Below are positions 1-64,000 of a DNA stretch of 64,000 nt, one piece after another. The DNA is from Mesorhizobium sp. NZP2298 (GTDB lineage Bacteria > Pseudomonadota > Alphaproteobacteria > Rhizobiales > Rhizobiaceae), in assembly GCF_013170825.1 (NCBI RefSeq), contig NZ_CP033365.1, positions 1,674,001 through 1,738,000 of the forward strand, in the 5' to 3' direction. A program made the position numbers and the translations under genes. Numbering within the stretch: the stretch's first letter is position 1; each line of letters starts with the position of its first letter. The notes beneath the pieces are model-generated. The model worked only from the letters and a program-made list of their open reading frames with translations, was not told the DNA's origin and made no database searches.

Positions 1-49
1 CAAGTCGTCCGCGACGACCCGGATATCCGTAACCTCAGGAGTGCTCAAC

Positions 50-934
50 TTAACAACCCGAACGGCTGACGCGCACGACCTTGACGTCTACATCGAGCGT
101 CCGAAGATTGGTGAGGTGAGCCGGATCGATGCCCTCGTCGGTAATGATCTGGTGGATCTCGGTCAGACGGCAGATCGTGCAAAAATTGGGGACAGTGAAT
201 TTCGAATGGTCGGCAAGCACGACCACACGACGCGCCGCGGCAATCATCGCCTGCTTCATTGCCGCAACCTCCAGCGAGGTCTCCGTGAGCATGTCTCCGG
301 TGATGGCATGAGTGCCCAGAATGGCCACATCGGCGTGAATGGTCCGCAGGAAATTCTCGCCAGGCTGGCCGATCAGAGTAAGCGAACCAGGCTTGCAGGT
401 GCCTCCGGGCATCACGAGACGCACTCCCGGCACAGGTGCAAGTATCTGCGCGATCGCAAGGCTGTTGGTGACAGCCGTAAGCGGGATAGGCGCCGCGGCG
501 ATAGCGCGGGCGACTTCCAGAACGGTCGTGCTTGCGTCGAAAATGACGCTCTGTCCGGCTCGAAGTTCCGACATCATGGCGGCGCCTATGGCCTCTTTCT
601 CGGCTCTGGCGAATTGCGCTGCAGTGGCGAGATCCGGCTCGAATGTGGCCAGTTCCGTGCGCTGAAGCATTGCGCCGCCATGCGTCCGCTCCAACGCTCC
701 TTGCCGTTCAAGCGTCTCGAGATCGCGCCGGATCGTCGAAGGCGAGGCGCCGATGAGATCGATGAGTTCCTGAACGCCGACGGCTCCTTCTCGTTTAAGG
801 CATTCGAGGATGAAGGCGTGACGCTTGGCCGGAATCAGATCGACCCGCCCGCGTCCGCCATCGTCCTCCCATGCCCCGGCGGACACGACAGGCGCCACGT
901 CCTCCGCTGTTGATTTTCGGACATTCCTTGCCAC
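50..934 (-). CDS. DeoR/GlpR-family transcriptional regulator
   Basis: Helix-turn-helix repressor of the DeoR/GlpR type, which usually controls sugar or polyol catabolism and senses a phosphorylated intermediate. The N-terminal winged helix carries the family signature (ASPSTIRRDLETLERQGAL followed by RTHGGAM), and the C-terminal half has the DeoR sensor motif IFDASTTVLEVA and a later AILGTHAI stretch. I chose the GTG at 934 because GGAG lies eight bases upstream; a GTG at 976 would add 14 residues, and no ATG precedes the HTH. About 30 residues before the HTH are an unusual low-complexity extension. No target operon lies beside it; the genes beyond the left edge are not visible. The family is clear and the ligand is unknown. 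Confidence 0.85.
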   Translation of the reverse strand: MARNVRKSTAEDVAPVVSAGAWEDDGGRGRVDLIPAKRHAFILECLKREGAVGVQELIDLIGASPSTIRRDLETLERQGALERTHGGAMLQRTELATFEPDLATAAQFARAEKEAIGAAMMSELRAGQSVIFDASTTVLEVARAIAAAPIPLTAVTNSLAIAQILAPVPGVRLVMPGGTCKPGSLTLIGQPGENFLRTIHADVAILGTHAITGDMLTETSLEVAAMKQAMIAAARRVVVLADHSKFTVPNFCTICRLTEIHQIITDEGIDPAHLTNLRTLDVDVKVVRVSRSGC

Positions 935-976
935 GTTCGTATCTCCGCATGGTCGCGACGCGCTCACCTGATTCAC

Positions 977-1516
977 AGCGCACTCTGTGTCGCGAATATC
1001 ACGAATCCCTCGGGCTAGCCCAATGATTTGTCACCCTGATGCGTGATTCCTATCATTATTGGCTGATTTTGACTGAACCTGGGAAACAGATATCGTCATT
1101 TGGCGGTTAACAAGCGAGCAATTTTGGTCAAACCGTCTAACAAGCGGCCTAAAGGCGGCGCGTTCCTTCTCGCCACCCTTCTCCGCAACATCCCCTTGAT
1201 TGGTCAAGAATAGCTCTCCCAGGTCATCCACGGGGTGGTGCATGATGGAGATGTCGCCTGTCGGCACGCTCTGCACACTGAAGCCGCAATATGAGACGCT
1301 TACGGGCAAAGCCGGGCTCGATGGCCAGGGGAGGCGGGACTATCCGCTATTCCGCATCGAGATGAAGGTGACCGATGACGAGAACAAAGCACGGCCTGGG
1401 GACGGCAAGACCTTCGGGCGCGCCCCAAGTGAGGAGGCGGCCATCTCACGCACGAGATACAGCGGCGCTGGCGCCGGGAAAAGTACGGCGCCGACCTTCC
1501 AACCATTTGATTTAAT
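977..1516. other. Gene-free stretch between the DeoR gene and tRNA-Arg
   Basis: About 540 bases in which I find no supportable gene. A plus-strand reading frame of 172 codons starts near 1200 but runs straight through the antisense of the tRNA, which is a common artefact. The motif TAACAAGCG occurs twice (near 1107 and 1139). The segment is downstream of the tRNA, where integrated elements often sit, but no integrase or tRNA 3' duplication was seen. Confidence 0.4.
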
Positions 1517-1593
1517 TGGTGATCCCGACAGGAATCGAACCTGTGACCTACAGATTAGGAATCTGCCGCTCTATCCTACTGAGCTACGGGACC
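1517..1593 (-). tRNA. tRNA-Arg, anticodon CCT
   Basis: Complete cloverleaf on the minus strand. The acceptor stem is GGTCCCG with CGGGATC, the D arm is GCTC...GAGC, the anticodon stem GCAGA/TCTGT encloses the loop TTCCTAA (anticodon CCT, decoding AGG), and the T arm is ACAGG TTCGATT CCTGT. The discriminator is A and CCA is encoded (1517-1519). AGG is a rare codon in high-GC rhizobia. Confidence 0.96.
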
Positions 1594-1678
1594 ACGCGGC
1601 CAGACACATAGCCGCTTCGGATCGTTTCGCCAAGAGGCCGGCCGCATGCAATTCGGCCGGCTCCTTGCGCGGCGGGCC

Positions 1679-2842
1679 TCAAGCGGCCAGCGCGGTTTCC
1701 GCCAGTTTCACCCAGTAGCTCATGCCGTGCGGTATGGCTTCGTCGTTGAAATCGTAGGCTGGGTTGTGAAGACCGGCGGTGTCGCCATTGCCGATGAAGA
1801 TGAAGGCGCCGGGGCGGGCTTCCAGCATGTAGGAGAAATCCTCGCCGCCCATCACCGGCTGGATGCTGCGGTGGACATGGCTGTCGCCGGCGACGTTTGC
1901 CGCAACGTCGCTGGCAAACACCGTCTCTTCGGCGTGGTTGAAGGTGACCGGGTAATTTGCCTGGTAGTCGACCTCGATCTTGGCGCCGAAAGCAGTCGCC
2001 AGTCCGTCGCAGATGGTGCGGATGCGCTCTTCGGACTTCTTGGCGATCTCCTTGCGCAAGGTGCGCACGGTGCCGGCGATCTCGGCCGATTCGGGAATGA
2101 TGTTGTAAGCGTCGCCTGCATGGAACTTGGTCACCGACACCACCACGGCCTCGACCGGATCGGTGCTGCGCGAGGCAATCGTCTGCAGCGCGCCGACCAA
2201 CTGGCTGGCGATGACGATCGGGTCGATCGTGCCATGCGGCATCGCGGCGTGGCCGCCGCGGCCCTTCACGGTGATGGTGAATTCGGCCGTCGCCGCCATG
2301 ATCGGGCCCGGCCGGATGGCGAACTGGCCGACAGGCAGGCCCGGCATGTTGTGCATGCCGAACACTTTTACAATGTCGAAGCGCTCCATCATGCCGTCCT
2401 TGACCATCTCATTGCCGCCGCCGCCGCCTTCCTCCGCGGGCTGGAAGATCACCGCCACGGAGCCGGCGAAATTGCGCGTCTCGGCGAGATATTTGGCGGC
2501 GCCCAGCAGCATCGCCGTGTGGCCGTCATGGCCGCAGGCATGCATCTTGCCGGGAACGGTAGACGCATAGGCCTTGCCGGTGATCTCGTTGAGCGGCAGC
2601 GCGTCCATGTCGGCGCGCAGGCCGATGGTGGCGCCTTCGCCCTGGCGGCCGCGGATGATGCCGACGACGCCGGTCTTGCCGAGGCCGGTGACCACATCGT
2701 CACAACCGAACTCCTTCAGCTTTTCGGTGACGAAGGCGGCCGTCTTGAAGACGTCGAAATTAAGCTCCGGCGTCTGGTGCAGATGCCGACGCCAGCCGGC
2801 AACTTCGTCCTGCATTTCAGCGGCGCGGTTCAGGATTGGCAT
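1679..2842 (-). CDS. M20-family amidohydrolase (hippurate hydrolase-like)
   Basis: Cytosolic metallopeptidase of family M20D, which hydrolyses N-acyl amino acids or related amides. The 387-residue length is typical. Metal-binding residues are visible in GLRADMDALP (about 75-83), HACGHDGHT (101-109, with Cys103 and His105) and QPAEEGG (Glu137/Glu138), and the lid-domain motif GRGGHAAMPH follows. The substrate cannot be told from the sequence. It is divergent from the carboxypeptidase gene at 3116, and the intergenic region holds four copies of a TTTTGCAATTGTG repeat close to its start, which may be operator sites. Confidence 0.9.
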   Translation of the reverse strand: MPILNRAAEMQDEVAGWRRHLHQTPELNFDVFKTAAFVTEKLKEFGCDDVVTGLGKTGVVGIIRGRQGEGATIGLRADMDALPLNEITGKAYASTVPGKMHACGHDGHTAMLLGAAKYLAETRNFAGSVAVIFQPAEEGGGGGNEMVKDGMMERFDIVKVFGMHNMPGLPVGQFAIRPGPIMAATAEFTITVKGRGGHAAMPHGTIDPIVIASQLVGALQTIASRSTDPVEAVVVSVTKFHAGDAYNIIPESAEIAGTVRTLRKEIAKKSEERIRTICDGLATAFGAKIEVDYQANYPVTFNHAEETVFASDVAANVAGDSHVHRSIQPVMGGEDFSYMLEARPGAFIFIGNGDTAGLHNPAYDFNDEAIPHGMSYWVKLAETALAA

Positions 2843-2885
2843 GATGGTTCCATTTCGTGGTTGGAGCAGCCGGCTTCAGCCTGGT

Positions 2886-2957
2886 GTTTTGCAACTGGGC
2901 CCAGTGTTCTGCAATTGTGCCCGTTTTGCAATTGTGCCGGGTGTTTTGCAATTGTGA
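2886..2957. repeat. Four imperfect direct repeats, consensus TGTTTTGCAATTGTGCC
   Basis: The core GCAAYTG recurs at 2891, 2911, 2928 and 2948, each preceded by TTTTG or TTCTG, giving spacings of 20, 17 and 20 bases. The array begins about 45 bases upstream of the minus-strand amidohydrolase start. Direct repeats at about two helical turns in a divergent promoter region suggest protein binding sites, but slippage duplication is also possible. Confidence 0.7.
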
Positions 2958-3115
2958 TTGTCAGGTGCTTTGCCATGTTGGCGTCACATAGGGTAAATAG
3001 CACCGCAACGATGCGGTCCGTTTTTTGAGGGACGGACTCCTTATGCTGGCGGTCACGTAACGAAATCTTACGGAGCCAGGGGCGATCAGGGCAAGAGGCG
3101 ATTTCGGATTCGATC

Positions 3116-4282
3116 ATGCGGCACAGGCATTTCCTCAAACTACTCTCGGCCGGCGCAATCGCGCTTTCGGTCTTGGCCGGGCCGGCGCTGGCCAATCCGG
3201 TGGTTGTCTTCGACCTGAAGAATGGCCAGATCCTGCAGCATCAGGATGCGTTCAAGCGCTGGTATCCGGCCTCGCTCAGCAAGCTGATGACCGCCTACGT
3301 GACCTTCCGGGCGATCGCGGCCGGCGAAGTCCAGCTTGATTCGCCGATCAAGGTGACCAAGCACTCCGCCGGCGAACCGCCGAGCAAGATGGGTTTCAAG
3401 CCAGGCTCGGTGATGCGGCTCGACAACGCGCTGAAGATGATGCTGGTCAAATCGGCCAACGACATCGCCATGGCGGTCGGCGAGAATGTCGGCGGCTCGC
3501 AGGCCGCCTTCGCCGAGAGGATGAATGCCGAGGCGACCCGGCTCGGCATGAACGGCACCCATTTCGTCAATCCGAACGGCCTCTACTCGCCCGACCAGTA
3601 CACCACGGCGCGCGACCTTTCGGTGCTGGTGATGGCGATCCGCCACGAGTTCCCGCAATATGCGCCGTGGTTCTCCATCGAAGGGCTCGCGGTCGGCAAG
3701 AAGGCGATCCCGAACTACAATCTCCTGATCGGTCGCTATCCCGGCGCCGATGGCATGAAAACGGGTTTTGTCTGCCCCTCCGGCTTCAACATGATCGGTT
3801 CGGCGACGCGCAATGGGCGTACGCTGGTCGCGGTTGTGCTTGGCGAGAAATCGGCGGTCAGCCGTGCCGAGACCGCGGCAAGACTGCTCGACCAGGGATT
3901 TGACACCCAAGCCGCCGGTTCGGCCACTGTCGCGACGCTGGCGCCCTACGGTGACACGGTCTCGCCCAACGACATGCATGACGAGGTCTGCAAGAAAAAG
4001 ACGCCGGAGGAGCAGTCCGAGGCGCCGCCGGCCGCCGCCGCAAAGGACGTGCCGAAATCACCCTACCAGGAAAAGCTCGACCATGTGCCGACGCTGGTCG
4101 CCGTCGGCCTCGGCGGCGCCACAGGTCCGGCGCCGAAGGCGATGCTCGACCAGGGCGGCCAGGAATATGCCGACGTGCCGATCCCGAGCTGGCGGCCGGA
4201 TCGGCCAGCGCCGACCGGCGCCGGTCCGGCCGTTGCCGGTTCCGCCGCGCAAGGCGATCAGCCGGTCAAGGTCGCGAACTAA
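3116..4282 (+). CDS. D-alanyl-D-alanine carboxypeptidase (peptidase S11)
   Basis: Low-molecular-weight penicillin-binding protein that trims the terminal D-Ala of peptidoglycan pentapeptides in the periplasm. A signal peptide occupies about residues 1-26 (cleavage after ALA). All three active-site motifs are present: S53-L-S-K56, S113-A-N115 and K215-T-G217. The catalytic domain is followed by a proline/alanine-rich tail of about 100 residues, longer than the DacA anchor and without an obvious amphipathic helix, so membrane attachment is uncertain. The next gene starts five bases after its stop, so the two are probably co-transcribed. The start ATG at 3116 directly precedes the signal peptide. 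Confidence 0.93.
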   Translation: MRHRHFLKLLSAGAIALSVLAGPALANPVVVFDLKNGQILQHQDAFKRWYPASLSKLMTAYVTFRAIAAGEVQLDSPIKVTKHSAGEPPSKMGFKPGSVMRLDNALKMMLVKSANDIAMAVGENVGGSQAAFAERMNAEATRLGMNGTHFVNPNGLYSPDQYTTARDLSVLVMAIRHEFPQYAPWFSIEGLAVGKKAIPNYNLLIGRYPGADGMKTGFVCPSGFNMIGSATRNGRTLVAVVLGEKSAVSRAETAARLLDQGFDTQAAGSATVATLAPYGDTVSPNDMHDEVCKKKTPEEQSEAPPAAAAKDVPKSPYQEKLDHVPTLVAVGLGGATGPAPKAMLDQGGQEYADVPIPSWRPDRPAPTGAGPAVAGSAAQGDQPVKVAN

Positions 4283-4286
4283 CCTG

Positions 4287-5396
4287 ATGAGCGGATTCCC
4301 GATCCCTGTCTCGGTGCTGACCGGCTTCCTCGGCGCCGGCAAGACGACACTGCTCAACCGGCTCCTGAAAGATCCGGCGCTGGCCGATACGGCGGTCATC
4401 ATCAACGAGTATGGCGAAGTGGCGATCGACCATCTGCTGGTCGAGCAGTCTTCCGACGGCATCATCCAGCTTTCGGACGGCTGCCTGTGCTGCACCGTGC
4501 GCGGCGAACTGGTCGACACGCTGGCCGACCTCGTCGACCGGCTGCAGACCGGCCGCATCGCCCGGCTTGCCCGCGTCATCGTCGAGACAACGGGGCTTGC
4601 CGACCCGGCGCCGGTGCTGCAGTCGATCATGGCGCATCCAGCGCTCGTCCAGGCTTTTCGGCTCGACGGTGTCATCACGCTGGTCGATGCGGTCAATGGC
4701 AATGCCACGCTCGATGCCCATGTAGAGGCGGTCAAGCAGGTCGCCGTCGCCGACCGCATCGTGCTGAGCAAGGCCGACCTGGTCACCGATCCGGGTAACC
4801 TCGAAACGCTGCGGGCACGCCTGCGGCAGATCAATCCGGGCGCCGAGCTGCTTGACGCCGGCAATTCAGCAACAGGCGTGGCGGCGCTGTTTGATTGCGG
4901 CCTCTACAATCCCGCCACCAAATCCGCCGACGTGCGGCGCTGGCTCGGCGAGGAAGCGGCGCATGAGCACCATCATCACGGTCATGACCACGATCACGAT
5001 CACAGTCATGATCATGACCATCGCCACGATTCCCGCGTGCGCTCCTATTCGCTCGTCCATGATGGTCCGGTGCCGTTTTCGGCGATAGAAATGTTTCTCG
5101 ACCTGTTGCGTTCGACGCATGGCGAAAAGCTGCTGCGCATGAAGGGCGTGATCGAACTCAGGGAGGATCCGTCACGCCCGCTGGTCATCCACGGCGTGCA
5201 GAAGATCCTGCATCCGCCGGCGCGCCTGCCGGCCTGGCCCGACGGCCAGCGCGGCACACGGCTGGTGCTGATCACGCTCGATATGCCCGAAGACTATGTG
5301 CGCCGGCTGTTCGCCGCCTTCACCAACCGGCCGTCGATCGATACGCCCGACCGCGCGGCGCTGGAAAACAACCCGCTGGCGATCGCCGGGCTTTGA
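4287..5396 (+). CDS. CobW/YjiA-type G3E GTPase, putative metal chaperone
   Basis: G3E-family GTPase of the COG0523 group, which deliver zinc or other metals to client proteins in the cytoplasm. Visible motifs are the P-loop GFLGAGKT (13-20), NEYGEV (40-45), the metal-binding CxCC motif GCLCC (65-69), the Walker B-like VIVETTGLADP (98-107) and SKAD (161-164). A striking histidine/aspartate-rich segment (about 226-248), typical of metal-binding chaperones in this group, links to the C-terminal CobW domain. It begins five bases after the carboxypeptidase stop. S11 carboxypeptidases are not metalloenzymes, so the pairing does not name a client. No Zur-like operator was recognised. Confidence 0.92.
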   Translation: MSGFPIPVSVLTGFLGAGKTTLLNRLLKDPALADTAVIINEYGEVAIDHLLVEQSSDGIIQLSDGCLCCTVRGELVDTLADLVDRLQTGRIARLARVIVETTGLADPAPVLQSIMAHPALVQAFRLDGVITLVDAVNGNATLDAHVEAVKQVAVADRIVLSKADLVTDPGNLETLRARLRQINPGAELLDAGNSATGVAALFDCGLYNPATKSADVRRWLGEEAAHEHHHHGHDHDHDHSHDHDHRHDSRVRSYSLVHDGPVPFSAIEMFLDLLRSTHGEKLLRMKGVIELREDPSRPLVIHGVQKILHPPARLPAWPDGQRGTRLVLITLDMPEDYVRRLFAAFTNRPSIDTPDRAALENNPLAIAGL

Positions 5397-5400
5397 ATTT

Positions 5401-5643
5401 CTACGATCGCTGTTCGCCGCGCTCGACCAGGAAGCGATGACCGCCGGAAACGGCCGACGTTTCCACCAGATGATGGCCGCTGTCGGCACAGAATGCCGGT
5501 ATGTCGATGACGGCCAGCGGATCGGTGGTTTCGAGCCAGAGTCGACTGCCGGGCTCCATCCCGGCCAGGCGCTTTTTCGCCTTGAGCACGGGAAGCGGGC
5601 AGTTCAGGCCCTTGAGGTCATAGCTGGCGGTATCCGCGGTCAA
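5401..5643 (-). CDS. tusA: TusA-family sulfur carrier protein
   Basis: Small cytosolic sulfurtransferase of 80 residues. It has the family's N-terminal CPxP motif (C15-P-L-P18, in GLNCPLPVLKAKK), where Cys15 would carry a persulfide, and the C-terminal half matches the two-layer fold. TusA proteins pass sulfur for tRNA thiolation or cofactor synthesis; the exact pathway here is not shown. It is the last gene of a minus-strand pair with the L,D-transpeptidase (eight-base gap) and ends four bases from the convergent GTPase gene. Confidence 0.9.
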   Translation of the reverse strand: MTADTASYDLKGLNCPLPVLKAKKRLAGMEPGSRLWLETTDPLAVIDIPAFCADSGHHLVETSAVSGGHRFLVERGEQRS

Positions 5644-5651
5644 GATTAAGC

Positions 5652-6983
5652 TCAGCCGCCGAACATGCCGAGCAGCTTGTTCTTCAGCTTTGTCACCCGG
5701 CTTTCATCAGCGCTCGCGGCCTGCGTTTCGGCGACCGGCGCGACATCCGTGGGGGCCGCGATGGTGGCGGTGGCGACAGGGGCTTCCTTCGCGGCCTTGG
5801 CCGCTTCCTTTGCAGCAACGGCTTGCGCCTTGGCAGCTTCCTTTTCGGCCAACGCCTGCGCCTTGGCGGCTTCCTTGGCTTGCTTGGCGGCCTCTATGGC
5901 CGCCAGCCGCTGCTCCTCGGCCTTCTGCTTGGCGGCTTTCTCGGCATCCAATGCCGCCATCTTGCGGCCGGCCGGCGAATCGATACGACCCATGCGCGCC
6001 GTCTCGGTCACCGAGCCGTCGGAATTGAGCGATGGCGGATCGATCGGCACGCGCTCGCCGCGCGCCCGGCGCTTCGACCAATCCGAAACGATGCTGGCTT
6101 CCTTGATGCCTGCAATGGTCGGCTTGGGCGGCGGCACGCTGGCCTTGAGCGCGCCGTTGAATGCAGCGTCGTAGGTGCTCTGGTAGGCGTTGTAGGCGCT
6201 CTTCAGCGAATCCGGCTGGGTGGTCGCCGGGCACGGTCCGGTCGGATCGAATGTCTGGCCGTCGGCGGCGACCTGGTTGAAGACGTAGCGCTTTTCGCAG
6301 ACATCGACCTTCGGCGGCACCTTGGTAATCTCGAAATTATCGTAGCCGACCTTCAGCATCTTCCAGAATTCATAGTTCGGGTCGTTGCGATAACGCGCCA
6401 TGTTGGCGGCGGTCATGCGGAACGGGAAGGCCTGGATCTGGAATTCGGTCTGACCGCCCTGGAAGGCGTCGCGGCCGAAGGCATAGATCTGCTCGATCTG
6501 CGCGTCGGTCATCGAGTAGCAGCCCGACGACGAGCAGGCGCCGTGCACCATCAGGTTCTGACCCGTGCGACCGTTGGCACGGTCATAGGCGTTGGGAAAG
6601 CCTATGTTGAAGGACAGGTGATAGTTCGACCTGGGATTCATCTGCGACGGACGCACCGTGTAGAAGCCCTCAGGCGCCTGGCGGTCGCCCTCGGTGTATT
6701 TGGGGCCGAGCTTGCCCGACCATTTGCAGATGTCATAGGAAGCGACGAGACCGTAGCGGCCGTCGGTCTTGGCCTTCCAGATCTCCAGCTTGCCCTCTTC
6801 CTTGAAGATGCGCGCCATCACCGAAGAGGTGCGCACCATCCCCTTGGCCCTCATGTCGGCCAGTATTTTGTCCGGCAGCGGCTTGTTGGCTTCCGGGGCA
6901 AAGTCCTTCATCGACGAATCATTGCAGCCGGCGACGGCTATCGAGGTGATGAGGACTCCGGTGCGGGCGAGCTTGGCAAACAT
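5652..6983 (-). CDS. L,D-transpeptidase-family lipoprotein (YkuD domain)
   Basis: Probable murein L,D-transpeptidase or amidase of the YafK/DpaA-like group. The N-terminus is a lipoprotein signal with lipobox VAGC (Cys20), predicting an anchored periplasmic protein. The catalytic domain holds the motif HGACSSSGCYSM (His147 to about 158), with Cys155 the likely nucleophile. The C-terminal 150 residues are unusual: a long Ala/Lys/Glu-rich stretch of repeated KEAAKAQA-type units, probably helical or coiled-coil and possibly spanning toward peptidoglycan. It sits upstream of tusA on the same strand with an eight-base gap. Confidence 0.88.
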   Translation of the reverse strand: MFAKLARTGVLITSIAVAGCNDSSMKDFAPEANKPLPDKILADMRAKGMVRTSSVMARIFKEEGKLEIWKAKTDGRYGLVASYDICKWSGKLGPKYTEGDRQAPEGFYTVRPSQMNPRSNYHLSFNIGFPNAYDRANGRTGQNLMVHGACSSSGCYSMTDAQIEQIYAFGRDAFQGGQTEFQIQAFPFRMTAANMARYRNDPNYEFWKMLKVGYDNFEITKVPPKVDVCEKRYVFNQVAADGQTFDPTGPCPATTQPDSLKSAYNAYQSTYDAAFNGALKASVPPPKPTIAGIKEASIVSDWSKRRARGERVPIDPPSLNSDGSVTETARMGRIDSPAGRKMAALDAEKAAKQKAEEQRLAAIEAAKQAKEAAKAQALAEKEAAKAQAVAAKEAAKAAKEAPVATATIAAPTDVAPVAETQAASADESRVTKLKNKLLGMFGG

Positions 6984-7427
6984 GGATACGGCTATGTCTT
7001 TTCCCTCGGGCCAATGGCTTCAAAATGCCGGGCCCGCATGCTGAACACCCACGGACCGTAAGCCCGTTAACCTTGAAAATTCCTTACCGCAAGCCTCGGC
7101 CAACGCCTCGCGGCAATTTCATTGAACCGAATGCGACGGCATTTTTGTGGCGGAATCGTGCCTTCCCGCCACTTTGCCGTGTGGTGGCCGGGGCAATCCC
7201 AAGGCGATCACACGTTTTGACAGATCCGGATTTGCCGGGGACCAGGTAACGCTGCCGCCTTCGTTATGTCCACTGGCGGTTGGGAACTCGCCTGTTGCGC
7301 CGCTAGTGCTTGTAGTCGGGCCGCTTTGACCAGCGTCGGTCCCTCGTATTTTTCATCTCGGATCCCCGTAAAACGACAAGCTTAACTAGCCGCCGTTAAA
7401 TCAGGGTGTCCATCGTGACCCAGTCCC
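6984..7427. other. Gene-free stretch upstream of the L,D-transpeptidase
   Basis: About 440 bases between the 3' end of accA and the start of the L,D-transpeptidase, both on minus. No frame looks protein-like. The only structure noted is a 7-bp inverted repeat, GTGGCGG at 7147-7153 with CCGCCAC at 7166-7172. It presumably carries the transpeptidase promoter, which I could not place. Confidence 0.4.
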
Positions 7428-8378
7428 CTAGAGGCTGCGGCCCATGGCCAGGTATTTCTCGCGGCGCTGTTCGCGGAAATCGGTGTTGGCGCCGGCGAAT
7501 TCCTTCATCGTCTTGGCGATGAGGTCGCCGGTCGCGGCAATCACCTTTTCGGGCGCGCGCTGGGCGCCGCCCATCGGCTCGGGGATGATGGCGTCGATGA
7601 TCTTCAGTTCCAGAAGATCCTGCGCGGTGATCTTCATGTTGGTCGCAGCGTCCTTGGACCGCGTCGTGTCGCGCCACAGGATCGAGGCGGCGCCTTCCGG
7701 CGAAATCACCGAATAGATGGCGTGCTCGAGCATGTAGACGCGGTTGGCGGTGGCGATCGCGATGGCGCCGCCCGAACCGCCTTCGCCGATGACCACCGAA
7801 ATCGACGGTACTTTCAGCGCAAGGCAGGCCGAGGTCGAGCGGGCTATGGCTTCGGCCTGACCGCGCTCCTCGGCACCGACGCCGGGGTAGGCGCCCGCCG
7901 TGTCGACCAGCGTCAGGAGCGGGATCTTGAAGCGGTCGGCGAGTTCCATCAGCCGCACGGCCTTGCGGTAACCCTCGGGACGCACCGAGCCGAAATTGTG
8001 CTTCAGGCGGCTTGTCGTGTCGGAGCCCTTTTCCTGGCCGATGATCGCGACGGGCTCGCCGCGGAAGCGGGCAAAGCCGCCGACAATCGCCTGGTCCTCG
8101 CCGAAATTGCGGTCGCCGGCGAGCGGCGTGAAGTCGCTGAACAGGCCCTTGATGTAGTCGACGCAGTGCGGCCTGTCGGAATGGCGCGCCACCTGCACCT
8201 TCTGCCACGGCGTCAGTGCCTTGTAGAGATCGCGCAGCGCGTCGCGCGAACGCTTCTCGAGTCTGGTGATCTCATCGGCGACATCGACCGCCTCGCCGTT
8301 CTCGGCGAGCTTCTTGAGCTCGAGGATCTTGAGTTCAAGATCCTGCACCGGCTTTTCGAAATCGAGATAATTGTACAT
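7428..8378 (-). CDS. accA: Acetyl-CoA carboxylase carboxyltransferase subunit alpha
   Basis: Alpha subunit of the carboxyltransferase that makes malonyl-CoA for fatty-acid synthesis, working with AccD and biotinylated AccB. The 316-residue protein starts MYNYLDFEKPVQDLE, the usual rhizobial N-terminus; an ATG 54 bases upstream only adds an unlikely leader. Crotonase-fold motifs RLKHNFGSVRPEGYRKA and the oxyanion-hole glycines in GEGGSGGAIAIA are visible. It lies about 100 bases downstream of xerD on the same strand. The beta subunit gene is not in the window. Confidence 0.97.
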   Translation of the reverse strand: MYNYLDFEKPVQDLELKILELKKLAENGEAVDVADEITRLEKRSRDALRDLYKALTPWQKVQVARHSDRPHCVDYIKGLFSDFTPLAGDRNFGEDQAIVGGFARFRGEPVAIIGQEKGSDTTSRLKHNFGSVRPEGYRKAVRLMELADRFKIPLLTLVDTAGAYPGVGAEERGQAEAIARSTSACLALKVPSISVVIGEGGSGGAIAIATANRVYMLEHAIYSVISPEGAASILWRDTTRSKDAATNMKITAQDLLELKIIDAIIPEPMGGAQRAPEKVIAATGDLIAKTMKEFAGANTDFREQRREKYLAMGRSL

Positions 8379-8476
8379 GCTTGAGCGGACCGATACGTCG
8401 GAAGGCAAGGACCGCGGAACCCTTGAAATCAAGGTTCCGGGCGGTGAAATGTTGTCCTCACATAGCGATATGAGGC

Positions 8477-9394
8477 CTAGTCGGCAAGCGGATGATGATC
8501 GTTGACCAGCCGCACCAGCCGCTCCTCCAGCACATGGGTGTAAATCTGTGTCGTCGATATGTCGGCATGACCGAGCAGCTGCTGCACCGCCCTGAGATCG
8601 GCACCATTCTGCAGGAGATGGCTGGCGAAAGCATGACGCAGCACATGCGGCGATATCTTGCCCGAAGCGATGCCGGCTCGCGCTGCCAGTCCTTTCAGGT
8701 CGCGGGCAAAGACCTGGCGCGAGAGGTAGCCGCTGTCCGATGCGGCCGGAAACAGGAACGGGCTGTCGGCGAAGGCCGGCACCCCGGCCCGGGCGGCTAG
8801 CCAGGTCCGCATCGCCGCGCGCGCCTTGGCCGACAGCGGCACCATGCGCTCCTTGTCGCCCTTGCCGCGCACCATGAAGAAACGGTCGTCGCGCTGCGCC
8901 ACCGTCACCGGCAGGCCGACAAGCTCGGACACGCGCAAGCCCGTGGCGTAAAGCACTTCGACCAGCGCATGCAGGCGCAGGGCCGCCAGCCGGTCACCAT
9001 TGCCGAGCCCGGCGTCGCAGGCTTCCTGCGCGGCACGGTCGATCAGCCGGCCGGTCTCGGCCTCGCTCATCGTCTTGGGCAGCGGCCGGCCCTTTTTCGG
9101 GCTGTCCAGCGTGCCGGTCGGATCGTCGCCGCGCAGACCCTCGGCATAGAGGAATTTGAAGAATTGGCGGATCGCCGACAGTTTGCGCGCTTGCGAGGTC
9201 GGCGCGAAGCCGCGCGCGGCGATATCGTCGAGATAGGCGCGGATATCGGCGACGGCCGCACCGGCAAGCCCGCCATCGATCTCGCCCGAAGCGTCTTCGA
9301 GGTCGCGCCGGTAGGAGGAAAGCGTGTTTTCGGCAGCGCCCCGCTCGGCGCTCATCATTTCCAGGAAGGCCTCGATGCGGGCGGCGCTGTTCAT
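8477..9394 (-). CDS. xerD: Tyrosine recombinase XerD
   Basis: Site-specific recombinase that acts with XerC at the dif site to resolve chromosome dimers. Its 305 residues have the N-terminal SAM-like core-binding domain ([11 protein letters not shown]) and a C-terminal catalytic domain with [12 protein letters not shown] (first catalytic Arg), [10 protein letters not shown] (HxxR), the [10 protein letters not shown] box and nucleophile Tyr285. The length and lack of phage or transposon neighbours support a housekeeping Xer protein rather than an integrase. The order small membrane protein-xerD-accA suggests one minus-strand unit. Confidence 0.95.
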
Positions 9395-9415
9395 CCTAGG
9401 ATCAGTTTCCTCGGG

Positions 9416-9568
9416 TCAATTTTTCTTGGGATTCAGCTTGTCCGGGGGGATGCGCACGCTCATCTCCGCTTTTTTCGGCTCGACGAACATCACCAGTGCG
9501 AACATCGTACCATAGGCAATGCCGGCCAGAATCGCGAGGGTCACGACAAAGCGAAACAGTGTCGGCAT
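9416..9568 (-). CDS. Small single-span membrane protein, function unknown
   Basis: A 50-residue protein with one clear transmembrane segment (about 7-29, rich in Val, Leu, Ala and Phe) and a short charged tail ending PPDKLNPKKN. The ATG at 9568 begins right before the hydrophobic span; a longer in-frame extension to 9967 would overlap aroK antisense and looks non-coding. It ends 21 bases before xerD on the same strand. I recall similar small open reading frames between xerD and aroK in related rhizobia, but cannot confirm conservation. No function is assigned. Confidence 0.6.
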   Translation of the reverse strand: MPTLFRFVVTLAILAGIAYGTMFALVMFVEPKKAEMSVRIPPDKLNPKKN

Positions 9569-9779
9569 CAATTTTCGCTCGTCTTCTTGTTCTGCGTTTC
9601 CAAACCCTGTGCCCTTATGGGACGCCAATCCGACCAATTCAAGGACGAAGCGGAGGCCTGTTAGCAACTTCTGATGCAGGCGCCCATCCGCCCATATCGG
9701 GCCCCGGGCGCTCGGCACGCTTGACGCAAACCGGCTTTTCATGTCGATACGCCGGCAAAGAGGGCCCAAGAAACAGCTG

Positions 9780-10391
9780 ATGAACGCGCACCAGGCAAAT
9801 CCTCCAGGCGAGACCCACGCCGCGCTGCTTGGCCGGCTGGGCGGCAGGTCCATTGTCTTTGTCGGCCTGATGGGCGCCGGCAAGACGGCGATCGGCCGCA
9901 AGGTGTCGACCATGCTTTCGCTGCCCTTCATCGATAGCGACCAGGAGATTGAAAGCGTTTCGCGCATGACGGTGCCGGAGCTGTTCGAGCGCTACGGCGA
10001 GACCGAGTTCAGGGCGCTGGAGCAGCGTGTCATCCTGCGCGTGCTGGAAAATGGCCCGCAGGTTCTGTCGACCGGCGGTGGCGCCTTCATGAACGCGCAG
10101 ACGCGCGAGGCCATCGCGGCCCATGGCGTGTCGGTGTGGCTGAAGGCCGAACTCGACCTTCTGATGGAACGGGTCTCCAAGAAGCAGAACCGGCCGCTGC
10201 TGAAGAGCGCCGATCCCCGCGCCGTGCTGGAACGGCTGATGGGAGAGCGCTATCCGGTTTATGCGACCGCTGATGTCACCGTGCCGACCCGCGACGACCG
10301 CAAGGAGATCATCGCCGCCGAGGTGCTGAACGCACTGTGCCGGCATTTCGGCATCGATGAAATCGCAGCGACGGGCGAGGTCGAATCGTGA
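9780..10391 (+). CDS. aroK: Shikimate kinase
   Basis: Phosphorylates shikimate to shikimate-3-phosphate in the aromatic amino-acid pathway. The P-loop GLMGAGKT (about 29-36), the shikimate-binding DSDQEIE motif, the RALEQRVI segment and STGGGAF are all present. I start at 9780 (MNAHQANPP); an ATG at 9741 adds 13 basic residues with no better ribosome site. The N-terminus is about 20 residues longer than E. coli AroK, as is common in alphaproteobacteria. The stop overlaps the GTG start of aroB, so the two are translationally coupled. Confidence 0.95.
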
Positions 10392-11524
10392 GCGCGGATC
10401 AACCCGTCACCGTCGAAGTCGGGCTTGGCGACCGGGCCTACGACATATTGATCGGTTCCGGCCTTCTGTCGCGCGCCGGTGAGGAGATTTCTCGCCGGCT
10501 GCCGGGCACGCGCGCCGCTGTCGTCACCGACGAGAATGTCGCCGCCGCGCATCTCGATACGCTGAAGGCCGGGCTTGAGAAGGGCGGCATCCAGCCCACA
10601 GTCATCACAATGCCACCGGGTGAGAAAACCAAGAGCTTTGCCCATCTCGAAGAGGTGGTCGATGGCGTCCTGGCAGCCAGGCTGGAGCGCGGCGACGTCG
10701 TCATCGCGCTTGGCGGCGGCGTGATCGGCGATCTCACCGGTTTTGCCGCCGGCATCGTGCGGCGCGGCATGAATTTCGTGCAGATCCCGACCTCGCTGCT
10801 GGCGCAGGTCGATTCCTCCGTCGGCGGCAAGACCGGCATCAACAGCCCGCGCGGCAAGAACCTCGTCGGCGTATTCCTGCAGCCCAAGCTGGTGCTGGCC
10901 GACACCGAAGTGCTCGACACGCTGCCAATCCGCGAATTCCGCGCCGGCTATGCCGAACTCGCCAAATACGGTCTGATCGACCGGCCGGAATTCTTCGCCT
11001 GGCTGGAAGTGAACTGGAGACAAGTTTTCGCCGGAGGGCCGCCGAGGGCACAGGCGATTGCCGAGGCCTGCCGGGCCAAGGCCGATGTCGTCGCGCGCGA
11101 TGAGTTCGAGACCGGCGACCGCGCGCTGCTCAATCTCGGGCACACGTTCGGTCACGCGCTCGAAGCCGCCACGCAATATGACGGAGCCCGCCTCGTCCAT
11201 GGCGAGGGGGTCGCCATCGGCATGGCGCTGGCGCATCGGTTCTCCTCGCGGCTCAATCTGGCGAGTCCCGACGACGCGGTGCGCGTCGAGACGCATCTGC
11301 GCGCCGTCGGCCTGCCGTGGCGGATGTCCGATATTCCAGGTGACTTGCCCGATGCCGAGGCGCTGCTTTCCTTCATCAGCCAGGACAAGAAGGTATCGCG
11401 CGGCGCGCTGACCTTCATCCTGACGCGCGGCGTCGGCCAGGCCTTCATCGCCAAGGACGTGCCTGCTTCGGAAGTGTTGTCCTTCCTGAGGGAAAACCAT
11501 CCCACCAGCCGGAAAGCCGGCTGA
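10388..11524 (+). CDS. aroB: 3-dehydroquinate synthase
   Basis: Second enzyme of the shikimate pathway, converting DAHP to 3-dehydroquinate with NAD and a divalent metal. The 378 residues show the NAD-binding segment [13 protein letters not shown], the loop [10 protein letters not shown] and the metal-ligand region [11 protein letters not shown]. The GTG start at 10388 overlaps the aroK stop by four bases. The next gene starts two bases after its TGA, so aroK, aroB and the CBS protein form one operon. Confidence 0.97.
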
Positions 11525-11525
11525 G

Positions 11526-12422
11526 ATGGACAACGAGACGGGCTGGATCGTCGTCGCCGTCCTTGGCATCGTCATCCTGCTGGTCGTTGCCGTGCGCACG
11601 CGTCTTCTCGCCATGTTCGGCTATGAGCTGTCGCGAATCGAGCCGCAGCGGTCGAGCCAGGACGAATTGCGTGGCGCGGTGGACGATTTCCGCCGCGACG
11701 GCCAGGTGGTGCGCGAGGACCGCGACCGCGTCGGCGGCCTGTTCGATCTCGAAGAGCTCGAAGTCTCCGATATCATGGTGCACCGCACCAACATGCGATC
11801 GGTGAATGCCGACAACGCGCCGGAAGCGGTGGTGCGCGAGATCCTGCAGAGCCCGCACACGCGCATGCCGTTGTGGAAGGGCTCGCTCGACAATATCGTC
11901 GGCGTGCTGCACGCCAAGGATCTGCTGCGTGCGCTGAACGAAGTCGGCAATGATTTTTCCAGGATCGACGTGATGAAGATCGCCTCGAAACCCTGGTTCG
12001 TGCCCGACACCACGACCCTGCAGGAACAGCTCAACGCCTTCCTGCGCCGCAAGGCGCATTTTGCCATCGTCGTCGACGAATATGGCGAGGTCGAGGGGCT
12101 GGTGACCCTGGAGGACATCATCGAGGAGATTGTCGGCGAAATCGCCGACGAGCACGATGTCGACATACAGGGCGTCAAGCAGGAGGCGGACGGCTCCGTT
12201 GTCGTCGACGGCACGGTGCCGATCCGCGACCTGAACCGGGCGCTCGACTGGAATCTGCCGGACGAGGAGGCGACCACCATCGCCGGCCTCGTCATCCATG
12301 AGACACAGTCGATACCAGAGGAGAAGCAGGCCTTCACCTTCCACGGCAAGCGCTTCATCGTCATGAAGCGCGACAAGAACCGGATCGCCCGGTTGAGGAT
12401 CAGGCCGGCCGGCGACGCTTAG
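11526..12422 (+). CDS. CBS-pair (HlyC/CorC-type) protein lacking the DUF21/CNNM domain
   Basis: The C-terminal 230 residues match the cytosolic part of HlyC/CorC-type transporters: a CBS pair (EVSDIMVHRT and later HFAIVVDEYGEVEGLVTLEDIIEEIVGE, cited in part) and the CorC/HlyC domain ending GKRFIVMKRDKNRI. Such proteins usually begin with a 170-190-residue DUF21 membrane domain with three to four helices. Here only one helix (about 7-23) precedes RTRLLAMFGY, which resembles the end of DUF21, so roughly 130 or more residues seem missing in frame. The reading frame is intact and tightly linked to aroB. It may be a soluble or single-span regulatory derivative, with transport function doubtful. 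Confidence 0.85.
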   Translation: MDNETGWIVVAVLGIVILLVVAVRTRLLAMFGYELSRIEPQRSSQDELRGAVDDFRRDGQVVREDRDRVGGLFDLEELEVSDIMVHRTNMRSVNADNAPEAVVREILQSPHTRMPLWKGSLDNIVGVLHAKDLLRALNEVGNDFSRIDVMKIASKPWFVPDTTTLQEQLNAFLRRKAHFAIVVDEYGEVEGLVTLEDIIEEIVGEIADEHDVDIQGVKQEADGSVVVDGTVPIRDLNRALDWNLPDEEATTIAGLVIHETQSIPEEKQAFTFHGKRFIVMKRDKNRIARLRIRPAGDA

Positions 12423-12459
12423 AAACCGTAGACGTTCGGGATTGGCGCAGCCCCAACTT

Positions 12460-12641
12460 CGTCATCCACGGGCGGAGCAGCCGCGAAGCGGCGTCGCGGA
12501 GACCCGAGGATCCATGCCGCGACCCCGGCCGAAGGATGCGGCGGAGCAGAATTCTGGGCCACTGCAACGCATTGAAGTCGCGGCATGGATCCTATGGTCT
12601 GCGCCGCTTCGCTTCGCTCCTTGCTTCGCCATAGGATGACG
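12460..12641. repeat. Large imperfect palindromic repeat element (about 180 bp)
   Basis: The ends are CGTCATCC (12460-12467) and GGATGACG (12634-12641). Inside, 12507-12523 and 12577-12593 are perfect 17-base complements (AGGATCCATGCCGCGAC and its reverse complement), so the whole element could fold into a long hairpin. It lies between the CBS gene and the hydrolase gene. It resembles intergenic palindromes I associate with Mesorhizobium chromosomes; copy number would need a genome search. Open frames across it are artefacts of the palindrome. Confidence 0.8.
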
Positions 12642-12791
12642 ACGTGATGGGCGTTTTCGCCAATCTCCAAGGCATGTGGTCCGTCAAGACAAGCACGTCC
12701 GACCCGCCAAGCCGAGGACCACGTTACCAATCCTTCATTGGAACTTCGTGGCGTCCCGGTGCATTTTGCGCGGGGCAGCCAGGAGAAAATG

Positions 12792-13592
12792 ATGATCGAT
12801 CGGCGAACTCTGCTTCTGGCTTCGATGGCGGCTTTTCTGCCGGCCACGACATTTGCACGCCAGTCGTCGCCATCTCCCAAAACCTTCGACTACGGCCCGG
12901 CCAAGCTCGATATCTACGCACCGGACGGCGCGAAAGGACTGCCTGTCGTCTTTTTCGTCCATGGCGGCGCCTGGGAGTTCGGCAAACGCAGCCAGGTGGG
13001 CGCCAAGCCGGCATTCCTGCTCGCCAACGGCTTCTGCTTCGTTTCGATCGACTACCGCATGCTGCCTGAGGCCGATGTCGCCACCCAGGCCAATGATGTC
13101 GAGAAGGCCTATGCCTATGTCAGGGCCAACATCGCCGGGCATGGCGGCGACCCCAAGCGCATTGTCGGCATGGGCCATTCGGCCGGCTGCCACCTGATCG
13201 CGCTGACCGGCATGCGCGGTGGATTGCCCGGCGTCGCCGGCCTGCTCCTTGACGATACCAGGGCCTATGACTTGCCGGCGCTTGAGAAAAATGGCGGCAT
13301 GGTGCGGGCCTATGCCCGGGTGTTTTCCGATCGCTCGCAATGGGCGGCACTGTCGCCGGCCAGCTATGTCGCCGGCCGCAAGCATCCGCCGACCTTCATC
13401 GCCTATTCGCGCGCCGAGGGCCGTGGCGAGGAGTCCAAAGCCTTTGCCGATCGCCTGCGCGCCACGGGTACTGCGGTGACGCTGTTCGACGGCAGTGCCT
13501 ATACGCATATGTCGATCAATCGCGATTTCGGCAAAGATGGTGATGCGCTGACCGCTGCCGCCTTGGCATTCCTCAAATCCGCGGCCCGCTGA
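12792..13592 (+). CDS. Exported alpha/beta hydrolase (esterase/lipase-like)
   Basis: Alpha/beta-hydrolase of the BD-FAE/HSL-like group with an N-terminal export signal. The start at 12792 is favoured because AGGAG lies six bases upstream; the adjacent ATG at 12789 is too close. The mature start is about residue 22. The signal begins with a twin arginine (DRRTLLLAS), so Tat export is possible. The oxyanion motif HGG (57-59), nucleophile elbow GHSAGC (Ser130) and a late YTHMSIN histidine complete the triad with an acidic residue. The substrate is unknown. The gene stands alone after the palindromic repeat. Confidence 0.85.
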   Translation: MIDRRTLLLASMAAFLPATTFARQSSPSPKTFDYGPAKLDIYAPDGAKGLPVVFFVHGGAWEFGKRSQVGAKPAFLLANGFCFVSIDYRMLPEADVATQANDVEKAYAYVRANIAGHGGDPKRIVGMGHSAGCHLIALTGMRGGLPGVAGLLLDDTRAYDLPALEKNGGMVRAYARVFSDRSQWAALSPASYVAGRKHPPTFIAYSRAEGRGEESKAFADRLRATGTAVTLFDGSAYTHMSINRDFGKDGDALTAAALAFLKSAAR

Positions 13593-13701
13593 TAGCCGGC
13601 GACTTCCGCTCGGCCACTCCGGCAACTGGATCATGCCAAAAGCGGCGGCGGGATATTGCCGCGTGGACATCCGCGGGTGCAATTGCTCCATCTGTCTGTC
13701 T

Positions 13702-13750
13702 TGACGCAATTCTCCAGGGAAAGCGCTACGCGCCTTTCCCGGAATTGCTC
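13702..13750. repeat. Short palindromic intergenic element, family A copy 1
   Basis: Nested inverted repeat: GCAATTC (13706-13712) with GAATTGC (13742-13748), and GGGAAAGCGC (13717-13726) with GCGCCTTTCCC (13730-13740). It lies about 25 bases upstream of the TPP-enzyme start. Related copies occur at 42004-42046 (opposite orientation) and 57093-57135. Confidence 0.8.
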
Positions 13751-13776
13751 CTGACCGCGAATGGGAGAAAAATCGC

Positions 13777-15330
13777 ATGAATGGTGCCGATGTGCTGTGC
13801 GACGTGCTGCTGGCCAATGATGTGACGGTCTGCTTCGCCAATCCCGGCACCTCCGAGATGCATTTCGTTGCCGCGCTCGACCGCAAGCCGGAAATGCGTT
13901 GCGTGCTTGGCCTGTTCGAGGGCGTCGTGACGGGGGCGGCCGACGGCTATGCGCGCATGGCCGACCGTCCGGCCGCGACTTTGCTGCACACAGGTCCGGG
14001 CCTGGCCAATGGGCTGGCCAACATGCACAATGCGCGCCGTGCGTTCAGCCCGATGATCAATATCGTCGGCGACCATGCCTCCTACCACCTGCCGCTCGAC
14101 GCGCCGCTGACCAGCGACATCGAAGGCTTGGCGGCGCCGATGTCCAACTGGGTTCGTCGCATCACGGGACCAGCCGATGTCCAATCGGCCACGGAGGCGG
14201 CTTTTCACGCCTCGCTCACCCCGCCGGGCGTCACGACGCTGATCCTGCCGGCGGATGCGGCCTGGGGCGATGCTGCTCTGGCCTCACCGGGCAAGGTCGT
14301 CCTTTCACCGCCGCCGGCCGTTGACAAGGACGTCGTCGGCGAGACCGCCGCGGCGATCCGTTCGGCTCCGGGGCGCGTCGGCATGATCGTTCGTGGCCGG
14401 GCGGCGCGGACCGATGCGCTGGAGCTCGCCGGCCAGATCTCGACGGCTTGCGATGTGCGCCTGTTCAGCGAGGTGCTGGTCGCACGGATGCAGCGCGGGC
14501 GTGGGCGTGTCGCGCCGACCCGCATCCCCTATCCAATCGACGCGGCGACGGCGTTGCTGAGTGACATCGACGTTTTGGTGCTGGTCGGCGGCAAGGAGCC
14601 GGTCGCCTTCTTCGCCTATCCAGGGAAACCGGGCCGGCTTGTGCGTGACGATTGTCGGGTTTTGACGCTCGCGGCCCATGGGCAGGATCTGTTTGCGGCG
14701 CTGGAAGCGCTTCGCGACGAACTCGGCGTCAAACCATCGCAATGGACTGACTTCGCAACCGCCTTTCCCGACGAGGCAGCGCCGCGCGGCCAGCTTACGG
14801 AAGACGCCATCGCGCTATCGGTGGCGCGCAAGCTTCCGGCGGAGGCAATCATTTGCGACGAAGCGGTCACCTCGGCGCGGCGTTTCTTCGCGCTGTCGGC
14901 CTTTGCCGCTCCGCACGACTACATGATGGGCACCGGCGGATCGATCGGCGGCGGCATTCCGATGGCCACGGGAGCTGCGATCGCCTGTCCCGACCGCAAG
15001 GTGATCAATCTGGAGGCTGATGGCAGCGGCATGTACACGGTACAGGGGCTGTGGACGCAGGCGCGGGAAAATCTCGACGTGGTGACGATCGTCTTTTCCA
15101 ACCGCACCTACGCGATCCTGCATGGCGAGATGAAGAATGTCGGCGTCAATGCGATCGGCGAGAACGCCAGGCGCATGCTCGACCTCGACCATCCCGCGCT
15201 GGACTGGGTGTCGCTGGCCAAGGGCATGGGGGTAGAGGCGGCGCGCGCCGACACCTGCGAGCGGTTCGATGCGCTTCTGGACAGCGCCCTGTCGCGGCGC
15301 GGCCCGTTCCTGATCGAAGCGGTGATCTGA
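13777..15330 (+). CDS. Thiamine-diphosphate-dependent enzyme, acetolactate synthase large-subunit-like
   Basis: Pyruvate-oxidase/acetolactate-synthase fold protein of 517 residues. The N-terminal PYR domain has the catalytic glutamate region LGLFEGVVTGAADGYAR, and the C-terminal PP domain has the ThDP/Mg motif EADGSGMYTVQGLW with SNRTYAI following. The middle domain lacks an obvious FAD-binding signature. It is shorter than biosynthetic IlvB (about 570-600) and no IlvN small subunit is adjacent, so it is probably a decarboxylase or carboligase such as a benzoylformate- or oxalyl-type enzyme rather than the branched-chain enzyme. The neighbours give no pathway. Confidence 0.82.
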   Translation: MNGADVLCDVLLANDVTVCFANPGTSEMHFVAALDRKPEMRCVLGLFEGVVTGAADGYARMADRPAATLLHTGPGLANGLANMHNARRAFSPMINIVGDHASYHLPLDAPLTSDIEGLAAPMSNWVRRITGPADVQSATEAAFHASLTPPGVTTLILPADAAWGDAALASPGKVVLSPPPAVDKDVVGETAAAIRSAPGRVGMIVRGRAARTDALELAGQISTACDVRLFSEVLVARMQRGRGRVAPTRIPYPIDAATALLSDIDVLVLVGGKEPVAFFAYPGKPGRLVRDDCRVLTLAAHGQDLFAALEALRDELGVKPSQWTDFATAFPDEAAPRGQLTEDAIALSVARKLPAEAIICDEAVTSARRFFALSAFAAPHDYMMGTGGSIGGGIPMATGAAIACPDRKVINLEADGSGMYTVQGLWTQARENLDVVTIVFSNRTYAILHGEMKNVGVNAIGENARRMLDLDHPALDWVSLAKGMGVEAARADTCERFDALLDSALSRRGPFLIEAVI

Positions 15331-15360
15331 CCGTCCAACCAACGGGCGAGCGGGGCTGAC

Positions 15361-15663
15361 CTACCAGCGCGTCTTTTCGCCAGGGGCCGCCGGTTCGATC
15401 GCCAGCGCGTGCACGCCGGCTTTCAGTTCGTCGGCCAGCAGTTCATTGACGGCGCGGTGGCGGTCGATGCGGCTCATGCCGGCAAAGGCGGCTGAGACGA
15501 CGCGGACGCGAAAATGCGTCTCGCCGGTGCCGTCATAGGTGCCATGATGGTCGGAGCCGTGGTGGTGGTGGCCCGCGTGGAGATGGCTTTCGTTGATGAT
15601 GACCAGCCGGTCGGGCGAAAATGCCCTGTTGAGCTTGTCTTCCATGGTCGCCTGTATGGACAT
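15361..15663 (-). CDS. bolA: BolA-family protein
   Basis: BolA/IbaG-like protein, partner of monothiol glutaredoxins in iron-sulfur and iron homeostasis and sometimes a regulator of envelope genes. The 100 residues contain the fold motifs VIINESHLHAGH and the invariant THFRVRVVS...F.G.SRIDRHRAV region. An insertion very rich in histidine (about 27-40) sits in the loop that binds the cluster. It diverges from the J-domain gene at 15846. The 180-base intergenic region is AT-richer than its flanks. Confidence 0.92.
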   Translation of the reverse strand: MSIQATMEDKLNRAFSPDRLVIINESHLHAGHHHHGSDHHGTYDGTGETHFRVRVVSAAFAGMSRIDRHRAVNELLADELKAGVHALAIEPAAPGEKTRW

Positions 15664-15845
15664 CGCCGTCTCCGTTCACCACATATGGTTGGCGTACCAG
15701 CGTGAAAACCGGAAGCCGGTTTCACAAGGGGCCTGCTGTTTCGCAACAAAATCCGCCATTCGCCTGCTTTATGCCGCGATTCAGCGGTTAGGGCGATGAT
15801 CGCGAAAATGTCAATTCTTGTTTCGCATCTGCGAACGCCCCATAA

Positions 15846-16475
15846 ATGGGTGAGATGAAGCCGTACCCCAAATATTTCGAGAAGATTCGCATCCGCCCGG
15901 AGAAGGACGCGGAGCTGAAGTCGCACTCGCCGATCTGCCAGTGGGACGGCTGCAAGGAGCCGGGCACCCATCGCGCCCCGGTGGGGCGCATGAAGGAGGG
16001 CGAGTATTTCCGCTTCTGCTTCGACCATGTGCGCGAGTACAATAAGGGTTTCAACTATTTCTCCGGCGTGCCGGATACCGAGGTGGCGCGCTTCCAGAAG
16101 GAAGCGATGACCGGCCACCGGCCGACCTGGAAGATGGGCGTCAACGGCGCCTCGACGCGTTCGTCGCCCGATATGGCGCAGATGCGCTCCGGCCGCGCCG
16201 GCTACTACAACCGCATGCGCGACCCGTTCGACCTGTTCAAGGGACCGAAGGATCCGCGCGAGGCGCGCGAGCGCAAGGCCAAGCCGCTTGAGGCCAAGGC
16301 GCTGGAAACGCTTGGCCTTGATACAAAGGCGACTGGCAAGGATATCAAGGCGCGCTATAAGGAACTGGTGAAGCGTCACCATCCGGATGCGAATGGTGGC
16401 GATAGAGGTTCGGAAGACCGGTTCCGCGATGTGCTGCAGGCCTATCGCGTGCTCAAACAGGCGGGCCTGTGCTGA
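15846..16475 (+). CDS. DnaJ-like protein with C-terminal J domain and N-terminal Cys/His motif
   Basis: The J domain is at the extreme C-terminus (about 152-207) with the HPD motif at 179-181 (HHPDANGG), so it could stimulate a DnaK-type ATPase. There is no G/F region, zinc centre or C-terminal substrate domain of classical DnaJ. Instead the N-terminal 65 residues hold C31, C36, C58 and H61 (CQWDGC and FCFDH), a plausible zinc-binding site. It diverges from bolA and precedes cobS by about 120 bases. A role in Fe-S or cobaltochelatase assembly is only conjecture from context. Confidence 0.88.
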   Translation: MGEMKPYPKYFEKIRIRPEKDAELKSHSPICQWDGCKEPGTHRAPVGRMKEGEYFRFCFDHVREYNKGFNYFSGVPDTEVARFQKEAMTGHRPTWKMGVNGASTRSSPDMAQMRSGRAGYYNRMRDPFDLFKGPKDPREARERKAKPLEAKALETLGLDTKATGKDIKARYKELVKRHHPDANGGDRGSEDRFRDVLQAYRVLKQAGLC

Positions 16476-16598
16476 GCGACCCTATGGTTTGTGTCGTTTT
16501 CCAACTTTCATAAGGTTGGAAAAGGCTTTAAGACCGCCCCCGAACAAAATCGATTGCCGGCGAAACGGGACGTTTCGCCCGTGGAGACGTTGAGAGAT

Positions 16599-17585
16599 AT
16601 GAACAAGGTCGATCGCGACATCGCCAACCTGCCCGACACGACGGTGTCGGTTAAGGAGAAATTCGGCTTCGACTCCAAGATGGTGGTGCCGGCCTACTCG
16701 GTGACATCGGAACATGTTCCTGATATCGATCCGGACTATCTGTTCGACAAGGCGACGACGCTGGCGATCCTTGCCGGCTTTGCCTACAACCGCCGCGTCA
16801 TGGTGTCGGGCTATCACGGCACCGGCAAGTCGACCCATATCGAACAGGTCGCGGCCCGCCTCAACTGGCCCTGCGTGCGCGTCAACCTCGACAGCCATGT
16901 CAGCCGTATCGATCTCGTCGGCAAGGACGCGATCGTCGTCAAGGACGGGCTGCAGGTCACCGAATTCCGCGACGGCATCCTGCCCTGGGCCTACCAGCAC
17001 AATGTCGCGCTCTGCTTCGACGAATATGACGCAGGCCGCCCGGACGTGATGTTCGTCATCCAGCGCGTGCTGGAATCCTCGGGCCGGCTGACGCTGCTCG
17101 ACCAGAGCCGGGTCATCCGTCCGCATCCGGCGTTCCGGTTGTTTTCGACCGCCAACACGGTCGGGCTCGGCGACACCACCGGCCTCTATCACGGCACCCA
17201 GCAGATCAACCAGGCGCAGATGGATCGCTGGTCGATCGTCACCACGCTGAACTATCTGCCGCACGACAATGAAGTCGCCATCGTTCTGGCCAAGGCCAAG
17301 CACTATCGCGACAACAAGGGCAAGGACATCGTCAACAAGATGGTGCGCGTTGCCGACATGACGCGCTCGGCCTTCATCAATGGCGATCTGTCGACCGTGA
17401 TGAGCCCGCGTACGGTCATCACCTGGGCCGAGAACGCCGAGATTTTCGGCAATATCGGCATGGCGTTCCGGCTGACCTTCCTCAACAAGTGCGACGAACT
17501 CGAGCGCTCGGTGGTGGCCGAATTCTACCAGCGCGCCTTCGGCGAGGATCTGCCCGAGAGCGCCGCCAACGTGGTGCTGGGCTAA
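16599..17585 (+). CDS. cobS: Cobaltochelatase subunit CobS
   Basis: AAA+ ATPase subunit of aerobic cobaltochelatase, which with CobT and CobN inserts cobalt into hydrogenobyrinic acid a,c-diamide. The 328 residues include Walker A GYHGTGKS (71-78), the Walker B-type [13 protein letters not shown] and the sensor region [14 protein letters not shown]. The start [15 protein letters not shown] aligns with known CobS N-termini and has GAGA upstream; an in-frame ATG at 16491 would add 36 unconserved residues. cobT follows after a short palindromic element. Confidence 0.96.
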
Positions 17586-17633
17586 GAGCGCGATGCCGGA
17601 AGGTCATATGACTTATCCGGCAACATCGTGCTC
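17586..17633. repeat. Palindromic element between cobS and cobT
   Basis: The ends are GAGCGCGATGCCGG (from 17586) and CCGGCAACATCGTGCTC (to 17633), forming an interrupted inverted repeat that spans nearly the whole cobS-cobT gap and starts one base after the cobS stop. It could form a stem-loop in the joint mRNA. It resembles a dispersed rhizobial repeat rather than a dedicated terminator, since no T-run follows. Confidence 0.7.
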
Positions 17634-17646
17634 CAGGGAATAATCG

Positions 17647-19545
17647 ATGGCGGGTCCGGGCGACAACACGCGCAACAAGTCGAAGACGGGTTCTGAAGCC
17701 GACAGCTTCAAGCGCGCAGTCACCGTCTGCATGCGTGCCATCGCCGGCGACAAGGACCTGGAAGTCGCTTTCGCCAAGGATAGGCCGGCACTCGCCGGCA
17801 GCCGCGCCCGCTTGCCCGAACTGCCAAAGAAGGCGTCGAAGACCGACATCGCCATCACCCGCGGCCTTGGCGATTCCATGGCGCTGAAGCGCGCCTGCCA
17901 CGATGCGCGCATCCACACCAAGCTGGCGCCGGAAGGCAAGGCCGCCCGCGCCATCTATGACGCGGTCGAGCAGGCCCGCGTCGAGGCGATCGGCAGCCGC
18001 GCCATGCAGGGCGTCGCCGACAATATCGGCTCGATGCTGGAGGATAAATACGCCAAGGCCAACCTTGTCGACGTCAAGGACAAGGCCGACGCGCCGATCG
18101 AGGAAGCGCTGGCGCTGATGGTGCGCGAGAAGCTGACCGGCCGGCCGGTCCCGAAGAGCGGCGAGCGGCTGGTCGAACTCTGGCGGCCCTGGGTCGAGGA
18201 GAAGGCCAAGGCCGACCTCGACGGGCTGTCGGCCAAGCTCGACGACCAGCAGGCCTTCGCCCGCGTCGTGCGCGAAATGCTCGCCTCCATGGAAATGGCC
18301 GAGGAACTCGGCGACGACCAGGAGACGGAAGATTCCGAGGACAATGACGACAACCAGCCGCAAGGCGAGGAGCAAAGCGAGGAAGGCGGCGAAGAGGATT
18401 CCGGCTCTGAGCAGTCGCAGTCCGAGGATGCCGAGGCTTCGGCCGATGACGAGCAGTCGTCGGAAACCGAAGCCTCCGACGCCACCGCCGACGATCTGTC
18501 CGACGATGACGATGCCGATGCCGAGACGCCCGGCGAGGCGCGCCGCAACGACAACCCGTTCGCCAATCTGCCGAAGGAAATCGACTACAAGGTCTACACC
18601 ACTGCCTTCGACGAGACGGTCGGCGCCGAGGAGCTTTGCGAAGAAGAAGAGCTCGACCGGCTGCGCGCCTTCCTCGACAAGCAGCTTGCCAATCTGTCCG
18701 GTGTCGTCGGGCGGCTCGCCAACCGGCTGCAGCGCCGCCTGATGGCGCAGCAGAACCGGTCTTGGGATTTCGACCTGGAAGAAGGCTACCTCGATCCGGC
18801 GCGGCTGGTACGCGTCGTCATCGACCCGATGCAGCCGCTGTCCTTCAAGCAGGAACGCGACACCAAATTCCGCGACACGGTGGTGACGCTGGTGCTCGAC
18901 AATTCGGGCTCGATGCGCGGCCGGCCGATCACGGTCGCCGCCACCTGCGCCGACATTCTGGCGCGCACGCTGGAGCGCTGCGGCGTCTCGGTCGAGATCC
19001 TCGGCTTCACCACGCGGGCCTGGAAAGGCGGGCAAGCGCGCGAGAAATGGCTGAAGGACGGCAAGCCGCCGAACCCCGGCCGCCTCAACGATCTACGCCA
19101 CATCATCTACAAATCCGCCGACCATCCGTGGCGCCGAGCCCGGCGCAATCTCGGCCTGATGATGCGCGAAGGCCTGCTCAAGGAAAACATCGACGGCGAG
19201 GCGCTGCTGTGGGCTCACAATCGCCTGATCGCCCGGCCGGAGCAGCGCAAGATCCTGATGATGATTTCGGACGGCGCGCCGGTCGACGATTCGACACTGT
19301 CGGTCAATCCGGGCAATTACCTTGAGCGGCACCTGCGCGCCGTCATCGAGCTGATCGAGACGCGCTCGCCGGTGGAATTGCTTGCCATCGGCATCGGCCA
19401 TGACGTCACGCGCTATTACCGCCGCGCCGTCACCATCGTCGATGCGGAGGAACTGGCCGGCGCCATGACCGAGCAACTGGCCTCGCTGTTTGCCGAAGAA
19501 AGCGTACGCGACACGCGGCGCGGCGGCATGCGGCGCGCCGGATGA
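17647..19545 (+). CDS. cobT: Cobaltochelatase subunit CobT
   Basis: Partner of CobS in the aerobic cobalt-insertion complex. The 632-residue protein has an N-terminal helical region, a strongly acidic low-complexity stretch (about 219-300, rich in Glu, Asp, Ser and Gln), and a C-terminal von Willebrand A domain whose MIDAS motif [13 protein letters not shown] places Asp418, Ser420 and Ser422. The length and domain order match known CobT. Its stop overlaps the start of the following exported protein by four bases, implying co-translation. CobN is not in the window. Confidence 0.96.
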
Positions 19546-20567
19546 TCCTTTCGCGGGGCGGGTTTCGGCAAACGGTTCTTGCCGCTTGCGCACTCTCCGG
19601 CGTGGTGCTTTCGCCAGCGATTGCGGCCGGGCCGGCTTCGGTCGAGCCGGCCGAGGTTTCGGCGAGACCGATAAGCCAATTCAAGATCGGACATGACGAG
19701 AAACAGTTCGGTCCGCTGGAATTCGTGGGCGGGCTGGAAATGACCTCGCCATCGCGCGATTTCGGTGCGCTGTCTGCCTTTCGGTTTCTGAAAGGAGGGA
19801 GCGATTTCATCGGCGTGGCCGACACCGGCTACTGGTTCTTCGGGACGGTGGCCCGTGATGCCGACGGGCGACCCGTGGCCATCCAGAACTTCCGCATGCA
19901 GCAGATGGTCGACCAGAGCGGGCAGCCGATCGACGAGAAATGGGAAGTCGACGCCGAGGGCCTTGCGGTCAAGGATGGCATCGCCACGGTCGGTTTCGAG
20001 CGCAACCACCGCGTCTCCCAGTTCAGGATCGACCCGACCAATATGAAGGCGCCATACCGGCAACTCGATTTCCTGGTACCGGCGCGAGAGCTGCGCCAGA
20101 ACCGCGGCTTCGAGACGGTCACCCATGCCAATGCCAATGGCCAGCACGAGGGCGGTCTGGTCGTGGTCTCGGAAAAGAGCCTGGACAAGGCTGGCAATAT
20201 CTATGCCGCCATCATCGAAGGGCCGCACAAGGGCGTCTTCACCGTCAAGCGCAACGGCGATTTCGACATCACAGATGGCGCCTTCCTGCCGGACGGCGAC
20301 CTCTTGCTGCTGGAGCGCAGCTTTTCTATGGCGGGTGGCCTCAAGATGCGCCTGCGGCGCATCTATGGCGAGAGCGTCGCAAAGGGCGCTGTCGCCGACG
20401 GGCCGGTGCTGCTGGAAGCCGACATGGGCTACCAGATCGACAATATGGAAGGTCTCGACGTCTGGACCCGCTATGACGGCGCGCTGATGGTGTCGCTGAT
20501 CTCCGATGACAACCACTCGATCCTGCAGCGCAACCTCTACCTGGAATTTATTCTCCACCAGGATTGA
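19542..20567 (+). CDS. Exported phytase-like/esterase-like beta-propeller protein
   Basis: Secreted protein of 341 residues with a signal peptide (about 1-29, ending in AIAAG) and the domain called 'esterase-like activity of phytase' (DUF4815-like naming varies; I recognise it from [36 protein letters not shown] and the NMEGLDVW motif near the end). The domain is a six-bladed propeller whose activity is not established by the sequence. It overlaps cobT in an ATGA junction, so it is expressed with the cobaltochelatase genes, but a direct link to B12 synthesis is not evident. Confidence 0.8.
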
Positions 20568-20634
20568 GCCGCAGCTCCAACTGCGAAGCTGAGTTGAGGG
20601 TTTTCGACGGCGGGTTCGATTTGGTCTGATCCTT

Positions 20635-20680
20635 CCCCCACTCCGTCGCTGCTTCGCGGCGAAGCTCGACGGAGTGGGGG
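20635..20680. terminator. Strong 14-bp hairpin between convergent genes
   Basis: CCCCCACTCCGTCG (20635-20648) pairs perfectly with CGACGGAGTGGGGG (20667-20680) across an 18-base loop. It lies between the convergent phytase-like and spermidine-synthase-like genes, where a bidirectional terminator is expected. No T-run follows on either strand, so it may instead be a repeat element or a termination aid. Confidence 0.55.
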
Positions 20681-20688
20681 TCGACTGT

Positions 20689-21366
20689 TCACCACGAGCC
20701 GTTGGTGGCGATCCAGATGACATGGCGCGCGCCACGCTTGCCGTTGGCGCGCGTGTTGACCTCCTCGACAGCGAAACCCGCCTGCTTGAGCCGCCGCGTG
20801 AAACCTGTATCCGGCCCCTGCGACCACACTGCCAATACGCCGCCGGGTTTGAGAGCACTGCGCGCGGCGCCAAGGCCCGCCAGGCTGTAGAGGGCGTCAT
20901 TGCCCTTGTGAACGATGCCTTCGGGGCCATTGTCGACATCGAGCAGGATGGCGTCCCAGGCTGCGGGCTCGAAGCGTATCAGCTGCCCGACATCGGTCTC
21001 CTCTATGGCGACGCGGGGATCGTCGAGGCAATCGCCGAAAACTTCCGCCATCGGGCCACGTGCCCAGGCGACGACCGCCGGCACCAGTTCGGCGACAACG
21101 ATGCTGGCATCCTTGCCGAGTTCGGCAAGAGCAGCGCGCAGCGTGAAACCCATGCCAAGGCCGCCTATGAGGATCCTCGGCTGCCGATGGCCCGCAATCT
21201 TTTGGCAGGACAGTTTCGCCAGCGCTTGCTCGGAGCCGCTGAGGCGGCTGTTCATCAACTCGTTGGTGCCTAGCATGATCGAGAATTCGCTGCCGCGCCG
21301 CTTGAGGCGAAGTTCTTGGACACCGTCCCCGGTCTTTGCCGAATCGAGCTGGACCCAGGGTATCAC
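20689..21366 (-). CDS. Spermidine synthase-like methyltransferase-fold protein
   Basis: Rossmann-fold protein of about 225 residues related to spermidine synthases (SpeE-like without an N-terminal domain). The nucleotide-binding loop ILIGGLGMGFTLRAAL, the acidic VVAELVPAVVAWAR and the DAILLDVDNGP motif are visible. The last is the position of the catalytic Asp in polyamine aminopropyltransferases, but the sequence around it differs from classical SpeE, so the substrate is uncertain. I start at the GTG at 21366, four bases after the transporter stop; the ATG at 21441 would lie inside the upstream gene. Confidence 0.78.
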   Translation of the reverse strand: MIPWVQLDSAKTGDGVQELRLKRRGSEFSIMLGTNELMNSRLSGSEQALAKLSCQKIAGHRQPRILIGGLGMGFTLRAALAELGKDASIVVAELVPAVVAWARGPMAEVFGDCLDDPRVAIEETDVGQLIRFEPAAWDAILLDVDNGPEGIVHKGNDALYSLAGLGAARSALKPGGVLAVWSQGPDTGFTRRLKQAGFAVEEVNTRANGKRGARHVIWIATNGSW

Positions 21367-21370
21367 GGGT

Positions 21371-22051
21371 CTAGGCCGCGACTGCCGGCTGGCTCCATCG
21401 AGCAGCGAGCAGCCGGTAGGGGATGAGCGCGACCACGGCAATGATCAATTTCACCGAGAGATCGCCCAGCGCCCAGGAAACCCAGCGCATGGCCTCGATG
21501 TGGAAGACGCCCATCAGGGGCGCCGTTTCGAGCGCAAAGCTATCATTGGGGCCAGCAAAGGCGAAGGCGGCCGAGAATGCGACGGTGAAGAAGACCATCG
21601 TGTCGAACACCGATCCGACCAGCGTGCCGACGATCGGCGCCCGCCACCAGCTCTGCCTGCGCAGCCGGTTGAACACGGTCACGTCAAGCAATTGCGCGGA
21701 CAGGAATGCCGCGCCTGAAGCGGCGGCGATGCGCGCCAGCCGGTCAGCGGCGGTCTCGAATTCGATCAGGCCATGGCGGAACAGGAAGGGCGGGACGAGG
21801 ATCGAGCAGACCACCGCTGTCATGAAGCCGACAAAGACGATCCGGCGCGCCACGGCAGGCCCGTAGCGGCGGTTGGCGAGGTCGGTGACGAGGAACGAGA
21901 AGGGATAGGTGAAAGCGCCCCAGGTAAGCAGGTCCGCCAGCGACAGGCCGCCGATCTGGCCCTGCATCGGGAACTGCACGAGGATGTTCGACGCCACGAC
22001 GACAAGCGCCATGGCGGCCACGAAGGGCAAATATCGCGAGAAGGATGTCAT
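21371..22051 (-). CDS. Queuosine-precursor (preQ0/preQ1) transporter, VUT/YhhQ family
   Basis: Integral membrane protein of 226 residues with about six hydrophobic spans, matching the COG1738 VUT family that imports queuosine precursors. Typical features are the early TWGAFTYPFSFLVTDLANRRYGP motif (cited in part: FTYPFSFLVTDLANR) and the acidic/aromatic SVFDTMVFF segment. The ATG at 22051 is preceded by AGGA seven bases upstream; upstream in-frame ATGs would add a non-hydrophobic leader. The start codon sits in the tail of a candidate preQ1-I aptamer, consistent with ligand control. A spermidine-synthase-like gene follows four bases after its stop. Confidence 0.9.
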   Translation of the reverse strand: MTSFSRYLPFVAAMALVVVASNILVQFPMQGQIGGLSLADLLTWGAFTYPFSFLVTDLANRRYGPAVARRIVFVGFMTAVVCSILVPPFLFRHGLIEFETAADRLARIAAASGAAFLSAQLLDVTVFNRLRRQSWWRAPIVGTLVGSVFDTMVFFTVAFSAAFAFAGPNDSFALETAPLMGVFHIEAMRWVSWALGDLSVKLIIAVVALIPYRLLAARWSQPAVAA

Positions 22052-22078
22052 TTTTTTATCCTGGGTAATGGAACCAGC
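22047..22078 (-). promoter_or_regulatory. Candidate preQ1-I-type riboswitch covering the start of the VUT gene
   Basis: Reading the minus strand from 22077: CTGG, loop TTCCATTAC, CCAG, then GATAAAAAAATGA. This mirrors preQ1-I aptamers: stem, GGTTC, an ACCC ending whose first C would bind the ligand, and an A-rich tail beginning ATAAAAAA. In B. subtilis the tail CUA pairs with a loop UAG; here the equivalent tail triplet is the start codon ATG and the loop has CAT, so pairing is preserved. The loop (9 nt) is about three shorter than in the known B. subtilis and Thermoanaerobacter aptamers, which is the main doubt. The Shine-Dalgarno AGGA overlaps the stem. Confidence 0.55.
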
Positions 22079-22116
22079 GGAGCATCTGCCCATCGGGCGG
22101 TGCTCGCTTCGTAGTC

Positions 22117-22157
22117 GAGCATCGGATTGTCGAACCTTGCGGATCCATCCGATGCTC
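22117..22157. repeat. 11-bp inverted repeat in the rpmB-VUT gap
   Basis: GAGCATCGGAT (22117-22127) and ATCCGATGCTC (22147-22157) are perfect complements around a 19-base spacer. A related GAGCATC occurs at 22080. It could be the rpmB terminator stem, an operator, or a dispersed repeat; no T-run supports intrinsic termination. Confidence 0.5.
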
Positions 22158-22205
22158 CAAGCCAACAAGAGGTTGGCCCGGGCGGTCCCCCGCCTTTATC
22201 CGATG

Positions 22206-22502
22206 TTAGGCAGCGACCTGTTCGGCCAGCTTCTTGGCGATCTGCTTCTTCAGCAGGCGCGCGCGCTGCGACAGTTCCTTGACGTCGGCCTTGGCCAGGA
22301 AAGCGTCGAGACCGCCGCGATGTTCGACCGAACGCAGCGCATTGGCCGAGATGCGCAGGCGCACATTCTGGTTCAGTGCTTCCGAAATCAGCGTCACATT
22401 GACGAGGTTCGGCAGGAAGCGACGCTTGGTCTTGTTGTTGGCGTGGCTCACATTGTTGCCGGTCTGGACTGCCTTGGCAGTGAGTTCGCAGGTGCGGGAC
22501 AT
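22206..22502 (-). CDS. rpmB: 50S ribosomal protein L28
   Basis: Large-subunit ribosomal protein of 98 residues. The N-terminus [24 protein letters not shown] (cited in part: [16 protein letters not shown]) and KRRFLPNL are hallmark L28 sequences, including the usual single rhizobial Cys. It stands alone, as in other alphaproteobacteria, with a 260-base gap on its upstream side to the DUF3108 gene. Confidence 0.97.
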
Positions 22503-22761
22503 AATTCTAACCTTCAGTTCTCTCGGGACCTGTCAAACCCTTGTGCCCACGCCGGGTGGCGCGCGGTTCTGGTCAGGCGGCCTTATGGAAAAAGTTGGCG
22601 TTCCATAGTTGCATTTCACCGGGGCGTCAAGCTCCGGCTTCGCCACGGAAGCGCGCGGCATTTCATATTAAGGCCGGATTTCACCCTATAAGCGGTCTTA
22701 TAGGGACATGCCAGACCGGAGTTGCCCGCCTCCGGCCGAAAATCAAGGATCCGATCCCGCC

Positions 22762-23550
22762 ATGCCTCGTTTGTCTCACGCACTTGTTGCCGTGCTTGCC
22801 ATCGCCTTGCCGTCGGCCGCGTCCGCGGCCTCGCCGCAGTCCTTCAAAGGAGAATATACGGTTTCGTTCCTTGGCCTCTCGATCGCAAGATCGACCTTCT
22901 CAAGCCATTACGAGAACGGCGCCTACGCGATCGACGGTACGGTGACGGCGGCCGGTCTCGCCAAGCTGTTCGACGACACGCGGGGTACGATCTCTTCCAA
23001 GGGCACGATTTCGGGCCAGAAAATGGTGCCCCAGGCATTTCGTGCCGATTACACCTCCGGCAAGAAGGCGTCCGCGATCGACATCCGCTTTACCAATGGC
23101 AACGTGACCTCGACGCAGGTCATCCCGGCGCCCGGCAAGCGTGACCCCAATGCCTGGGTGCCGATCGGTGCCGGCGACTTGGCCGCGGTGCTCGATCCAA
23201 TGGCGGCGACCGTCATCCATGCCGACAGCCTCGACCAGGTCTGCGGCCGCAAGGTCAAGTTCTATGACGGCGAGATGCGCGCCGACCTGACGCTGACCTA
23301 CGATTCGAAAGGCACGATCTCGGTCCCGGGCTACAAGGGCGACACCGTCACCTGCCAGATGGGTTTCGAGCCGGTGGCCGGCTATCGCAAGGGACGTAAG
23401 GCGCTCAACTATCTCAAGAACAAAAGCCGCATGATGGTGACGTTTGCGCCGCTCGGCCAAACCGGAGTATATGCGCCGATCCACGCCACGGTCGGAACGC
23501 AGATCGGCACCTTGACCATCAGCGCCGGGCGTTTCGAAGCGGTACAATAG
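22762..23550 (+). CDS. DUF3108 domain periplasmic protein
   Basis: Exported protein of 262 residues with a signal peptide at 1-23 (ending AASAA) and the beta-rich DUF3108 domain (FKGEYTVSFLGLSIARSTF to the C-terminus). The family has no defined biochemical role; many members are cell-envelope proteins. The ATG at 22762 directly precedes the signal; an in-frame ATG at 22708 would add a proline-rich leader that breaks it. It stands between rpmB, which diverges, and a transporter gene 43 bases downstream. Confidence 0.85.
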   Translation: MPRLSHALVAVLAIALPSAASAASPQSFKGEYTVSFLGLSIARSTFSSHYENGAYAIDGTVTAAGLAKLFDDTRGTISSKGTISGQKMVPQAFRADYTSGKKASAIDIRFTNGNVTSTQVIPAPGKRDPNAWVPIGAGDLAAVLDPMAATVIHADSLDQVCGRKVKFYDGEMRADLTLTYDSKGTISVPGYKGDTVTCQMGFEPVAGYRKGRKALNYLKNKSRMMVTFAPLGQTGVYAPIHATVGTQIGTLTISAGRFEAVQ

Positions 23551-23593
23551 GCACGCCACCGGAAACAGAGGAGGGCGCGCCACGGGAGAAAAA

Positions 23594-24508
23594 ATGGGGC
23601 GCGCAACACTGATCGGCTTTTCGGCGGTCGCCATGTGGGCGCTTTTGGCGCTGCTCACCGACGCATCCGGCAAGGTGCCGCCGTTCCTTTTGTCGGCAAT
23701 CACCTTCTCGATCGGTACAGGGGTCGGTCTTGTCGCGCGTCTCCTGATTCCGGCGGCCGACAGGAGCCAGAAGATACCACCCCAGGTCTGGGTCATCGGT
23801 ATTGCCGGCCTGTTCGGCTACCACTTTTTCTATTTCACCGCTTTGCGCAACGCGCCGGCGGTGGAGGCGAGCCTGATCGCCTATCTGTGGCCGCTGCTGA
23901 TCGTGCTGGGCTCCGCGCTGATGCCGGGTGAAAAACTGGCGTGGAACCATGTCGTCGGCGCGCTGCTCGGCCTGGCCGGCACGGTGCTGATCGTGACCAA
24001 GGGTGGCGGGCTGGCCTTCGATGCACGCTATACCTTCGGCTATGCGATGGCCGCCGTCTGCGCCCTGCTGTGGTCGTCCTATTCGCTCCTGTCGCGGCGC
24101 TTTCCGTCTGTACCGACCAGCATCGTCACCTGGTTCTGCGCGGCGACCGCCGTGCTGTCGCTCGTTTGCCATCTGGCGCTGGAGCAAACGGACCTGCCGG
24201 ACGGCGCCGGACAGTGGCTGGCGGTGCTTGGCCTTGGCCTGATGCCGGTGGGGGCTGCCTTCTATGCCTGGGACATCGGCGTCAAGCGCGGCAATATCCA
24301 GGTGCTGGGCGCGGCGAGCTATGCGGCGCCGCTGCTGTCGACGCTGATGCTGATTGCGGCCGGCGTCGCCGAGCCATCGCTGCGCATTCTCGCGGCCTGC
24401 GTGCTGATCACCGGCGGTGCGGCCCTGGCGGCGAAGTCGCTGTTCCTGCGCAAGCCGGCCGCGGCTGAGGGCGAGGCCGGGGCATCCGAAAGCGGAGCCG
24501 GGGCATGA
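23594..24508 (+). CDS. EamA/DMT-family transporter
   Basis: Drug/metabolite transporter of 304 residues with about ten hydrophobic segments in two EamA repeats (first ending around LIVTKGGG, second from YTFGYAMAAVCALLWSSYSL, cited in part). Members export amino acids, metabolites or dyes; no substrate can be named. GGGAG upstream of 23594 supports the start. Its last four bases overlap the ATG of the lysoplasmalogenase gene, so the two are co-expressed. The C-terminal tail is Ala/Glu/Gly-rich. Confidence 0.9.
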   Translation: MGRATLIGFSAVAMWALLALLTDASGKVPPFLLSAITFSIGTGVGLVARLLIPAADRSQKIPPQVWVIGIAGLFGYHFFYFTALRNAPAVEASLIAYLWPLLIVLGSALMPGEKLAWNHVVGALLGLAGTVLIVTKGGGLAFDARYTFGYAMAAVCALLWSSYSLLSRRFPSVPTSIVTWFCAATAVLSLVCHLALEQTDLPDGAGQWLAVLGLGLMPVGAAFYAWDIGVKRGNIQVLGAASYAAPLLSTLMLIAAGVAEPSLRILAACVLITGGAALAAKSLFLRKPAAAEGEAGASESGAGA

Positions 24509-25179
24509 CGATGCCGTTTGCCGGCGGCATCGATGCCAACGCCAATGCAACGCTGATCTTTTCTTTGGTGGCGGCGGCGATCTACGCCTTCTCGTCAGGC
24601 ATGGCGCCGACGCTCGCCCGCTCGGCGGCAAAGACGCTCGCCGTCGCGATGCTTGCCGTGCTGGCGGCGCTGCAAGGTGGCCCACTGCTGCTGGTCGCCG
24701 CTCTTGCGCTGAGCGCCATTGGCGACGCGTTCCTGTCGCGCGACGGCGACAAGGCGTTTCTCGGCGGTTTGGCCAGCTTTCTCGTCGCCCACATCGTCTA
24801 TATCGCGCTGTTCCTGCGTAGCGGTGGCGGGTTGGCGCTGCTTGGCGCAGAATCCTGGCGCGGGGCGATTGCCCTGGCATTGGCGGTATTCGTGATCGTC
24901 ATGCTGGCCGCGCTCTGGCGCCGCGTCGGCCCTAGCCTGCGTGTTCCGATCACCTGTTATGTCGTGGCGATCCTGGCGATGGGCATGGCGGCACTGACGA
25001 CAAGCAATGCCTGGGTCATCGGCGGCGCAGTGCTGTTCATGGCATCGGACGGGCTGCTGGCCACGGAGAAATTCCTGGTCGCGGCCATCTCGCCACATCG
25101 CGGCTGGATGCGTTTCGCCGTCTGGGTCTTGTACTACGCTGCCCAGCTCGCGATCACGCTTGGTTTCCTGCTGGGCTAG
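24505..25179 (+). CDS. Lysoplasmalogenase (YhhN/TMEM86 family)
   Basis: Polytopic membrane protein of 224 residues with about seven to eight spans. The YhhN signature is visible in ALSAIGDAFLSRDGDKAFLGG and later in GGAVLFMASDGLLATEKFL, with the conserved acidic residues that form the proposed active site. Eukaryotic members cleave the vinyl-ether bond of lysoplasmalogens; bacterial roles are less clear. It overlaps the preceding DMT gene by four bases and converges with the cupin gene, overlapping it by 26 bases. Confidence 0.85.
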   Translation: MTMPFAGGIDANANATLIFSLVAAAIYAFSSGMAPTLARSAAKTLAVAMLAVLAALQGGPLLLVAALALSAIGDAFLSRDGDKAFLGGLASFLVAHIVYIALFLRSGGGLALLGAESWRGAIALALAVFVIVMLAALWRRVGPSLRVPITCYVVAILAMGMAALTTSNAWVIGGAVLFMASDGLLATEKFLVAAISPHRGWMRFAVWVLYYAAQLAITLGFLLG

Positions 25180-25594
25180 GCTGCCAGCCCGGCGCTGCCA
25201 GTTCGAAGGCGGCGAAATCAAACCCCGGCGCGACGGTGCAGCCGACCAGCGTCCAGTCGCCCAGGCTGCGCGCCGATTGCCACCAGCCTGCCGGCACGAC
25301 GATCTGCGGCCGTTCGCCCGCCGCGAGTTCGATGCCCAGCACCTGCTCGATCACGGCTGCGCCTTCTTCCCACATCGACAGCGCCAGCGGCGCGCCGGCG
25401 TGGAAATGCCAGACCTCGGCGGCGTCCCTGACCCGATGCCATGCCGAAAGCTGGTGCTGTTCCAAAAGGAAGTAGATCGCGGTCGAATGGCCACGCGCAC
25501 CGCCGGCTTCGTCGCGAAATGTCTCCGCGTACCAGCCGCCTTCCGGATGCGGCTTCAGACCAAGCAAAGCGATGATTTCCGCGGAACTCGTCAT
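25154..25594 (-). CDS. DUF985 cupin-domain protein
   Basis: Single-domain cupin of 146 residues. The start MTSSAEIIALLGLKPHPEGGWY carries the family opening (cited in part), and motifs AWHRVRDAAEVWHFHAGAPL and VVPAGWWQSA are typical of DUF985, with several histidines that could hold a metal. The function is unestablished. I start at 25594 because the conserved region begins there; a longer frame to 25663 would overlap gloB. It is 22 bases downstream of gloB on the same strand. Confidence 0.87.
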   Translation of the reverse strand: MTSSAEIIALLGLKPHPEGGWYAETFRDEAGGARGHSTAIYFLLEQHQLSAWHRVRDAAEVWHFHAGAPLALSMWEEGAAVIEQVLGIELAAGERPQIVVPAGWWQSARSLGDWTLVGCTVAPGFDFAAFELAAPGWQPSPAGNQA

Positions 25595-25616
25595 GGGGTC
25601 GACGATACCACCAGGC

Positions 25617-26384
25617 TCAGAAATTGTCCTTGCGCTTGCGGATCTCGGCGAACACCTCGGCATCCCCGGCCTTTTCCATGCCGAGATGCTTGCGGATCGC
25701 CGGATCGTGCCAGCGCAGGAAGGGATTGGTCGACAATTCCTCGCCGATCGTCGTTGGCAGTGTCGGCTTGTTGTCGCTCCGCAGCGCCTCGATCCTGCCG
25801 GCGCGCTCCTTCAAGGCCGAGTTGGTGGGATCGACGGTCAGCGCGAAACGGGCGTTGGCGAGCGTATACTCGTGGCCGCAATAGATTGTCGTCGCGGCGG
25901 GAAGCGCGGCCAGTTTCTTCAGAGAATCATACATCACCGGCGGTTTGCATTCGAACAGCCGTCCACAGCCGAGCGCGAACAGCGTATCGGCGGTGAACGC
26001 CACCTGCGATGCCGGCAGATGATAGGAGACGTGCCCGGCGGTATGGCCGGGGGTGGCGATCACCTCGATGCGCTCATCGCCGAGATGGAGGACGGAGCCT
26101 TCCTCGACCGTCTCGTCAATGCCGGGAATCTTGGCCTTTTCCGCTTCCGGGCCGACGATGCGCAGCTTGAAGCGCTCCTTCAGCGCCAGATTCGCCTCGA
26201 CGTGATCCATATGATGATGCGTGGTCAGGATCATCGTCGGTGTCCAGCCGGTGCGCTTGATCGCGGCCAGGATCGGCGCCTCCTCGGGCGCGTCGATGAT
26301 CGCGGTCTGACCGCTCTTGGGGTCATGCACCAGCACACCGAAATTGTCGGTGCGGCACATGAACTGTTCGATTTCGATCGCCAT
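25617..26384 (-). CDS. gloB: Hydroxyacylglutathione hydrolase (glyoxalase II)
   Basis: Metallo-beta-lactamase-fold enzyme that hydrolyses S-lactoylglutathione to lactate and glutathione, the second step of methylglyoxal detoxification. The binuclear metal motif THHHMDH (55-61), the later TPGHTAGH and the CGHEYT segment are all present, and the C-terminal HAGH domain with FLRWHDP is intact. Its 255 residues match the family. It diverges from a methyltransferase gene across a region with three phased ATGTCATC repeats. Confidence 0.95.
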   Translation of the reverse strand: MAIEIEQFMCRTDNFGVLVHDPKSGQTAIIDAPEEAPILAAIKRTGWTPTMILTTHHHMDHVEANLALKERFKLRIVGPEAEKAKIPGIDETVEEGSVLHLGDERIEVIATPGHTAGHVSYHLPASQVAFTADTLFALGCGRLFECKPPVMYDSLKKLAALPAATTIYCGHEYTLANARFALTVDPTNSALKERAGRIEALRSDNKPTLPTTIGEELSTNPFLRWHDPAIRKHLGMEKAGDAEVFAEIRKRKDNF

Positions 26385-26430
26385 CGCGTCTCTCCATTTG
26401 TCGCCGCAGACATAGGGCGCCAGAGGGCGG

Positions 26431-26482
26431 ATGTCATCTAGGGGTGACGAATGTCATCCCCGGGAAGACCAATGTCATCCGG
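26431..26482. repeat. Three phased ATGTCATC direct repeats
   Basis: ATGTCATC begins at 26431, 26451 and 26472, so the spacing is 20 and 21 bases (about two helical turns). Copies are followed by TAGGGG, CCCGGG and CGGGGG. The array is in the divergent promoter region between gloB and the methyltransferase and starts about 45 bases from the gloB start. A regulator-binding array is possible. Confidence 0.75.
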
Positions 26483-26548
26483 GGGATGTGCCGGCCCCCC
26501 TCAGGACCCTTTGTTGAAACCTGCCGATATCACGGCTACATCCCTGAC

Positions 26549-27337
26549 ATGCATTCCGACATCGTCGACCTTCGCTCGTTCTACTCGACAACGCTCGGCC
26601 GGTTCGCCGAACGCTCGATCACCATGGCGCTGTCCTCGATATGGGCTGCCGTGCCAAACGAACGCTTGGTCGGTCTCGGCTATACCTTGCCCTGGTTGGA
26701 GCGTTTCGGCTCTGACGCCGAGCGGGTCTTCGCCTTCATGCCGGCGACGCAGGGCGCCGTGGTCTGGCCGGCAACAGGGCCGACGGCGACCGCGCTGGTC
26801 TTCGACGAGGAACTGCCGCTGGTCGATTCCTGTATCGACCGCATGTTGCTCGTCCATTCGCTCGAACATGTCGAAAACCCGCGCGAGACGCTGAACGAGA
26901 TCTGGCGGGTGCTGTCGCCCGCCGGGCGTGTCGTCATAGTCGTGCCGAACCGGCGCGGGGTCTGGGCGCGCTTCGAGCACACGCCGTTCGGCAATGGCCG
27001 GCCTTTCTCGCGCGGACAACTGACGGAACTGCTGCGCGAGGCGAATTTCACGCCCGCGGCGTGGTCGGATGCGTTGTTCTTCCCGCCATCGCGGCGACGC
27101 TTCATGATGCGCTTCCACAACGTGCTGGAGCGCTTCGGCCGGCGGCTGTGGCCGATCTTTTCCGGTGTCATCGTCGTCGAGGCGCAGAAGCGGCTCTACC
27201 AGGGCGTGCCGGTGGTCCAGCGCGCGTCTCGCCGCGTCTTCGTGCCGGTGCTGTCGCCGCATGGCGCGACACGGCTCGGCCGCCGGGCAGACGCCGGAGG
27301 CGCGGCACCGTCGACTCGCCAGGTGAAACCTTCGTGA
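26549..27337 (+). CDS. Class I SAM-dependent methyltransferase
   Basis: Methyltransferase-like protein of about 262 residues. It has the motif LLVHSLEHVENPRETLNEIWRVLSPAGRVVIVVPNRRG (cited in part: HSLEHVENPRETLNEIW), the Methyltransf_11 region around motifs II-III. The canonical glycine-rich motif I is not obvious upstream (YTLPWLERFGSDAERVFAFM), so SAM binding is less certain. I start at 26549 (MHSDIVDLRSFY); the earlier ATG at 26444 would run through the repeat array. The basic C-terminal tail is low complexity. It diverges from gloB, which fits a shared regulatory region. Confidence 0.8.
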   Translation: MHSDIVDLRSFYSTTLGRFAERSITMALSSIWAAVPNERLVGLGYTLPWLERFGSDAERVFAFMPATQGAVVWPATGPTATALVFDEELPLVDSCIDRMLLVHSLEHVENPRETLNEIWRVLSPAGRVVIVVPNRRGVWARFEHTPFGNGRPFSRGQLTELLREANFTPAAWSDALFFPPSRRRFMMRFHNVLERFGRRLWPIFSGVIVVEAQKRLYQGVPVVQRASRRVFVPVLSPHGATRLGRRADAGGAAPSTRQVKPS

Positions 27338-27455
27338 TCGGTGCGGAAACTCTCCCCGCGCGGCATTTTTCCGACCTATCTGTCGTGCACGGGCGGCGGC
27401 CGTCGGCCCTCTTCATCCGGTTTCAGCATCGCATCTGAGCGCAAGGACTTCTGAT

Positions 27456-29270
27456 ATGGCTGATCAACTGGACAATCAGGCCACCGTTCAGCCGGTCGCC
27501 GTGGCCAGCAGCCTGCGTGATCAGGTCGCGACGATCAAGCAAGCGCTGGTGGTGTCGCCGGTTCGCAAGTGGTTGCTGTGGACATCGGTCGGCATCATGG
27601 CCGTCATCGTCGCGACATCGATCGGCCAGGTCCTGCTCAATCGCTGGAACCAGCCTTTCTACGATGCGTTGGCGCGCCGCGACATGGCGGCCTTCCTGCA
27701 CCAGCTCCTTGTCTTTGCCGTGATCGCCGGTGGGCTGCTGGTGCTCAATATCGGCCAGACCTGGCTCAACCAGATGATCCGGCTGAAGCTGCGCGAGGCG
27801 CTGACGCTGGACCTGATCGACCAGTGGATGCGGCCGGCGCGCGCCTTCCGCCTGGCCAATGCCGGCGCCATCGGCGTCAATCCGGATCAGCGCATGCAGC
27901 AGGACGCGGCGCATCTGTCGGACCTGTCGACGGACCTCGGCGTCGGGCTCCTGCAGTCGCTCATCCTGCTCGTGTCGTTCGTTGGTGTGCTGTGGGAACT
28001 GTCTTCGGGTTTCGTCTTCCACGTCAACGGCTGGTCGCTGGCCATACCGGGCTACATGGTCTGGGCCGCGTTCCTCTACGCCGGCACCGCCTCCTGGCTG
28101 AGCTGGCTGGTCGGGCGCCCGCTCATCAGCCTGAACAGCGACCGCTACACGCGCGAAGCGGAGCTGCGCTCCTCGATGGTGCGCGTCAACGAGAATGTCG
28201 ATGCCATCGCGCTCTACCATGGCGAGGAGGATGCCAGGCGACGGCTCGAACTCGACCTCGGCACGGTGCTGGGCGCCATGCGGCGCATCTATACCGCCCA
28301 GATCAACCTGTCCTGGGTAACCGATACCTATGGCTGGATCACCGTCGTGGCACCGATCCTGGTCGCCTCGCCTGTCTATTTCTCGGGCGATATCAGCTTC
28401 GGCGGGCTGATGATGGCGGTCGGCGCCTTCAACCAGGTCCACTCGTCGTTGCGCTGGTTCATCAACAATATCGGCAGCATCGCCGACTGGCGCGCCACGC
28501 TGATGCGCGTCGCCGATTTCCGCATCGCGCTCAATGAAACCGATGTGCTGCACGACACCGAAAAGCGCATCACCTTCGACCAAAACGCCAATGGCAGCCT
28601 GACCTTCGAGAAGCTCGAAGTGGCCTCGCCGGAGGGCTGCACAAAACTCTCCGACGAACATGTCGAAATCCGCGCCGGCGAGCGCGTCATGATCACCGGC
28701 GAGCCAGGCGCCGGCAAGACGCTATTCTTCCGCGCCATCGCCGGGCTTTGGCCCTGGGGCAGCGGAAAGATCGGCCTGCCGGAGGGAGAAACCCTCATCT
28801 TCGTGCCACGTGTCCCGTATTTGCCCACCGGCACCCTGCGCGAGGTGCTCAATCATGCGAACGGGCATGCGCCCGCGAGCGATGCCGACATGTCGGCGAT
28901 GTTGGCCGAGGTTGGTCTTGAACGGCTGTCGTCGTCGCTCGACCGTGTCGGGCGGTGGGACCATGAGTTGGGTGATGACGAACAGCGCTTGCTGGGCGTG
29001 GCCAGGCTCGCCCTGCGGCGGCCGAAATGGGTGATCATCGACGAAGCGATGGATGCGTTCGATGGACCCGCGCTACGCCGCGTGCTGGCGATGCTGGAAA
29101 AGCATCTGACGGGAGCCACGATCATCAATATCGGGCGCGGCCAGCACAACAACCAGTTCTTTCCGCGCGGTTTGACGATCGTGAAGGATTCCGGTGCGCC
29201 GGCGCTGAAGCCCGCCCGCGTCAGGGCCGGCGCCATCGATCCGCCACCCGCCGTCCGCCGCAAGAAGTAG
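27456..29270 (+). CDS. SbmA/ABCD-like ABC half transporter with degenerate ATPase motifs
   Basis: Fused membrane and nucleotide-binding protein of 604 residues related to bacterial YddA/Rv1819c and SbmA_BacA-like ABC proteins. The N-terminal half has about six spans; RLKLREALTLDLIDQWM and NPDQRMQQDA are typical of this branch. The ATPase domain has an intact Walker A (GEPGAGKT, 415-422) and a Walker B with Asp529-Glu530 (VIIDEA). The signature is LGDDEQ (505-510) instead of LSGGQ-like, and the usual H-loop His in the VGHR-type motif reads NIGRGQHN. It may hydrolyse ATP poorly or work as a different coupling module. It starts about 120 bases after the methyltransferase. Confidence 0.85.
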   Translation: MADQLDNQATVQPVAVASSLRDQVATIKQALVVSPVRKWLLWTSVGIMAVIVATSIGQVLLNRWNQPFYDALARRDMAAFLHQLLVFAVIAGGLLVLNIGQTWLNQMIRLKLREALTLDLIDQWMRPARAFRLANAGAIGVNPDQRMQQDAAHLSDLSTDLGVGLLQSLILLVSFVGVLWELSSGFVFHVNGWSLAIPGYMVWAAFLYAGTASWLSWLVGRPLISLNSDRYTREAELRSSMVRVNENVDAIALYHGEEDARRRLELDLGTVLGAMRRIYTAQINLSWVTDTYGWITVVAPILVASPVYFSGDISFGGLMMAVGAFNQVHSSLRWFINNIGSIADWRATLMRVADFRIALNETDVLHDTEKRITFDQNANGSLTFEKLEVASPEGCTKLSDEHVEIRAGERVMITGEPGAGKTLFFRAIAGLWPWGSGKIGLPEGETLIFVPRVPYLPTGTLREVLNHANGHAPASDADMSAMLAEVGLERLSSSLDRVGRWDHELGDDEQRLLGVARLALRRPKWVIIDEAMDAFDGPALRRVLAMLEKHLTGATIINIGRGQHNNQFFPRGLTIVKDSGAPALKPARVRAGAIDPPPAVRRKK

Positions 29271-29355
29271 GCTGTTTCTCCGGTTGCGTGCGCAAAACCT
29301 TATTTTGCCGTGATCGCGATGGAAGATTTCCCGGGGAAACAACCCTGGCGCCGCC

Positions 29356-30153
29356 ATGTTTGATGCTCTTCTGATTGCCTGTCTCACCTGCGCGCAGGCT
29401 GCCCCCATTGCCTCGCCACCGGCGCTGGCCGTCGACGTCGAACTGGTCCTGGCGGTCGACATCTCGTTGTCGATGGACGAGAAGGAGTTCGCGTTGCAAC
29501 GCGCCGGCTATGTCGAGGCACTGCGGCATCCCGACTTCATCCAGGCCGTCCGTTCCGGCAATACGGGCCGCATCGCGCTCGCCTATTTCGAATGGGCGGG
29601 CACCGTGCGCGATGACGCGATCATCGGCTGGCAGATCATCGACGGCGCGCAAAGCGCCAACAGCTTTGCCGACAAGGTGGCGGCGCGCCCGTTCCGGAGT
29701 TTTCGCGGCACTTCGATTTCCACCGCGCTTGCCTTCGGTGCCGGGCTTTTCGACAGGACGAACTTCGCCGGCGAACGCAGCGTCATCGATATATCCGGCG
29801 ATGGTCCCAACAATATCGGGCCGCCGGTCACCGCGACGCGCGACGCGGCCATCGCCAAAGGCATCGTCATCAACGGCCTGCCGATCCTGATCAACCCGTC
29901 GCCGACTTTCAGCCATCTCGACCAATATTATGCGCAGTGCGTCACCGGCGGGCCCGGCTCCTTCGTGCTGCCGATCCATGCGGCCGCCGAATTTTCCACC
30001 GCCATCCGACGCAAGCTGATCCTCGAAGTGAGCGGTATTCAAGACAAGGCCGAGATCATTCCCGTCGACACGGACGCGCCGATCGACTGCCTGAAGGGCG
30101 AACGGGACAGGCGGTTCCTGTCGGATCCCTATTTCCCGGAACTCGACCGGTAG
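29356..30153 (+). CDS. DUF1194 protein with von Willebrand A-like fold
   Basis: Exported protein of 265 residues with a signal peptide (cleavage near residue 25). A VWA-type MIDAS motif DISLSM places Asp35, Ser37 and Ser39, and later ISGDGPNNIGPP gives the second MIDAS element, so a metal-dependent binding role in the periplasm is likely. The family has no assigned function. It follows the ABC half transporter by 86 bases on the same strand, but co-transcription is unproven. Confidence 0.83.
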   Translation: MFDALLIACLTCAQAAPIASPPALAVDVELVLAVDISLSMDEKEFALQRAGYVEALRHPDFIQAVRSGNTGRIALAYFEWAGTVRDDAIIGWQIIDGAQSANSFADKVAARPFRSFRGTSISTALAFGAGLFDRTNFAGERSVIDISGDGPNNIGPPVTATRDAAIAKGIVINGLPILINPSPTFSHLDQYYAQCVTGGPGSFVLPIHAAAEFSTAIRRKLILEVSGIQDKAEIIPVDTDAPIDCLKGERDRRFLSDPYFPELDR

Positions 30154-30390
30154 GTCTGGCGGCACCTAAGCCGGCCGGGCGCCGAACCGGTTGCGAAACT
30201 CATTGTAGAGATTGCGGCGCCAACGCCGGCCATGGCTCGGGCATCTACCCGGACGAAGTCATGTCCGCTTTCTTGCAACTGGCTGGTGAGCAAGGTGCGC
30301 ACGGACAATTCCCAATCCGATGTGGTGTTCGCCGACGGTGTCGAGCATCCGCACAAGGCCACGGATGTCCTGGGCTAGACGTTCCGTGCC
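30154..30390 (-). pseudogene. Possible degraded coding remnant
   Basis: The minus strand has protein-like pieces in different frames: one reads RLAQDIRGLVRMLDTVGEHH and another RRWRRNLYNEFRNRFGARPA before a stop at the DUF1194 end. No single intact frame covers the gap. This may be a frameshifted remnant of a small gene, or chance. Confidence 0.2.
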
Positions 30391-31005
30391 TTACCGCTTC
30401 AGCAAGAACACCGCTTGCTGGCCGAAGAAATTCCAGAACCACCAGGGCATCGACAGGCCGATCTTCTGGCCGGCGGCGTCGAGCGCGGTCGCCTTTTCCA
30501 CCGTCGCGCCAAGCTCATCGCACAGGTTGACGAAGTCGCGGATGGTGCAGAAGTGGATGTTGGGCGTGTCGTACCAGGAGTAGGGCAGGTCCTGGGTCAC
30601 TGGCATGCGGCCCTTGATGAAGAGCGACAGGCGTACCCGCCAATGGCCGAAATTGGGGAAAGAGACGATCGCCCTGTTGCCGATCCTGAGCAGTTCGTCG
30701 AGCACCAGCTTCGGGTTGCGGGTCGCCTGCAAGGTCTGCGACAGGACGACGAAGTCAAAACCCTTGTCGGGATAGAATTCGAGATCCTTGTCGGCATCGC
30801 CCTGGATGACAGAGAGGCCGCGCGCCACGCATTCGTTGACGCCGCGCTGCGACAGTTCAAGCCCGCGGCCGTCGACCTGCTTGGTTTCCTGCAGCAATTC
30901 AAGCAAGGAGCCGTCGCCCGAACCGACGTCGAGCACGCGCGACCGTGGCGGGATGAGGTTGGCGACGACCTCGAGGTCGACGCGCTGGCTGCCGTTGACG
31001 CTCAT
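30391..31005 (-). CDS. metW: Methionine biosynthesis protein MetW
   Basis: SAM-methyltransferase-fold protein that acts with MetX in homoserine acetylation in alphaproteobacteria and others. The 204 residues carry motif I RVLDVGSGDGSLLELL (24-39) and later FVVLSQTLQATRNPKLVLDEL (cited in part). The start at 31005 has AGGAGG seven bases upstream and avoids an unconserved leader. It lies 59 bases downstream of metX on the same strand and shares its SAM-II-controlled message. Confidence 0.94.
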   Translation of the reverse strand: MSVNGSQRVDLEVVANLIPPRSRVLDVGSGDGSLLELLQETKQVDGRGLELSQRGVNECVARGLSVIQGDADKDLEFYPDKGFDFVVLSQTLQATRNPKLVLDELLRIGNRAIVSFPNFGHWRVRLSLFIKGRMPVTQDLPYSWYDTPNIHFCTIRDFVNLCDELGATVEKATALDAAGQKIGLSMPWWFWNFFGQQAVFLLKR

Positions 31006-31063
31006 GATGTCGCCTCCTGTGTGGCGCATGATCCCGATCCTGAAAGTCTGCAACTTTGCGGGG

Positions 31064-32233
31064 TCATGCGCTCAGCCCTCTTGCGCGGGCCGCCGAGCCG
31101 ATGAAGCCGTTGATGGCGGCGAACAGTTCCGGCTCGTCGAGCAGGAAGGCGTCGTGGCCGCGATCGGTCTCGATCTCGACGAAGGACACCGAGGCGCCGG
31201 CGGCGTTGAGCGCGTGCACGATGGAGCGGCTCTCCTCGGTCGGAAACAGCCAGTCCGAAGTGAACGACACCAGGCAGAAACGGGTCTTGGTGCCGGCAAA
31301 GGCATCCGCCAGCCTGCCGCCATGATCGGCGGCGAGGTCGAAATAGTCCATCGACCGCGTCATGTAGAGATAGGAGTTGGCGTCGAAGCGGTCGACGAAG
31401 GTCATGCCCTGGTGGCGCAGATAGCTTTCGATCTGGAAGTCGGCGTCGAAGCCGAAAGTCAGGTGGTCGCGATCCTGCAAATTGCGGCCGAATTTTCGAT
31501 GCAGCGCGGCTTCCGACAGATAGGTGATGTGGGCCGCCATGCGCGCCACCGCCAGGCCCTTTTCCGGGCGCTTGCCATGCTCGAAATATTTGCCGCCATG
31601 CCAATCCGGATCTGCCATGACGGCCTGCCGGCCAACTTCATGGAAGGCGATGTTCTGCGAGGAATGGCGGGCACCCGTGGCGATCGGCAGCGCTGAAAAG
31701 ACACGCTCGGGATAGCTCGACGCCCATTCCAGCACCTGCATGCCGCCCATCGAGCCGCCGAGCACGCAGAACAGTTTCTCGATGCCGAAATGATCGACCA
31801 GCATCTGCTGCGCGCGCACCATGTCACGGATGGTGATGACCGGTAGGTCGAGCCCATAGGGCTTGCCGGTGGCGGGATTGGTCGAGGCGGGGCCGGTGGA
31901 GCCGAGGCAGCCGCCGATGACATTGGAGCAGATGACGAAGAAGCGGTTGGTGTCGATGATCTTGCCGGGGCCGATCAGCACTTCCCACCAGCCCGGCTTG
32001 CCGGTTACCGGGTTGGTGTTGGCGACATGCTGGTCGCCGGTCAGCGCATGGCAGACGAGAATGGCATTGGAGCGGGCATCGTTCAGCGTGCCATAGGTCT
32101 GGTAGGCGATCTGGAATGGCGACAAAAGCGTGCCGGCGTCGAGCTTGAGCGGCTTATTGGGCCCGAAGCGCAACACCGGGCTCGACGGCTGGTCGGCCTC
32201 GTTGTTGGTCTTTCCTGCGCGCAGAGCGGCCAT
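31064..32233 (-). CDS. metX: Homoserine O-acetyltransferase
   Basis: Alpha/beta-hydrolase enzyme that acetylates (or in some species succinylates) homoserine in methionine synthesis. The 389-residue protein has the nucleophile elbow LGGSMGG (Ser161), the [13 protein letters not shown] segment [12 protein letters not shown], and the catalytic Asp and His in [25 protein letters not shown] is typical of MetX. Whether it uses acetyl- or succinyl-CoA cannot be told here. Its leader holds a SAM-II riboswitch and a terminator, so expression should fall when SAM is high. Confidence 0.96.
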
Positions 32234-32306
32234 TCACGTACTCACTTGCTGCATCGTGCCCGACGAAAAATCGCCGCCGACGCGTTTTGTCCGGCCGGCC
32301 GCGGAC

Positions 32307-32341
32307 AATAAAAAACCGGCATTGCCTTCGCAAAGCCGGTT
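32307..32341 (-). terminator. Intrinsic terminator of the metX leader (attenuator)
   Basis: On minus, AACCGGC (32341-32335) pairs with GCCGGTT (32320-32314) around a 14-base loop, followed by TTTTATT. It begins 14 bases after the SAM-II aptamer and about 75 bases before metX, which is the arrangement of a transcriptional attenuator. Confidence 0.85.
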
Positions 32342-32354
32342 ACGTCACGCAAAC

Positions 32355-32410
32355 GGCCCTTTAGCGAATTGTTTAACGTGGCTGCAAGCCGACCGGCCAA
32401 ATCACCACGG
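32355..32410 (-). promoter_or_regulatory. SAM-II riboswitch (metA motif) controlling metX-metW
   Basis: The minus strand reads CCGTGGTGATTTGGCC, then GGTCGGCTTGCAGCCACG, then TTAAACAATTCGCTAAAGGGCC. These are the hallmark pieces of the SAM-II pseudoknot found upstream of metA/metX and metZ in alphaproteobacteria, including the conserved GCTTGCAGCCACGTTAAA and CGCTAAAG. An intrinsic terminator follows, so SAM binding should stop transcription before metX. Confidence 0.95.
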
Positions 32411-32565
32411 AACTGTCATTGTCCTTCTAGAACTCGCCCGCCTCGCCGTCAATGCCGGAGGCTGTGCCGGCGCTGGCCCCACCGCCGCCTCTCGACATTG
32501 CCGTCCATGGCTTGTATTTCCGCTGCGGCCTCCGGATGGAGGCATTTTCGACGGATTTTGCAAAA

Positions 32566-33675
32566 ATGAACCACACACCGGATCAGGCACGTCCAACCCC
32601 GCGCGCGGGCATCATGGACATAGACGCCTACGTGCCCGGCAAGAGCACGGCGCCGGCCGGTGTCGCCAAGGTCTACAAGCTGTCGTCGAACGAGAACCCG
32701 CTCGGCCCCTCACCTAAGGCGATCGAAGCCGCGCGTGAGGTTGCCGCCAAACTCGACATCTATCCCGACGGTACCGCCAAACGGCTGCGCGAGGCGATCG
32801 CCGAGGTGCATGGGCTCAATGCGCAGAATATCATCTGCTCGAACGGTTCCGACGAGATTCTGGGCCTGCTGGCACAAACCTATCTCGCGCCCGGTGACGA
32901 AGCGATTTTCACCGAACATGCATTCATGGTCTACAAGATCTACATCCAGTCTGCCGGCGCCGCGCCGATCGCGGTCAAGGAGACCGACGAGCGTGCCGAT
33001 ATCGATGCGATGCTGGCCGCCGTCACGCCACGCACGAAAATCGTCTTCCTCGCCAATCCCAACAATCCGACCGGCACCTATGTGCCGTTCCAGGAGGTGC
33101 GCCGCCTGCATGCCGGCCTGCCGCGAAACGTGCTGCTGGTGCTCGACGCGGCCTATGCCGAATATGTCCGCCGCAACGATTATGAAGCCGGCATCGAGCT
33201 GGTCGGCAGCGCCGAGAACGTGGTGATGACGCGTACCTTCTCCAAGATCGGCCTTGGCGGGGCGCGGATCGGCTGGATGTACGGGCCGATGCACATCGTC
33301 GACGCCATCAATCGCGTGCGCGGCCCCTTCAACGTCAATGCGACGGCGATCGAGGCTGGCATCGCCGCGATCCGCGACCGCGCCCATGTCGAGCGCAGCG
33401 TGGCGCACAACGAGACCTGGCTCACCTGGCTGACCGCAGAGATGACCGGGCTCGGACTGCGGGTGACGCCCAGCGTCGGCAATTTCCTCCTCATCCATTT
33501 TCCCGACGACCAGAAGCATTCAGCGGCGGCGGCGGACGATTACCTGACCGCGCGCGGCTATATATTGCGGCGTGTTTCCGGCTACGGCTTCCCCAACGCG
33601 CTGCGCATGACCGTTGGCACAGAAGAGGCCAATCGCGGCGTCGTCGCCGCGCTCGCGACATTCCTGAAAAGCTAG
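32566..33675 (+). CDS. hisC: Histidinol-phosphate aminotransferase
   Basis: PLP-dependent class I/II aminotransferase converting imidazole-acetol phosphate to histidinol phosphate; many homologues also act on aromatic precursors. The 369 residues show [13 protein letters not shown], the cofactor motif [18 protein letters not shown], and the PLP lysine in [14 protein letters not shown]. The ATG at 32566 begins [15 protein letters not shown]; earlier in-frame codons are unconserved. It precedes prephenate dehydrogenase by 38 bases, suggesting a role in aromatic as well as histidine synthesis. It diverges from metX. Confidence 0.93.
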
Positions 33676-33707
33676 AACGCCCGAAAGCTGTAACGCCCGA
33701 AAGCTGT
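33676..33707. repeat. 16-bp tandem duplication (AACGCCCGAAAGCTGT twice)
   Basis: Two exact copies, 33676-33691 and 33692-33707, fill most of the hisC to prephenate dehydrogenase gap and end six bases before the next ATG. It looks like a recent slippage duplication and shifts spacing rather than coding sequence. No clear Shine-Dalgarno is left between copy 2 and the start. Confidence 0.85.
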
Positions 33708-33713
33708 AACGAC

Positions 33714-34649
33714 ATGACATCACCGATGTTTGAAAAGATCGCGCTGGTCGGCATCGGCCTCATCGGCTCGTCGCTGGCCCGCGTCATCCGCCGCGAGGGC
33801 CTTGCCGGCCACGTTGCCATCTCGACCCGCAGCACGGCGACGCTGGCGCGGGCGCAGGAGCTTGGGCTGGGTGATTCCTACACGACCGATGCCAAGGAAG
33901 CGGTCCGCGATGCGGATCTGATCATCGTCTCGGTGCCGGTCGGCTCGTCCGGCGCGGTGGCGCAGGAGATCGCGCCGGCGCTGAAGAAGGGCGCGATCCT
34001 CACCGATGTCGGCTCGACCAAGGCCTCCGTCATCGCGCAGATGCAGCCGCATGTGCCTGACGGCGTGCATTTCATTCCCGGCCATCCGCTGGCGGGTACC
34101 GAAAAATCCGGTCCGGATGCGGGTTTCGCCGACCTGTTCGACAATCGCTGGTGCATCTTCACGCCGCTGCCGGGCACCGATCCGGACGCGCTGGAGAAGC
34201 TGTCGGAATTCTGGCGCCGCTGCGGCGCAAACATCGACACGATGGACCCGCAGCATCACGACATGACGCTCGCCATTGTTTCGCATCTACCGCACATCAT
34301 TGCCTACAACATCGTCGGCACCGCCGACGATCTGGAATCGGTAACCAAGACGGAAGTCATCAAATATTCCGCCTCCGGCTTTCGCGACTTCACGCGCCTG
34401 GCCGCCTCCGACCCGACCATGTGGCGGGACGTGTGCCTGCACAACAAGGATGCCATCCTCGAAATGCTGGCGCGGTTTTCCGAAGACCTGGCGTTCCTGC
34501 AGCGCGCGATCCGCTGGGGCGACGGCGACAAGCTGTTCGACCTGTTCACCCGCACCCGGGCCGTGCGCCGCTCGATCATCGAGGCGGGCCAGGACATCGA
34601 TGTGCCCGATTTCGGCCGTCAGGCGATCGAGCACCCGTCGAAGAATTAG
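33714..34649 (+). CDS. tyrC: Prephenate/arogenate dehydrogenase
   Basis: NAD(P)-dependent dehydrogenase for tyrosine synthesis. The Rossmann motif ALVGIGLIGSSLARVIRR (about 9-26) opens the 311-residue protein; IPGHPLAGTEKSGP holds the substrate-binding His and Arg-type region, and SHLPHIIAYNIV matches the catalytic and dimer domain. No chorismate mutase or ACT domain is attached, so it is the monofunctional type; prephenate versus arogenate preference is unknown. It follows hisC closely. Confidence 0.94.
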   Translation: MTSPMFEKIALVGIGLIGSSLARVIRREGLAGHVAISTRSTATLARAQELGLGDSYTTDAKEAVRDADLIIVSVPVGSSGAVAQEIAPALKKGAILTDVGSTKASVIAQMQPHVPDGVHFIPGHPLAGTEKSGPDAGFADLFDNRWCIFTPLPGTDPDALEKLSEFWRRCGANIDTMDPQHHDMTLAIVSHLPHIIAYNIVGTADDLESVTKTEVIKYSASGFRDFTRLAASDPTMWRDVCLHNKDAILEMLARFSEDLAFLQRAIRWGDGDKLFDLFTRTRAVRRSIIEAGQDIDVPDFGRQAIEHPSKN

Positions 34650-35575
34650 GCTGTTTCAGGCCATGTCGCCGCGACCATGGCCAGTGTCTCGGCCCGGTCC
34701 GGCGCACCGAGCCTGCCGCCGAAGCGCTGGCATTTGAGCGCGGCGGCGGCACTGGCAAAGCGCAAGGCTTGCTCGACCGGCATGGCTTCGCCCAGCCCGA
34801 CGGCAAAGGCGCCGTGGAAGACATCACCCGCCGCCAGCGTGTCGACCGCCTTGATTTTGGGCGCCGCGACATGACGGGATGATTGCGTCGCGCGATCGAA
34901 CCACCAGGTGCCTGCCGCGCCACCGGTGACCGCGACGAAGGCGTCGGTGCGGGAGGCGAGGTCGGTGCAAGCACTCTCCAGATCCAGGGCCTGGCCGCAT
35001 ATGATGCGGACCGCCGGCTCGGAGGCGACGATGTGCGAAGCCAGCGGCAACAGCTGCTCCAGCACCGCCAGCGGCGCGGTATCGGCATCGAGAATCGCAG
35101 GCCGGTTGGCGGCGTGCGCCGCCTTGAGGGCAAGGGCCGCGGCACCCGGCCAGCGCACGTCGACCAGCACGGTATCGAACGCCGCGATGTCGGCGAAAGG
35201 CAAAGAATCGGGATCGGTCTGGGCCAAACTGTCATAGAAAGGCACGATGATGCGTTCGCCATGAGCGTCGACCAGGATGGATGCCAGCGCCGAGCGGGCG
35301 CCGCTAACGCGGCGCACGTAGCTGCAGTCGACGCCTTCGGCCCCGATCCCGGCAATCAGTTGGTCGCCGACCGGATCATCGCCGGCACTTGCCCACAGCG
35401 ACACGTTGGCGCCCAGGCGATGCGCGGCGCAGGCAGCGCTGGTGGCCATGCCAGAGGCGATCTGGACGCCGTCGGAGGCGATGAATTTTCCCTGATGCGC
35501 GGGCAGCGTCTCGACACGCAGGATCGTGTCCAGCGTCAGCGCGCCGACACTCAGGAGTCTCGGGGGTCTTGCCAC
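34646..35575 (-). CDS. PfkB-family carbohydrate or nucleoside kinase
   Basis: Ribokinase-type kinase of 309 residues. The first glycine motif is in SDGVQIASGMATSAACAAHRLG (cited in part: QIASGMATSAACAA) and the catalytic/anion-hole motif in DTLAAGDVFHGAFAVGL, with Asp as the base. No specific sugar can be named. I start at the GTG at 35575, seven bases after the DUF2125 stop, since the ATG at 35623 lies within that gene. It converges with prephenate dehydrogenase, overlapping its end by four bases. Confidence 0.88.
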   Translation of the reverse strand: MARPPRLLSVGALTLDTILRVETLPAHQGKFIASDGVQIASGMATSAACAAHRLGANVSLWASAGDDPVGDQLIAGIGAEGVDCSYVRRVSGARSALASILVDAHGERIIVPFYDSLAQTDPDSLPFADIAAFDTVLVDVRWPGAAALALKAAHAANRPAILDADTAPLAVLEQLLPLASHIVASEPAVRIICGQALDLESACTDLASRTDAFVAVTGGAAGTWWFDRATQSSRHVAAPKIKAVDTLAAGDVFHGAFAVGLGEAMPVEQALRFASAAAALKCQRFGGRLGAPDRAETLAMVAATWPETA

Positions 35576-35582
35576 GGCAGCG

Positions 35583-36581
35583 CTATTGAACCGGCTTGAT
35601 CTTGCCCAGCGGAATGAAGCCAAGCGAGGCCTTGCCCTTGACCACCTTCAGCGGCATCGACGGTTCGCTGCCGAGCAAAGCGAGGGCGGCAAAGCCCTGT
35701 TGGATCGCATTCTTCTGCTCGGGTATGGCGCCGGCAAGGATAGATGCTACGGCCTTCGGATCCTTGATCCGGATCATCAGATCGGCATCGACCAGGCCTT
35801 CGGCATCGACCGACAACGGCCCGGAAACGGTAACCCTCGCCGTGCCCGACGACAAATCGAGGTTGCGAATCTCTATCCTTTGGCCGCGCAGGCTCTTCAC
35901 CTGCGTGCCGATCAGCGCGACGCCGTTCTTCAGCGTGGCATCGCCGCTGGCATCGAGCGCCGGCAGCACGCGCCCGCCGATCGCATCCGGGTCGATCTCG
36001 AGATCACCAAAGCTGCCGACATAGTCGAGATCGCCGCCATTCGGCTGCAACTGGGCAGCGGCCTTGCCAGCGCTGAACAGTTCAACCGGATCGGTGTCGT
36101 CAGCCGGATCGGTCTGGCCGGACAGGCCGTCGGCCTGCAGGGATATACGGTGCGGCAGCGGGTACCACAATTTGACGTTGGCCTGTAGATTGTCCCAGTC
36201 AATCCACAGCGGCATCATGCCCGGGACGGAGGTTCTGAGCGGTCCGCGCAGATTGGCAACCGGGGACAGGGGTTGGATGATCTGGGCGACGGCGTTGAAG
36301 GAGCCGGCCGAGGCGGCGATGTTCTTGGCATCGTCCTCGTAGGCGAGGTTGTCGCAGGAGACGGTAAAGTTCAACGGATAGCCGCTGACCTGGAGATTGG
36401 CGCAGCCGGCCTCGACGCCGCTCTTGTTGAGCGTGGCAACCGCCTTGTCGGCTTCAGCCCTGACCCTGTTGGCCAGGTAGAACCAGCCGCCGCTGTAGAT
36501 GGCAAACAGCACAACGATCAACGCCACGAGCCAGAGCAGGCCGCGGCGGGACTTTGGTTGGCCTTCGTCACTTGACGTCAT
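35583..36581 (-). CDS. DUF2125 domain protein, inner-membrane anchored
   Basis: Protein of 332 residues with one N-terminal transmembrane helix (about 16-36, LLWLVALIVVLFAIYSGGWF) and a periplasmic region, matching the alphaproteobacterial DUF2125 family. The extracytoplasmic part has repeated beta-strand-like patterns such as LKNGVALIGTQVKSLRGQ. No function is known. The start MTSSDEGQPKSRRG at 36581 places lysines and arginines before the helix, as expected for N-in topology. The kinase follows after seven bases. Confidence 0.88.
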   Translation of the reverse strand: MTSSDEGQPKSRRGLLWLVALIVVLFAIYSGGWFYLANRVRAEADKAVATLNKSGVEAGCANLQVSGYPLNFTVSCDNLAYEDDAKNIAASAGSFNAVAQIIQPLSPVANLRGPLRTSVPGMMPLWIDWDNLQANVKLWYPLPHRISLQADGLSGQTDPADDTDPVELFSAGKAAAQLQPNGGDLDYVGSFGDLEIDPDAIGGRVLPALDASGDATLKNGVALIGTQVKSLRGQRIEIRNLDLSSGTARVTVSGPLSVDAEGLVDADLMIRIKDPKAVASILAGAIPEQKNAIQQGFAALALLGSEPSMPLKVVKGKASLGFIPLGKIKPVQ

Positions 36582-36716
36582 GCTTTGGCTCTCATTAACG
36601 CATGGGTATTGGTGGACGGAGCTTCGATTCCGACAACAATAGGTAGACAGACACGGACGGAAAAAACACCGATTCGGATGCGGTGTCGGCAATCTTTTGC
36701 AATCAGGCGCGGCGAT

Positions 36717-37238
36717 ATGGGCGATTTTTGGGTGTTTGGCTACGGTTCGCTGATCTGGCGACCGGGTTTCGCGCATGTCGAGACACGACGCGCCCGACTG
36801 CACGGCTATCGCCGCTCACTTTGTGTCTATTCCTTCGTGCACCGCGGCACGCGCCAGCGGCCCGGGCTGGTGCTCGGCCTCGACCATGGCGGTTCCTGCG
36901 TCGGCCTGGCTTTCCGTGTGCCCGGGGAATTGCGCGACGAGGTCATCGCCTATCTGCGCGAGCGTGAACTCGTCACATCAGTCTATCTCGAGCGCACCCT
37001 CAAGGTCCGGCTCGACGGTGGCGATGGGGTCGAAGCCGTGGCCTACATCGTCGACCGCAAACATGAGCAATATGCCGGCGCGCTGGACGCGGCGGACGCG
37101 GCGGCGGTGGTGCGCGGCGCTGTCGGCCAATCCGGCAACAATGAGGATTATGTTCTCAGCACGCTGAAGCATCTGGAAGCACTTGGCATTCGCGACCATT
37201 GGCTGGAGGAGGTGGCACGGGGGATAGCGCCTTTGTGA
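36717..37238 (+). CDS. Gamma-glutamylcyclotransferase (ChaC-like)
   Basis: Cytosolic protein of 173 residues with the cyclotransferase opening FGYGSLIWRPGF (7-18), which binds the gamma-glutamyl group, and the acidic catalytic position near RELVTSVYLERTL. ChaC-like enzymes cleave glutathione into 5-oxoproline and Cys-Gly; activity on other gamma-glutamyl compounds is possible. The ATG at 36717 fits the family N-terminus; earlier ATGs in frame are unconserved. It diverges from the DUF2125 gene. Confidence 0.92.
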   Translation: MGDFWVFGYGSLIWRPGFAHVETRRARLHGYRRSLCVYSFVHRGTRQRPGLVLGLDHGGSCVGLAFRVPGELRDEVIAYLRERELVTSVYLERTLKVRLDGGDGVEAVAYIVDRKHEQYAGALDAADAAAVVRGAVGQSGNNEDYVLSTLKHLEALGIRDHWLEEVARGIAPL

Positions 37239-37361
37239 AGCGCTGGCTCTGCGGAAAGAGGCGGCCAGGCCTTTGATCTCGACGAGGCAAGACCTAGGTT
37301 AGGCTCCGAACCCAGCCAGCGGGCGGCATCCGCCCGGCCCCAATCATAACGGAGATTCGCC

Positions 37362-38309
37362 TTGCAGAAACGCCGTCTCGGTCGCACCGACCTTTCCATC
37401 GCGCCGCTGGTTCTGGGCGGCAACGTCTTCGGCTGGACCGCCGACGAGAAGACCTCGTTCGACCTGCTTGATCGCTTCGTCGGCGGCGGACTCAACGCGA
37501 TCGATACGGCGGACGCCTATTCGCGCTGGGTGCCGGGCAACGAAGGCGGTGAATCGGAAACCATCATCGGCAAATGGATGAAGGACCGTGGTAACCGTGA
37601 CAAGGTCGTGGTGATCACCAAGGTCGGTTCGGACATGGGGCAGGGCCACAAGGATCTGTCCGCCGCCTATATCGAAAAGGCTGTCGAAGCCTCGCTGAAG
37701 CGGCTGCAAACCGATTGCATCGACCTCTATCTGTCACATTGGCCGGACCCGGCCACGCCCTACGAGGAAACCCTCGGCGCTTACGAGAAGCTGCTTGCCA
37801 AGGGTAAGGTCCGCCATATCGGCTGCTCGAACCTCGACGCCGGCCAATTGCGCGCCGCACTCGATGTGGCGAGCCTACGCAGCCTGCCGCGCTACGAGGT
37901 GCTGCAGCCGGAATACAATCTCTACGATCGTTCCTCCTTCGACGGGCCGTTGCACGATCTGTGCGTGGCCGAGGATATCGGCGTCATCACCTATTTCAGC
38001 CTGGCCAAGGGTTTTCTGAGCGGCAAATACCGCAGCGAGGCCGATCTTGGCCAAAGCGAGCGCGGCGGCGGGGTTAAAGACTACCTCAATGCGCGCGGCA
38101 TGCGCATTCTGGCCGCTCTTGATGCCATATCCGCCAAGCATTCGGCGAAGCAGGCGGAAGTCGCCCTTGCCTGGGTTATCGCGCGGCCAGGTGTCACCGC
38201 GCCGATCGCCAGCGCCACCAAGCCCAGTCAGATGGACAGCCTGATCAAGGCGGCATCGTTGAAGCTGACGGCCGACGACATGGCCGAGCTCGACAGAGTT
38301 AGCGGCTGA
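37362..38309 (+). CDS. Aldo/keto reductase
   Basis: NADPH-dependent aldo/keto reductase of 315 residues, TIM-barrel fold. The N-terminus MQKRRLGRTDLSIAPLVLGG, the catalytic Asp-Tyr in NAIDTADAYSRW and the lysine in VVVITKVGSDMG fit the family, with SHWPDPATPYEETLGA and GCSNLDAGQL further on. It starts with TTG at 37362, seven bases after GGAG; no ATG is nearby. The substrate is unknown. Confidence 0.92.
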   Translation: MQKRRLGRTDLSIAPLVLGGNVFGWTADEKTSFDLLDRFVGGGLNAIDTADAYSRWVPGNEGGESETIIGKWMKDRGNRDKVVVITKVGSDMGQGHKDLSAAYIEKAVEASLKRLQTDCIDLYLSHWPDPATPYEETLGAYEKLLAKGKVRHIGCSNLDAGQLRAALDVASLRSLPRYEVLQPEYNLYDRSSFDGPLHDLCVAEDIGVITYFSLAKGFLSGKYRSEADLGQSERGGGVKDYLNARGMRILAALDAISAKHSAKQAEVALAWVIARPGVTAPIASATKPSQMDSLIKAASLKLTADDMAELDRVSG

Positions 38310-38354
38310 GGTTTCGGCCGTCGCTGTACGCACGAACATCCAAGACCCACGCTC

Positions 38355-38392
38355 CTGTCTTGCCATAGCGTCCTGCGCTCGTGGCAAGACAG
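38355..38392. promoter_or_regulatory. Leader hairpin immediately upstream of the LysE exporter gene
   Basis: CTGTCTTGCCA (38355-38365) and TGGCAAGACAG (38382-38392) are perfect 11-base complements. The loop can add an AGCG/CGCT inner pairing (38367-38370 with 38376-38379). The structure ends directly before AGAGGG and the ATG at 38401, so it could be an operator or an RNA hairpin affecting ribosome access. Confidence 0.75.
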
Positions 38393-38400
38393 AGGGTGCA

Positions 38401-39027
38401 ATGACTGAGCCGCTTCTTTCGCAGCCGGAGCTTTGGCGACCGCTGCTCGCACTGGTGCTTGCAGCGACCGTCGTTATGGGCAGTCCAGGGCCGGCAACGA
38501 TAAGCGTCACCGCTGTTGGTGCCGCCTTCGGCCTGCGCGATTCGCTGCGCTACACCTTGGGGATCGTCCTGGGCACGATCGCTGTTCTGCTGGTCGTGGC
38601 GACCGGGATCATGGCGGTGCTTGGGTCGATGCCGAGGCTGGCGCCGTTGCTGGTTGTCGCGTCCGCGGCCTACATTCTCTATCTTGCCGTCAAGATCGCC
38701 ACCGCGCCGCCGCTGGCGGCGCGCACGGACGAGGCTTCGCGTCCGACCTGGCTGGCCGGGTTTCTGCTGGCGGTCGCCAACCCCAAAGCCTATGTGGCGA
38801 TCGCCGCCGTGTTCGCCGGCGCCTCTTCGAGCCAGGGCGGTGTGGAACTCGGCCTATGGCTGAAGCTGACGGTGCTTGCGGCGATGATCGTCGTCATCCA
38901 CGCCGCGTGGCTTCTTGCCGGTGCGGCGTTCGCCCGCTTCCTGCGCAGGCCTGTCGCCTCGCGCATCACCAATCTGGTCTTCGCCGCGGCGCTGGTGCTG
39001 ACCACGCTGCTGGCTGTCTACGGCTGA
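38401..39027 (+). CDS. LysE/RhtB-family exporter
   Basis: Amino-acid or metabolite exporter of 208 residues with about six hydrophobic spans. The family opening VVMGSPGPATISVTAVGAAFG (cited in part: GSPGPATISVT) and the central LAVANPKAYVAIAAVF motif are present. The substrate is unknown. It is preceded by a large leader hairpin, and the spacing from AGAGGG to ATG is short (4 bases). It converges with the acyltransferase gene. Confidence 0.9.
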   Translation: MTEPLLSQPELWRPLLALVLAATVVMGSPGPATISVTAVGAAFGLRDSLRYTLGIVLGTIAVLLVVATGIMAVLGSMPRLAPLLVVASAAYILYLAVKIATAPPLAARTDEASRPTWLAGFLLAVANPKAYVAIAAVFAGASSSQGGVELGLWLKLTVLAAMIVVIHAAWLLAGAAFARFLRRPVASRITNLVFAAALVLTTLLAVYG

Positions 39028-39046
39028 TTGCCTAGCCGGAGGGACT

Positions 39047-39835
39047 TCAGACTTTCGCGCCCAGTTCCCGCAACCGCTTCACCGCCGTCGGCGGCAGTGC
39101 CGGCGGGTTGGATGCGCGCGATGCCTCGACGAGCATCTGGTCGCAGGCGGCTTCCGTCTCGCCGATCAGCCGCGCCATGAATTCGTCCTTGCCGAGGCCC
39201 GGTGGAATCGGCGGCAGGAACCGCGCCTTGATGGTGCCGGGATAGCGCAAAAACTTGCGGCGCGGCCAGTAGAGGCCGGCGACATGGGCAACCGGCACCA
39301 CGGGAACACCAAGCTGCGCATAGATTTCGACGATGCCGTATTTGTAGGCCGGTTCGTCGCCCGGCGCCCGGCGCGTGCCCTCGGGATAGATGATCAACTG
39401 GCGTGGGTTGCGCGCCATCTCTTTCTTGGTCGCCGCGACCACCGCCTTCAAGGCCTTGGAGCGGCTGCCGCGATCGACCGGGATCATGCGCATCTTCATG
39501 ATGTACCAGCCGAAGAACGGGATCCAGGTCAGCTCGCGCTTGAGGATGTACAGCGGGTCCTGAAGGAAGGGGAAGAAGGCGATCGCGTCCCAGAACGACT
39601 GGTGCTTGGGCGCCAGGATGAAGGAACCCTGGGGCAGGTTTTCCTGCCCGGTGATGTCGCTCTTGGTGCCGGCGATCTTGTCATAGAGCCACATGCAGCT
39701 GCGCGACCAGAATTTCGGCACGAACCAGGCGCGGTGGCGGGGCGACAGGAAATAGTATGGGGTCCAGAGGATCATCTGGACGATCAGATTGACGTAGAAG
39801 ACGAAGTTGAACGCCAGCGATCTGACATAGAGCAT
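39047..39835 (-). CDS. plsC: 1-acyl-sn-glycerol-3-phosphate acyltransferase (PlsC-type)
   Basis: Membrane-associated acyltransferase of 262 residues that makes phosphatidic acid from lysophosphatidate. A hydrophobic N-terminal segment (about 8-26) is followed by the HxxxxD box, here APKHQSFWD, and the acyl-acceptor motif IIYPEGTRR. Other members of this group acylate ornithine lipids or lipid A, which cannot be excluded. It stands alone between the LysE and LysR genes. Confidence 0.92.
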   Translation of the reverse strand: MLYVRSLAFNFVFYVNLIVQMILWTPYYFLSPRHRAWFVPKFWSRSCMWLYDKIAGTKSDITGQENLPQGSFILAPKHQSFWDAIAFFPFLQDPLYILKRELTWIPFFGWYIMKMRMIPVDRGSRSKALKAVVAATKKEMARNPRQLIIYPEGTRRAPGDEPAYKYGIVEIYAQLGVPVVPVAHVAGLYWPRRKFLRYPGTIKARFLPPIPPGLGKDEFMARLIGETEAACDQMLVEASRASNPPALPPTAVKRLRELGAKV

Positions 39836-39913
39836 GGGGGAGGTCCGGTGGGGAATTGTGCGTTGGTTACACCAAGCGAGGGGAAAAAGGAAACAGAGCG
39901 ATGCGGCTCATTG

Positions 39914-40819
39914 CTACCAAGTCGCCTGCGCTAGACGTTCCCTCAGGCGTGGGGCGGCGAAGTCGAGAAACGCGCGCAGTTTCACCGGCAGCCGGCCCTG
40001 GCCGGCATGCACCAGGTTTACCGGCCACGGCTCCGGTTCGAAGTCCCTGAGTACCGGGCAGAGTGTCCTTGAGCGCACAGCGGTGACAATCTGGTAGGAA
40101 AGCACGCGCGTTATCCCGAGGCCGGCAATCGCGGCATCGATCGCCGCCTCCGCGGTATTGACCCGGAGCCTTGAGCGGACCGGGACAGCAAAGTCGGCCT
40201 TGTCCGCTGCAAAGGTCCATGTGGCGAGCGAGCCTAGACCCTCGAAGGTGATGCAACTGTGTGTCTCGAGATCTCCTGGGGTCTTCGGCGTGCCGTGCTC
40301 GGCCAGATAGGCGGGGCTCGCGCAGACAACATGACGGATCGAGCCGACTCCGAGGGCAACCATGCGCGAGTCCGGCAGCCGGCCGATGCGGATGGCGACA
40401 TCGATATGCTCTTCCGCCAACTGGCTTATCCTGTCGCCGAGCGTCAGGCGGATATCCACTCGCGGGTATGTGGCGAGGAACGCGGTGATGATCGGCAGCA
40501 CGTGAAGTCGGCCGAAGACGATCGGCGCGGTGATGATCAGTTCGCCGGTCGGGGCGCTGTATTCGCCGCCCGCAACGCGTTCGGCCTCGCCGACCTCGTC
40601 GAGAATGCGGCGGCAGGCGGCAAGATAGGCGTCGCCCGCGTCGGTCAGCGTCAGCCGGCGTGTCGAGCGGTTCAGCAGACGTGTCTGGAGATGCCGTTCA
40701 AGATCGGAGACCTTGCGGCTGACGGTCGCAAGCGGAACGCCCGAACGGCGTGCGGCGGCGGAAAGGCTGCCGGCCTCCACCGTCGCGACGAAAAGGGACA
40801 TGGCCTCCAGGCGATCCAT
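39914..40819 (-). CDS. LysR-family transcriptional regulator
   Basis: LysR-type regulator of 301 residues. The winged HTH (EAGSLSAAARRSGVPLATVSRKVSDLE) lies at about residues 12-40, with LNRSTRRLTLTDAG typical of the subgroup including aromatic/quinone-stress regulators, and the rest is the periplasmic-binding-like effector domain. The start at 40819 (MDRLEAMSLF) fits the family; a longer frame to 41038 is shadowed by the divergent gene. It faces the AhpD-like, DUF1348 and PPOX cluster across 100 bases containing two TGCAAATA motifs (40849 and 40885), so it probably controls that cluster and itself. Confidence 0.93.
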   Translation of the reverse strand: MDRLEAMSLFVATVEAGSLSAAARRSGVPLATVSRKVSDLERHLQTRLLNRSTRRLTLTDAGDAYLAACRRILDEVGEAERVAGGEYSAPTGELIITAPIVFGRLHVLPIITAFLATYPRVDIRLTLGDRISQLAEEHIDVAIRIGRLPDSRMVALGVGSIRHVVCASPAYLAEHGTPKTPGDLETHSCITFEGLGSLATWTFAADKADFAVPVRSRLRVNTAEAAIDAAIAGLGITRVLSYQIVTAVRSRTLCPVLRDFEPEPWPVNLVHAGQGRLPVKLRAFLDFAAPRLRERLAQATW

Positions 40820-40919
40820 CAGTTCTTCCAGAAATTGGAAGGATTGATTGCAAATATGCCATCTACATCCGGCAAGTGGAAGAGTGCAAATAAGCGGCGT
40901 GACCAACAGGGAAATCGCA

Positions 40920-41471
40920 ATGCCGCGCATCGCCACGCCATCGTCCATCGCCGCTGCTCCCACAGCAACGCAACCCGTGCTGCAGGCTGTCGAGAAGCAG
41001 CTCGGCGTCGTGCCGAACCTGTTTCGCATGGTCGCCAACAGTCCAGCCGCGCTCGAAGGCTATCTGGGCATGTCCGGGGCGTTGGCCAAGGGTCGGTTGC
41101 CTGCACCGACGCGCGAGCGCATCGCGCTGGCGGTCGCCGAGATCAATGGCTGCAGCTACTGCCTGTCCGCACACACCTACCTTGGCAAGAACCTCGCCCG
41201 GCTCGACGATGCCGAGATGCTCGCCAACCGCCACGGTGGCTCCACGGACCCCAAGGCGGCCGCGGCGGTGCGTTTTGCCGCCAAGGTTGCGCACAGTCGC
41301 GGCCATGTCGGCGACGAAGATCTCTCCGCCGTCAGGCTGGCAGGCTACGACGATGGAGAGATCATCGAGATCGTCCAGCATGTCGCCCTGAACGTCTGGA
41401 CCAACTATATCAATGAAGTTGCCCAGACCGAGATCGATTTTCCGGTTGTTTCTGTCCGCGATGCTGCCTGA
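40920..41471 (+). CDS. Carboxymuconolactone decarboxylase/AhpD-like peroxidase-related protein
   Basis: Cytosolic protein of 183 residues in the AhpD-like superfamily. The redox motif ExxxCxxCxxxH is exact ([12 protein letters not shown], about residues 74-85), as in alkylhydroperoxidase D-type reductants and peroxidase-related proteins. The start at 40920 gives [10 protein letters not shown]; an earlier frame from 40848 would overlap the regulator promoter. It diverges from the LysR gene and leads a three-gene set, suggesting a peroxide or electrophile response. Confidence 0.92.
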
Positions 41472-41530
41472 ATCCGGAAAGGGCAGGCGGTGTCCGCCGG
41501 TCCCCACCTTTCATGTCGCAGAGGATTCCC

Positions 41531-42001
41531 ATGTCTGAAAGCCGCCCGCCGCTTCCGCCCTTCACCGCCGAAACAGCCGCGCAGAAGGCGCGCATGGCCG
41601 AGGATGCGTGGAACTCGCGTGATCCGGCACGGGTCGCGCTTGCCTATACGACCGACAGCCGCTGGCGCAACCGCGCCGAATTCCTGCAAGGCCGCGATGC
41701 CATCCAGGCTTTCCTGACGCGCAAATGGAGCCGCGAGCTCGACTATCGACTGATCAAGGAAGTCTGGGCTTTCCACGGTAACCGCATCGCCGTGCGCTTC
41801 GCCTATGAATGGCACGACGACAGCGGTTCATGGTTCCGCAGCTACGGCAACGAGAACTGGGAGTTCGACGAGCACGGGCTGATGCGCCTGCGCATCGCGA
41901 GCATCAACGATCTTCCGATCGCGCAAGCCGACCGCAAATATCACTGGACGCTCGGGCGCCGCCCGGATGACCACCCAACATTGTCGGAGCTCGGGCTTTA
42001 G
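41531..42001 (+). CDS. NTF2-like DUF1348 protein
   Basis: Small cone-shaped NTF2-like protein of 156 residues. [24 protein letters not shown] (cited in part), [23 protein letters not shown] and LGRRPDDHP are the DUF1348 signature. Members are often steroid-delta-isomerase-like; the role is not known. AGGATTCCC before 41531 supports the start. It follows the AhpD-like gene by 59 bases and is probably co-transcribed with it. Confidence 0.9.
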
Positions 42002-42003
42002 AC

Positions 42004-42046
42004 CAATTCCGGGAAAAGTGCGAAACGGTTTCCCACAGGAATTGCG
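42004..42046. repeat. Short palindromic intergenic element, family A copy 3
   Basis: CAATTCC (42004-42010) pairs with GGAATTG (42038-42044), and GGGAAA (42011-42016) with TTTCCC (42029-42034). It is in the opposite orientation to the copies at 13702 and 57093. It starts three bases after the DUF1348 stop and lies within the same presumed transcript as the next gene. Confidence 0.8.
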
Positions 42047-42086
42047 CCAACCGCCGCAAGCCCCGCCCCATGCAAGGAGGCTTTCG

Positions 42087-42719
42087 ATGAACGCACATGC
42101 TTTTGCCAGCGACGTCGCCTTCACGCCGACCGTCAAGGCGATCCAGACACGCAAGGGCTCGCGCCAGTCCTACTCCCGCGTCGAGGAGCGCGGTGGCTGG
42201 AAATCGGTGATCACGCCGGACCTTGCCGCCTTCATCGAGATGCAGACCAGCGTCTTCCTGTCGACGGCCAATGGCGATGGCCAGCCCTATATCCAGCATC
42301 GCGGCGGGCCGGCCGGCTTTCTCAAGGTGCTCGACGAAAGGACGATCGGCTTCGCGGATTTTTCCGGCAACAGGCAGTTCATCACGCAGGGCAACCTGGC
42401 CGACAACCCACGCGCCTTTCTGTTCCTGATCGACTATATGCTGCGCCAGCGTATCAAGATCTGGGGTACGGCGCGCGTCGTAGAAGACGATGCCGAGTTG
42501 ATGGCCAAGCTGATGCCGCAGGATTACAAGGCGCGGCCCGAGCAGGTCATCCTGTTCACAGTCTCGGCATGGGATGCCAACTGCCCGCAACATATTCCGC
42601 AGCGTTTCGAGGCCGCCGATGTCGCGGCAGCGCTTGGTGAACGCGACAAGCGTATCCAGCACCTCGAGCAGGAAATCGCGCGCCTGAAGCAGGCGTCGAC
42701 GGGGACAGACAAGGAATGA
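42087..42719 (+). CDS. Pyridoxamine 5'-phosphate oxidase-like (PPOX) flavoprotein
   Basis: FMN-binding split-barrel protein of 210 residues. FIEMQTSVFLSTANGDGQPYIQHRGGPAGFLKV (cited in part: FLSTANGDGQPYIQHRGG) is the typical nucleotide-binding beta region and DFSGNRQFITQGNLADNPRAFLF (cited in part) follows. Its C-terminal 30 residues look helical or coiled-coil. AGGAGG sits seven bases before the ATG. True pyridoxamine oxidase is longer; this group often reduces quinones, heme or F420-like substrates. It ends the presumed LysR-regulated cluster. Confidence 0.88.
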   Translation: MNAHAFASDVAFTPTVKAIQTRKGSRQSYSRVEERGGWKSVITPDLAAFIEMQTSVFLSTANGDGQPYIQHRGGPAGFLKVLDERTIGFADFSGNRQFITQGNLADNPRAFLFLIDYMLRQRIKIWGTARVVEDDAELMAKLMPQDYKARPEQVILFTVSAWDANCPQHIPQRFEAADVAAALGERDKRIQHLEQEIARLKQASTGTDKE

Positions 42720-42735
42720 CGGTTCAGTCGAGGGG

Positions 42736-43461
42736 TCAGCCGCCGGCGGCGGTCTCGGCCAGTGCGATGCCGTCCGGGGTCGGTTTCACCGGCACGATGC
42801 CGCGTGCCAGCGCCAGCAGATATTTGTTGTACTCGGTGAACAGTACGCGCAAGGCCTGCGGCTTGGTCAGCCAGCCACCATTGTCGAGGTTGGAATTGAC
42901 CACCGGATAGGGTTCCAGCTTGGCGCCATGCAGAAGCCGGCTCATTTCAAGCAGGCTGCGCGGCATGTGGTAGTTGTTGGTGACGAGGATCACCGTGTTG
43001 TAGGCGTGGCTTTCGACCCATTTGGCGCTTTCCTCGGCATTGCCGATCGTGTCGAGCGCGGCGCGGTCGATGTCGACGCAGCACGAAAACAACTTCTTGT
43101 CGCCGCCGGTCGCTACCTGGAGCTGGCGCCGACTCGCCGAGGGATGCACGCCGCTGATCAACAGGCGCTCGCCTTTGCCGGACGCCAGCAGCTCCATCGC
43201 GGCGTCGAGACGGGACTGGCCGCCAGTGAGCACGATGATGGCGTCGGCCTTGGCCGGATTGGCGGGCGTGGTCAGATGGCTGACCTTGTTGGCGAACCAG
43301 CCGAAGCCGCCGGCAAATAGGGTTGCGAGGACGAGAAGAGAGAGTGCGGATATCCGAAGTGCGGTCTTTAAACGGCTAATCCGGCCGTGGTCGCGCAAAC
43401 GAGCAACCACCACTGGCATCTGTCCAGCCGTCCCGGTCGAGTCCCGCACGTCCATGGCCAT
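42736..43461 (-). CDS. YdcF/SanA-family membrane protein (DUF218)
   Basis: Protein of 241 residues with one transmembrane helix (about 33-55, ALSLLVLATLFAGGFGWFA) and a DUF218 domain. The motif AIIVLTGGQSRLDAAMELL and the later VTNNYHMPRSLLEMSRL are the signature of the YdcF/ElyC/SanA group, linked to envelope polysaccharide or vancomycin-barrier functions. The start at 43461 follows AGGATTAACCAT; ATG 43455 is an alternative. It lies between the PPOX gene, which converges, and ftsX upstream. Confidence 0.88.
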   Translation of the reverse strand: MAMDVRDSTGTAGQMPVVVARLRDHGRISRLKTALRISALSLLVLATLFAGGFGWFANKVSHLTTPANPAKADAIIVLTGGQSRLDAAMELLASGKGERLLISGVHPSASRRQLQVATGGDKKLFSCCVDIDRAALDTIGNAEESAKWVESHAYNTVILVTNNYHMPRSLLEMSRLLHGAKLEPYPVVNSNLDNGGWLTKPQALRVLFTEYNKYLLALARGIVPVKPTPDGIALAETAAGG

Positions 43462-43572
43462 ATGGTTAATCCTGAAATGCGGCCTTTGGTAGGAAAAAGA
43501 CGCACTTTGCGTTACGCCGTTTCTCCATCCGTGATCACCTTGCTTTCGACCTCGCCAAAGCATGTTCGCTTC

Positions 43573-44565
43573 TCACGCGTCGGGTTGGCGAACGTCGATG
43601 TCGCTGAGATAGGCGACGACGGTGGCATGCGAGGTTGCCGCCGTCAGCGCGCCGATCACCAGCACCATGAGGACGACGCCGAGATAACCCGCAGAGCCGA
43701 TGGCGAAATTGCCGAACAAGGCGGTTGCCTGGTCGGCCTGCGGCGTTGCCATGTTGCGCGACGACCACCAGGAAAAGACGATGAAGACGAGAACCGCCGC
43801 CGCGCCGCCGGCGGCAGCGCCCTTCATGCCGGTGACCAGGAAATGCCGGCGGAATTCGCGCGCGATGAAGCGCGCCTCGGCGCCGACGAAATGCAGCACC
43901 TCGATGATGTGGCCGTTGCCGGCCATGGCGCCGCGCGTGGCGAACACCACCGTCAGCACGGTCGCCGACAGCATCAGCGCCAGCACGGCAATGCCGATGG
44001 TCACCGTGGTGCGCGCCATCGCCACCAGTCGGTCGACCCAGGTTCGGTGATCGTCGAGCGACGCGCTTGGCAGCTTCGGCGTGATCGCGGCGCGCATGGC
44101 GGCGAAGTCGGGGGGGCTGTTCTCGTCGATTGTGACGATGACCAGGCGCGGCACCGGCAGGTCGTCGATGTTGAGGCCCGAACCCAGCCATGGCTCCAGC
44201 AGCCTGGCGGTCGCATCGCGATCGATGATCCTTGTCGACTTCACGCCGGGGAATTCGCCGGCGATCTGCGATGCCTGGGTGAGGGCGGCCTCCATGTCGA
44301 GGCCGTCGACCGGCTTGATCTGGATCGTCGCCTCGCGCGAGATCTGGTTTTCCCAGACCGAGGCGGTGTCGCGCACCAGTGTCACCGCGCCGAAGGTCAG
44401 GCAGGACAGGAAGGTCATGATGGCGATGACCAGGACCAGCGCCCGGCCGGCAATGTTCTGTGCCGGCACGATCGGTGCCATCCGGCGCTGGGCACGCGGC
44501 CGTGCCGCAGTTGCCTCGGTTTCCTGCTCTTGCTCTTCGAAATGTTCGGCGGACAGGTCAGTCAT
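43573..44565 (-). CDS. ftsX: Cell division protein FtsX
   Basis: Membrane component of the FtsEX ABC-type complex, which links septal ring assembly to peptidoglycan hydrolase activation. The 330 residues have a cytosolic N-terminus (basic), a first helix near 70-90, a periplasmic domain of about 110 residues and three C-terminal helices, the FtsX layout. Its start overlaps the end of ftsE by eight bases. The N-terminus is longer than E. coli FtsX and rich in Glu and Arg, as is usual in alphaproteobacteria. Confidence 0.93.
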   Translation of the reverse strand: MTDLSAEHFEEQEQETEATAARPRAQRRMAPIVPAQNIAGRALVLVIAIMTFLSCLTFGAVTLVRDTASVWENQISREATIQIKPVDGLDMEAALTQASQIAGEFPGVKSTRIIDRDATARLLEPWLGSGLNIDDLPVPRLVIVTIDENSPPDFAAMRAAITPKLPSASLDDHRTWVDRLVAMARTTVTIGIAVLALMLSATVLTVVFATRGAMAGNGHIIEVLHFVGAEARFIAREFRRHFLVTGMKGAAAGGAAAVLVFIVFSWWSSRNMATPQADQATALFGNFAIGSAGYLGVVLMVLVIGALTAATSHATVVAYLSDIDVRQPDA

Positions 44566-45217
44566 AGATATCCAGCCTTCCGCCGGCCAGGATCATGCGG
44601 CGCGCGTCGACCTGCTCCATCAGGCCAAGATCATGGGTGGCGATCACCACGGCGGTGCCGAGACGGTTGAGTTCGATGAACAGCCGTAGCAGCCGCCGCG
44701 CCAGCGGGGGATCGACATTGCCGGTCGGCTCGTCGGCCAGCAGTATCTCGGGCTGCTCGATCAGCGCCCGCGCGATCGCGGCGCGCTGCTTCTCGCCACC
44801 CGACAGGACCGGTGGCAGCACATGCATGCGCTCGCCCAGCCCCACCCATTTCAACAGCTCGGTGACATCGGTGCGGTAGCTCGCCTCCTCGCGCCCGCGC
44901 ACGCGCAGCGGCAGTGCGACGTTCTCATAAGTGGTCATGTGGTCGAGCAGGCGAAAATCCTGGAACACCACGCCGATGCGGCGCCGCAGATGAGGCAGCT
45001 CGGTGCGCGAGATGCGCGAGCGGTCCTTGCCGAATATGGTGATCAGGCCGCGTGTCGGCTTCAGCGACATGAACAGCAGGCGCAGCAACGTCGTCTTGCC
45101 GGCACCCGAAGGCCCGCTCAGGAACTGGAAGGAGCGCTCCGGTATATGCAAGGAAATGTCACGGAGGATTTCCGGACCCATGCCATAGCGGAGGCCGACA
45201 TTTTCGAAGCGAATCAA
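44558..45217 (-). CDS. ftsE: Cell division ATP-binding protein FtsE
   Basis: ATPase partner of FtsX. The 219 residues carry Walker A GPSGAGKTTLL, signature LSGGEKQRAAIARAL (LSGG), Walker B ILLADEPTGNVDP and the H-loop ATHD. The short protein without a substrate-binding domain matches FtsE rather than an importer ATPase. It is upstream of ftsX on the minus strand and diverges from the anchored protein gene at 45410. Confidence 0.95.
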   Translation of the reverse strand: MIRFENVGLRYGMGPEILRDISLHIPERSFQFLSGPSGAGKTTLLRLLFMSLKPTRGLITIFGKDRSRISRTELPHLRRRIGVVFQDFRLLDHMTTYENVALPLRVRGREEASYRTDVTELLKWVGLGERMHVLPPVLSGGEKQRAAIARALIEQPEILLADEPTGNVDPPLARRLLRLFIELNRLGTAVVIATHDLGLMEQVDARRMILAGGRLDIYD

Positions 45218-45409
45218 TTTCGACGACCTGAAGTTCCGGGTTGCGGCGAACCATCCCGTTCTGGGAAAAGACCATCGGCCGGCATGGTTAACCGGCGGTT
45301 AATTCCTGGCTTGTTTCGGCGCGTCACGAGGGCTCCGGTGGGGAAGCGTTAACCATTTATGTTTACGCAAAAGAAACGAAAAGCGAACACGCGCAATACT
45401 GGGGCCATG

Positions 45410-46051
45410 ATGGCTGACGAACGAACCGCGCGCCCGGTTTCCGGCGAAATCATGACCGATCCCCCGGCAATTGCCGTGGCGGACCGGATCGTGCGCGGTC
45501 CGGCGGCCGATATCGTCGATGCGGACTATGAAGTGATGCCGCGCTTTGTCCCTGCCATGGAAAGCGTTTCACCGCCGCCGCGCCTGATCGTCACGCCGTC
45601 CATCGAGGGCATGGACATGCTGCGCAAGCCGGAAGCGCCGGCGGAACGGCCGCCGGCCGTGCGTGGTGGGCCGATCTTCTGGATCGCCGGCATCGGTGCC
45701 GCGTTGGCCGCCTTCTGGGTCTCCGGCGGGCATGCGCTGGTGCGCCAGGCGCCGTTCCTGCCCGATGCGCAAGCATCGGCGCTGACCATTTCAAGCGTCA
45801 CCTCACGCGTCGATGCCTCGGGAGCCAATCCGGTGTTGTTCGTCGATGGCGAGGCCGCCAATGACGGGAAGGGGCCGGCGACAATGCCGCCGCTTGAAAT
45901 CCGCGTGACGGGCAATGATGGGCGCACAACCCGCTATACGTTGGGGACATCCGGCCATTCGCTGGCATCGGGCGAAAGATTCGGCTTTGCCAGCCGGCTC
46001 GACGTGCCTAAGAACGGCGTAAGGACCGTTTTGGTTACTTTCGCCGAATAG
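45410..46051 (+). CDS. Inner-membrane anchored Rhizobiales protein, function unknown
   Basis: Protein of 213 residues with a proline-rich cytosolic region, one transmembrane helix (about 95-113, GPIFWIAGIGAALAAFWVSG) and a periplasmic beta-rich domain. The layout and position beside ftsE and hpt recall MJ0042-type zinc-ribbon proteins of Rhizobiales, but no CxxC zinc ribbon is visible. I start at 45410 (MADERTARP) with GGGG five bases upstream; 45407 or 45359 are alternatives. It diverges from ftsE and precedes hpt by 23 bases. Confidence 0.75.
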   Translation: MADERTARPVSGEIMTDPPAIAVADRIVRGPAADIVDADYEVMPRFVPAMESVSPPPRLIVTPSIEGMDMLRKPEAPAERPPAVRGGPIFWIAGIGAALAAFWVSGGHALVRQAPFLPDAQASALTISSVTSRVDASGANPVLFVDGEAANDGKGPATMPPLEIRVTGNDGRTTRYTLGTSGHSLASGERFGFASRLDVPKNGVRTVLVTFAE

Positions 46052-46074
46052 GCGATCACCAGGGAAGACCATCA

Positions 46075-46617
46075 ATGCCCATCGTACGTGGCAAGGACAT
46101 CGAAGTCCTGTTTTCGGCGTCGGCGATCGCGCGGCGCAATCTCGAGCTCGCCAAGGAGATCGCCGGGCACGACTATCACGATCTGCTGGTGATTTCGGTG
46201 CTCAAGGGCTCGTTCATCTTCGCCGCCGACCTGATCCGCGCCATGCACGATGTCGGCCTGTCACCAGAGGTCGAGTTCATCTTCATTTCCAGCTATGGCG
46301 CCGGCACCACCAGCGGCGAGGTGAGGGTGCTGCGCGACATCGACAATGAGGTCGCCGGCCGCGACGTGCTGCTGATCGACGACATCCTGGAATCGGGCAA
46401 GACACTGACCTTCACCCGCGACCTGATGCTGTCGCGCGGCGCAAAAAGCTGTTCCATCGCCGTGCTGCTCGACAAGCGCATGCGCCGCCAGACCGCGCTC
46501 ACCGCCGACTATGTGGGCTTCGACTGCCCCGATTACTTCGTCGTCGGCTACGGCATGGATGTCGCGCACGCCTTCCGTGAATTGCCGTTTGTCGGTGTTG
46601 TGAAAGGCGATGCGTGA
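46075..46617 (+). CDS. hpt: Hypoxanthine phosphoribosyltransferase
   Basis: Purine salvage enzyme converting hypoxanthine (and often guanine) to the nucleotide with PRPP. Among the 180 residues, the PRPP loop LLIDDILESGKTLTF (about 101-115) and the acid pair DD are typical, and VISVLKGSFIFAADLIRAM matches the N-terminal loop. The start follows GGGAAGACCATCA. It sits between the anchored protein and cpdR on the plus strand, a link that is probably positional only. Confidence 0.93.
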   Translation: MPIVRGKDIEVLFSASAIARRNLELAKEIAGHDYHDLLVISVLKGSFIFAADLIRAMHDVGLSPEVEFIFISSYGAGTTSGEVRVLRDIDNEVAGRDVLLIDDILESGKTLTFTRDLMLSRGAKSCSIAVLLDKRMRRQTALTADYVGFDCPDYFVVGYGMDVAHAFRELPFVGVVKGDA

Positions 46618-46674
46618 GGCGAGCGCCTCGCGTCGGCGAATTCTTGAAAAGGCCTTAACGGCGTCAGGAAAATT

Positions 46675-46699
46675 AGCCCCTGTCGAGCGCCGGGGCTTT
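46675..46699 (+). terminator. Candidate terminator after hpt
   Basis: AGCCCC (46675-46680) pairs with GGGGCT (46692-46697), followed by TTC. A GC hairpin with an 11-base loop lies between hpt and cpdR, but the T-run is very short, so termination may be partial. Confidence 0.35.
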
Positions 46700-46737
46700 C
46701 AGGAAAAGTCAACTTTTGCCCGCCAAATATGCCGGCC

Positions 46738-47109
46738 ATGGCAAAGCTTCTGATCGTCGAGGACGATGAATCCGTCCGCACCCTCGCAGCCCGCGCGCTC
46801 GAACGCGCCGGCCACGCAATCGATATCGCGGCGGACGGCGCTCAAGGCCTGGCGCTGATACGAGCCGCGCATGGCGGCTATGATCTCGTCGTCTCCGACA
46901 TCCGCATGCCGGAGATGGACGGCATCGAGATGGCGATCGCGGCGGCGGCCCTTTTCCCGGCGATGAAGATCATGCTGATGACCGGCTACGCCGACCAGCG
47001 CGAGCGCGCCGAGGAGTTGAACGGCATCATCCTCGACGTCGTGCAAAAGCCCTTCACACTGGCCGAAATCCGCTCGCGCGTCGAACGGGCGCTGATCTGC
47101 TTCGCCTGA
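46738..47109 (+). CDS. cpdR: Single-domain response regulator CpdR
   Basis: Receiver-only protein of 123 residues. In Caulobacter and Sinorhizobium the unphosphorylated form of CpdR directs ClpXP to its targets, including CtrA pathway factors, and is inhibited by CckA-ChpT phosphorylation. The acidic pocket (Glu8, Asp9, Asp10), phosphoacceptor Asp54 in VVSDIRMPEMDG, and the KPF motif VQKPFTLAEI are present, and there is no output domain. MAKLLIVEDDESV is the usual start. The stop abuts that of a convergent transporter gene. Confidence 0.93.
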   Translation: MAKLLIVEDDESVRTLAARALERAGHAIDIAADGAQGLALIRAAHGGYDLVVSDIRMPEMDGIEMAIAAAALFPAMKIMLMTGYADQRERAEELNGIILDVVQKPFTLAEIRSRVERALICFA

Positions 47110-48057
47110 TCACGCCGGATCGGCAGTTGCCAGCCCGGGGGCTTGGCTCCTGCGCCGTTCCGTGTTGAGCGCCAGCAGGCCGGCGCCGATGATGAGGGCC
47201 GCACCGATCACGGTCGTCGACCTGGGCACCTCGGCGAAGAACAGAAAGCCCCAGAGCGGCGACCATAGAATGCCGGTGTATTCGAAGGTGGCGACCCGAT
47301 TGGCCGGTGCCAGCCTGTAGCCCTGCGACAGAAGGATCATGCCGGCGGAGGCGACGAAGCCGCAGGCGGCCATCTTGAGGAAATCCGGCAGCGTCGGCCA
47401 TATCCATGGCCGCACCAGGAACTCAAGGCTCGGGTGGACGGCGTGGGTTATGCCGGCCAGGTGGAATGTGCCGGCAACCACGGCCGCACCGATGAGATAG
47501 GCGCCGTTCTGGTAGAAGGCCATGACCGTGGACGATTCGGTGTCGCCGATCTTGCGCGCCATCAACTGCGAGAACCCATAGAGCAGGGCCGAGCCCAGCG
47601 ACAGCAGCGCCGCCCAGTCGAACAGTCCCGCGCCTGGGCGCACCATCACGATGACGCCAAGCAGTCCGATCAGCACCGTCGCCAGCGTCCGCCAGGACAC
47701 GCGTTCGCCGAGGTAGGGTCCGGCCAGCGCCATGATGAACAGCGGCGCCATGAAATAGAGCGCCACGGCGTCAGCCAGCGGCAGCGCGGCGATGGCCAGA
47801 TAGTACACCGTGTAGGAGGTGAACTGGATGAAGGCGCGTATCGTCAGCAGGCCGAACCGCTTCGACAGGATTGCCGGCAGCCCGACATCGGCGTGGACGA
47901 GGATGATCAGGATGGGCAAGGCGACGATCGAGCGGATCGCCATCACTTCAGTCACCGGATAGGAGCTCGACACGGCTTTGACGAGCGGGTCCTGCAGCGA
48001 GAAAACCAGCACGCCCAGGCACAGGCTCAGGATGCCGCGCACCATCCTATTCTGCAT
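47110..48057 (-). CDS. EamA/DMT-family transporter
   Basis: Drug/metabolite exporter-like protein of 315 residues with ten hydrophobic spans in two EamA halves (IRAFIQFTSYTVYYLAIAALPLADAVALYF in part; GILWSPLWGFLFFAEVP in the second). It differs from the protein at 23594 and is probably of the RhaT/riboflavin-type DMT group, with no known substrate. The stop codon directly adjoins the cpdR stop (47109/47110). The divergent LysR gene lies 211 bases upstream and may control it. Confidence 0.9.
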   Translation of the reverse strand: MQNRMVRGILSLCLGVLVFSLQDPLVKAVSSSYPVTEVMAIRSIVALPILIILVHADVGLPAILSKRFGLLTIRAFIQFTSYTVYYLAIAALPLADAVALYFMAPLFIMALAGPYLGERVSWRTLATVLIGLLGVIVMVRPGAGLFDWAALLSLGSALLYGFSQLMARKIGDTESSTVMAFYQNGAYLIGAAVVAGTFHLAGITHAVHPSLEFLVRPWIWPTLPDFLKMAACGFVASAGMILLSQGYRLAPANRVATFEYTGILWSPLWGFLFFAEVPRSTTVIGAALIIGAGLLALNTERRRSQAPGLATADPA

Positions 48058-48268
48058 CTGGTTTCCGGCTCCTGCGCGTATGGTCCGAAGCTATCGCCTG
48101 CGGAGTAAAAAGAACCCGCCACCGTTTCGGGCAGCGGGCACGAGTGAGGACTCTTTGATTGGTCCGCGGCCGATTTCGCGGCCGCTTATCCAATGGGTAT
48201 GGCGACTATTATCCGGCGTTTGACATGTTGCAAACGAATTGGAATGATATCAGCAATCAAATTTTCTT

Positions 48269-49144
48269 ATGATGGAAATCATGCGCCCGACCCTCGACAG
48301 CGATCTCCTGCGCACCTTCGTCGCCATCGCCGAGGCCGGCAATTTCACCAGGGCGGCCGAGCAGGCCGGCCGCACCCAGTCGGCCGTGTCGATGCAGATG
48401 AAGAAGCTCGAAGAACTGATCGGCGACAGCCTGTTCGAGCGCGGCTCGCGCGGCGTCGCGCTGACGCGGCGCGGCGGCGAACTCATCGTCAACGCCCGCC
48501 GCATCGTCTCGCTGCTCGACGAAACGGCGGCGTCGATGGCGGCCGCGCCGCTCGGCGGACCGGTGCGCATCGGCATTCCAGAGGAATATGGCCACGCCAT
48601 CCTGTCGCGCGCGCTCGGCGCATTTTCGAAACGCCACACCAAGGTAGAGGTCACCGTGCGCTACGCGCATTCGGAGGCGCAGCTGGCGGCGCTCGCCGCC
48701 GGCGAACTCGATCTGTGCGTGGTGTTTGAATGGCAGGACCCGGCCGGCGGCGAAGTGCTGATGCACGACCCGACCGTCTGGGTGACGTCGGCCGTGCATC
48801 ACATGCACGAGGAACGGCCGGTGCCGATCGCGCTCTACAACCGAGTCAGCTGGTGCAAGGACTTCGCCATCAAGTCGCTGGAGCAGCGCGGGCTTGCCTA
48901 TCGTGTCGCCTATACCAGCGACACCACGGGCGGGCTGAAGCTTGCCGTCACGTCGGGACTGGCGATTGCCCCGATCTCGCGCAGCAACATTCCGGACGGC
49001 TGCCGCGAACTGACCTCCGCCGATGGATTCGGCGACATCGATTCCTCCAATGTGGTGATGCATCGCAACTCGAATGCATCGGGCGAGGCGATCGACGGCA
49101 TGCAGGAAGCGATCCGCGAAGCGTTCGTCAACCGGCAAGGTTAG
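48269..49144 (+). CDS. LysR-family transcriptional regulator
   Basis: LysR regulator of 291 residues. The N-terminal winged helix reads NFTRAAEQAGRTQSAVSMQMKKLEE (cited in part: FTRAAEQAGRTQSAVSMQ) followed by LFERGSRGVALTRRGGEL. The rest is an effector domain that includes GSVRIGIPEEYGHAIL-like sequence. It starts at the tandem ATG at 48269. It diverges from the DMT transporter gene, so the two are a likely regulator-target pair, and it overlaps the end of the VOC gene by four bases. Confidence 0.92.
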   Translation: MMEIMRPTLDSDLLRTFVAIAEAGNFTRAAEQAGRTQSAVSMQMKKLEELIGDSLFERGSRGVALTRRGGELIVNARRIVSLLDETAASMAAAPLGGPVRIGIPEEYGHAILSRALGAFSKRHTKVEVTVRYAHSEAQLAALAAGELDLCVVFEWQDPAGGEVLMHDPTVWVTSAVHHMHEERPVPIALYNRVSWCKDFAIKSLEQRGLAYRVAYTSDTTGGLKLAVTSGLAIAPISRSNIPDGCRELTSADGFGDIDSSNVVMHRNSNASGEAIDGMQEAIREAFVNRQG

Positions 49145-49512
49145 TCTCTTACATCCTCATAGAAGGTCAGGCGGTTGCCGAACGGGTCGTTGACCGTGAC
49201 CTCCTTCGTCTTCCAAGGCGTCTCCTCCAACCCCGGCCTGGCAAAGCGGTACTTTCTTTCGGTCAACTCATGGTGGAGCCTGGCGATGTCGGTCGTCTCG
49301 ATCCGGACGTGAGAACCTGGCGCGCCGTCGCCATGATGTTCGCTCAGATGCAAGACACAGCCGTCGCGGTAAACGCCTGTGTAAAGCGGCGTGTTGTCTT
49401 CGAAACGGTGTTCGAACTGCACTTCGAAACCCAGAAAACCGACGTAGAATTCATGCGCCTTGGCAACATCGAAGATGCGCAAGATGGGCGTGACAGTACC
49501 GAGCTTCGGCAT
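49141..49512 (-). CDS. VOC-superfamily (glyoxalase/bleomycin-resistance-like) protein
   Basis: Small metal-binding fold protein of 123 residues. VTPILRIFDVAKAHEFYVGFLGFEVQFEHRF (cited in part) opens the first beta-alpha-beta-beta-beta unit, and KEVTVNDPFGNRLTFYE closes the second; the ESSL-type metal ligands are consistent with a glyoxalase or dioxygenase-like activity. No substrate is evident. It is convergent with the LysR gene, overlapping by four bases, and stands upstream of the TIGR02302 gene on the other side. Confidence 0.9.
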   Translation of the reverse strand: MPKLGTVTPILRIFDVAKAHEFYVGFLGFEVQFEHRFEDNTPLYTGVYRDGCVLHLSEHHGDGAPGSHVRIETTDIARLHHELTERKYRFARPGLEETPWKTKEVTVNDPFGNRLTFYEDVRD

Positions 49513-49553
49513 GGTGTTGCGACCGTTCGGGCGGGATTTGGGGGCGGCGGTTC

Positions 49554-52154
49554 CTATTTCAGCTCAAGCAGCCGTTCCAGATAGCTGCGCTCGATATCGG
49601 GGCTGAGCGCGTTGCCGAGCCGCTTGCGGATCGCTTCCAGGATCTGGCGGGCGCGCTGGACGTCGATTTCGTCGGGCACCTTCACCGAATCGCCGAAATC
49701 GGGACCCTGGCTGGCGCGCGGCCGGCCGAGCGGGTCGCGGTCGGCATTCTGCTGGCGGCCACCCTCCTGGCTGCCGCCCTGGTCGCCCTGCATGGCCTGC
49801 ATCTGCTTCATCATGTCCTTGGCGCCCTTGCGCAGCGCCTCGAGTGCCCGGCCCTGGTGACCGACCGCTTCGTCGCCCTGGCCCTCGCCAAGCGCCTGCT
49901 CGGCGCTGCCCATGGACTTGCCCGCCTCGCCAAATCCTTCATTGGGCTCCATGCCCATGCCTTCGAGGCTCTTCTTCAGCTGCTCGAGATCGCTCTTCAG
50001 CTGGCCCTGGCCTTCCTGCAGCTGCTTCAGCGCATCGGCGAATTCCTGCGGCGTCATCGGCTTCTGCCTGGCGAGCGGGTCGCGGTCCTGGCCGACGCCG
50101 GGCTGGTCCTGGTCCTCGCCACCGTCCTGGCCAAGCTGCTCGTCGCGGTTCTGTCCCCGCTGGCGTTCGCCGCGCTGCATCTGGTCCATGCGGAAGGTGT
50201 CGTTCATCATCTCCTGCTGGCGCCGCAGGATCTCGCCAAGCTTGTCCATCTGCTGGCGCATCTGGCTGTCCTGCTCGCCGCCCTGCTGCTGACGGCCGGC
50301 CTGGAGATTGTTCATCATGTCCTGCAACTGCGACAGCAATTGCTGCGCCTTGTCGCGATCGCCCGACTTTGCCAGGTTTTCGATCTGGTCCATCATCCGG
50401 TCGATGTCGCTCTGGCGCAGTTCCTGGCCATTCTGCTGCATCTGCGGCGCGTTCGGGTTCTGCTTGGCGCGTTCGGCGAATTCCTGCAGGAACTGGTTCA
50501 TCGCCTCGCGCAGTTCCTTCATCGCCTTTTCGATTTCCTGGTCGCTGGCGCCGTTCTTGATGGCGTCCTGCAGCGCCTGCTGTGCCTGGCGCAGCCGCTT
50601 CTCGGCCGCCGAGAGATTGCCCTCCTCGATGCCAAGCGCGATTTCCCAGAGATAGCCGACCTCGCCGCGCAGCTGATCGTCGTTCCCGGCCAGCTTCAGC
50701 CGGCTGCGCGCGCTCATGATGGCGAGGTAGTGCGACATGTTGTCGAAAGTGTCTTCCGGCCGCAGCGTAATGGCGTCGATCAGGTCGAGCACGCGCGGTT
50801 TGGCATTGGCGTCGAGCGCCAGCAGGCGCCGCTGTTCGATCACCGCACGCGCCAGCGGGTTGGCGAACGGGCGCTCGGGCATAACAAGCGTCTTGGTTTC
50901 GCTGGACGCGGTGTGTCCGGCATCGTCAGTGGCGACCAGCGTCAGCTTGATGCTGCTGCCGGCCCAGACATGTTCGGTCAGGTCTTTTGTCGTCTTGGCG
51001 GCATTCGACTTGCCGCCGCGGCGCGGCAACGTCAGCGGCATTTCGGGCGGGCCGTAGAGCGCATGCGCATCCGGCGCCTGCGGGTCGGCCAGCGCGAACA
51101 CCGCCTTGGCGGTGGCGGCGCCATAGTCGTCGTCGATCTGGTAGTTGAGTTCGAAGGCGCCGTTGGCGGCGCGCTTTGGCTCGCCGACGAAGCGGATCTG
51201 CGGCGGCTTGTCCCGGATCACCGCGAAGGCCCAGCGGCCAAGCTGATCCTCGCCCGATTTCAACGTCAGCGTGCCGTCGCCGGTCAGCTTGCCGGTGAAC
51301 TGGCGCACCCTTGAAGGTGAACTGGTGGACGGCGCCGCGGGGTTTGCGGCAGGCTTGGCCGTCGCGGCAGCCGGGTCGATGGCGCGCGAATTGCCATCCT
51401 TGTCGGCATAGGCAAGCGTTTCTTCGCCCGAGCCGCCGGTGACGCGCAAGGAGACATCGCTACCCTCGGGCACATGAAACGTCGGCGTTGCCTGGTTGGC
51501 GTCGGCGGTCAGGAAGACCGGCGGCTTGCCGGTGTAGGCCGGCGGCGTCACCCATGCATCGATGCGCGGCGGCACGGCATCATGCGCGCCGTGGGCGCTG
51601 AAGCCGTCAGTTACCCTGCCGCCGGTCGGCCCGAAGGAGAAGGCAAAGGCGGTGACCAGCAGGAGGGCCGCCACGGCGCGCAGCCCCCAGGGGTCGCGCT
51701 CCGGCACGCGCGTGCGCGGCAGGTCGGCGCCGAGGCTGTCGAGCTTTGCGGCCATGCGCTTCTGATGTTCGCGCCACAACGCTTGCGAGAAGCTGCTCTC
51801 CCGGCCGCTTGGCCGGTCGGTCTGCACCAGCACGGGGCTGTGCAGCAGCCTGTTGGCGGCCTCGATGCGGCGATCGACCTCGGCGGCCGAGGGCATGCGG
51901 AAGAAGCGCAGCGGATACAGCGCAGCCAGCCCTGCCAGGCCGAATGCCGCGACGAGGCCGATGCGCGCGATATCCGGCAGCCGGGAGAAGATGCCGAACC
52001 AGGACATGCTCAGGAACAGGCTGGCGACAATAAGCAGCGGAAGCAGCAGCGGCCAGCCGCGCTCGACCATCATCGAGACCCGTGTCGCCAGCCGGCTCAA
52101 GGCAAGGCGCCCGGCCAGGCCGCGGTCGTTGCTGAAGGTGGGTCGTTCGGTCAT
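49554..52154 (-). CDS. TIGR02302 family membrane protein
   Basis: Large alphaproteobacterial protein of 866 residues with two N-terminal transmembrane helices (about 34-51 and 60-80), a periplasmic beta-rich region, and a Gln/Met/Asp-rich helical C-terminal third (about 540-800) with runs such as QLSQLQDMMNNLQAG, probably coiled-coil. It matches the TIGR02302 description; function is unknown, and its position at the end of the argH-lptM-lysA unit is recurrent in Rhizobiales as I recall. The start at 52154 begins MTERPTFSNDRGLAG. Confidence 0.9.
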   Translation of the reverse strand: MTERPTFSNDRGLAGRLALSRLATRVSMMVERGWPLLLPLLIVASLFLSMSWFGIFSRLPDIARIGLVAAFGLAGLAALYPLRFFRMPSAAEVDRRIEAANRLLHSPVLVQTDRPSGRESSFSQALWREHQKRMAAKLDSLGADLPRTRVPERDPWGLRAVAALLLVTAFAFSFGPTGGRVTDGFSAHGAHDAVPPRIDAWVTPPAYTGKPPVFLTADANQATPTFHVPEGSDVSLRVTGGSGEETLAYADKDGNSRAIDPAAATAKPAANPAAPSTSSPSRVRQFTGKLTGDGTLTLKSGEDQLGRWAFAVIRDKPPQIRFVGEPKRAANGAFELNYQIDDDYGAATAKAVFALADPQAPDAHALYGPPEMPLTLPRRGGKSNAAKTTKDLTEHVWAGSSIKLTLVATDDAGHTASSETKTLVMPERPFANPLARAVIEQRRLLALDANAKPRVLDLIDAITLRPEDTFDNMSHYLAIMSARSRLKLAGNDDQLRGEVGYLWEIALGIEEGNLSAAEKRLRQAQQALQDAIKNGASDQEIEKAMKELREAMNQFLQEFAERAKQNPNAPQMQQNGQELRQSDIDRMMDQIENLAKSGDRDKAQQLLSQLQDMMNNLQAGRQQQGGEQDSQMRQQMDKLGEILRRQQEMMNDTFRMDQMQRGERQRGQNRDEQLGQDGGEDQDQPGVGQDRDPLARQKPMTPQEFADALKQLQEGQGQLKSDLEQLKKSLEGMGMEPNEGFGEAGKSMGSAEQALGEGQGDEAVGHQGRALEALRKGAKDMMKQMQAMQGDQGGSQEGGRQQNADRDPLGRPRASQGPDFGDSVKVPDEIDVQRARQILEAIRKRLGNALSPDIERSYLERLLELK

Positions 52155-52347
52155 CGGCCCTTCCTGGAGCCTGTTCCATCCCGAAAGAACCGGGGTGGGG
52201 CTCTATCTCTTTGAGCATGATCGGTTTTCGGGATCATGTCGTGAGGCGGGGCAGGATAGCCCAAGCCTCACGACTCGAAGAATACCAGCAAACACGGCAA
52301 AGGCGAGGCAGTTTGAAAAAACGTGAACCCGGCCGAAACGGCTGCAA
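52155..52347. other. Gap before TIGR02302 with an inverted-repeat motif
   Basis: About 190 bases between two minus-strand genes. GAGCATGATCGG (52213) and TCGGGATCATGTCG (to 52242) form an imperfect inverted repeat like dispersed rhizobial elements with GCATGATC arms. The rest shows nothing clear. Confidence 0.4.
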
Positions 52348-53289
52348 TCAGAAATTGGCGGGGTTTGCGTTGGCGCCGCAGACCAGCACGGCAACCCGTT
52401 CGCCCGGCGACGGTACATAACGGCCGGACAGCACCGCGGCGAAGGCTGCCGCCCCGCCCGGCTCGGAAATGATGCGCACACGGTTCCACAGGGCCTTTTG
52501 GGCAGCAATGATATCGTCGTCGCTGACCAGGATGGAGCGTTCGACGAAGGCTTCGGCGATCGGGAACATCATTTCGCCGACGCGTTTCGGCGCCAGCGAA
52601 TCGGCGGCGATGCCTTCGGCCGGCGCATCGACTGGATGGCCGGCCTCGAAGGCGCGATGAAGCGTCGGCGCACCCTCGGGCTCGACGGCGACGATGCGGA
52701 TGCGGCCGGCATACCAGGCGGCGATGCCTCCGATCAGGCCGCCGCCGCCGACAGCGACCAGCAGCGTGTCGATCTCTGGCAAGTCCGCCTCGATTTCGAG
52801 ACCGAGCGTGCCCTGGCCGACCAGCGTTTCCTCCTGGTTGAAGGCATGGATCTGCAAGGCGCCGCTTTCCTGGGCGAAACGTTCGCTGGCGGCCAGCGCT
52901 TCCGCATAGCGAGCGCCACCGACGACAAGGTCGGCGCCATAGAAGCGAATGCGGTCCAGCTTGGCTTGCGGGCTTACTTCGGGAACGAAGATTGTTGCCT
53001 TGTGGCCGAGCCGCATGGCTGCATAGGCGACGGCGGCGCCATGATTGCCGCCCGATGCCGCGACGACACCGGCCGCCGGAACCTGCCGCTCGAGCAGATT
53101 GGTGAAGGCACCGCGCGCCTTGAACGAGCCGGAATGCTGCAGGCATTCGAGCTTGAGGTCGATGGCCAGCGGCGCCCGGTCGAAGTCGGCCATGTCGACG
53201 CGCAGCACCGGCGTGTGGCGCACATAGGGGCGGATGCGCGGTTCCATCGCGGCAATACGTTCGCGGGTGACGGTGTTGCCCTGCGCCAT
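52348..53289 (-). CDS. PLP-dependent threonine/serine dehydratase-like enzyme
   Basis: Fold-type II PLP enzyme of 313 residues. The cofactor lysine is in SGSFKARGA (about residues 53-61), the asparagine-glycine loop in ASGGNHGAAVAYAA, and the phosphate-binding GGGGLIGG in the C-terminal half. It lacks the C-terminal regulatory domain of biosynthetic IlvA and matches the catabolic threonine/serine dehydratase or racemase group. It is placed between TIGR02302 and lysA on the minus strand, possibly in the same operon with a 28-base gap to lysA. Confidence 0.88.
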   Translation of the reverse strand: MAQGNTVTRERIAAMEPRIRPYVRHTPVLRVDMADFDRAPLAIDLKLECLQHSGSFKARGAFTNLLERQVPAAGVVAASGGNHGAAVAYAAMRLGHKATIFVPEVSPQAKLDRIRFYGADLVVGGARYAEALAASERFAQESGALQIHAFNQEETLVGQGTLGLEIEADLPEIDTLLVAVGGGGLIGGIAAWYAGRIRIVAVEPEGAPTLHRAFEAGHPVDAPAEGIAADSLAPKRVGEMMFPIAEAFVERSILVSDDDIIAAQKALWNRVRIISEPGGAAAFAAVLSGRYVPSPGERVAVLVCGANANPANF

Positions 53290-53317
53290 GACTTGCTCCT
53301 CGTCGTGAGATTCCGCC

Positions 53318-54586
53318 TTATGCCAGCCAATCGGGGACCGAATCCAGCCCGATCAGGTCGTCATAGGTCAGGCGCGGACGCACGACGTGGAAGCGGTCGC
53401 CGTCGACCAGCACCTCGGGCACCAGCAGGCGGGTGTTGTAGGTGCCGGCCTGCACGGCGCCATAGGCGCCGGCCGTGGAAATAGCGACCAGATCGCCGGC
53501 CTTCAGCCTGGGCAGGTCACGGTCGAGGCCGAGATAGTCACCGGTCTCGCAGACCTGGCCGACAACATCGACCATCATGCGCGGCGTATCGGCCGGCGGC
53601 TGCACGACCGGCCTGATGTCGTGGAAGGCATCGTAGAGCGTCGGCCGTATCAAGTCGTTCATGGCGGCGTCGACGACGAGGAAATTCTTCGCGTCGCCTT
53701 CCTTCACGAAGATCACTTCCGAAACGAGGATACCGGCATTGCCGACGATCAGCCGGCCCGGCTCGAACATGACCTTCAAACCGAGCTTGGTGACATGCTT
53801 CCTGACGATCTGGGCATAGGCGTCGGGAAGGGGTGGCGGGTTGTTGTCGACGCGGTAGGGAATGCCCAGCCCACCGCCGAGATCGACGTGCTCGATCGAA
53901 TGGCCATCGGCGCGCAGCACGCCGACCAGATCGACAAGCAGGGCGAAGGCATCGTCGAAGGGCTGCAGTTCGGTGATCTGGCTGCCGATATGGGTGTCGA
54001 TGCCGGTGATCTTGATGCCCGGAAGCGTTGCGGCGCGGGCATAGACCTGCCGTGCGCGCTGCCACGGAATGCCGAACTTGTTCTCGGCCTTGCCGGTGGA
54101 GATCTTCTTGTGGGTCTTGGCATCGACATCGGGATTGATGCGCAGCGAGATCGGCGCCACCTTGCCGAGTGCCACGGCGCGGGCCGAGAGGAGGTCAAGC
54201 TCCGGTTCGGATTCGACGTTGAAGCAAAGGATGCCGGCTTCGAGCGCGAAGTCCATTTCGCGCGCGGTCTTGCCGACGCCGGAGAACAGGATTTTGCTCG
54301 CCGGAATGCCGGCGGCCAGCGCCCGGCGCAATTCGCCTTGCGAAACCACATCGGCGCCGGCGCCGAGCTTGGCCAGCGTCCGCAGCACGGCCTGGTTGGA
54401 GTTGGCCTTCATGGCGTAGCAGACCAGCGTGTCGAGGCCGGCAAAGGCCTGGGCGAACACCCGGTAGTGCCTGGTCAAGGTGGCGGTGGAATAGCAGTAG
54501 AACGGCGTGCCGACCTGAGCGGCGATATCTGGGATTGCCACGTCCTCGGCATGCAGCACGCCGTCGCGGTAGTCGAAATGGTTCAC
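53318..54586 (-). CDS. lysA: Diaminopimelate decarboxylase
   Basis: Last enzyme of lysine synthesis, decarboxylating meso-diaminopimelate. The 422-residue PLP protein shows YAMKANSN (PLP lysine), the HIGSQ-like GSQITELQPF, the glycine loop GGGLGIPY and EPGRLIVGNAG. I start at the GTG at 54586 (VNHFDYRDGVLHAED), the expected N-terminus, and not at the ATG at 54613. It lies between lptM and the dehydratase gene on the minus strand; argH is further upstream. Confidence 0.96.
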   Translation of the reverse strand: MNHFDYRDGVLHAEDVAIPDIAAQVGTPFYCYSTATLTRHYRVFAQAFAGLDTLVCYAMKANSNQAVLRTLAKLGAGADVVSQGELRRALAAGIPASKILFSGVGKTAREMDFALEAGILCFNVESEPELDLLSARAVALGKVAPISLRINPDVDAKTHKKISTGKAENKFGIPWQRARQVYARAATLPGIKITGIDTHIGSQITELQPFDDAFALLVDLVGVLRADGHSIEHVDLGGGLGIPYRVDNNPPPLPDAYAQIVRKHVTKLGLKVMFEPGRLIVGNAGILVSEVIFVKEGDAKNFLVVDAAMNDLIRPTLYDAFHDIRPVVQPPADTPRMMVDVVGQVCETGDYLGLDRDLPRLKAGDLVAISTAGAYGAVQAGTYNTRLLVPEVLVDGDRFHVVRPRLTYDDLIGLDSVPDWLA

Positions 54587-54655
54587 GAGAGTGGTTCCGG
54601 AAAGTTGGAGCACGATGAGATCGGGTTCAGAAGACTAAACCCGGTCCGATCGGTG

Positions 54656-54862
54656 CTAGATCAGCGGGTCGAGGATGAATTTCTTGTCCTTGACCGGTTT
54701 TTCCGGCTCCGGCGGCAGGGGCTGCTTGGCCCTCTCGGCATCCTTGCGCGCCTGGACGGCCGCCTCGTAGGGCGTGTCGAGACCGGCCCTGCGGCCGCAG
54801 GCGGTCACGACGGCCATCGTCGCCAGAAGCGTCAGCGTCACCAAAATCCTGCTTCCGGTCAT
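54656..54862 (-). CDS. lptM: LptM-like small lipoprotein
   Basis: A 68-residue lipoprotein with signal MTGSRILVTLTLLATMAVVTAC and lipobox TAC (Cys22). The mature part starts CGRRAGLDTPYEAA, similar to the LptM/YifL pattern, and then is Lys/Pro/Glu-rich. LptM helps assemble the LptDE outer-membrane lipopolysaccharide translocon in E. coli. The location between argH and lysA is the same as in many proteobacteria. The ATG at 54862 begins the signal. Confidence 0.82.
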   Translation of the reverse strand: MTGSRILVTLTLLATMAVVTACGRRAGLDTPYEAAVQARKDAERAKQPLPPEPEKPVKDKKFILDPLI

Positions 54863-54955
54863 CGATCCATCCGTCCGAAACGTTCTGTCAGCCGCCGCTT
54901 TTAGCCGAGTTCTCTGTGTATTGCACCCCGGATATTGCGATCGCAATATTGGGCA

Positions 54956-56356
54956 TCACGCCTTCGCCAGTCGCTTTTTCCAATAGCGGATCTGCTTCCT
55001 CACCTCCGACGGCGCGGTGCCGCCGAAGCTGGTGCGGCTCTTGACCGAATTCTGCACAGCCAGCACGGAGAAAATATCGGATGTGATGCCTGGATTGATC
55101 GACTGCAGCTCTTCCAGCGAGAGCTTCTCCAGCCCCACCTTCTTGCCCTCGGCAAGCGCCACCGCACGGCCGGTGACGTGATGCGCCTCGCGGAACGGCA
55201 GGCCCAAAGTACGCACCAGCCAGTCGGCGAGATCGGTCGCGGTCGCGTGGCCGGAGCCGGCGGCCTTCTTCATCGCGGCGGCGTTGACCGTCATGTCCGA
55301 GACCATGCCGGTCATTGCCGCCAGCATCAGGTCGAGCGTCTCGGCGGCATCGAAGACCGATTCCTTGTCTTCCTGCATGTCCTTGCCATAGGTCAAAGGC
55401 ATGCCCTTCATCACTGTCAGCAGGCCGACCAGATGGCCGTTGACGCGGCCGGTCTTGCCGCGCACCAGTTCGGCGGCGTCGGGGTTCTTCTTCTGCGGCA
55501 TGATCGAGGAGCCGGTGGAGAAACTGTCCGACAACCTGATGAAGCCGAATTGCGGCGTCGACCAGATGATGATCTCTTCGGCCAGCCGCGACAGATGCGT
55601 GGCGCAGATCGCCGCCATGCCGAGGAATTCCAGTGCGAAATCGCGATCGGAAACGCTGTCCAGCGAATTGCGCATCGGCTCGCGGAAGCCGAGCGCCTTG
55701 GCCGTTTTATGGCGGTCGATGGGGAAGCTGGTGCCGGCCAGGGCGGCGGCGCCGAGAGGGCTCTCGTCCATGCGCTCGATCGCATCGCGCACGCGCGACA
55801 GGTCGCGCGAAAACATCTCGACATAGGCCATGCAGTGATGGCCGAAGGTCACGGGCTGCGCTGCCTGCATGTGGGTGAAGCCCGGCATAACGGTCGCCGC
55901 GTGCTCCTCGGCCCGCTCCAGCAGCGCGGTGATCAGCCCTTTCAGCGCCTCGGCGACGCGAGAGCACTCGTCCTTGACCCACAGCCTCAGATCCACCGCC
56001 ACCTGGTCGTTGCGCGAGCGGGCGGTGTGCAGGCGGCCGGCGGCGGGGCCGATCAGCTCGGCGAGGCGAGCCTCGACATTCATGTGGATGTCTTCAAGCT
56101 TGGTCGAAAACTCGAAGCTGCCGGCCTCGATCTCCTTCAGGATCGTGTTCAGGCCGTGAGCGATTTTTTCTTGATCGGCCGCCGAAATAATGCCCGTTTG
56201 CGCCAGCATCTCGCTATGGGCGATGGAGCCGCGTATGTCCTGCGCGTAGAGTTTGCGGTCGAACGAGATCGACGCGTTGATCGCTTCCATGATCGCGGCC
56301 GGACCCGAGGCAAATCGTCCGCCCCACATCTGGTTGCTGGTCTTCTTGTCGCTCAT
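54956..56356 (-). CDS. argH: Argininosuccinate lyase
   Basis: Arginine-synthesis enzyme splitting argininosuccinate into arginine and fumarate. The 466 residues show [20 protein letters not shown], the [11 protein letters not shown] motif and the active-site loop [19 protein letters not shown] (serine base in GSS). [13 protein letters not shown] is the normal start at 56356; the longer frame upstream is antisense to tlpA. It diverges from tlpA across 37 bases, and lptM and lysA follow on the same strand. Confidence 0.97.
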
Positions 56357-56393
56357 CGCTATAAAACCCGTGCTTCGGAGCAGTTTTGAGAAA

Positions 56394-57074
56394 ATGGCAG
56401 ACGGAAACAGATTTTTCCCGGCCCCGCGCCTGATCCTCGCCGCCCTGGTGGCGGGAGCGCTGGCCGGCGCGGTCGCGGTATATGTCAGCGAGAGCCGGTC
56501 TGGCAACAACGCCGCGCCCCAAGTGGCGGTCGGCGAGAGCAAGGACGACATCGCCTGCGCCGCCAAGAACGACCGCGCCAAGAAGGTAGCGGCCTCGGCC
56601 ACCGGCGAGGTCGCCGCACTTTTGCCCGCCGATCCGCCGCAATCCATGAGGAGCCTCGCCTTCAATGGCCCGGACGGCAAGCCGATGACGATCGCCGACC
56701 ATGCCGGCAAGACGGTGCTGCTCAACCTCTGGGCCACATGGTGCGCGCCGTGCCGCGCCGAAATGCCGGCGCTCGATGCGCTGCAGAAGGAGAAAGGCAG
56801 CGCCGCCTTCCAGGTCGTCGCCGTCAATGTCGATGCCGGCGACGATGTGAAGCCGAAGAAGTTCCTAAAGGATACCGGCGTCGAGGCGCTCGGCTATTAC
56901 CGGGATTCGACGGTGGCGCTGTTCAACGATCTCAAGGCACGCGGCCTGGCACTCGGCCTTCCCGTCACCCTGCTGATCGATGACGAAGGCTGCCTGATCG
57001 CCCATATGAACGGTCCGGCGGAATGGTCGGGGCCCGACGCCAAGCGGCTGGTCGAGACAGCGCTCGGATCGTGA
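56394..57074 (+). CDS. tlpA: Thiol:disulfide interchange protein TlpA
   Basis: Membrane-anchored periplasmic thioredoxin of 226 residues. An N-terminal helix (about 13-31) is followed by the thioredoxin fold with the redox site WATWCAPC (Trp116 to Cys120, CxxC Cys117/Cys120) and a cis-proline in LGLPVTLL. In rhizobia TlpA helps mature cytochrome oxidase. Further Cys residues near 55 and 200 are unusual. The start at 56394 follows a GAG, and the gene diverges from argH. Confidence 0.92.
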
Positions 57075-57092
57075 ACATCAGCGTGTTTTGAC

Positions 57093-57135
57093 GCAATTCC
57101 TCGGGGAAAACCGTTTTACCCTTTTCCTGGAATTG
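57093..57135. repeat. Short palindromic intergenic element, family A copy 2
   Basis: GCAATTCC (57093-57100) pairs with GGAATTG (57129-57135) and GGAAAA (57105-57110) with TTTTCC (57122-57127). It lies between the tlpA and GGDEF-EAL stops, both of which converge here, and could serve as a hairpin between them. Confidence 0.8.
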
Positions 57136-57136
57136 T

Positions 57137-59587
57137 TCACGCCGAGCGCACGTTTGGTTTGAGCAAGACGAGATTGTCGTCCTGGCGGTCGATGCGAGCC
57201 GGAGTGCGCTTGCCATGGCCGGTCAGATCGTCAAACGCTTCGATCGGTGCCGGCTTGCCGAGATAGTAGCCCTGGCCGATCTCGCAGGCTTCCGCGTCCA
57301 GGAACTTGAGCTCGCCAAGCGTCTCGACGCCTTCGGCAAGGACCGGCAGGCCGAGCCCACGTCCCAACCCCAGCACGGCGCGCACGATCGCGGCGACCTG
57401 GCCGTTCGTGTCGACCGCCTTGATGAAGGAGGCGTCGATCTTGATCTTGTCGAATGGGAAGGCGCGCAGGTTGGAGAGAGAGGAATAGCCAGTTCCGAAA
57501 TCGTCCATGGCCACGCGCACGCCAAGCGCCTTGACCTGCCGCAGGGTTGCCAGTGCGCGCGGCATGTCCTTCACCAGCGCGGTTTCGGTGATCTCGAGTT
57601 CCAGTCGTGTCGGGGCAAGGCCTGTCTTCAGCAGGGTCTCGTGGACCTTGCGGCTGAAATTGGGATTGTGAAGCTGTACTGCTGAGACGTTGACTGCGAC
57701 CGTCAGCGGATTTTCCCAGCGGGCGGCCTCCTCGCAGGCCGCGTCGAGCACCCAGTCGCCGATCTGTCCGATGGCGCCGCTGTCCTCGGCGACCGGGATG
57801 AATATGGCCGGGGAAACGTCGCCGCGTTCGGGATGGCGCCAGCGGATCAGGGCTTCGAAGCCTACCATCCTGCCGCTGCTGATCTCCTTCTGCGGCTGGT
57901 AGACGAGGTAGAATTCGCCACGCGCGACGGCCTGGCGCAATTCGTGCTCCATCACGCGCCTGTCGCGGGCCTCGGTGCCCATCGACGCCTCGAAATAACG
58001 ATAAGTGTCCCTGCCTTCGGTCTTGGCCCGGTAGAGTGCCGTATCGGCATGGCTGATCAGGCTGGTCTGGTCCTCGGCATCGAGCGGATAGATCGCGATG
58101 CCGATGCTGGCCGAGACCAGCCCGCCACCGGCCGCTGACCGGTTTTCCTCACGCATGGCGGCAAGAACCGAGCCTGCGATACGGCCCGCAGCCTGCGGGT
58201 CGGGCAGGTTGGGGGCGATGATGGCGAATTCGTCGCCGCCAAGGCGTGCAAGCAATTGTCCGTGGCGCAGAACGCCCGCCGCGCAGCTTGCCACCTTCTG
58301 CAGCATCGCATCGCCGGCGCCGTGTCCGTAGAGGTCGTTCACTTCCTTGAAACGGTCGAGGTCGAACAGCAGAAGTGCGAGATGCCGGCCTTTGACGGCC
58401 GTCTCGGCATTGGCCGTCCGGTTCATGGATGCGATTTCCGCGTCGAGGCGGCTCGAGAAACTGCGGCGATTGGCAAGCCCTGTCAGCGGGTCGAAATGGG
58501 CGAGGCGAAGGATTTCCTCCTCGGCCTTCTTGCGTTCGCGGATGTCGCGGACGGCGATGACGTTATGGGATTTGCCGCAATAGTCGATGCTTCGGGCGAT
58601 CAGCTCGACGGGAATTTGCGTGCCGTCGCGGTTCCTCAACTCGGCCTCTCGCGGCTGACCTTCCAGGCTGGCCGCGTCGGTTGCGGTGCGTTCGTCGAAG
58701 AGCTCGCCCAGTTCCTTGCCGTTCAGCGCCGCGGCCGGCGTGCCGGTCAGCTTGCCCATGCTGTCATTGGCGCTGACGATGCGGTTGCCGTCGCAGACGA
58801 TCAGTCCCTCCACGGCGGCATTGGCCAGGCCATGCATGCGGTCGACCTCGAGCTTCTGGCGACGGAAGCGCAGGTCGATCCACAGTGCCGATGCCGACAG
58901 CACCAGGATGACCAGCGTGGCGGCTGCGGCCGCGAAAGCCTGCGAGGTCGGGGCGATCGTATATTCGGAGATGGTGATCGAGGAATCGGGAAAGATCGAG
59001 GCGGCGCCCATGCCGATGAAATGCAAGGTGCAGATCGCCAGCGTCAGAAGCACCGCGCCGACGGACGTCGCCGGCAGGGAGGGGCGGCGCAGCACGACAC
59101 GCAGCGCCAGCGCCGCAAGCGTTACGCCCGCCAGCAGGGAAACGGCGACAAGCAACAGGTTCCACTCGATCCGGCCCTGAACCTCGAATGCAGCCATGCC
59201 GATGTAGTGCATGGCCGCGATGCCACCACCCAGAACGGCGCCGCCGACGAGATGATAGTCAAGTTCGTCCCGCAAGGTGGCGATCCACATACCTGCCGCC
59301 GTCAGTGTGACCGAGGCGGCGAGCGAGAGCACGGAGAGCCCCGGATCGTAGGCGCTGGGTATGCCCGGCGTGAACGCAAGCATGGCGATGAAATGCGTTG
59401 CCCAGATGCCGAAGCCGGTCGAGGTGGCCGCGATCATCAGCCAGGCAAGCCGGTTCCGGTCCGTCGAGCGGCTGATGTGGTGAAGCAGATTGACAGCGGA
59501 GAAAGAGGAAATTCCGCAGATCAGTGCAGCGAGTGCGACCAATCTCAGATCGTGCTGGTTCACGATACAATTATAGACCGTCAACAT
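57137..59587 (-). CDS. MHYT-PAS-GGDEF-EAL cyclic-di-GMP signalling protein
   Basis: Membrane sensor of 816 residues. The N-terminal MHYT domain has repeated TH/IGM-type motifs (WATHFIAMLA, AAMHYIGMAA, CTLHFIGMGA) within about seven spans, thought to sense oxygen, CO or NO through copper. A PAS domain (about 270-390) follows, then GGDEF (intact LGGDEFAI, so diguanylate cyclase activity is possible) and EAL with EALIRWRHP and the DDFGTGYSSL motif, so phosphodiesterase activity is also possible. MLTVYNCIVNQH is the start at 59587; the longer upstream frame is unconserved. It converges with tlpA. Confidence 0.93.
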   Translation of the reverse strand: MLTVYNCIVNQHDLRLVALAALICGISSFSAVNLLHHISRSTDRNRLAWLMIAATSTGFGIWATHFIAMLAFTPGIPSAYDPGLSVLSLAASVTLTAAGMWIATLRDELDYHLVGGAVLGGGIAAMHYIGMAAFEVQGRIEWNLLLVAVSLLAGVTLAALALRVVLRRPSLPATSVGAVLLTLAICTLHFIGMGAASIFPDSSITISEYTIAPTSQAFAAAAATLVILVLSASALWIDLRFRRQKLEVDRMHGLANAAVEGLIVCDGNRIVSANDSMGKLTGTPAAALNGKELGELFDERTATDAASLEGQPREAELRNRDGTQIPVELIARSIDYCGKSHNVIAVRDIRERKKAEEEILRLAHFDPLTGLANRRSFSSRLDAEIASMNRTANAETAVKGRHLALLLFDLDRFKEVNDLYGHGAGDAMLQKVASCAAGVLRHGQLLARLGGDEFAIIAPNLPDPQAAGRIAGSVLAAMREENRSAAGGGLVSASIGIAIYPLDAEDQTSLISHADTALYRAKTEGRDTYRYFEASMGTEARDRRVMEHELRQAVARGEFYLVYQPQKEISSGRMVGFEALIRWRHPERGDVSPAIFIPVAEDSGAIGQIGDWVLDAACEEAARWENPLTVAVNVSAVQLHNPNFSRKVHETLLKTGLAPTRLELEITETALVKDMPRALATLRQVKALGVRVAMDDFGTGYSSLSNLRAFPFDKIKIDASFIKAVDTNGQVAAIVRAVLGLGRGLGLPVLAEGVETLGELKFLDAEACEIGQGYYLGKPAPIEAFDDLTGHGKRTPARIDRQDDNLVLLKPNVRSA

Positions 59588-60150
59588 CTTATTTCCCCAA
59601 GCCCATCGGAAATAAAAAACGAAATATGACTGATTAATGCTTGGCTGTTGAAGGATCGATGAAGCCGCCTGCAACCGTAGCGTGCCTTTCGGGCGTGGAA
59701 AGGCCGCAGCATGACAGGATATCTTCCGGCGGAAACCAGCGAGCGGCCACCGCCAGGGCTTCATGGTTCAAATTCTGGCGACGCCGGGCCGTCGATTTCG
59801 ATCGGACCGAGGGTCGGAATGATGGCGGCATGCCGCAAATGGATAGCGCTGTCGCCAAGGCCACGGGCATCGGGTGCCCGTGGGCGTTGCGTCGGTTGCC
59901 GCACGGCATTTCATCATTCCCTTAGCCGGATAATCATGGTGGCTTCGCAGTCTTTACGTCCTCCGCGGTCGCCCTAGCTATCCAAGGCGCCGGTGTGACG
60001 TTTTGATGCCGGCCAAGCCGCCGAGGGAGAGGAGCGAGCAGCTGTGCAAAGGCCTGAGCGCCACAGCAGAACTGTCACATACGTTCTCTAAGAGAGCGGG
60101 CAAGGACTTGCGCAAGACCCTTGTCACCAGCCACTCAAGAGGGAAAAACC
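59588..60150. other. Gene-free stretch between the GGDEF-EAL gene and ugpB
   Basis: About 560 bases with no supportable gene; short frames on both strands lack ribosome sites or family resemblance. It is the upstream region of both genes and should hold their promoters. A CTGTCACATACGTTCTCT sequence at 60072 weakly resembles a Pho box half-site, see the regulatory entry. Confidence 0.45.
60072..60089 (+). promoter_or_regulatory. Weak candidate Pho box upstream of ugpB
   Basis: CTGTCACATACGTTCTCT begins with a good PhoB half-site (CTGTCAC) but the second half (GTTCTCT) matches the consensus CTGTCAT poorly. ugp operons are phosphate-regulated in Sinorhizobium, which gives plausibility. It lies 62 bases before the ATG. 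Confidence 0.25.
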
Positions 60151-61503
60151 ATGACCATGATCAAGCGGGGCTTTGCTGCCCTTGCCGCAGGTGCGCTCAG
60201 CACCGCGCTGGCGATGCCTGCCTTTGCGGAGCCGGTAAAATTTGATTTCTGGTTCGGCCTTTCGGGCGACCTCGCCCGCGTCGTCGACACGCTGTGCAAG
60301 AACTTCAACGAATCGCAGAAGGACTATGAAGTCGTCTGCACCAGTCAGGGCAACTACGACGCCACGCTGCAGAACACCATTGCCGCCTTCCGCGCCGGCA
60401 AGCAGCCGGCCGTCGTCCAGGTCTATGACGTCGGTACCGCCACCATGATGCTGTCGGGCGCCTACAAGCCCGCCGACAAGCTGATGGAAGAAAACGGCTA
60501 CAAGATCGACTACGCGGATTATTTCCCCGGCATCGCGCGCTACTACGCGACGTCGAAGGGCGAGATGCTGTCCTTTCCGTTCAATTCCTCGACCGCGCTG
60601 ATGTACTGGAACAAGGACGCCTTCGCCAAGATCGGCAAGACCGAGGCGCCGAAGACCTGGGAAGATGTCGGCGCCGACCTCAAGGCGATGAAGGACGCCG
60701 GCTACGAGTGCCCGATGGCGATCAACATCTCGGCCAACGAAAGCTGGCAGCTGATGGAACAGTTCTCGGCGCTGCACAACCAGCCGATCGCCACCAAGAG
60801 CAACGGCTATGATGGCCTCGACGCGCGCCTGGAAGTCAACAAGACCAAATTCGTCCAGTACGTCACCGACCTGAAGAAGTGGTATGACGCCGGTCTCATC
60901 AAGATCAAGTCCAAGGATCTTGGCCAGGATATGGTCCAGGCCTTCGCCTCGGGCACTTGCCAGGTCATCCTGACCTCGGTCGGCGACCACGGCACCGTCG
61001 GCAAGACGCAGAAGGAAGGCATGAACTGGGACGTCGCCGAACTGCCCGTCTATGCCGGCACCGAGCGCAAGAATTCGCTCGTCGGCGGCGCTTCGCTGTG
61101 GGTTCTCTCCGGCAAGTCGGATGCGGAATACAAGGGCGCGGCCGCGTTCCTCAACTTCATCCACGACCCCAAGACCGCCTTGTTCTGGTCGACCAACACC
61201 GGCTACATCCCGGTGACCAAGTCGGGCTTCGACTACATGAAGTCGAGCGGGTTCTACGACAAGGCTCCCTACAAGGGCCGTGAAGTCGCGATCGCCAGCC
61301 TGACCGCTTCCGAACCGACCGAAATCACCCGCGGTGTGCGCCTGGGCAATTTCACCCAGATCCGCGCCGAGTTCGGTACGCAGATGCAGGCGATCTTCGC
61401 CAACAAGGTCAGCGTCCAGGAAGGCCTCGATACATTGGTCAAGAATGGCGATGCCATCCTCGACCGCTTCCAGCAGACCTATCCGGGCAAGACCCTGCCC
61501 TAA
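60151..61503 (+). CDS. ugpB: sn-Glycerol-3-phosphate ABC transporter substrate-binding protein
   Basis: Periplasmic binding protein of 450 residues for glycerol-3-phosphate (family SBP1). A signal peptide occupies about 1-26 (cleavage after AFA), followed by KFDFWFGLSGDL and the ligand region SQGNYDATLQNTIAAFRAGKQPAVVQVYDVGTATMM (cited in part: GNYDATLQNTIAAFRAG), which is diagnostic for UgpB. The ATG at 60151 follows AGAGGGAAAAACC. It leads ugpA, ugpE and ugpC, and a strong stem-loop follows its stop. Confidence 0.94.
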   Translation: MTMIKRGFAALAAGALSTALAMPAFAEPVKFDFWFGLSGDLARVVDTLCKNFNESQKDYEVVCTSQGNYDATLQNTIAAFRAGKQPAVVQVYDVGTATMMLSGAYKPADKLMEENGYKIDYADYFPGIARYYATSKGEMLSFPFNSSTALMYWNKDAFAKIGKTEAPKTWEDVGADLKAMKDAGYECPMAINISANESWQLMEQFSALHNQPIATKSNGYDGLDARLEVNKTKFVQYVTDLKKWYDAGLIKIKSKDLGQDMVQAFASGTCQVILTSVGDHGTVGKTQKEGMNWDVAELPVYAGTERKNSLVGGASLWVLSGKSDAEYKGAAAFLNFIHDPKTALFWSTNTGYIPVTKSGFDYMKSSGFYDKAPYKGREVAIASLTASEPTEITRGVRLGNFTQIRAEFGTQMQAIFANKVSVQEGLDTLVKNGDAILDRFQQTYPGKTLP

Positions 61504-61519
61504 TCCCGGATAGCGGAGC

Positions 61520-61548
61520 GGCCGTCCGTCGAGACTCGACGGGCGGCC
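61520..61548 (+). terminator. Intercistronic hairpin after ugpB
   Basis: 61520-61532 (GGCCGTCCGTCGA) pairs with 61536-61548 (TCGACGGGCGGCC) as 13 bp with one G-U and a GAC loop. Such a hairpin after the binding-protein gene commonly protects or partly terminates the message, giving excess UgpB over the permeases. The downstream T-run is short (ATTTCG), so termination would be partial. Confidence 0.7.
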
Positions 61549-61570
61549 ATTTCGTACAGGTTTTGATTTA

Positions 61571-61616
61571 CGCATGTTCTTATCCCGAAACCGGGGCCCA
61601 CTTTCGGGAGACATGC
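61571..61616. repeat. Palindromic element between ugpB and ugpA
   Basis: CGCATGT (61571-61577) with ACATGC (61611-61616), and CCCGAAA (61584-61590) with TTTCGGG (61602-61608), form a nested inverted repeat. It resembles dispersed rhizobial elements and lies within the ugp transcript. Confidence 0.7.
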
Positions 61617-61669
61617 TTTAGTCTTCCGCCGAGAAAGCGGACTGGCGGTTCAACGGCATCGGCGGATCG

Positions 61670-62554
61670 ATGGAAAAACGCGTCACTTTCGGGAAATGGA
61701 CGATCGGCATCCTCTTCGCGGTGCCGCAACTCCTCCTGATCTTCACGTTCTTCTATTGGCCCGCCGGCCAGGCCGTTTACTGGTCGCTGACGCTGCAGCA
61801 ACCCTGGGGCGGCGGCAACATCTGGGTCGGGCTCGACAATTTCCGCTCGATCCTGTCCAACGCCGATTACTGGAACTCCATCACCGCCAGCCTGGTTTTT
61901 GCCGGGCTCAGCACCGGGCTTGCGATGTCCATCGCGCTGGTGCTCGCGGCCCTGACCGATCGGCAACTCGCCGGCTCGCGTCTCTATCGCGTGGTGCTGA
62001 TCTGGCCCTATGGCATCGCCGCGCCGGCGCTGGCGCTGGCGTTCCGCTTCATCCTGGCGCCGGAAGCCGGCTTCATGGCCGTGGTCAACCGGGTCTGGCC
62101 CGGCTTCTGGGATCCCGGCCTCGATGGCGCCGACGCCATGGCTTCGATCATCATCGCCTTCTCGTGGAAATATGTCGGCTACAACTTCATCTTCTTCCTG
62201 GCCGCGTTCCAGGCCATCCCACGTTCGCTGATCGAGGCCGCCGCGATGGACGGTTCGGGCGTCATCAGGCGTTTCTGGGACATCCAGTTCCCGCTGATCA
62301 CGCCGACGATCTTCTTCCTGCTGGTCATCAACATTACCGAAAGCTTCCAGGATTCGTTCGGCATCGTCGACATCATGACCGCTGGCGGCCCGGCGAACGC
62401 CACCAATCTGATGGTCTACAAGATCTATTCAGACGGCTTCAAAGGCCTCGATTATTCGGGCGCCGCCGCGCAGAGCATCATCCTGATGCTGCTCATCATC
62501 GTGCTCACCATCTTCCAGTTCCGCTTCATCGAGCGGCGCGTGCATTACAGGTGA
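61670..62554 (+). CDS. ugpA: sn-Glycerol-3-phosphate ABC transporter permease UgpA
   Basis: Inner-membrane permease of 294 residues with about six spans. The cytoplasmic EAA loop IEAAAMDGSGVIRRFWDIQFPLITP (cited in part: EAAAMDGSGVIRRFWDI) docks the ATPase. The N-terminus has FYWPAGQAVYWSL, typical of UgpA. It starts 166 bases after ugpB, and the gap includes a hairpin and a palindrome. The sister permease follows after seven bases. Confidence 0.93.
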   Translation: MEKRVTFGKWTIGILFAVPQLLLIFTFFYWPAGQAVYWSLTLQQPWGGGNIWVGLDNFRSILSNADYWNSITASLVFAGLSTGLAMSIALVLAALTDRQLAGSRLYRVVLIWPYGIAAPALALAFRFILAPEAGFMAVVNRVWPGFWDPGLDGADAMASIIIAFSWKYVGYNFIFFLAAFQAIPRSLIEAAAMDGSGVIRRFWDIQFPLITPTIFFLLVINITESFQDSFGIVDIMTAGGPANATNLMVYKIYSDGFKGLDYSGAAAQSIILMLLIIVLTIFQFRFIERRVHYR

Positions 62555-62561
62555 GATCGCC

Positions 62562-63476
62562 ATGGTCGAGCGCACTCCGTTCCTCAATGTCTTCACGCAC
62601 CTGATCCTGTTCATCGGCTTCGTCTTCTGCATCGCGCCGTTCGTGGTCGTTGCGATCGCCGCGTCGCACAATCTCCGGGATGTCAACGATGTGCCGATGT
62701 CGCTGCTGCCGGGCAGCGACTTCTGGGTCAATATCAAGACCGCCTGGACGACGGCAGACCTCGGCCCCAAGCTGCTCAACAGCTTCATCATGGCGGCAGG
62801 CGTGGCCGCCGGCAAAGTGATCATCTCGGCGCTCACCGCCTTCTCGATCGTCTACTTCCGCTATCCTGGGCGCACCTTCATCTTCTGGCTGATCTTCGTG
62901 ACGTTGATGCTGCCACTGGAGGTGCGCATCGTGCCGACCTACGCGGTCGTTGCCAATGTGCTGTCGCCCTATCAGGCCATTCTGGACGTGACCGGCCTGA
63001 GCTGGCTGATCGAGAAGGTGTCGGGCGTGCAGGTCTCGCTCAGCCTCGGGCTGCTCAATTCCTATACCGGGCTGATCATGCCGCTGATCGCCACGGCCAC
63101 CGGCACGTTTCTCTACCGGCAATTCTTCCTGACGGTGCCGGATGAACTGACCGAGGCGGCGCGCATGGACGGCGCCGGGGCGCTGCGGTTCTTCATCGAT
63201 ATCCTGTTGCCGCTGTCGCGCAACAACATGGCGGCACTTGGCACCATCATGTTCCTGTGGGCCTGGAACCAGTATCTGTGGCCGCTGCTCATCACCACCG
63301 ACCAGTCGCACGCGACGGCGGTCACCGAGCTCAAGCAACTGATCCCCAATGTCGGCGGCATTCCGGAATGGAACATCGCGATGGCCGGGACGCTCATCGT
63401 CATGCTGCCGCCGCTGATCGTCGTGGTGCTGATGCAGCGCTGGTTCGTGCGCGGTCTGATCGCCACCGAGAAATAA
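62562..63476 (+). CDS. ugpE: sn-Glycerol-3-phosphate ABC transporter permease UgpE
   Basis: Second permease of 304 residues and about six spans, with the EAA loop [27 protein letters not shown] (cited in part: [16 protein letters not shown]). It forms a heterodimer with UgpA. The start at 62562 follows GAGATCGCC. The ATPase gene ugpC follows 11 bases later. Confidence 0.93.
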
Positions 63477-63487
63477 GAGGAGACAAG

Positions 63488-64000
63488 ATGGCCTCCATCG
63501 CAATACGCGGCGTCAAGAAGAACTACGCCAAGACGCAGGTCGTGCACGGTGTCGACCTCGACTTCGCCTCGGGCGAATTCGTCGTCATCCTCGGGCCTTC
63601 CGGCTGCGGCAAGTCCACGCTGCTGCGCATGATCGCGGGGCTGGAAGAGATTTCCGATGGCGAGATCGCGATCGACGGCACTGTCGTCAACAGGCTGGAA
63701 CCACGCGAGCGCAGCTGCGCCATGGTGTTCCAGAACTACGCGCTCTATCCGCATATGAGCGTGGCCCAGAACATCGGCTATTCACTCAAGGTCGCCGGCG
63801 TGCCCTCGGCTGAGCGCATGCAGCGGATCCAGGCGGTCGCCCGCACTTTGGAGCTCGAACATCTGCTCGACCGCAAGCCTATGGCGCTTTCCGGCGGCCA
63901 GCGTCAGCGCGTCGCCATGGGCCGCGCGATGATCCGCGAACCGAAGGTGTTCCTGTTCGACGAACCGCTGTCCAATCTCGACGCCAAGCTGCGTGTGCAG
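63488..64000 (+). CDS. ugpC: sn-Glycerol-3-phosphate ABC transporter ATP-binding protein UgpC (3' end beyond window)
   Basis: First 171 codons of the transporter ATPase; the gene runs off the right edge. Walker [12 protein letters not shown], the Q-loop [12 protein letters not shown], signature [15 protein letters not shown] and Walker [16 protein letters not shown] are present, so the nucleotide-binding core is intact as far as visible. The MalK/UgpC-type C-terminal regulatory domain is expected beyond 64000. AGAGGAGACAAG before 63488 is a strong ribosome site. Confidence 0.93.

Follow-up and report, generated by a model that had tools for sequence, protein, structure and literature searches.

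A candidate class I preQ1 riboswitch close to type III whose pseudoknot would hold the start codon of a queuosine precursor transporter gene in Rhizobiaceae

The closest described relative of the element analysed here lies in the leader of E. coli yhhQ, where a class I type III preQ1 riboswitch has been solved by crystallography (PDB 8fza; accessible part of PMC10622847). This leader (L219:4177-4211) reads UUGGG UUCCCUCAC CCCAA ... AAAAAGG. Type III was reportedly defined by McCown et al. 2014. In the portion of PMC10622847 drawn on here, the range of type III lies almost exclusively within the gamma-proteobacteria, and a P1 of 5-6 bp is described for the three solved class I types, which is a description and not a definition. 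Bacteria differ in the type of preQ1 riboswitch reported to precede yhhQ or its transporter family (PMC5372724, in part), and the translational preQ1 riboswitches reviewed in the available sections of PMC11625349 act on the Shine-Dalgarno sequence; the same sections mention an E. coli reporter strain deficient in preQ1. Within the accessible text of the open-access literature, including PMC11625349, PMC5372724, PMC8752633, PMC12519234, PMC3766115, PMC1273637, PMC10907184 and PMC13273304, no preQ1 riboswitch is reported from Rhizobiaceae and none pairs the start codon in its pseudoknot.

Several other known systems resemble the element in part. The class I type II riboswitches of B. subtilis queC and T. 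tengcongensis share with it the class fold and the A-tract and likewise have A-C at the specificity base, whereas their P2 is formed from other tail bases and they act transcriptionally or by partial occlusion of the Shine-Dalgarno sequence. Class I type I (C. antarcticum) has the same UU after the P1 5' strand, but at the specificity base it has U-C instead of the A-C seen here, and it stacks two ligands; the loop here is of 8 nt (both types as presented in the available sections of PMC11625349). According to the same sections, preQ1-II and preQ1-III share the ligand class, and class II also the transporter genes, yet both are HLout-type pseudoknots. In V. vulnificus add, too, AUG is made inaccessible, but there a sequester hairpin hides Shine-Dalgarno and AUG together (PMC10907184, in part), whereas here AUG would itself be a strand of the proposed ligand-binding pseudoknot.

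The element lies in the window, that is, the whole 64,000-nucleotide stretch of Mesorhizobium sp. NZP2298 DNA that was analysed. On the minus strand, 22077-22048 reads CUGG-UUC-CAU-UA-C-CCAG-GAU-AAAAAA-AUG-A, where AUG is the start codon of a VUT gene (Table 1; position 3 of the element is the first C of CUGG and position 32 the first base of codon 2). The loop UUCCAUUA occupies 22073-22066 and is followed by C at 22065, and the tail GAUAAAAAA spans 22060-22052. A sequence-only reading had proposed here a preQ1-I-like pseudoknot with the start codon as a strand, describing a CTGG/CCAG stem, a loop, a tail running into the ATG of VUT and a Shine-Dalgarno AGGA that touches the stem. All of this is present as described, with AGGA overlapping the P1 3' strand, and the loop CAU that was said to pair with AUG is its exact and full complement. 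P1 has only four Watson-Crick pairs, as against the 5-6 bp of the solved class I types, and the flanking bases (G or A versus G) give no extension.

Table 1. Genes and predicted RNA features at the VUT locus; all coordinates refer to the window.
Feature	Position	Strand	Basis or remark
rpmB (ribosomal protein L28), upstream of VUT	22206..22502	minus	PF00830
P1 5' strand CUGG, positions 3-6	22074..22077	minus	CUGG/CCAG in 208/209 carriers, CCGG/CCGG in one; two G required by search
L1 UUC, positions 7-9	22071..22073	minus	aligned to E. coli U6, U7, C8; U7 of the element required by search
P2 5' strand CAU, positions 10-12, anti-start-codon	22068..22070	minus	209/209 family carriers, not required
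L2 UA, positions 13-14	22066..22067	minus	A14 aligned to E. coli A13
Putative specificity base C15	22065	minus	aligned to E. coli type III; C required by family search
P1 3' strand CCAG	22061..22064	minus	
Shine-Dalgarno-like AGGA, half in P1, half in linker	22059..22062	minus	sequence; linker GAU in 183/209
L3, linker GAU plus A6 tract	22052..22060	minus	A6 in 203/209 (5-9 A allowed)
Position 28, last A of L3	22052	minus	aligned to E. coli A27, which contacts preQ1 (PMC10622847, in part)
VUT start codon AUG, P2 3' strand, positions 29-31	22049..22051	minus	AUG in 209/209, NUG allowed
First base of codon 2, position 32	22048	minus	covaries with loop positions 8-9
VUT / queuosine precursor transporter gene, 226 aa	21371..22051	minus	PF02592, E 6.5e-28; TIGR00697

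Alignment with the E. coli leader places the floor pair G5-C15 on G6-C16 of the element and U6, U7 and C8 on U7, U8 and C9; the P2 pairs C9:G30, C10:G29 and U11:A28 fall on C10:G31, A11:U30 and U12:A29, and A13, the specificity base C14 and the ligand-contacting A27 on A14, C15 and A28. By this alignment all class I pocket bases are present (G-C floor, U after P1, specificity C, A of L3), and the contacts of the E. coli pocket would carry over to the element in the window. The two RNAs are further alike in loop length (UUCC(A)U-N-A-C here, UUCC(C)U-C-A-C there), downstream gene family, H-type pseudoknot plan, A-rich L3 and the placing of an initiation signal in P2. That signal differs: the 3' strand of P2 is the start codon AUG here and the Shine-Dalgarno AGG there, the tail reads AAUG instead of AAGG, and a single P2 pair, C:G in E. 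coli, is A:U here, which turns an anti-Shine-Dalgarno into an anti-start-codon. In addition, P1 is of 4 bp, the Shine-Dalgarno sequence sits in P1 and the linker, some family members (the UGG and UGC forms described below) have a 4-bp P2 reaching into codon 2, and the range differs from that of type III, the element having been found in one family only in the searches made.

The loop, which the sequence-only reading had put at about three bases shorter than in characterised aptamers, is indeed shorter than the B. subtilis loop (class I type II loops have 9-11 nt, against 8 here), but equals that of E. coli type III; since type III, and not the type II of B. subtilis, is the closest relative, the loop is not too short. 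Type III is marked by a short loop in which UU follows P1 and A-C stands at the specificity base, and the element in the window has all of this. Among the family carriers introduced below UU follows P1 in 157/209 and UG in 52/209, and of the 204 with a two-base L2, 192 have A ahead of the C. The position before yhhQ/VUT is also shared, with 209 carriers found by locus selection and, among the matches listed, 114/118 found by pattern alone. By sequence, the class I order and pairing (P1, L1, P2, L2 with the specificity C, A-rich L3) recur in 209/217 leaders, whereas the tail AAGG, with its anti-SD:SD P2, is absent and replaced by CAU:AUG in 209/209. Since descriptions of type III place AAGG in P2 whereas the tail here is AAUG, the element is, judged on its sequence, not a member of type III but stands beside it within class I.

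A search with Rfam RF00522, as the sequence-only reading had suggested, matched nothing in the element at E up to 10. The 251-base stretch with the E. coli yhhQ type III leader equally gave no match in Rfam release 15 at E up to 10, and we therefore set the negative result aside as no test; RF00522 may be blind to type III, of which this is one example only. Neither preQ1-II (RF01054) nor the preQ1-III class (presumably RF02680) had an Rfam match here.

How widely the element occurs was assessed in VUT leaders. VUT was found in 145/146 genomes of the genus, and leaders were taken from 90 of these 145; in the family it was found in 143/151 genomes, with leaders from 130 of the 143, of which two were also in the genus set. 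The resulting 218 leaders include one with an assembly gap at the site (L044), which leaves 217 scorable. The family search reached to 260 bases upstream and called for GGU, an L2 two or three bases long, a C ahead of the 3' strand of the stem, three or more of the four P1 pairs, a linker of 2-8, A5-A9 and NUG; CAU and AUG were not required. Under these settings, 209 of the 217 leaders carry the element, and every carrier has both CAU (209/209) and AUG (209/209). Six leaders are without it (L132, L136, L157, L160, L374, L376), and two from small family genomes (L178 and L375) have a decayed element before VUT, ctggtgctcaaaaaATG / ctggttccattaccaagattaagaATG, which suggests loss of regulation in reduced genomes. 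Among the genus leaders the block is near-constant within diverged flanks, and conservation rises at the first stem base and drops right after AUG, in a profile that covers carriers only and is partly picked by pattern. Elsewhere in the class, VUT relatives were found in 121/289 genomes, one of them the host's own, and the element was seen in 0/40 VUT leaders examined from the other 120. The element in VUT leaders is no chance occurrence, since 209/217 family leaders carry it within diverged flanks and none of the 40 from elsewhere in the class does. This disposes of coincidence, which had been offered as the alternative to a new variant, and the comparison as a whole, together with the covariation of the pair 9:32 described below, supports the proposed pseudoknot. 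As for the orthologous leaders in which complementarity might have been lost, stem, CAU, ligand C and A-tract are kept, whereas the GGTTC given as part of the motif is not universal, being replaced by GGTGG or GGTGC in 52/209.

An RNA model built from 28 element variants matched 223/247 family genomes, in 100/109 genera, at E<=0.01; four of these matches are weak (E 0.001-0.01; G155, G193, G237, G266), and each matched family genome has a single match except G146, G150, G234 and G630. The filters of the model can miss variants, as in G246, which is unmatched although its leader L121 carries one. The host's own genome scored 52.5 bits and the best of the other 278 class genomes 26.4 bits (E 3.2e-4), and at E up to 0.5 the model found something in 152/279 class genomes. 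For the 14 stretches from outside the family that were fetched (L342-L355), no VUT match lies within ~3 kb. Two of them were taken as chance: L344 has CUGG/CCAG and A6-AUG, yet its loop has neither U7 nor CAU, and L349, on the reverse strand near base 1500, has UUGG-UUC-CAU ... CCAG with G at position 15 and a short A-tract (21.7 bits). In a scan of 299 genomes of the phylum with a UUC-type pattern of free linker length, nine genomes were hit, all of the same genus, with 0/5 other family genomes and 0/285 outside the family. A pattern scan of public genomes that left loop positions 7-9 and base 32 free returned at least 118 loci and, among the matches listed, the element stands before VUT in 114/118; of the remaining four, L241 and L314 were taken for chance matches and L278 and L330 end before VUT would show. 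Among the matches listed, carriers include Mesorhizobium, Rhizobium, Sinorhizobium, Agrobacterium, Neorhizobium, Brucella, Bartonella, Aurantimonas and Aureimonas.

The pairing across the start codon can be followed through loop positions 7-9, which read UUC in 157 of the 209 family carriers, UGG in 40 and UGC in 12. In the same set the base after AUG is G behind every UGC loop (12/12) and C behind every UGG loop (40/40), and behind UUC loops it is A in 111, C in 30, U in 16 and G in none (n=157). The 114 named loci, among the matches listed, gave UGC-G in 6/6, UGG-C in 56/56 and UUC-G in 0/52. The pairing rule is without exception in these 323 loci (209 family plus 114 among the matches listed, with some species common to both), and it is kept in 258/258 distinct loci of both sets, again with the matches listed and counted before the last 40 leaders were added; this set lacks no fewer than three carriers whose L2 or P1 is unusual (L115, L117, L177), all three of which follow the rule. 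By contrast with its absence behind UUC, G as the first base after AUG is not rare generally, occurring in 108/394 other frames of a crude set.

On a tree of the transporter proteins (set including the matches listed), the loop type changes at least 10 times. Base 32 underwent 32 or more changes among UUC loci, and the 82 UGG and 12 UGC loci show none. We used simulation on this tree because the independent-pairs sign tests had only 3 and 2 starred pairs to work with, too few for a decision (median p 0.25 and 0.5). When base 32 evolved independently of the loop, a mean of 191.8 and a maximum of 236 of the 258 loci abided by the rule, and 0/5000 simulations reached 258. The null is somewhat too simple, since for the next three bases, too, few simulations reached the observed mutual information with loop type (4, 3 and 1 of 1000); those three bases do not follow the pairing rule (150, 161 and 163 of 258). 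In the alignment of the 28 variants, 92.4% of cells are paired versus 23.7-48.2% when slid by 1-3 columns, and the covariation score was reached by 7/500 shuffles. From these comparisons, the predicted P2 is made of 9:32 (G:C or C:G), C10:G31, A11:U30 and U12:A29, and the leader loop covaries with coding sequence across the start codon. In the UUC forms (16/28 variants) 9:32 is unpaired. The start-codon pairs, positions 10-12 with AUG, show no variation, and a GUG or UUG start form of the exact pattern occurs 0 times in 394 family genomes, so that these three pairs lie beyond covariation testing. P1 is nearly invariant, with one compensatory change from U-A to C-G (L177), two wobbles (L248, L297) and one mismatch (L290), and therefore has little covariation support of its own. 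A simple hairpin in the UGG forms (U7:A14, G8:C13) was rejected as an alternative fold; it fails in UUC forms and wherever positions 13-14 vary.

Altogether, we consider it quite probable, on grounds of sequence comparison, that the element belongs to the class I preQ1 riboswitches, with type III as its nearest relative, and acts on translation by gripping the start codon and repressing the importer. Here preQ1 would stack between P1 and P2, where C15, U7 and A28 would read it, and the bound ligand would stabilise P2, locking the loop CAU onto the VUT AUG, with a fourth pair extending into codon 2 in the UGG and UGC forms. P1 and the knot would at the same time cover half of the AGGA Shine-Dalgarno. 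With AUG held in P2 and part of the Shine-Dalgarno covered, the ligand would shut off initiation of the importer when preQ1 is plentiful, a feedback on uptake. In this reading the sequence, its conservation across the family, the covariation of the loop with codon 2, the place at the start codon and the identity of the gene are observed, and preQ1 as the ligand, the atomic contacts and the repression of VUT are inferred.

The UUC and the UGG/UGC forms could be two ways of building the ceiling of the pocket. A14 is present in 155/155 UUC forms and 37/49 UGG/UGC forms of the family set with two-base L2 (n=204), and in 50/52 UUC forms of the named set, among the matches listed, the other two being Bartonella. 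In UUC forms, C9 would be needed for a triple with U12-A29, as in E. coli, and G32, which could pair C9 away, may be absent from them (0/157) for this reason; A14, the counterpart of the E. coli A13 that contacts U11 (PMC10622847, accessible part), would then be fixed too. The UGG/UGC forms have G at position 8 and so lose the U7-A27 contact, which the E. coli riboswitch critically needs; in these G8 forms position 9 would pair with codon 2 and A14 would be relaxed. We lean, with less assurance than for the riboswitch as such, towards a fourth class I subtype whose pocket would be shut by the initiation codon and which would exist in two architectures able to interconvert: a three-pair P2 with UUC in which G32 would be forbidden, and a four-pair P2 with UGG or UGC in which codon 2 would be forced to pair, so that the RNA would dictate part of codon 2 family-wide.

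Aureimonas and a few relatives (L121, L134, L231, L262, L282, L358) form a set apart. Their knot AUG is out of frame with VUT as aligned (for L358 the frame shift was judged by eye), the loops are UGC, and the linkers CCU, CCC or CGACACC leave no AGG Shine-Dalgarno. At these loci the switch may act on a short overlapping upstream frame, with a different expression platform.

At least for the UGG/UGC forms, the same pseudoknot could also serve a different ligand or a broader range of them, such as preQ0, queuine or some other deazapurine. The change from U8 to G8 alters the base that holds the ligand-contacting A27 in E. coli, and YhhQ is able to salvage preQ0 as well as preQ1 (both from the accessible part of PMC10622847); moreover, position 8 of these forms departs from the UU of type III and A14 is relaxed in them. 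Yet the direct contacts (G-C floor, U7, C15, A28) are identical in all forms, and the specificity C and the floor are those of class I, which makes such a ligand unlikely in our view. We give considerably less weight still to a ligand-free translational pseudoknot or thermometer tuning VUT initiation. Such a structure would by itself cover Shine-Dalgarno and AUG, but among carriers the unpaired U7, C15 and A-tract match the helices in conservation (U7 and C15 being partly required by the searches), these conserved unpaired bases coincide with the preQ1 pocket, and the gene is that of a queuosine-precursor transporter.

Readings that do away with the RNA fold fare worse. We reject a DNA operator or protein-binding site over the start codon as most improbable: CTGG..CCAG is an inverted repeat and the conservation has sharp boundaries, but bases 23 positions apart covary by the Watson-Crick rule across the start codon, and the A-tract and AUG lie within the conserved block. 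Least credible of all, and rejected as well, is a conserved upstream peptide-coding stretch instead of an RNA structure; the window has no in-frame stop from the stem to AUG, yet one-base L2 insertions (L115, L117, L152) and changes in linker or A-tract length break the frame while the RNA element is kept.

If the preQ1 riboswitch reading holds, a one-pair change would place the start codon in the grip of a type III-like pocket, the same nucleotides would serve both sensing and initiation, and protein synthesis would be switched off at its very start point. At ~30 nt, the element would rank in size with the smallest riboswitches, and it would be a naturally occurring example of an aptamer that constrains codon 2. 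It would also give a plant-symbiont family and its relatives (Sinorhizobium, Rhizobium, Agrobacterium, Brucella, Bartonella) a preQ1 control point. The natural series of UUC, UGG and UGC forms offers a ready test of how the ceiling of the type III pocket is constructed.

The VUT protein passes the queuosine precursor transporter model TIGR00697 with 107.7 bits (cut-off 50.95) and reaches 123 bits with the narrower model NF008406, under its cut-off of 252. Among families for making and using preQ1, searches for QueC, QueF and Tgt found the QueC family over cut-off at two places in the host genome, QueF at one and Tgt at one. The two QueC family genes over the curated cut-off lie at G000:C1:6917561-6918211 and 7041277-7041876, and there is a weaker third match; one of the two may serve another deazapurine pathway. 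The gene rpmB precedes VUT in 254/258 loci (set including the matches listed), and three of the other four have little upstream sequence. The spacer between rpmB and VUT contains, at 22117-22157 on the minus strand, an inverted repeat (GAGCATCGGAT ... ATCCGATGCTC) that lies in a stretch variable across the genus and is possibly a terminator or processing hairpin. Elsewhere in the window, a SAM-II riboswitch (SAM_alpha, RF00521) lies at 32341-32418 on the minus strand, with 79.2 bits.
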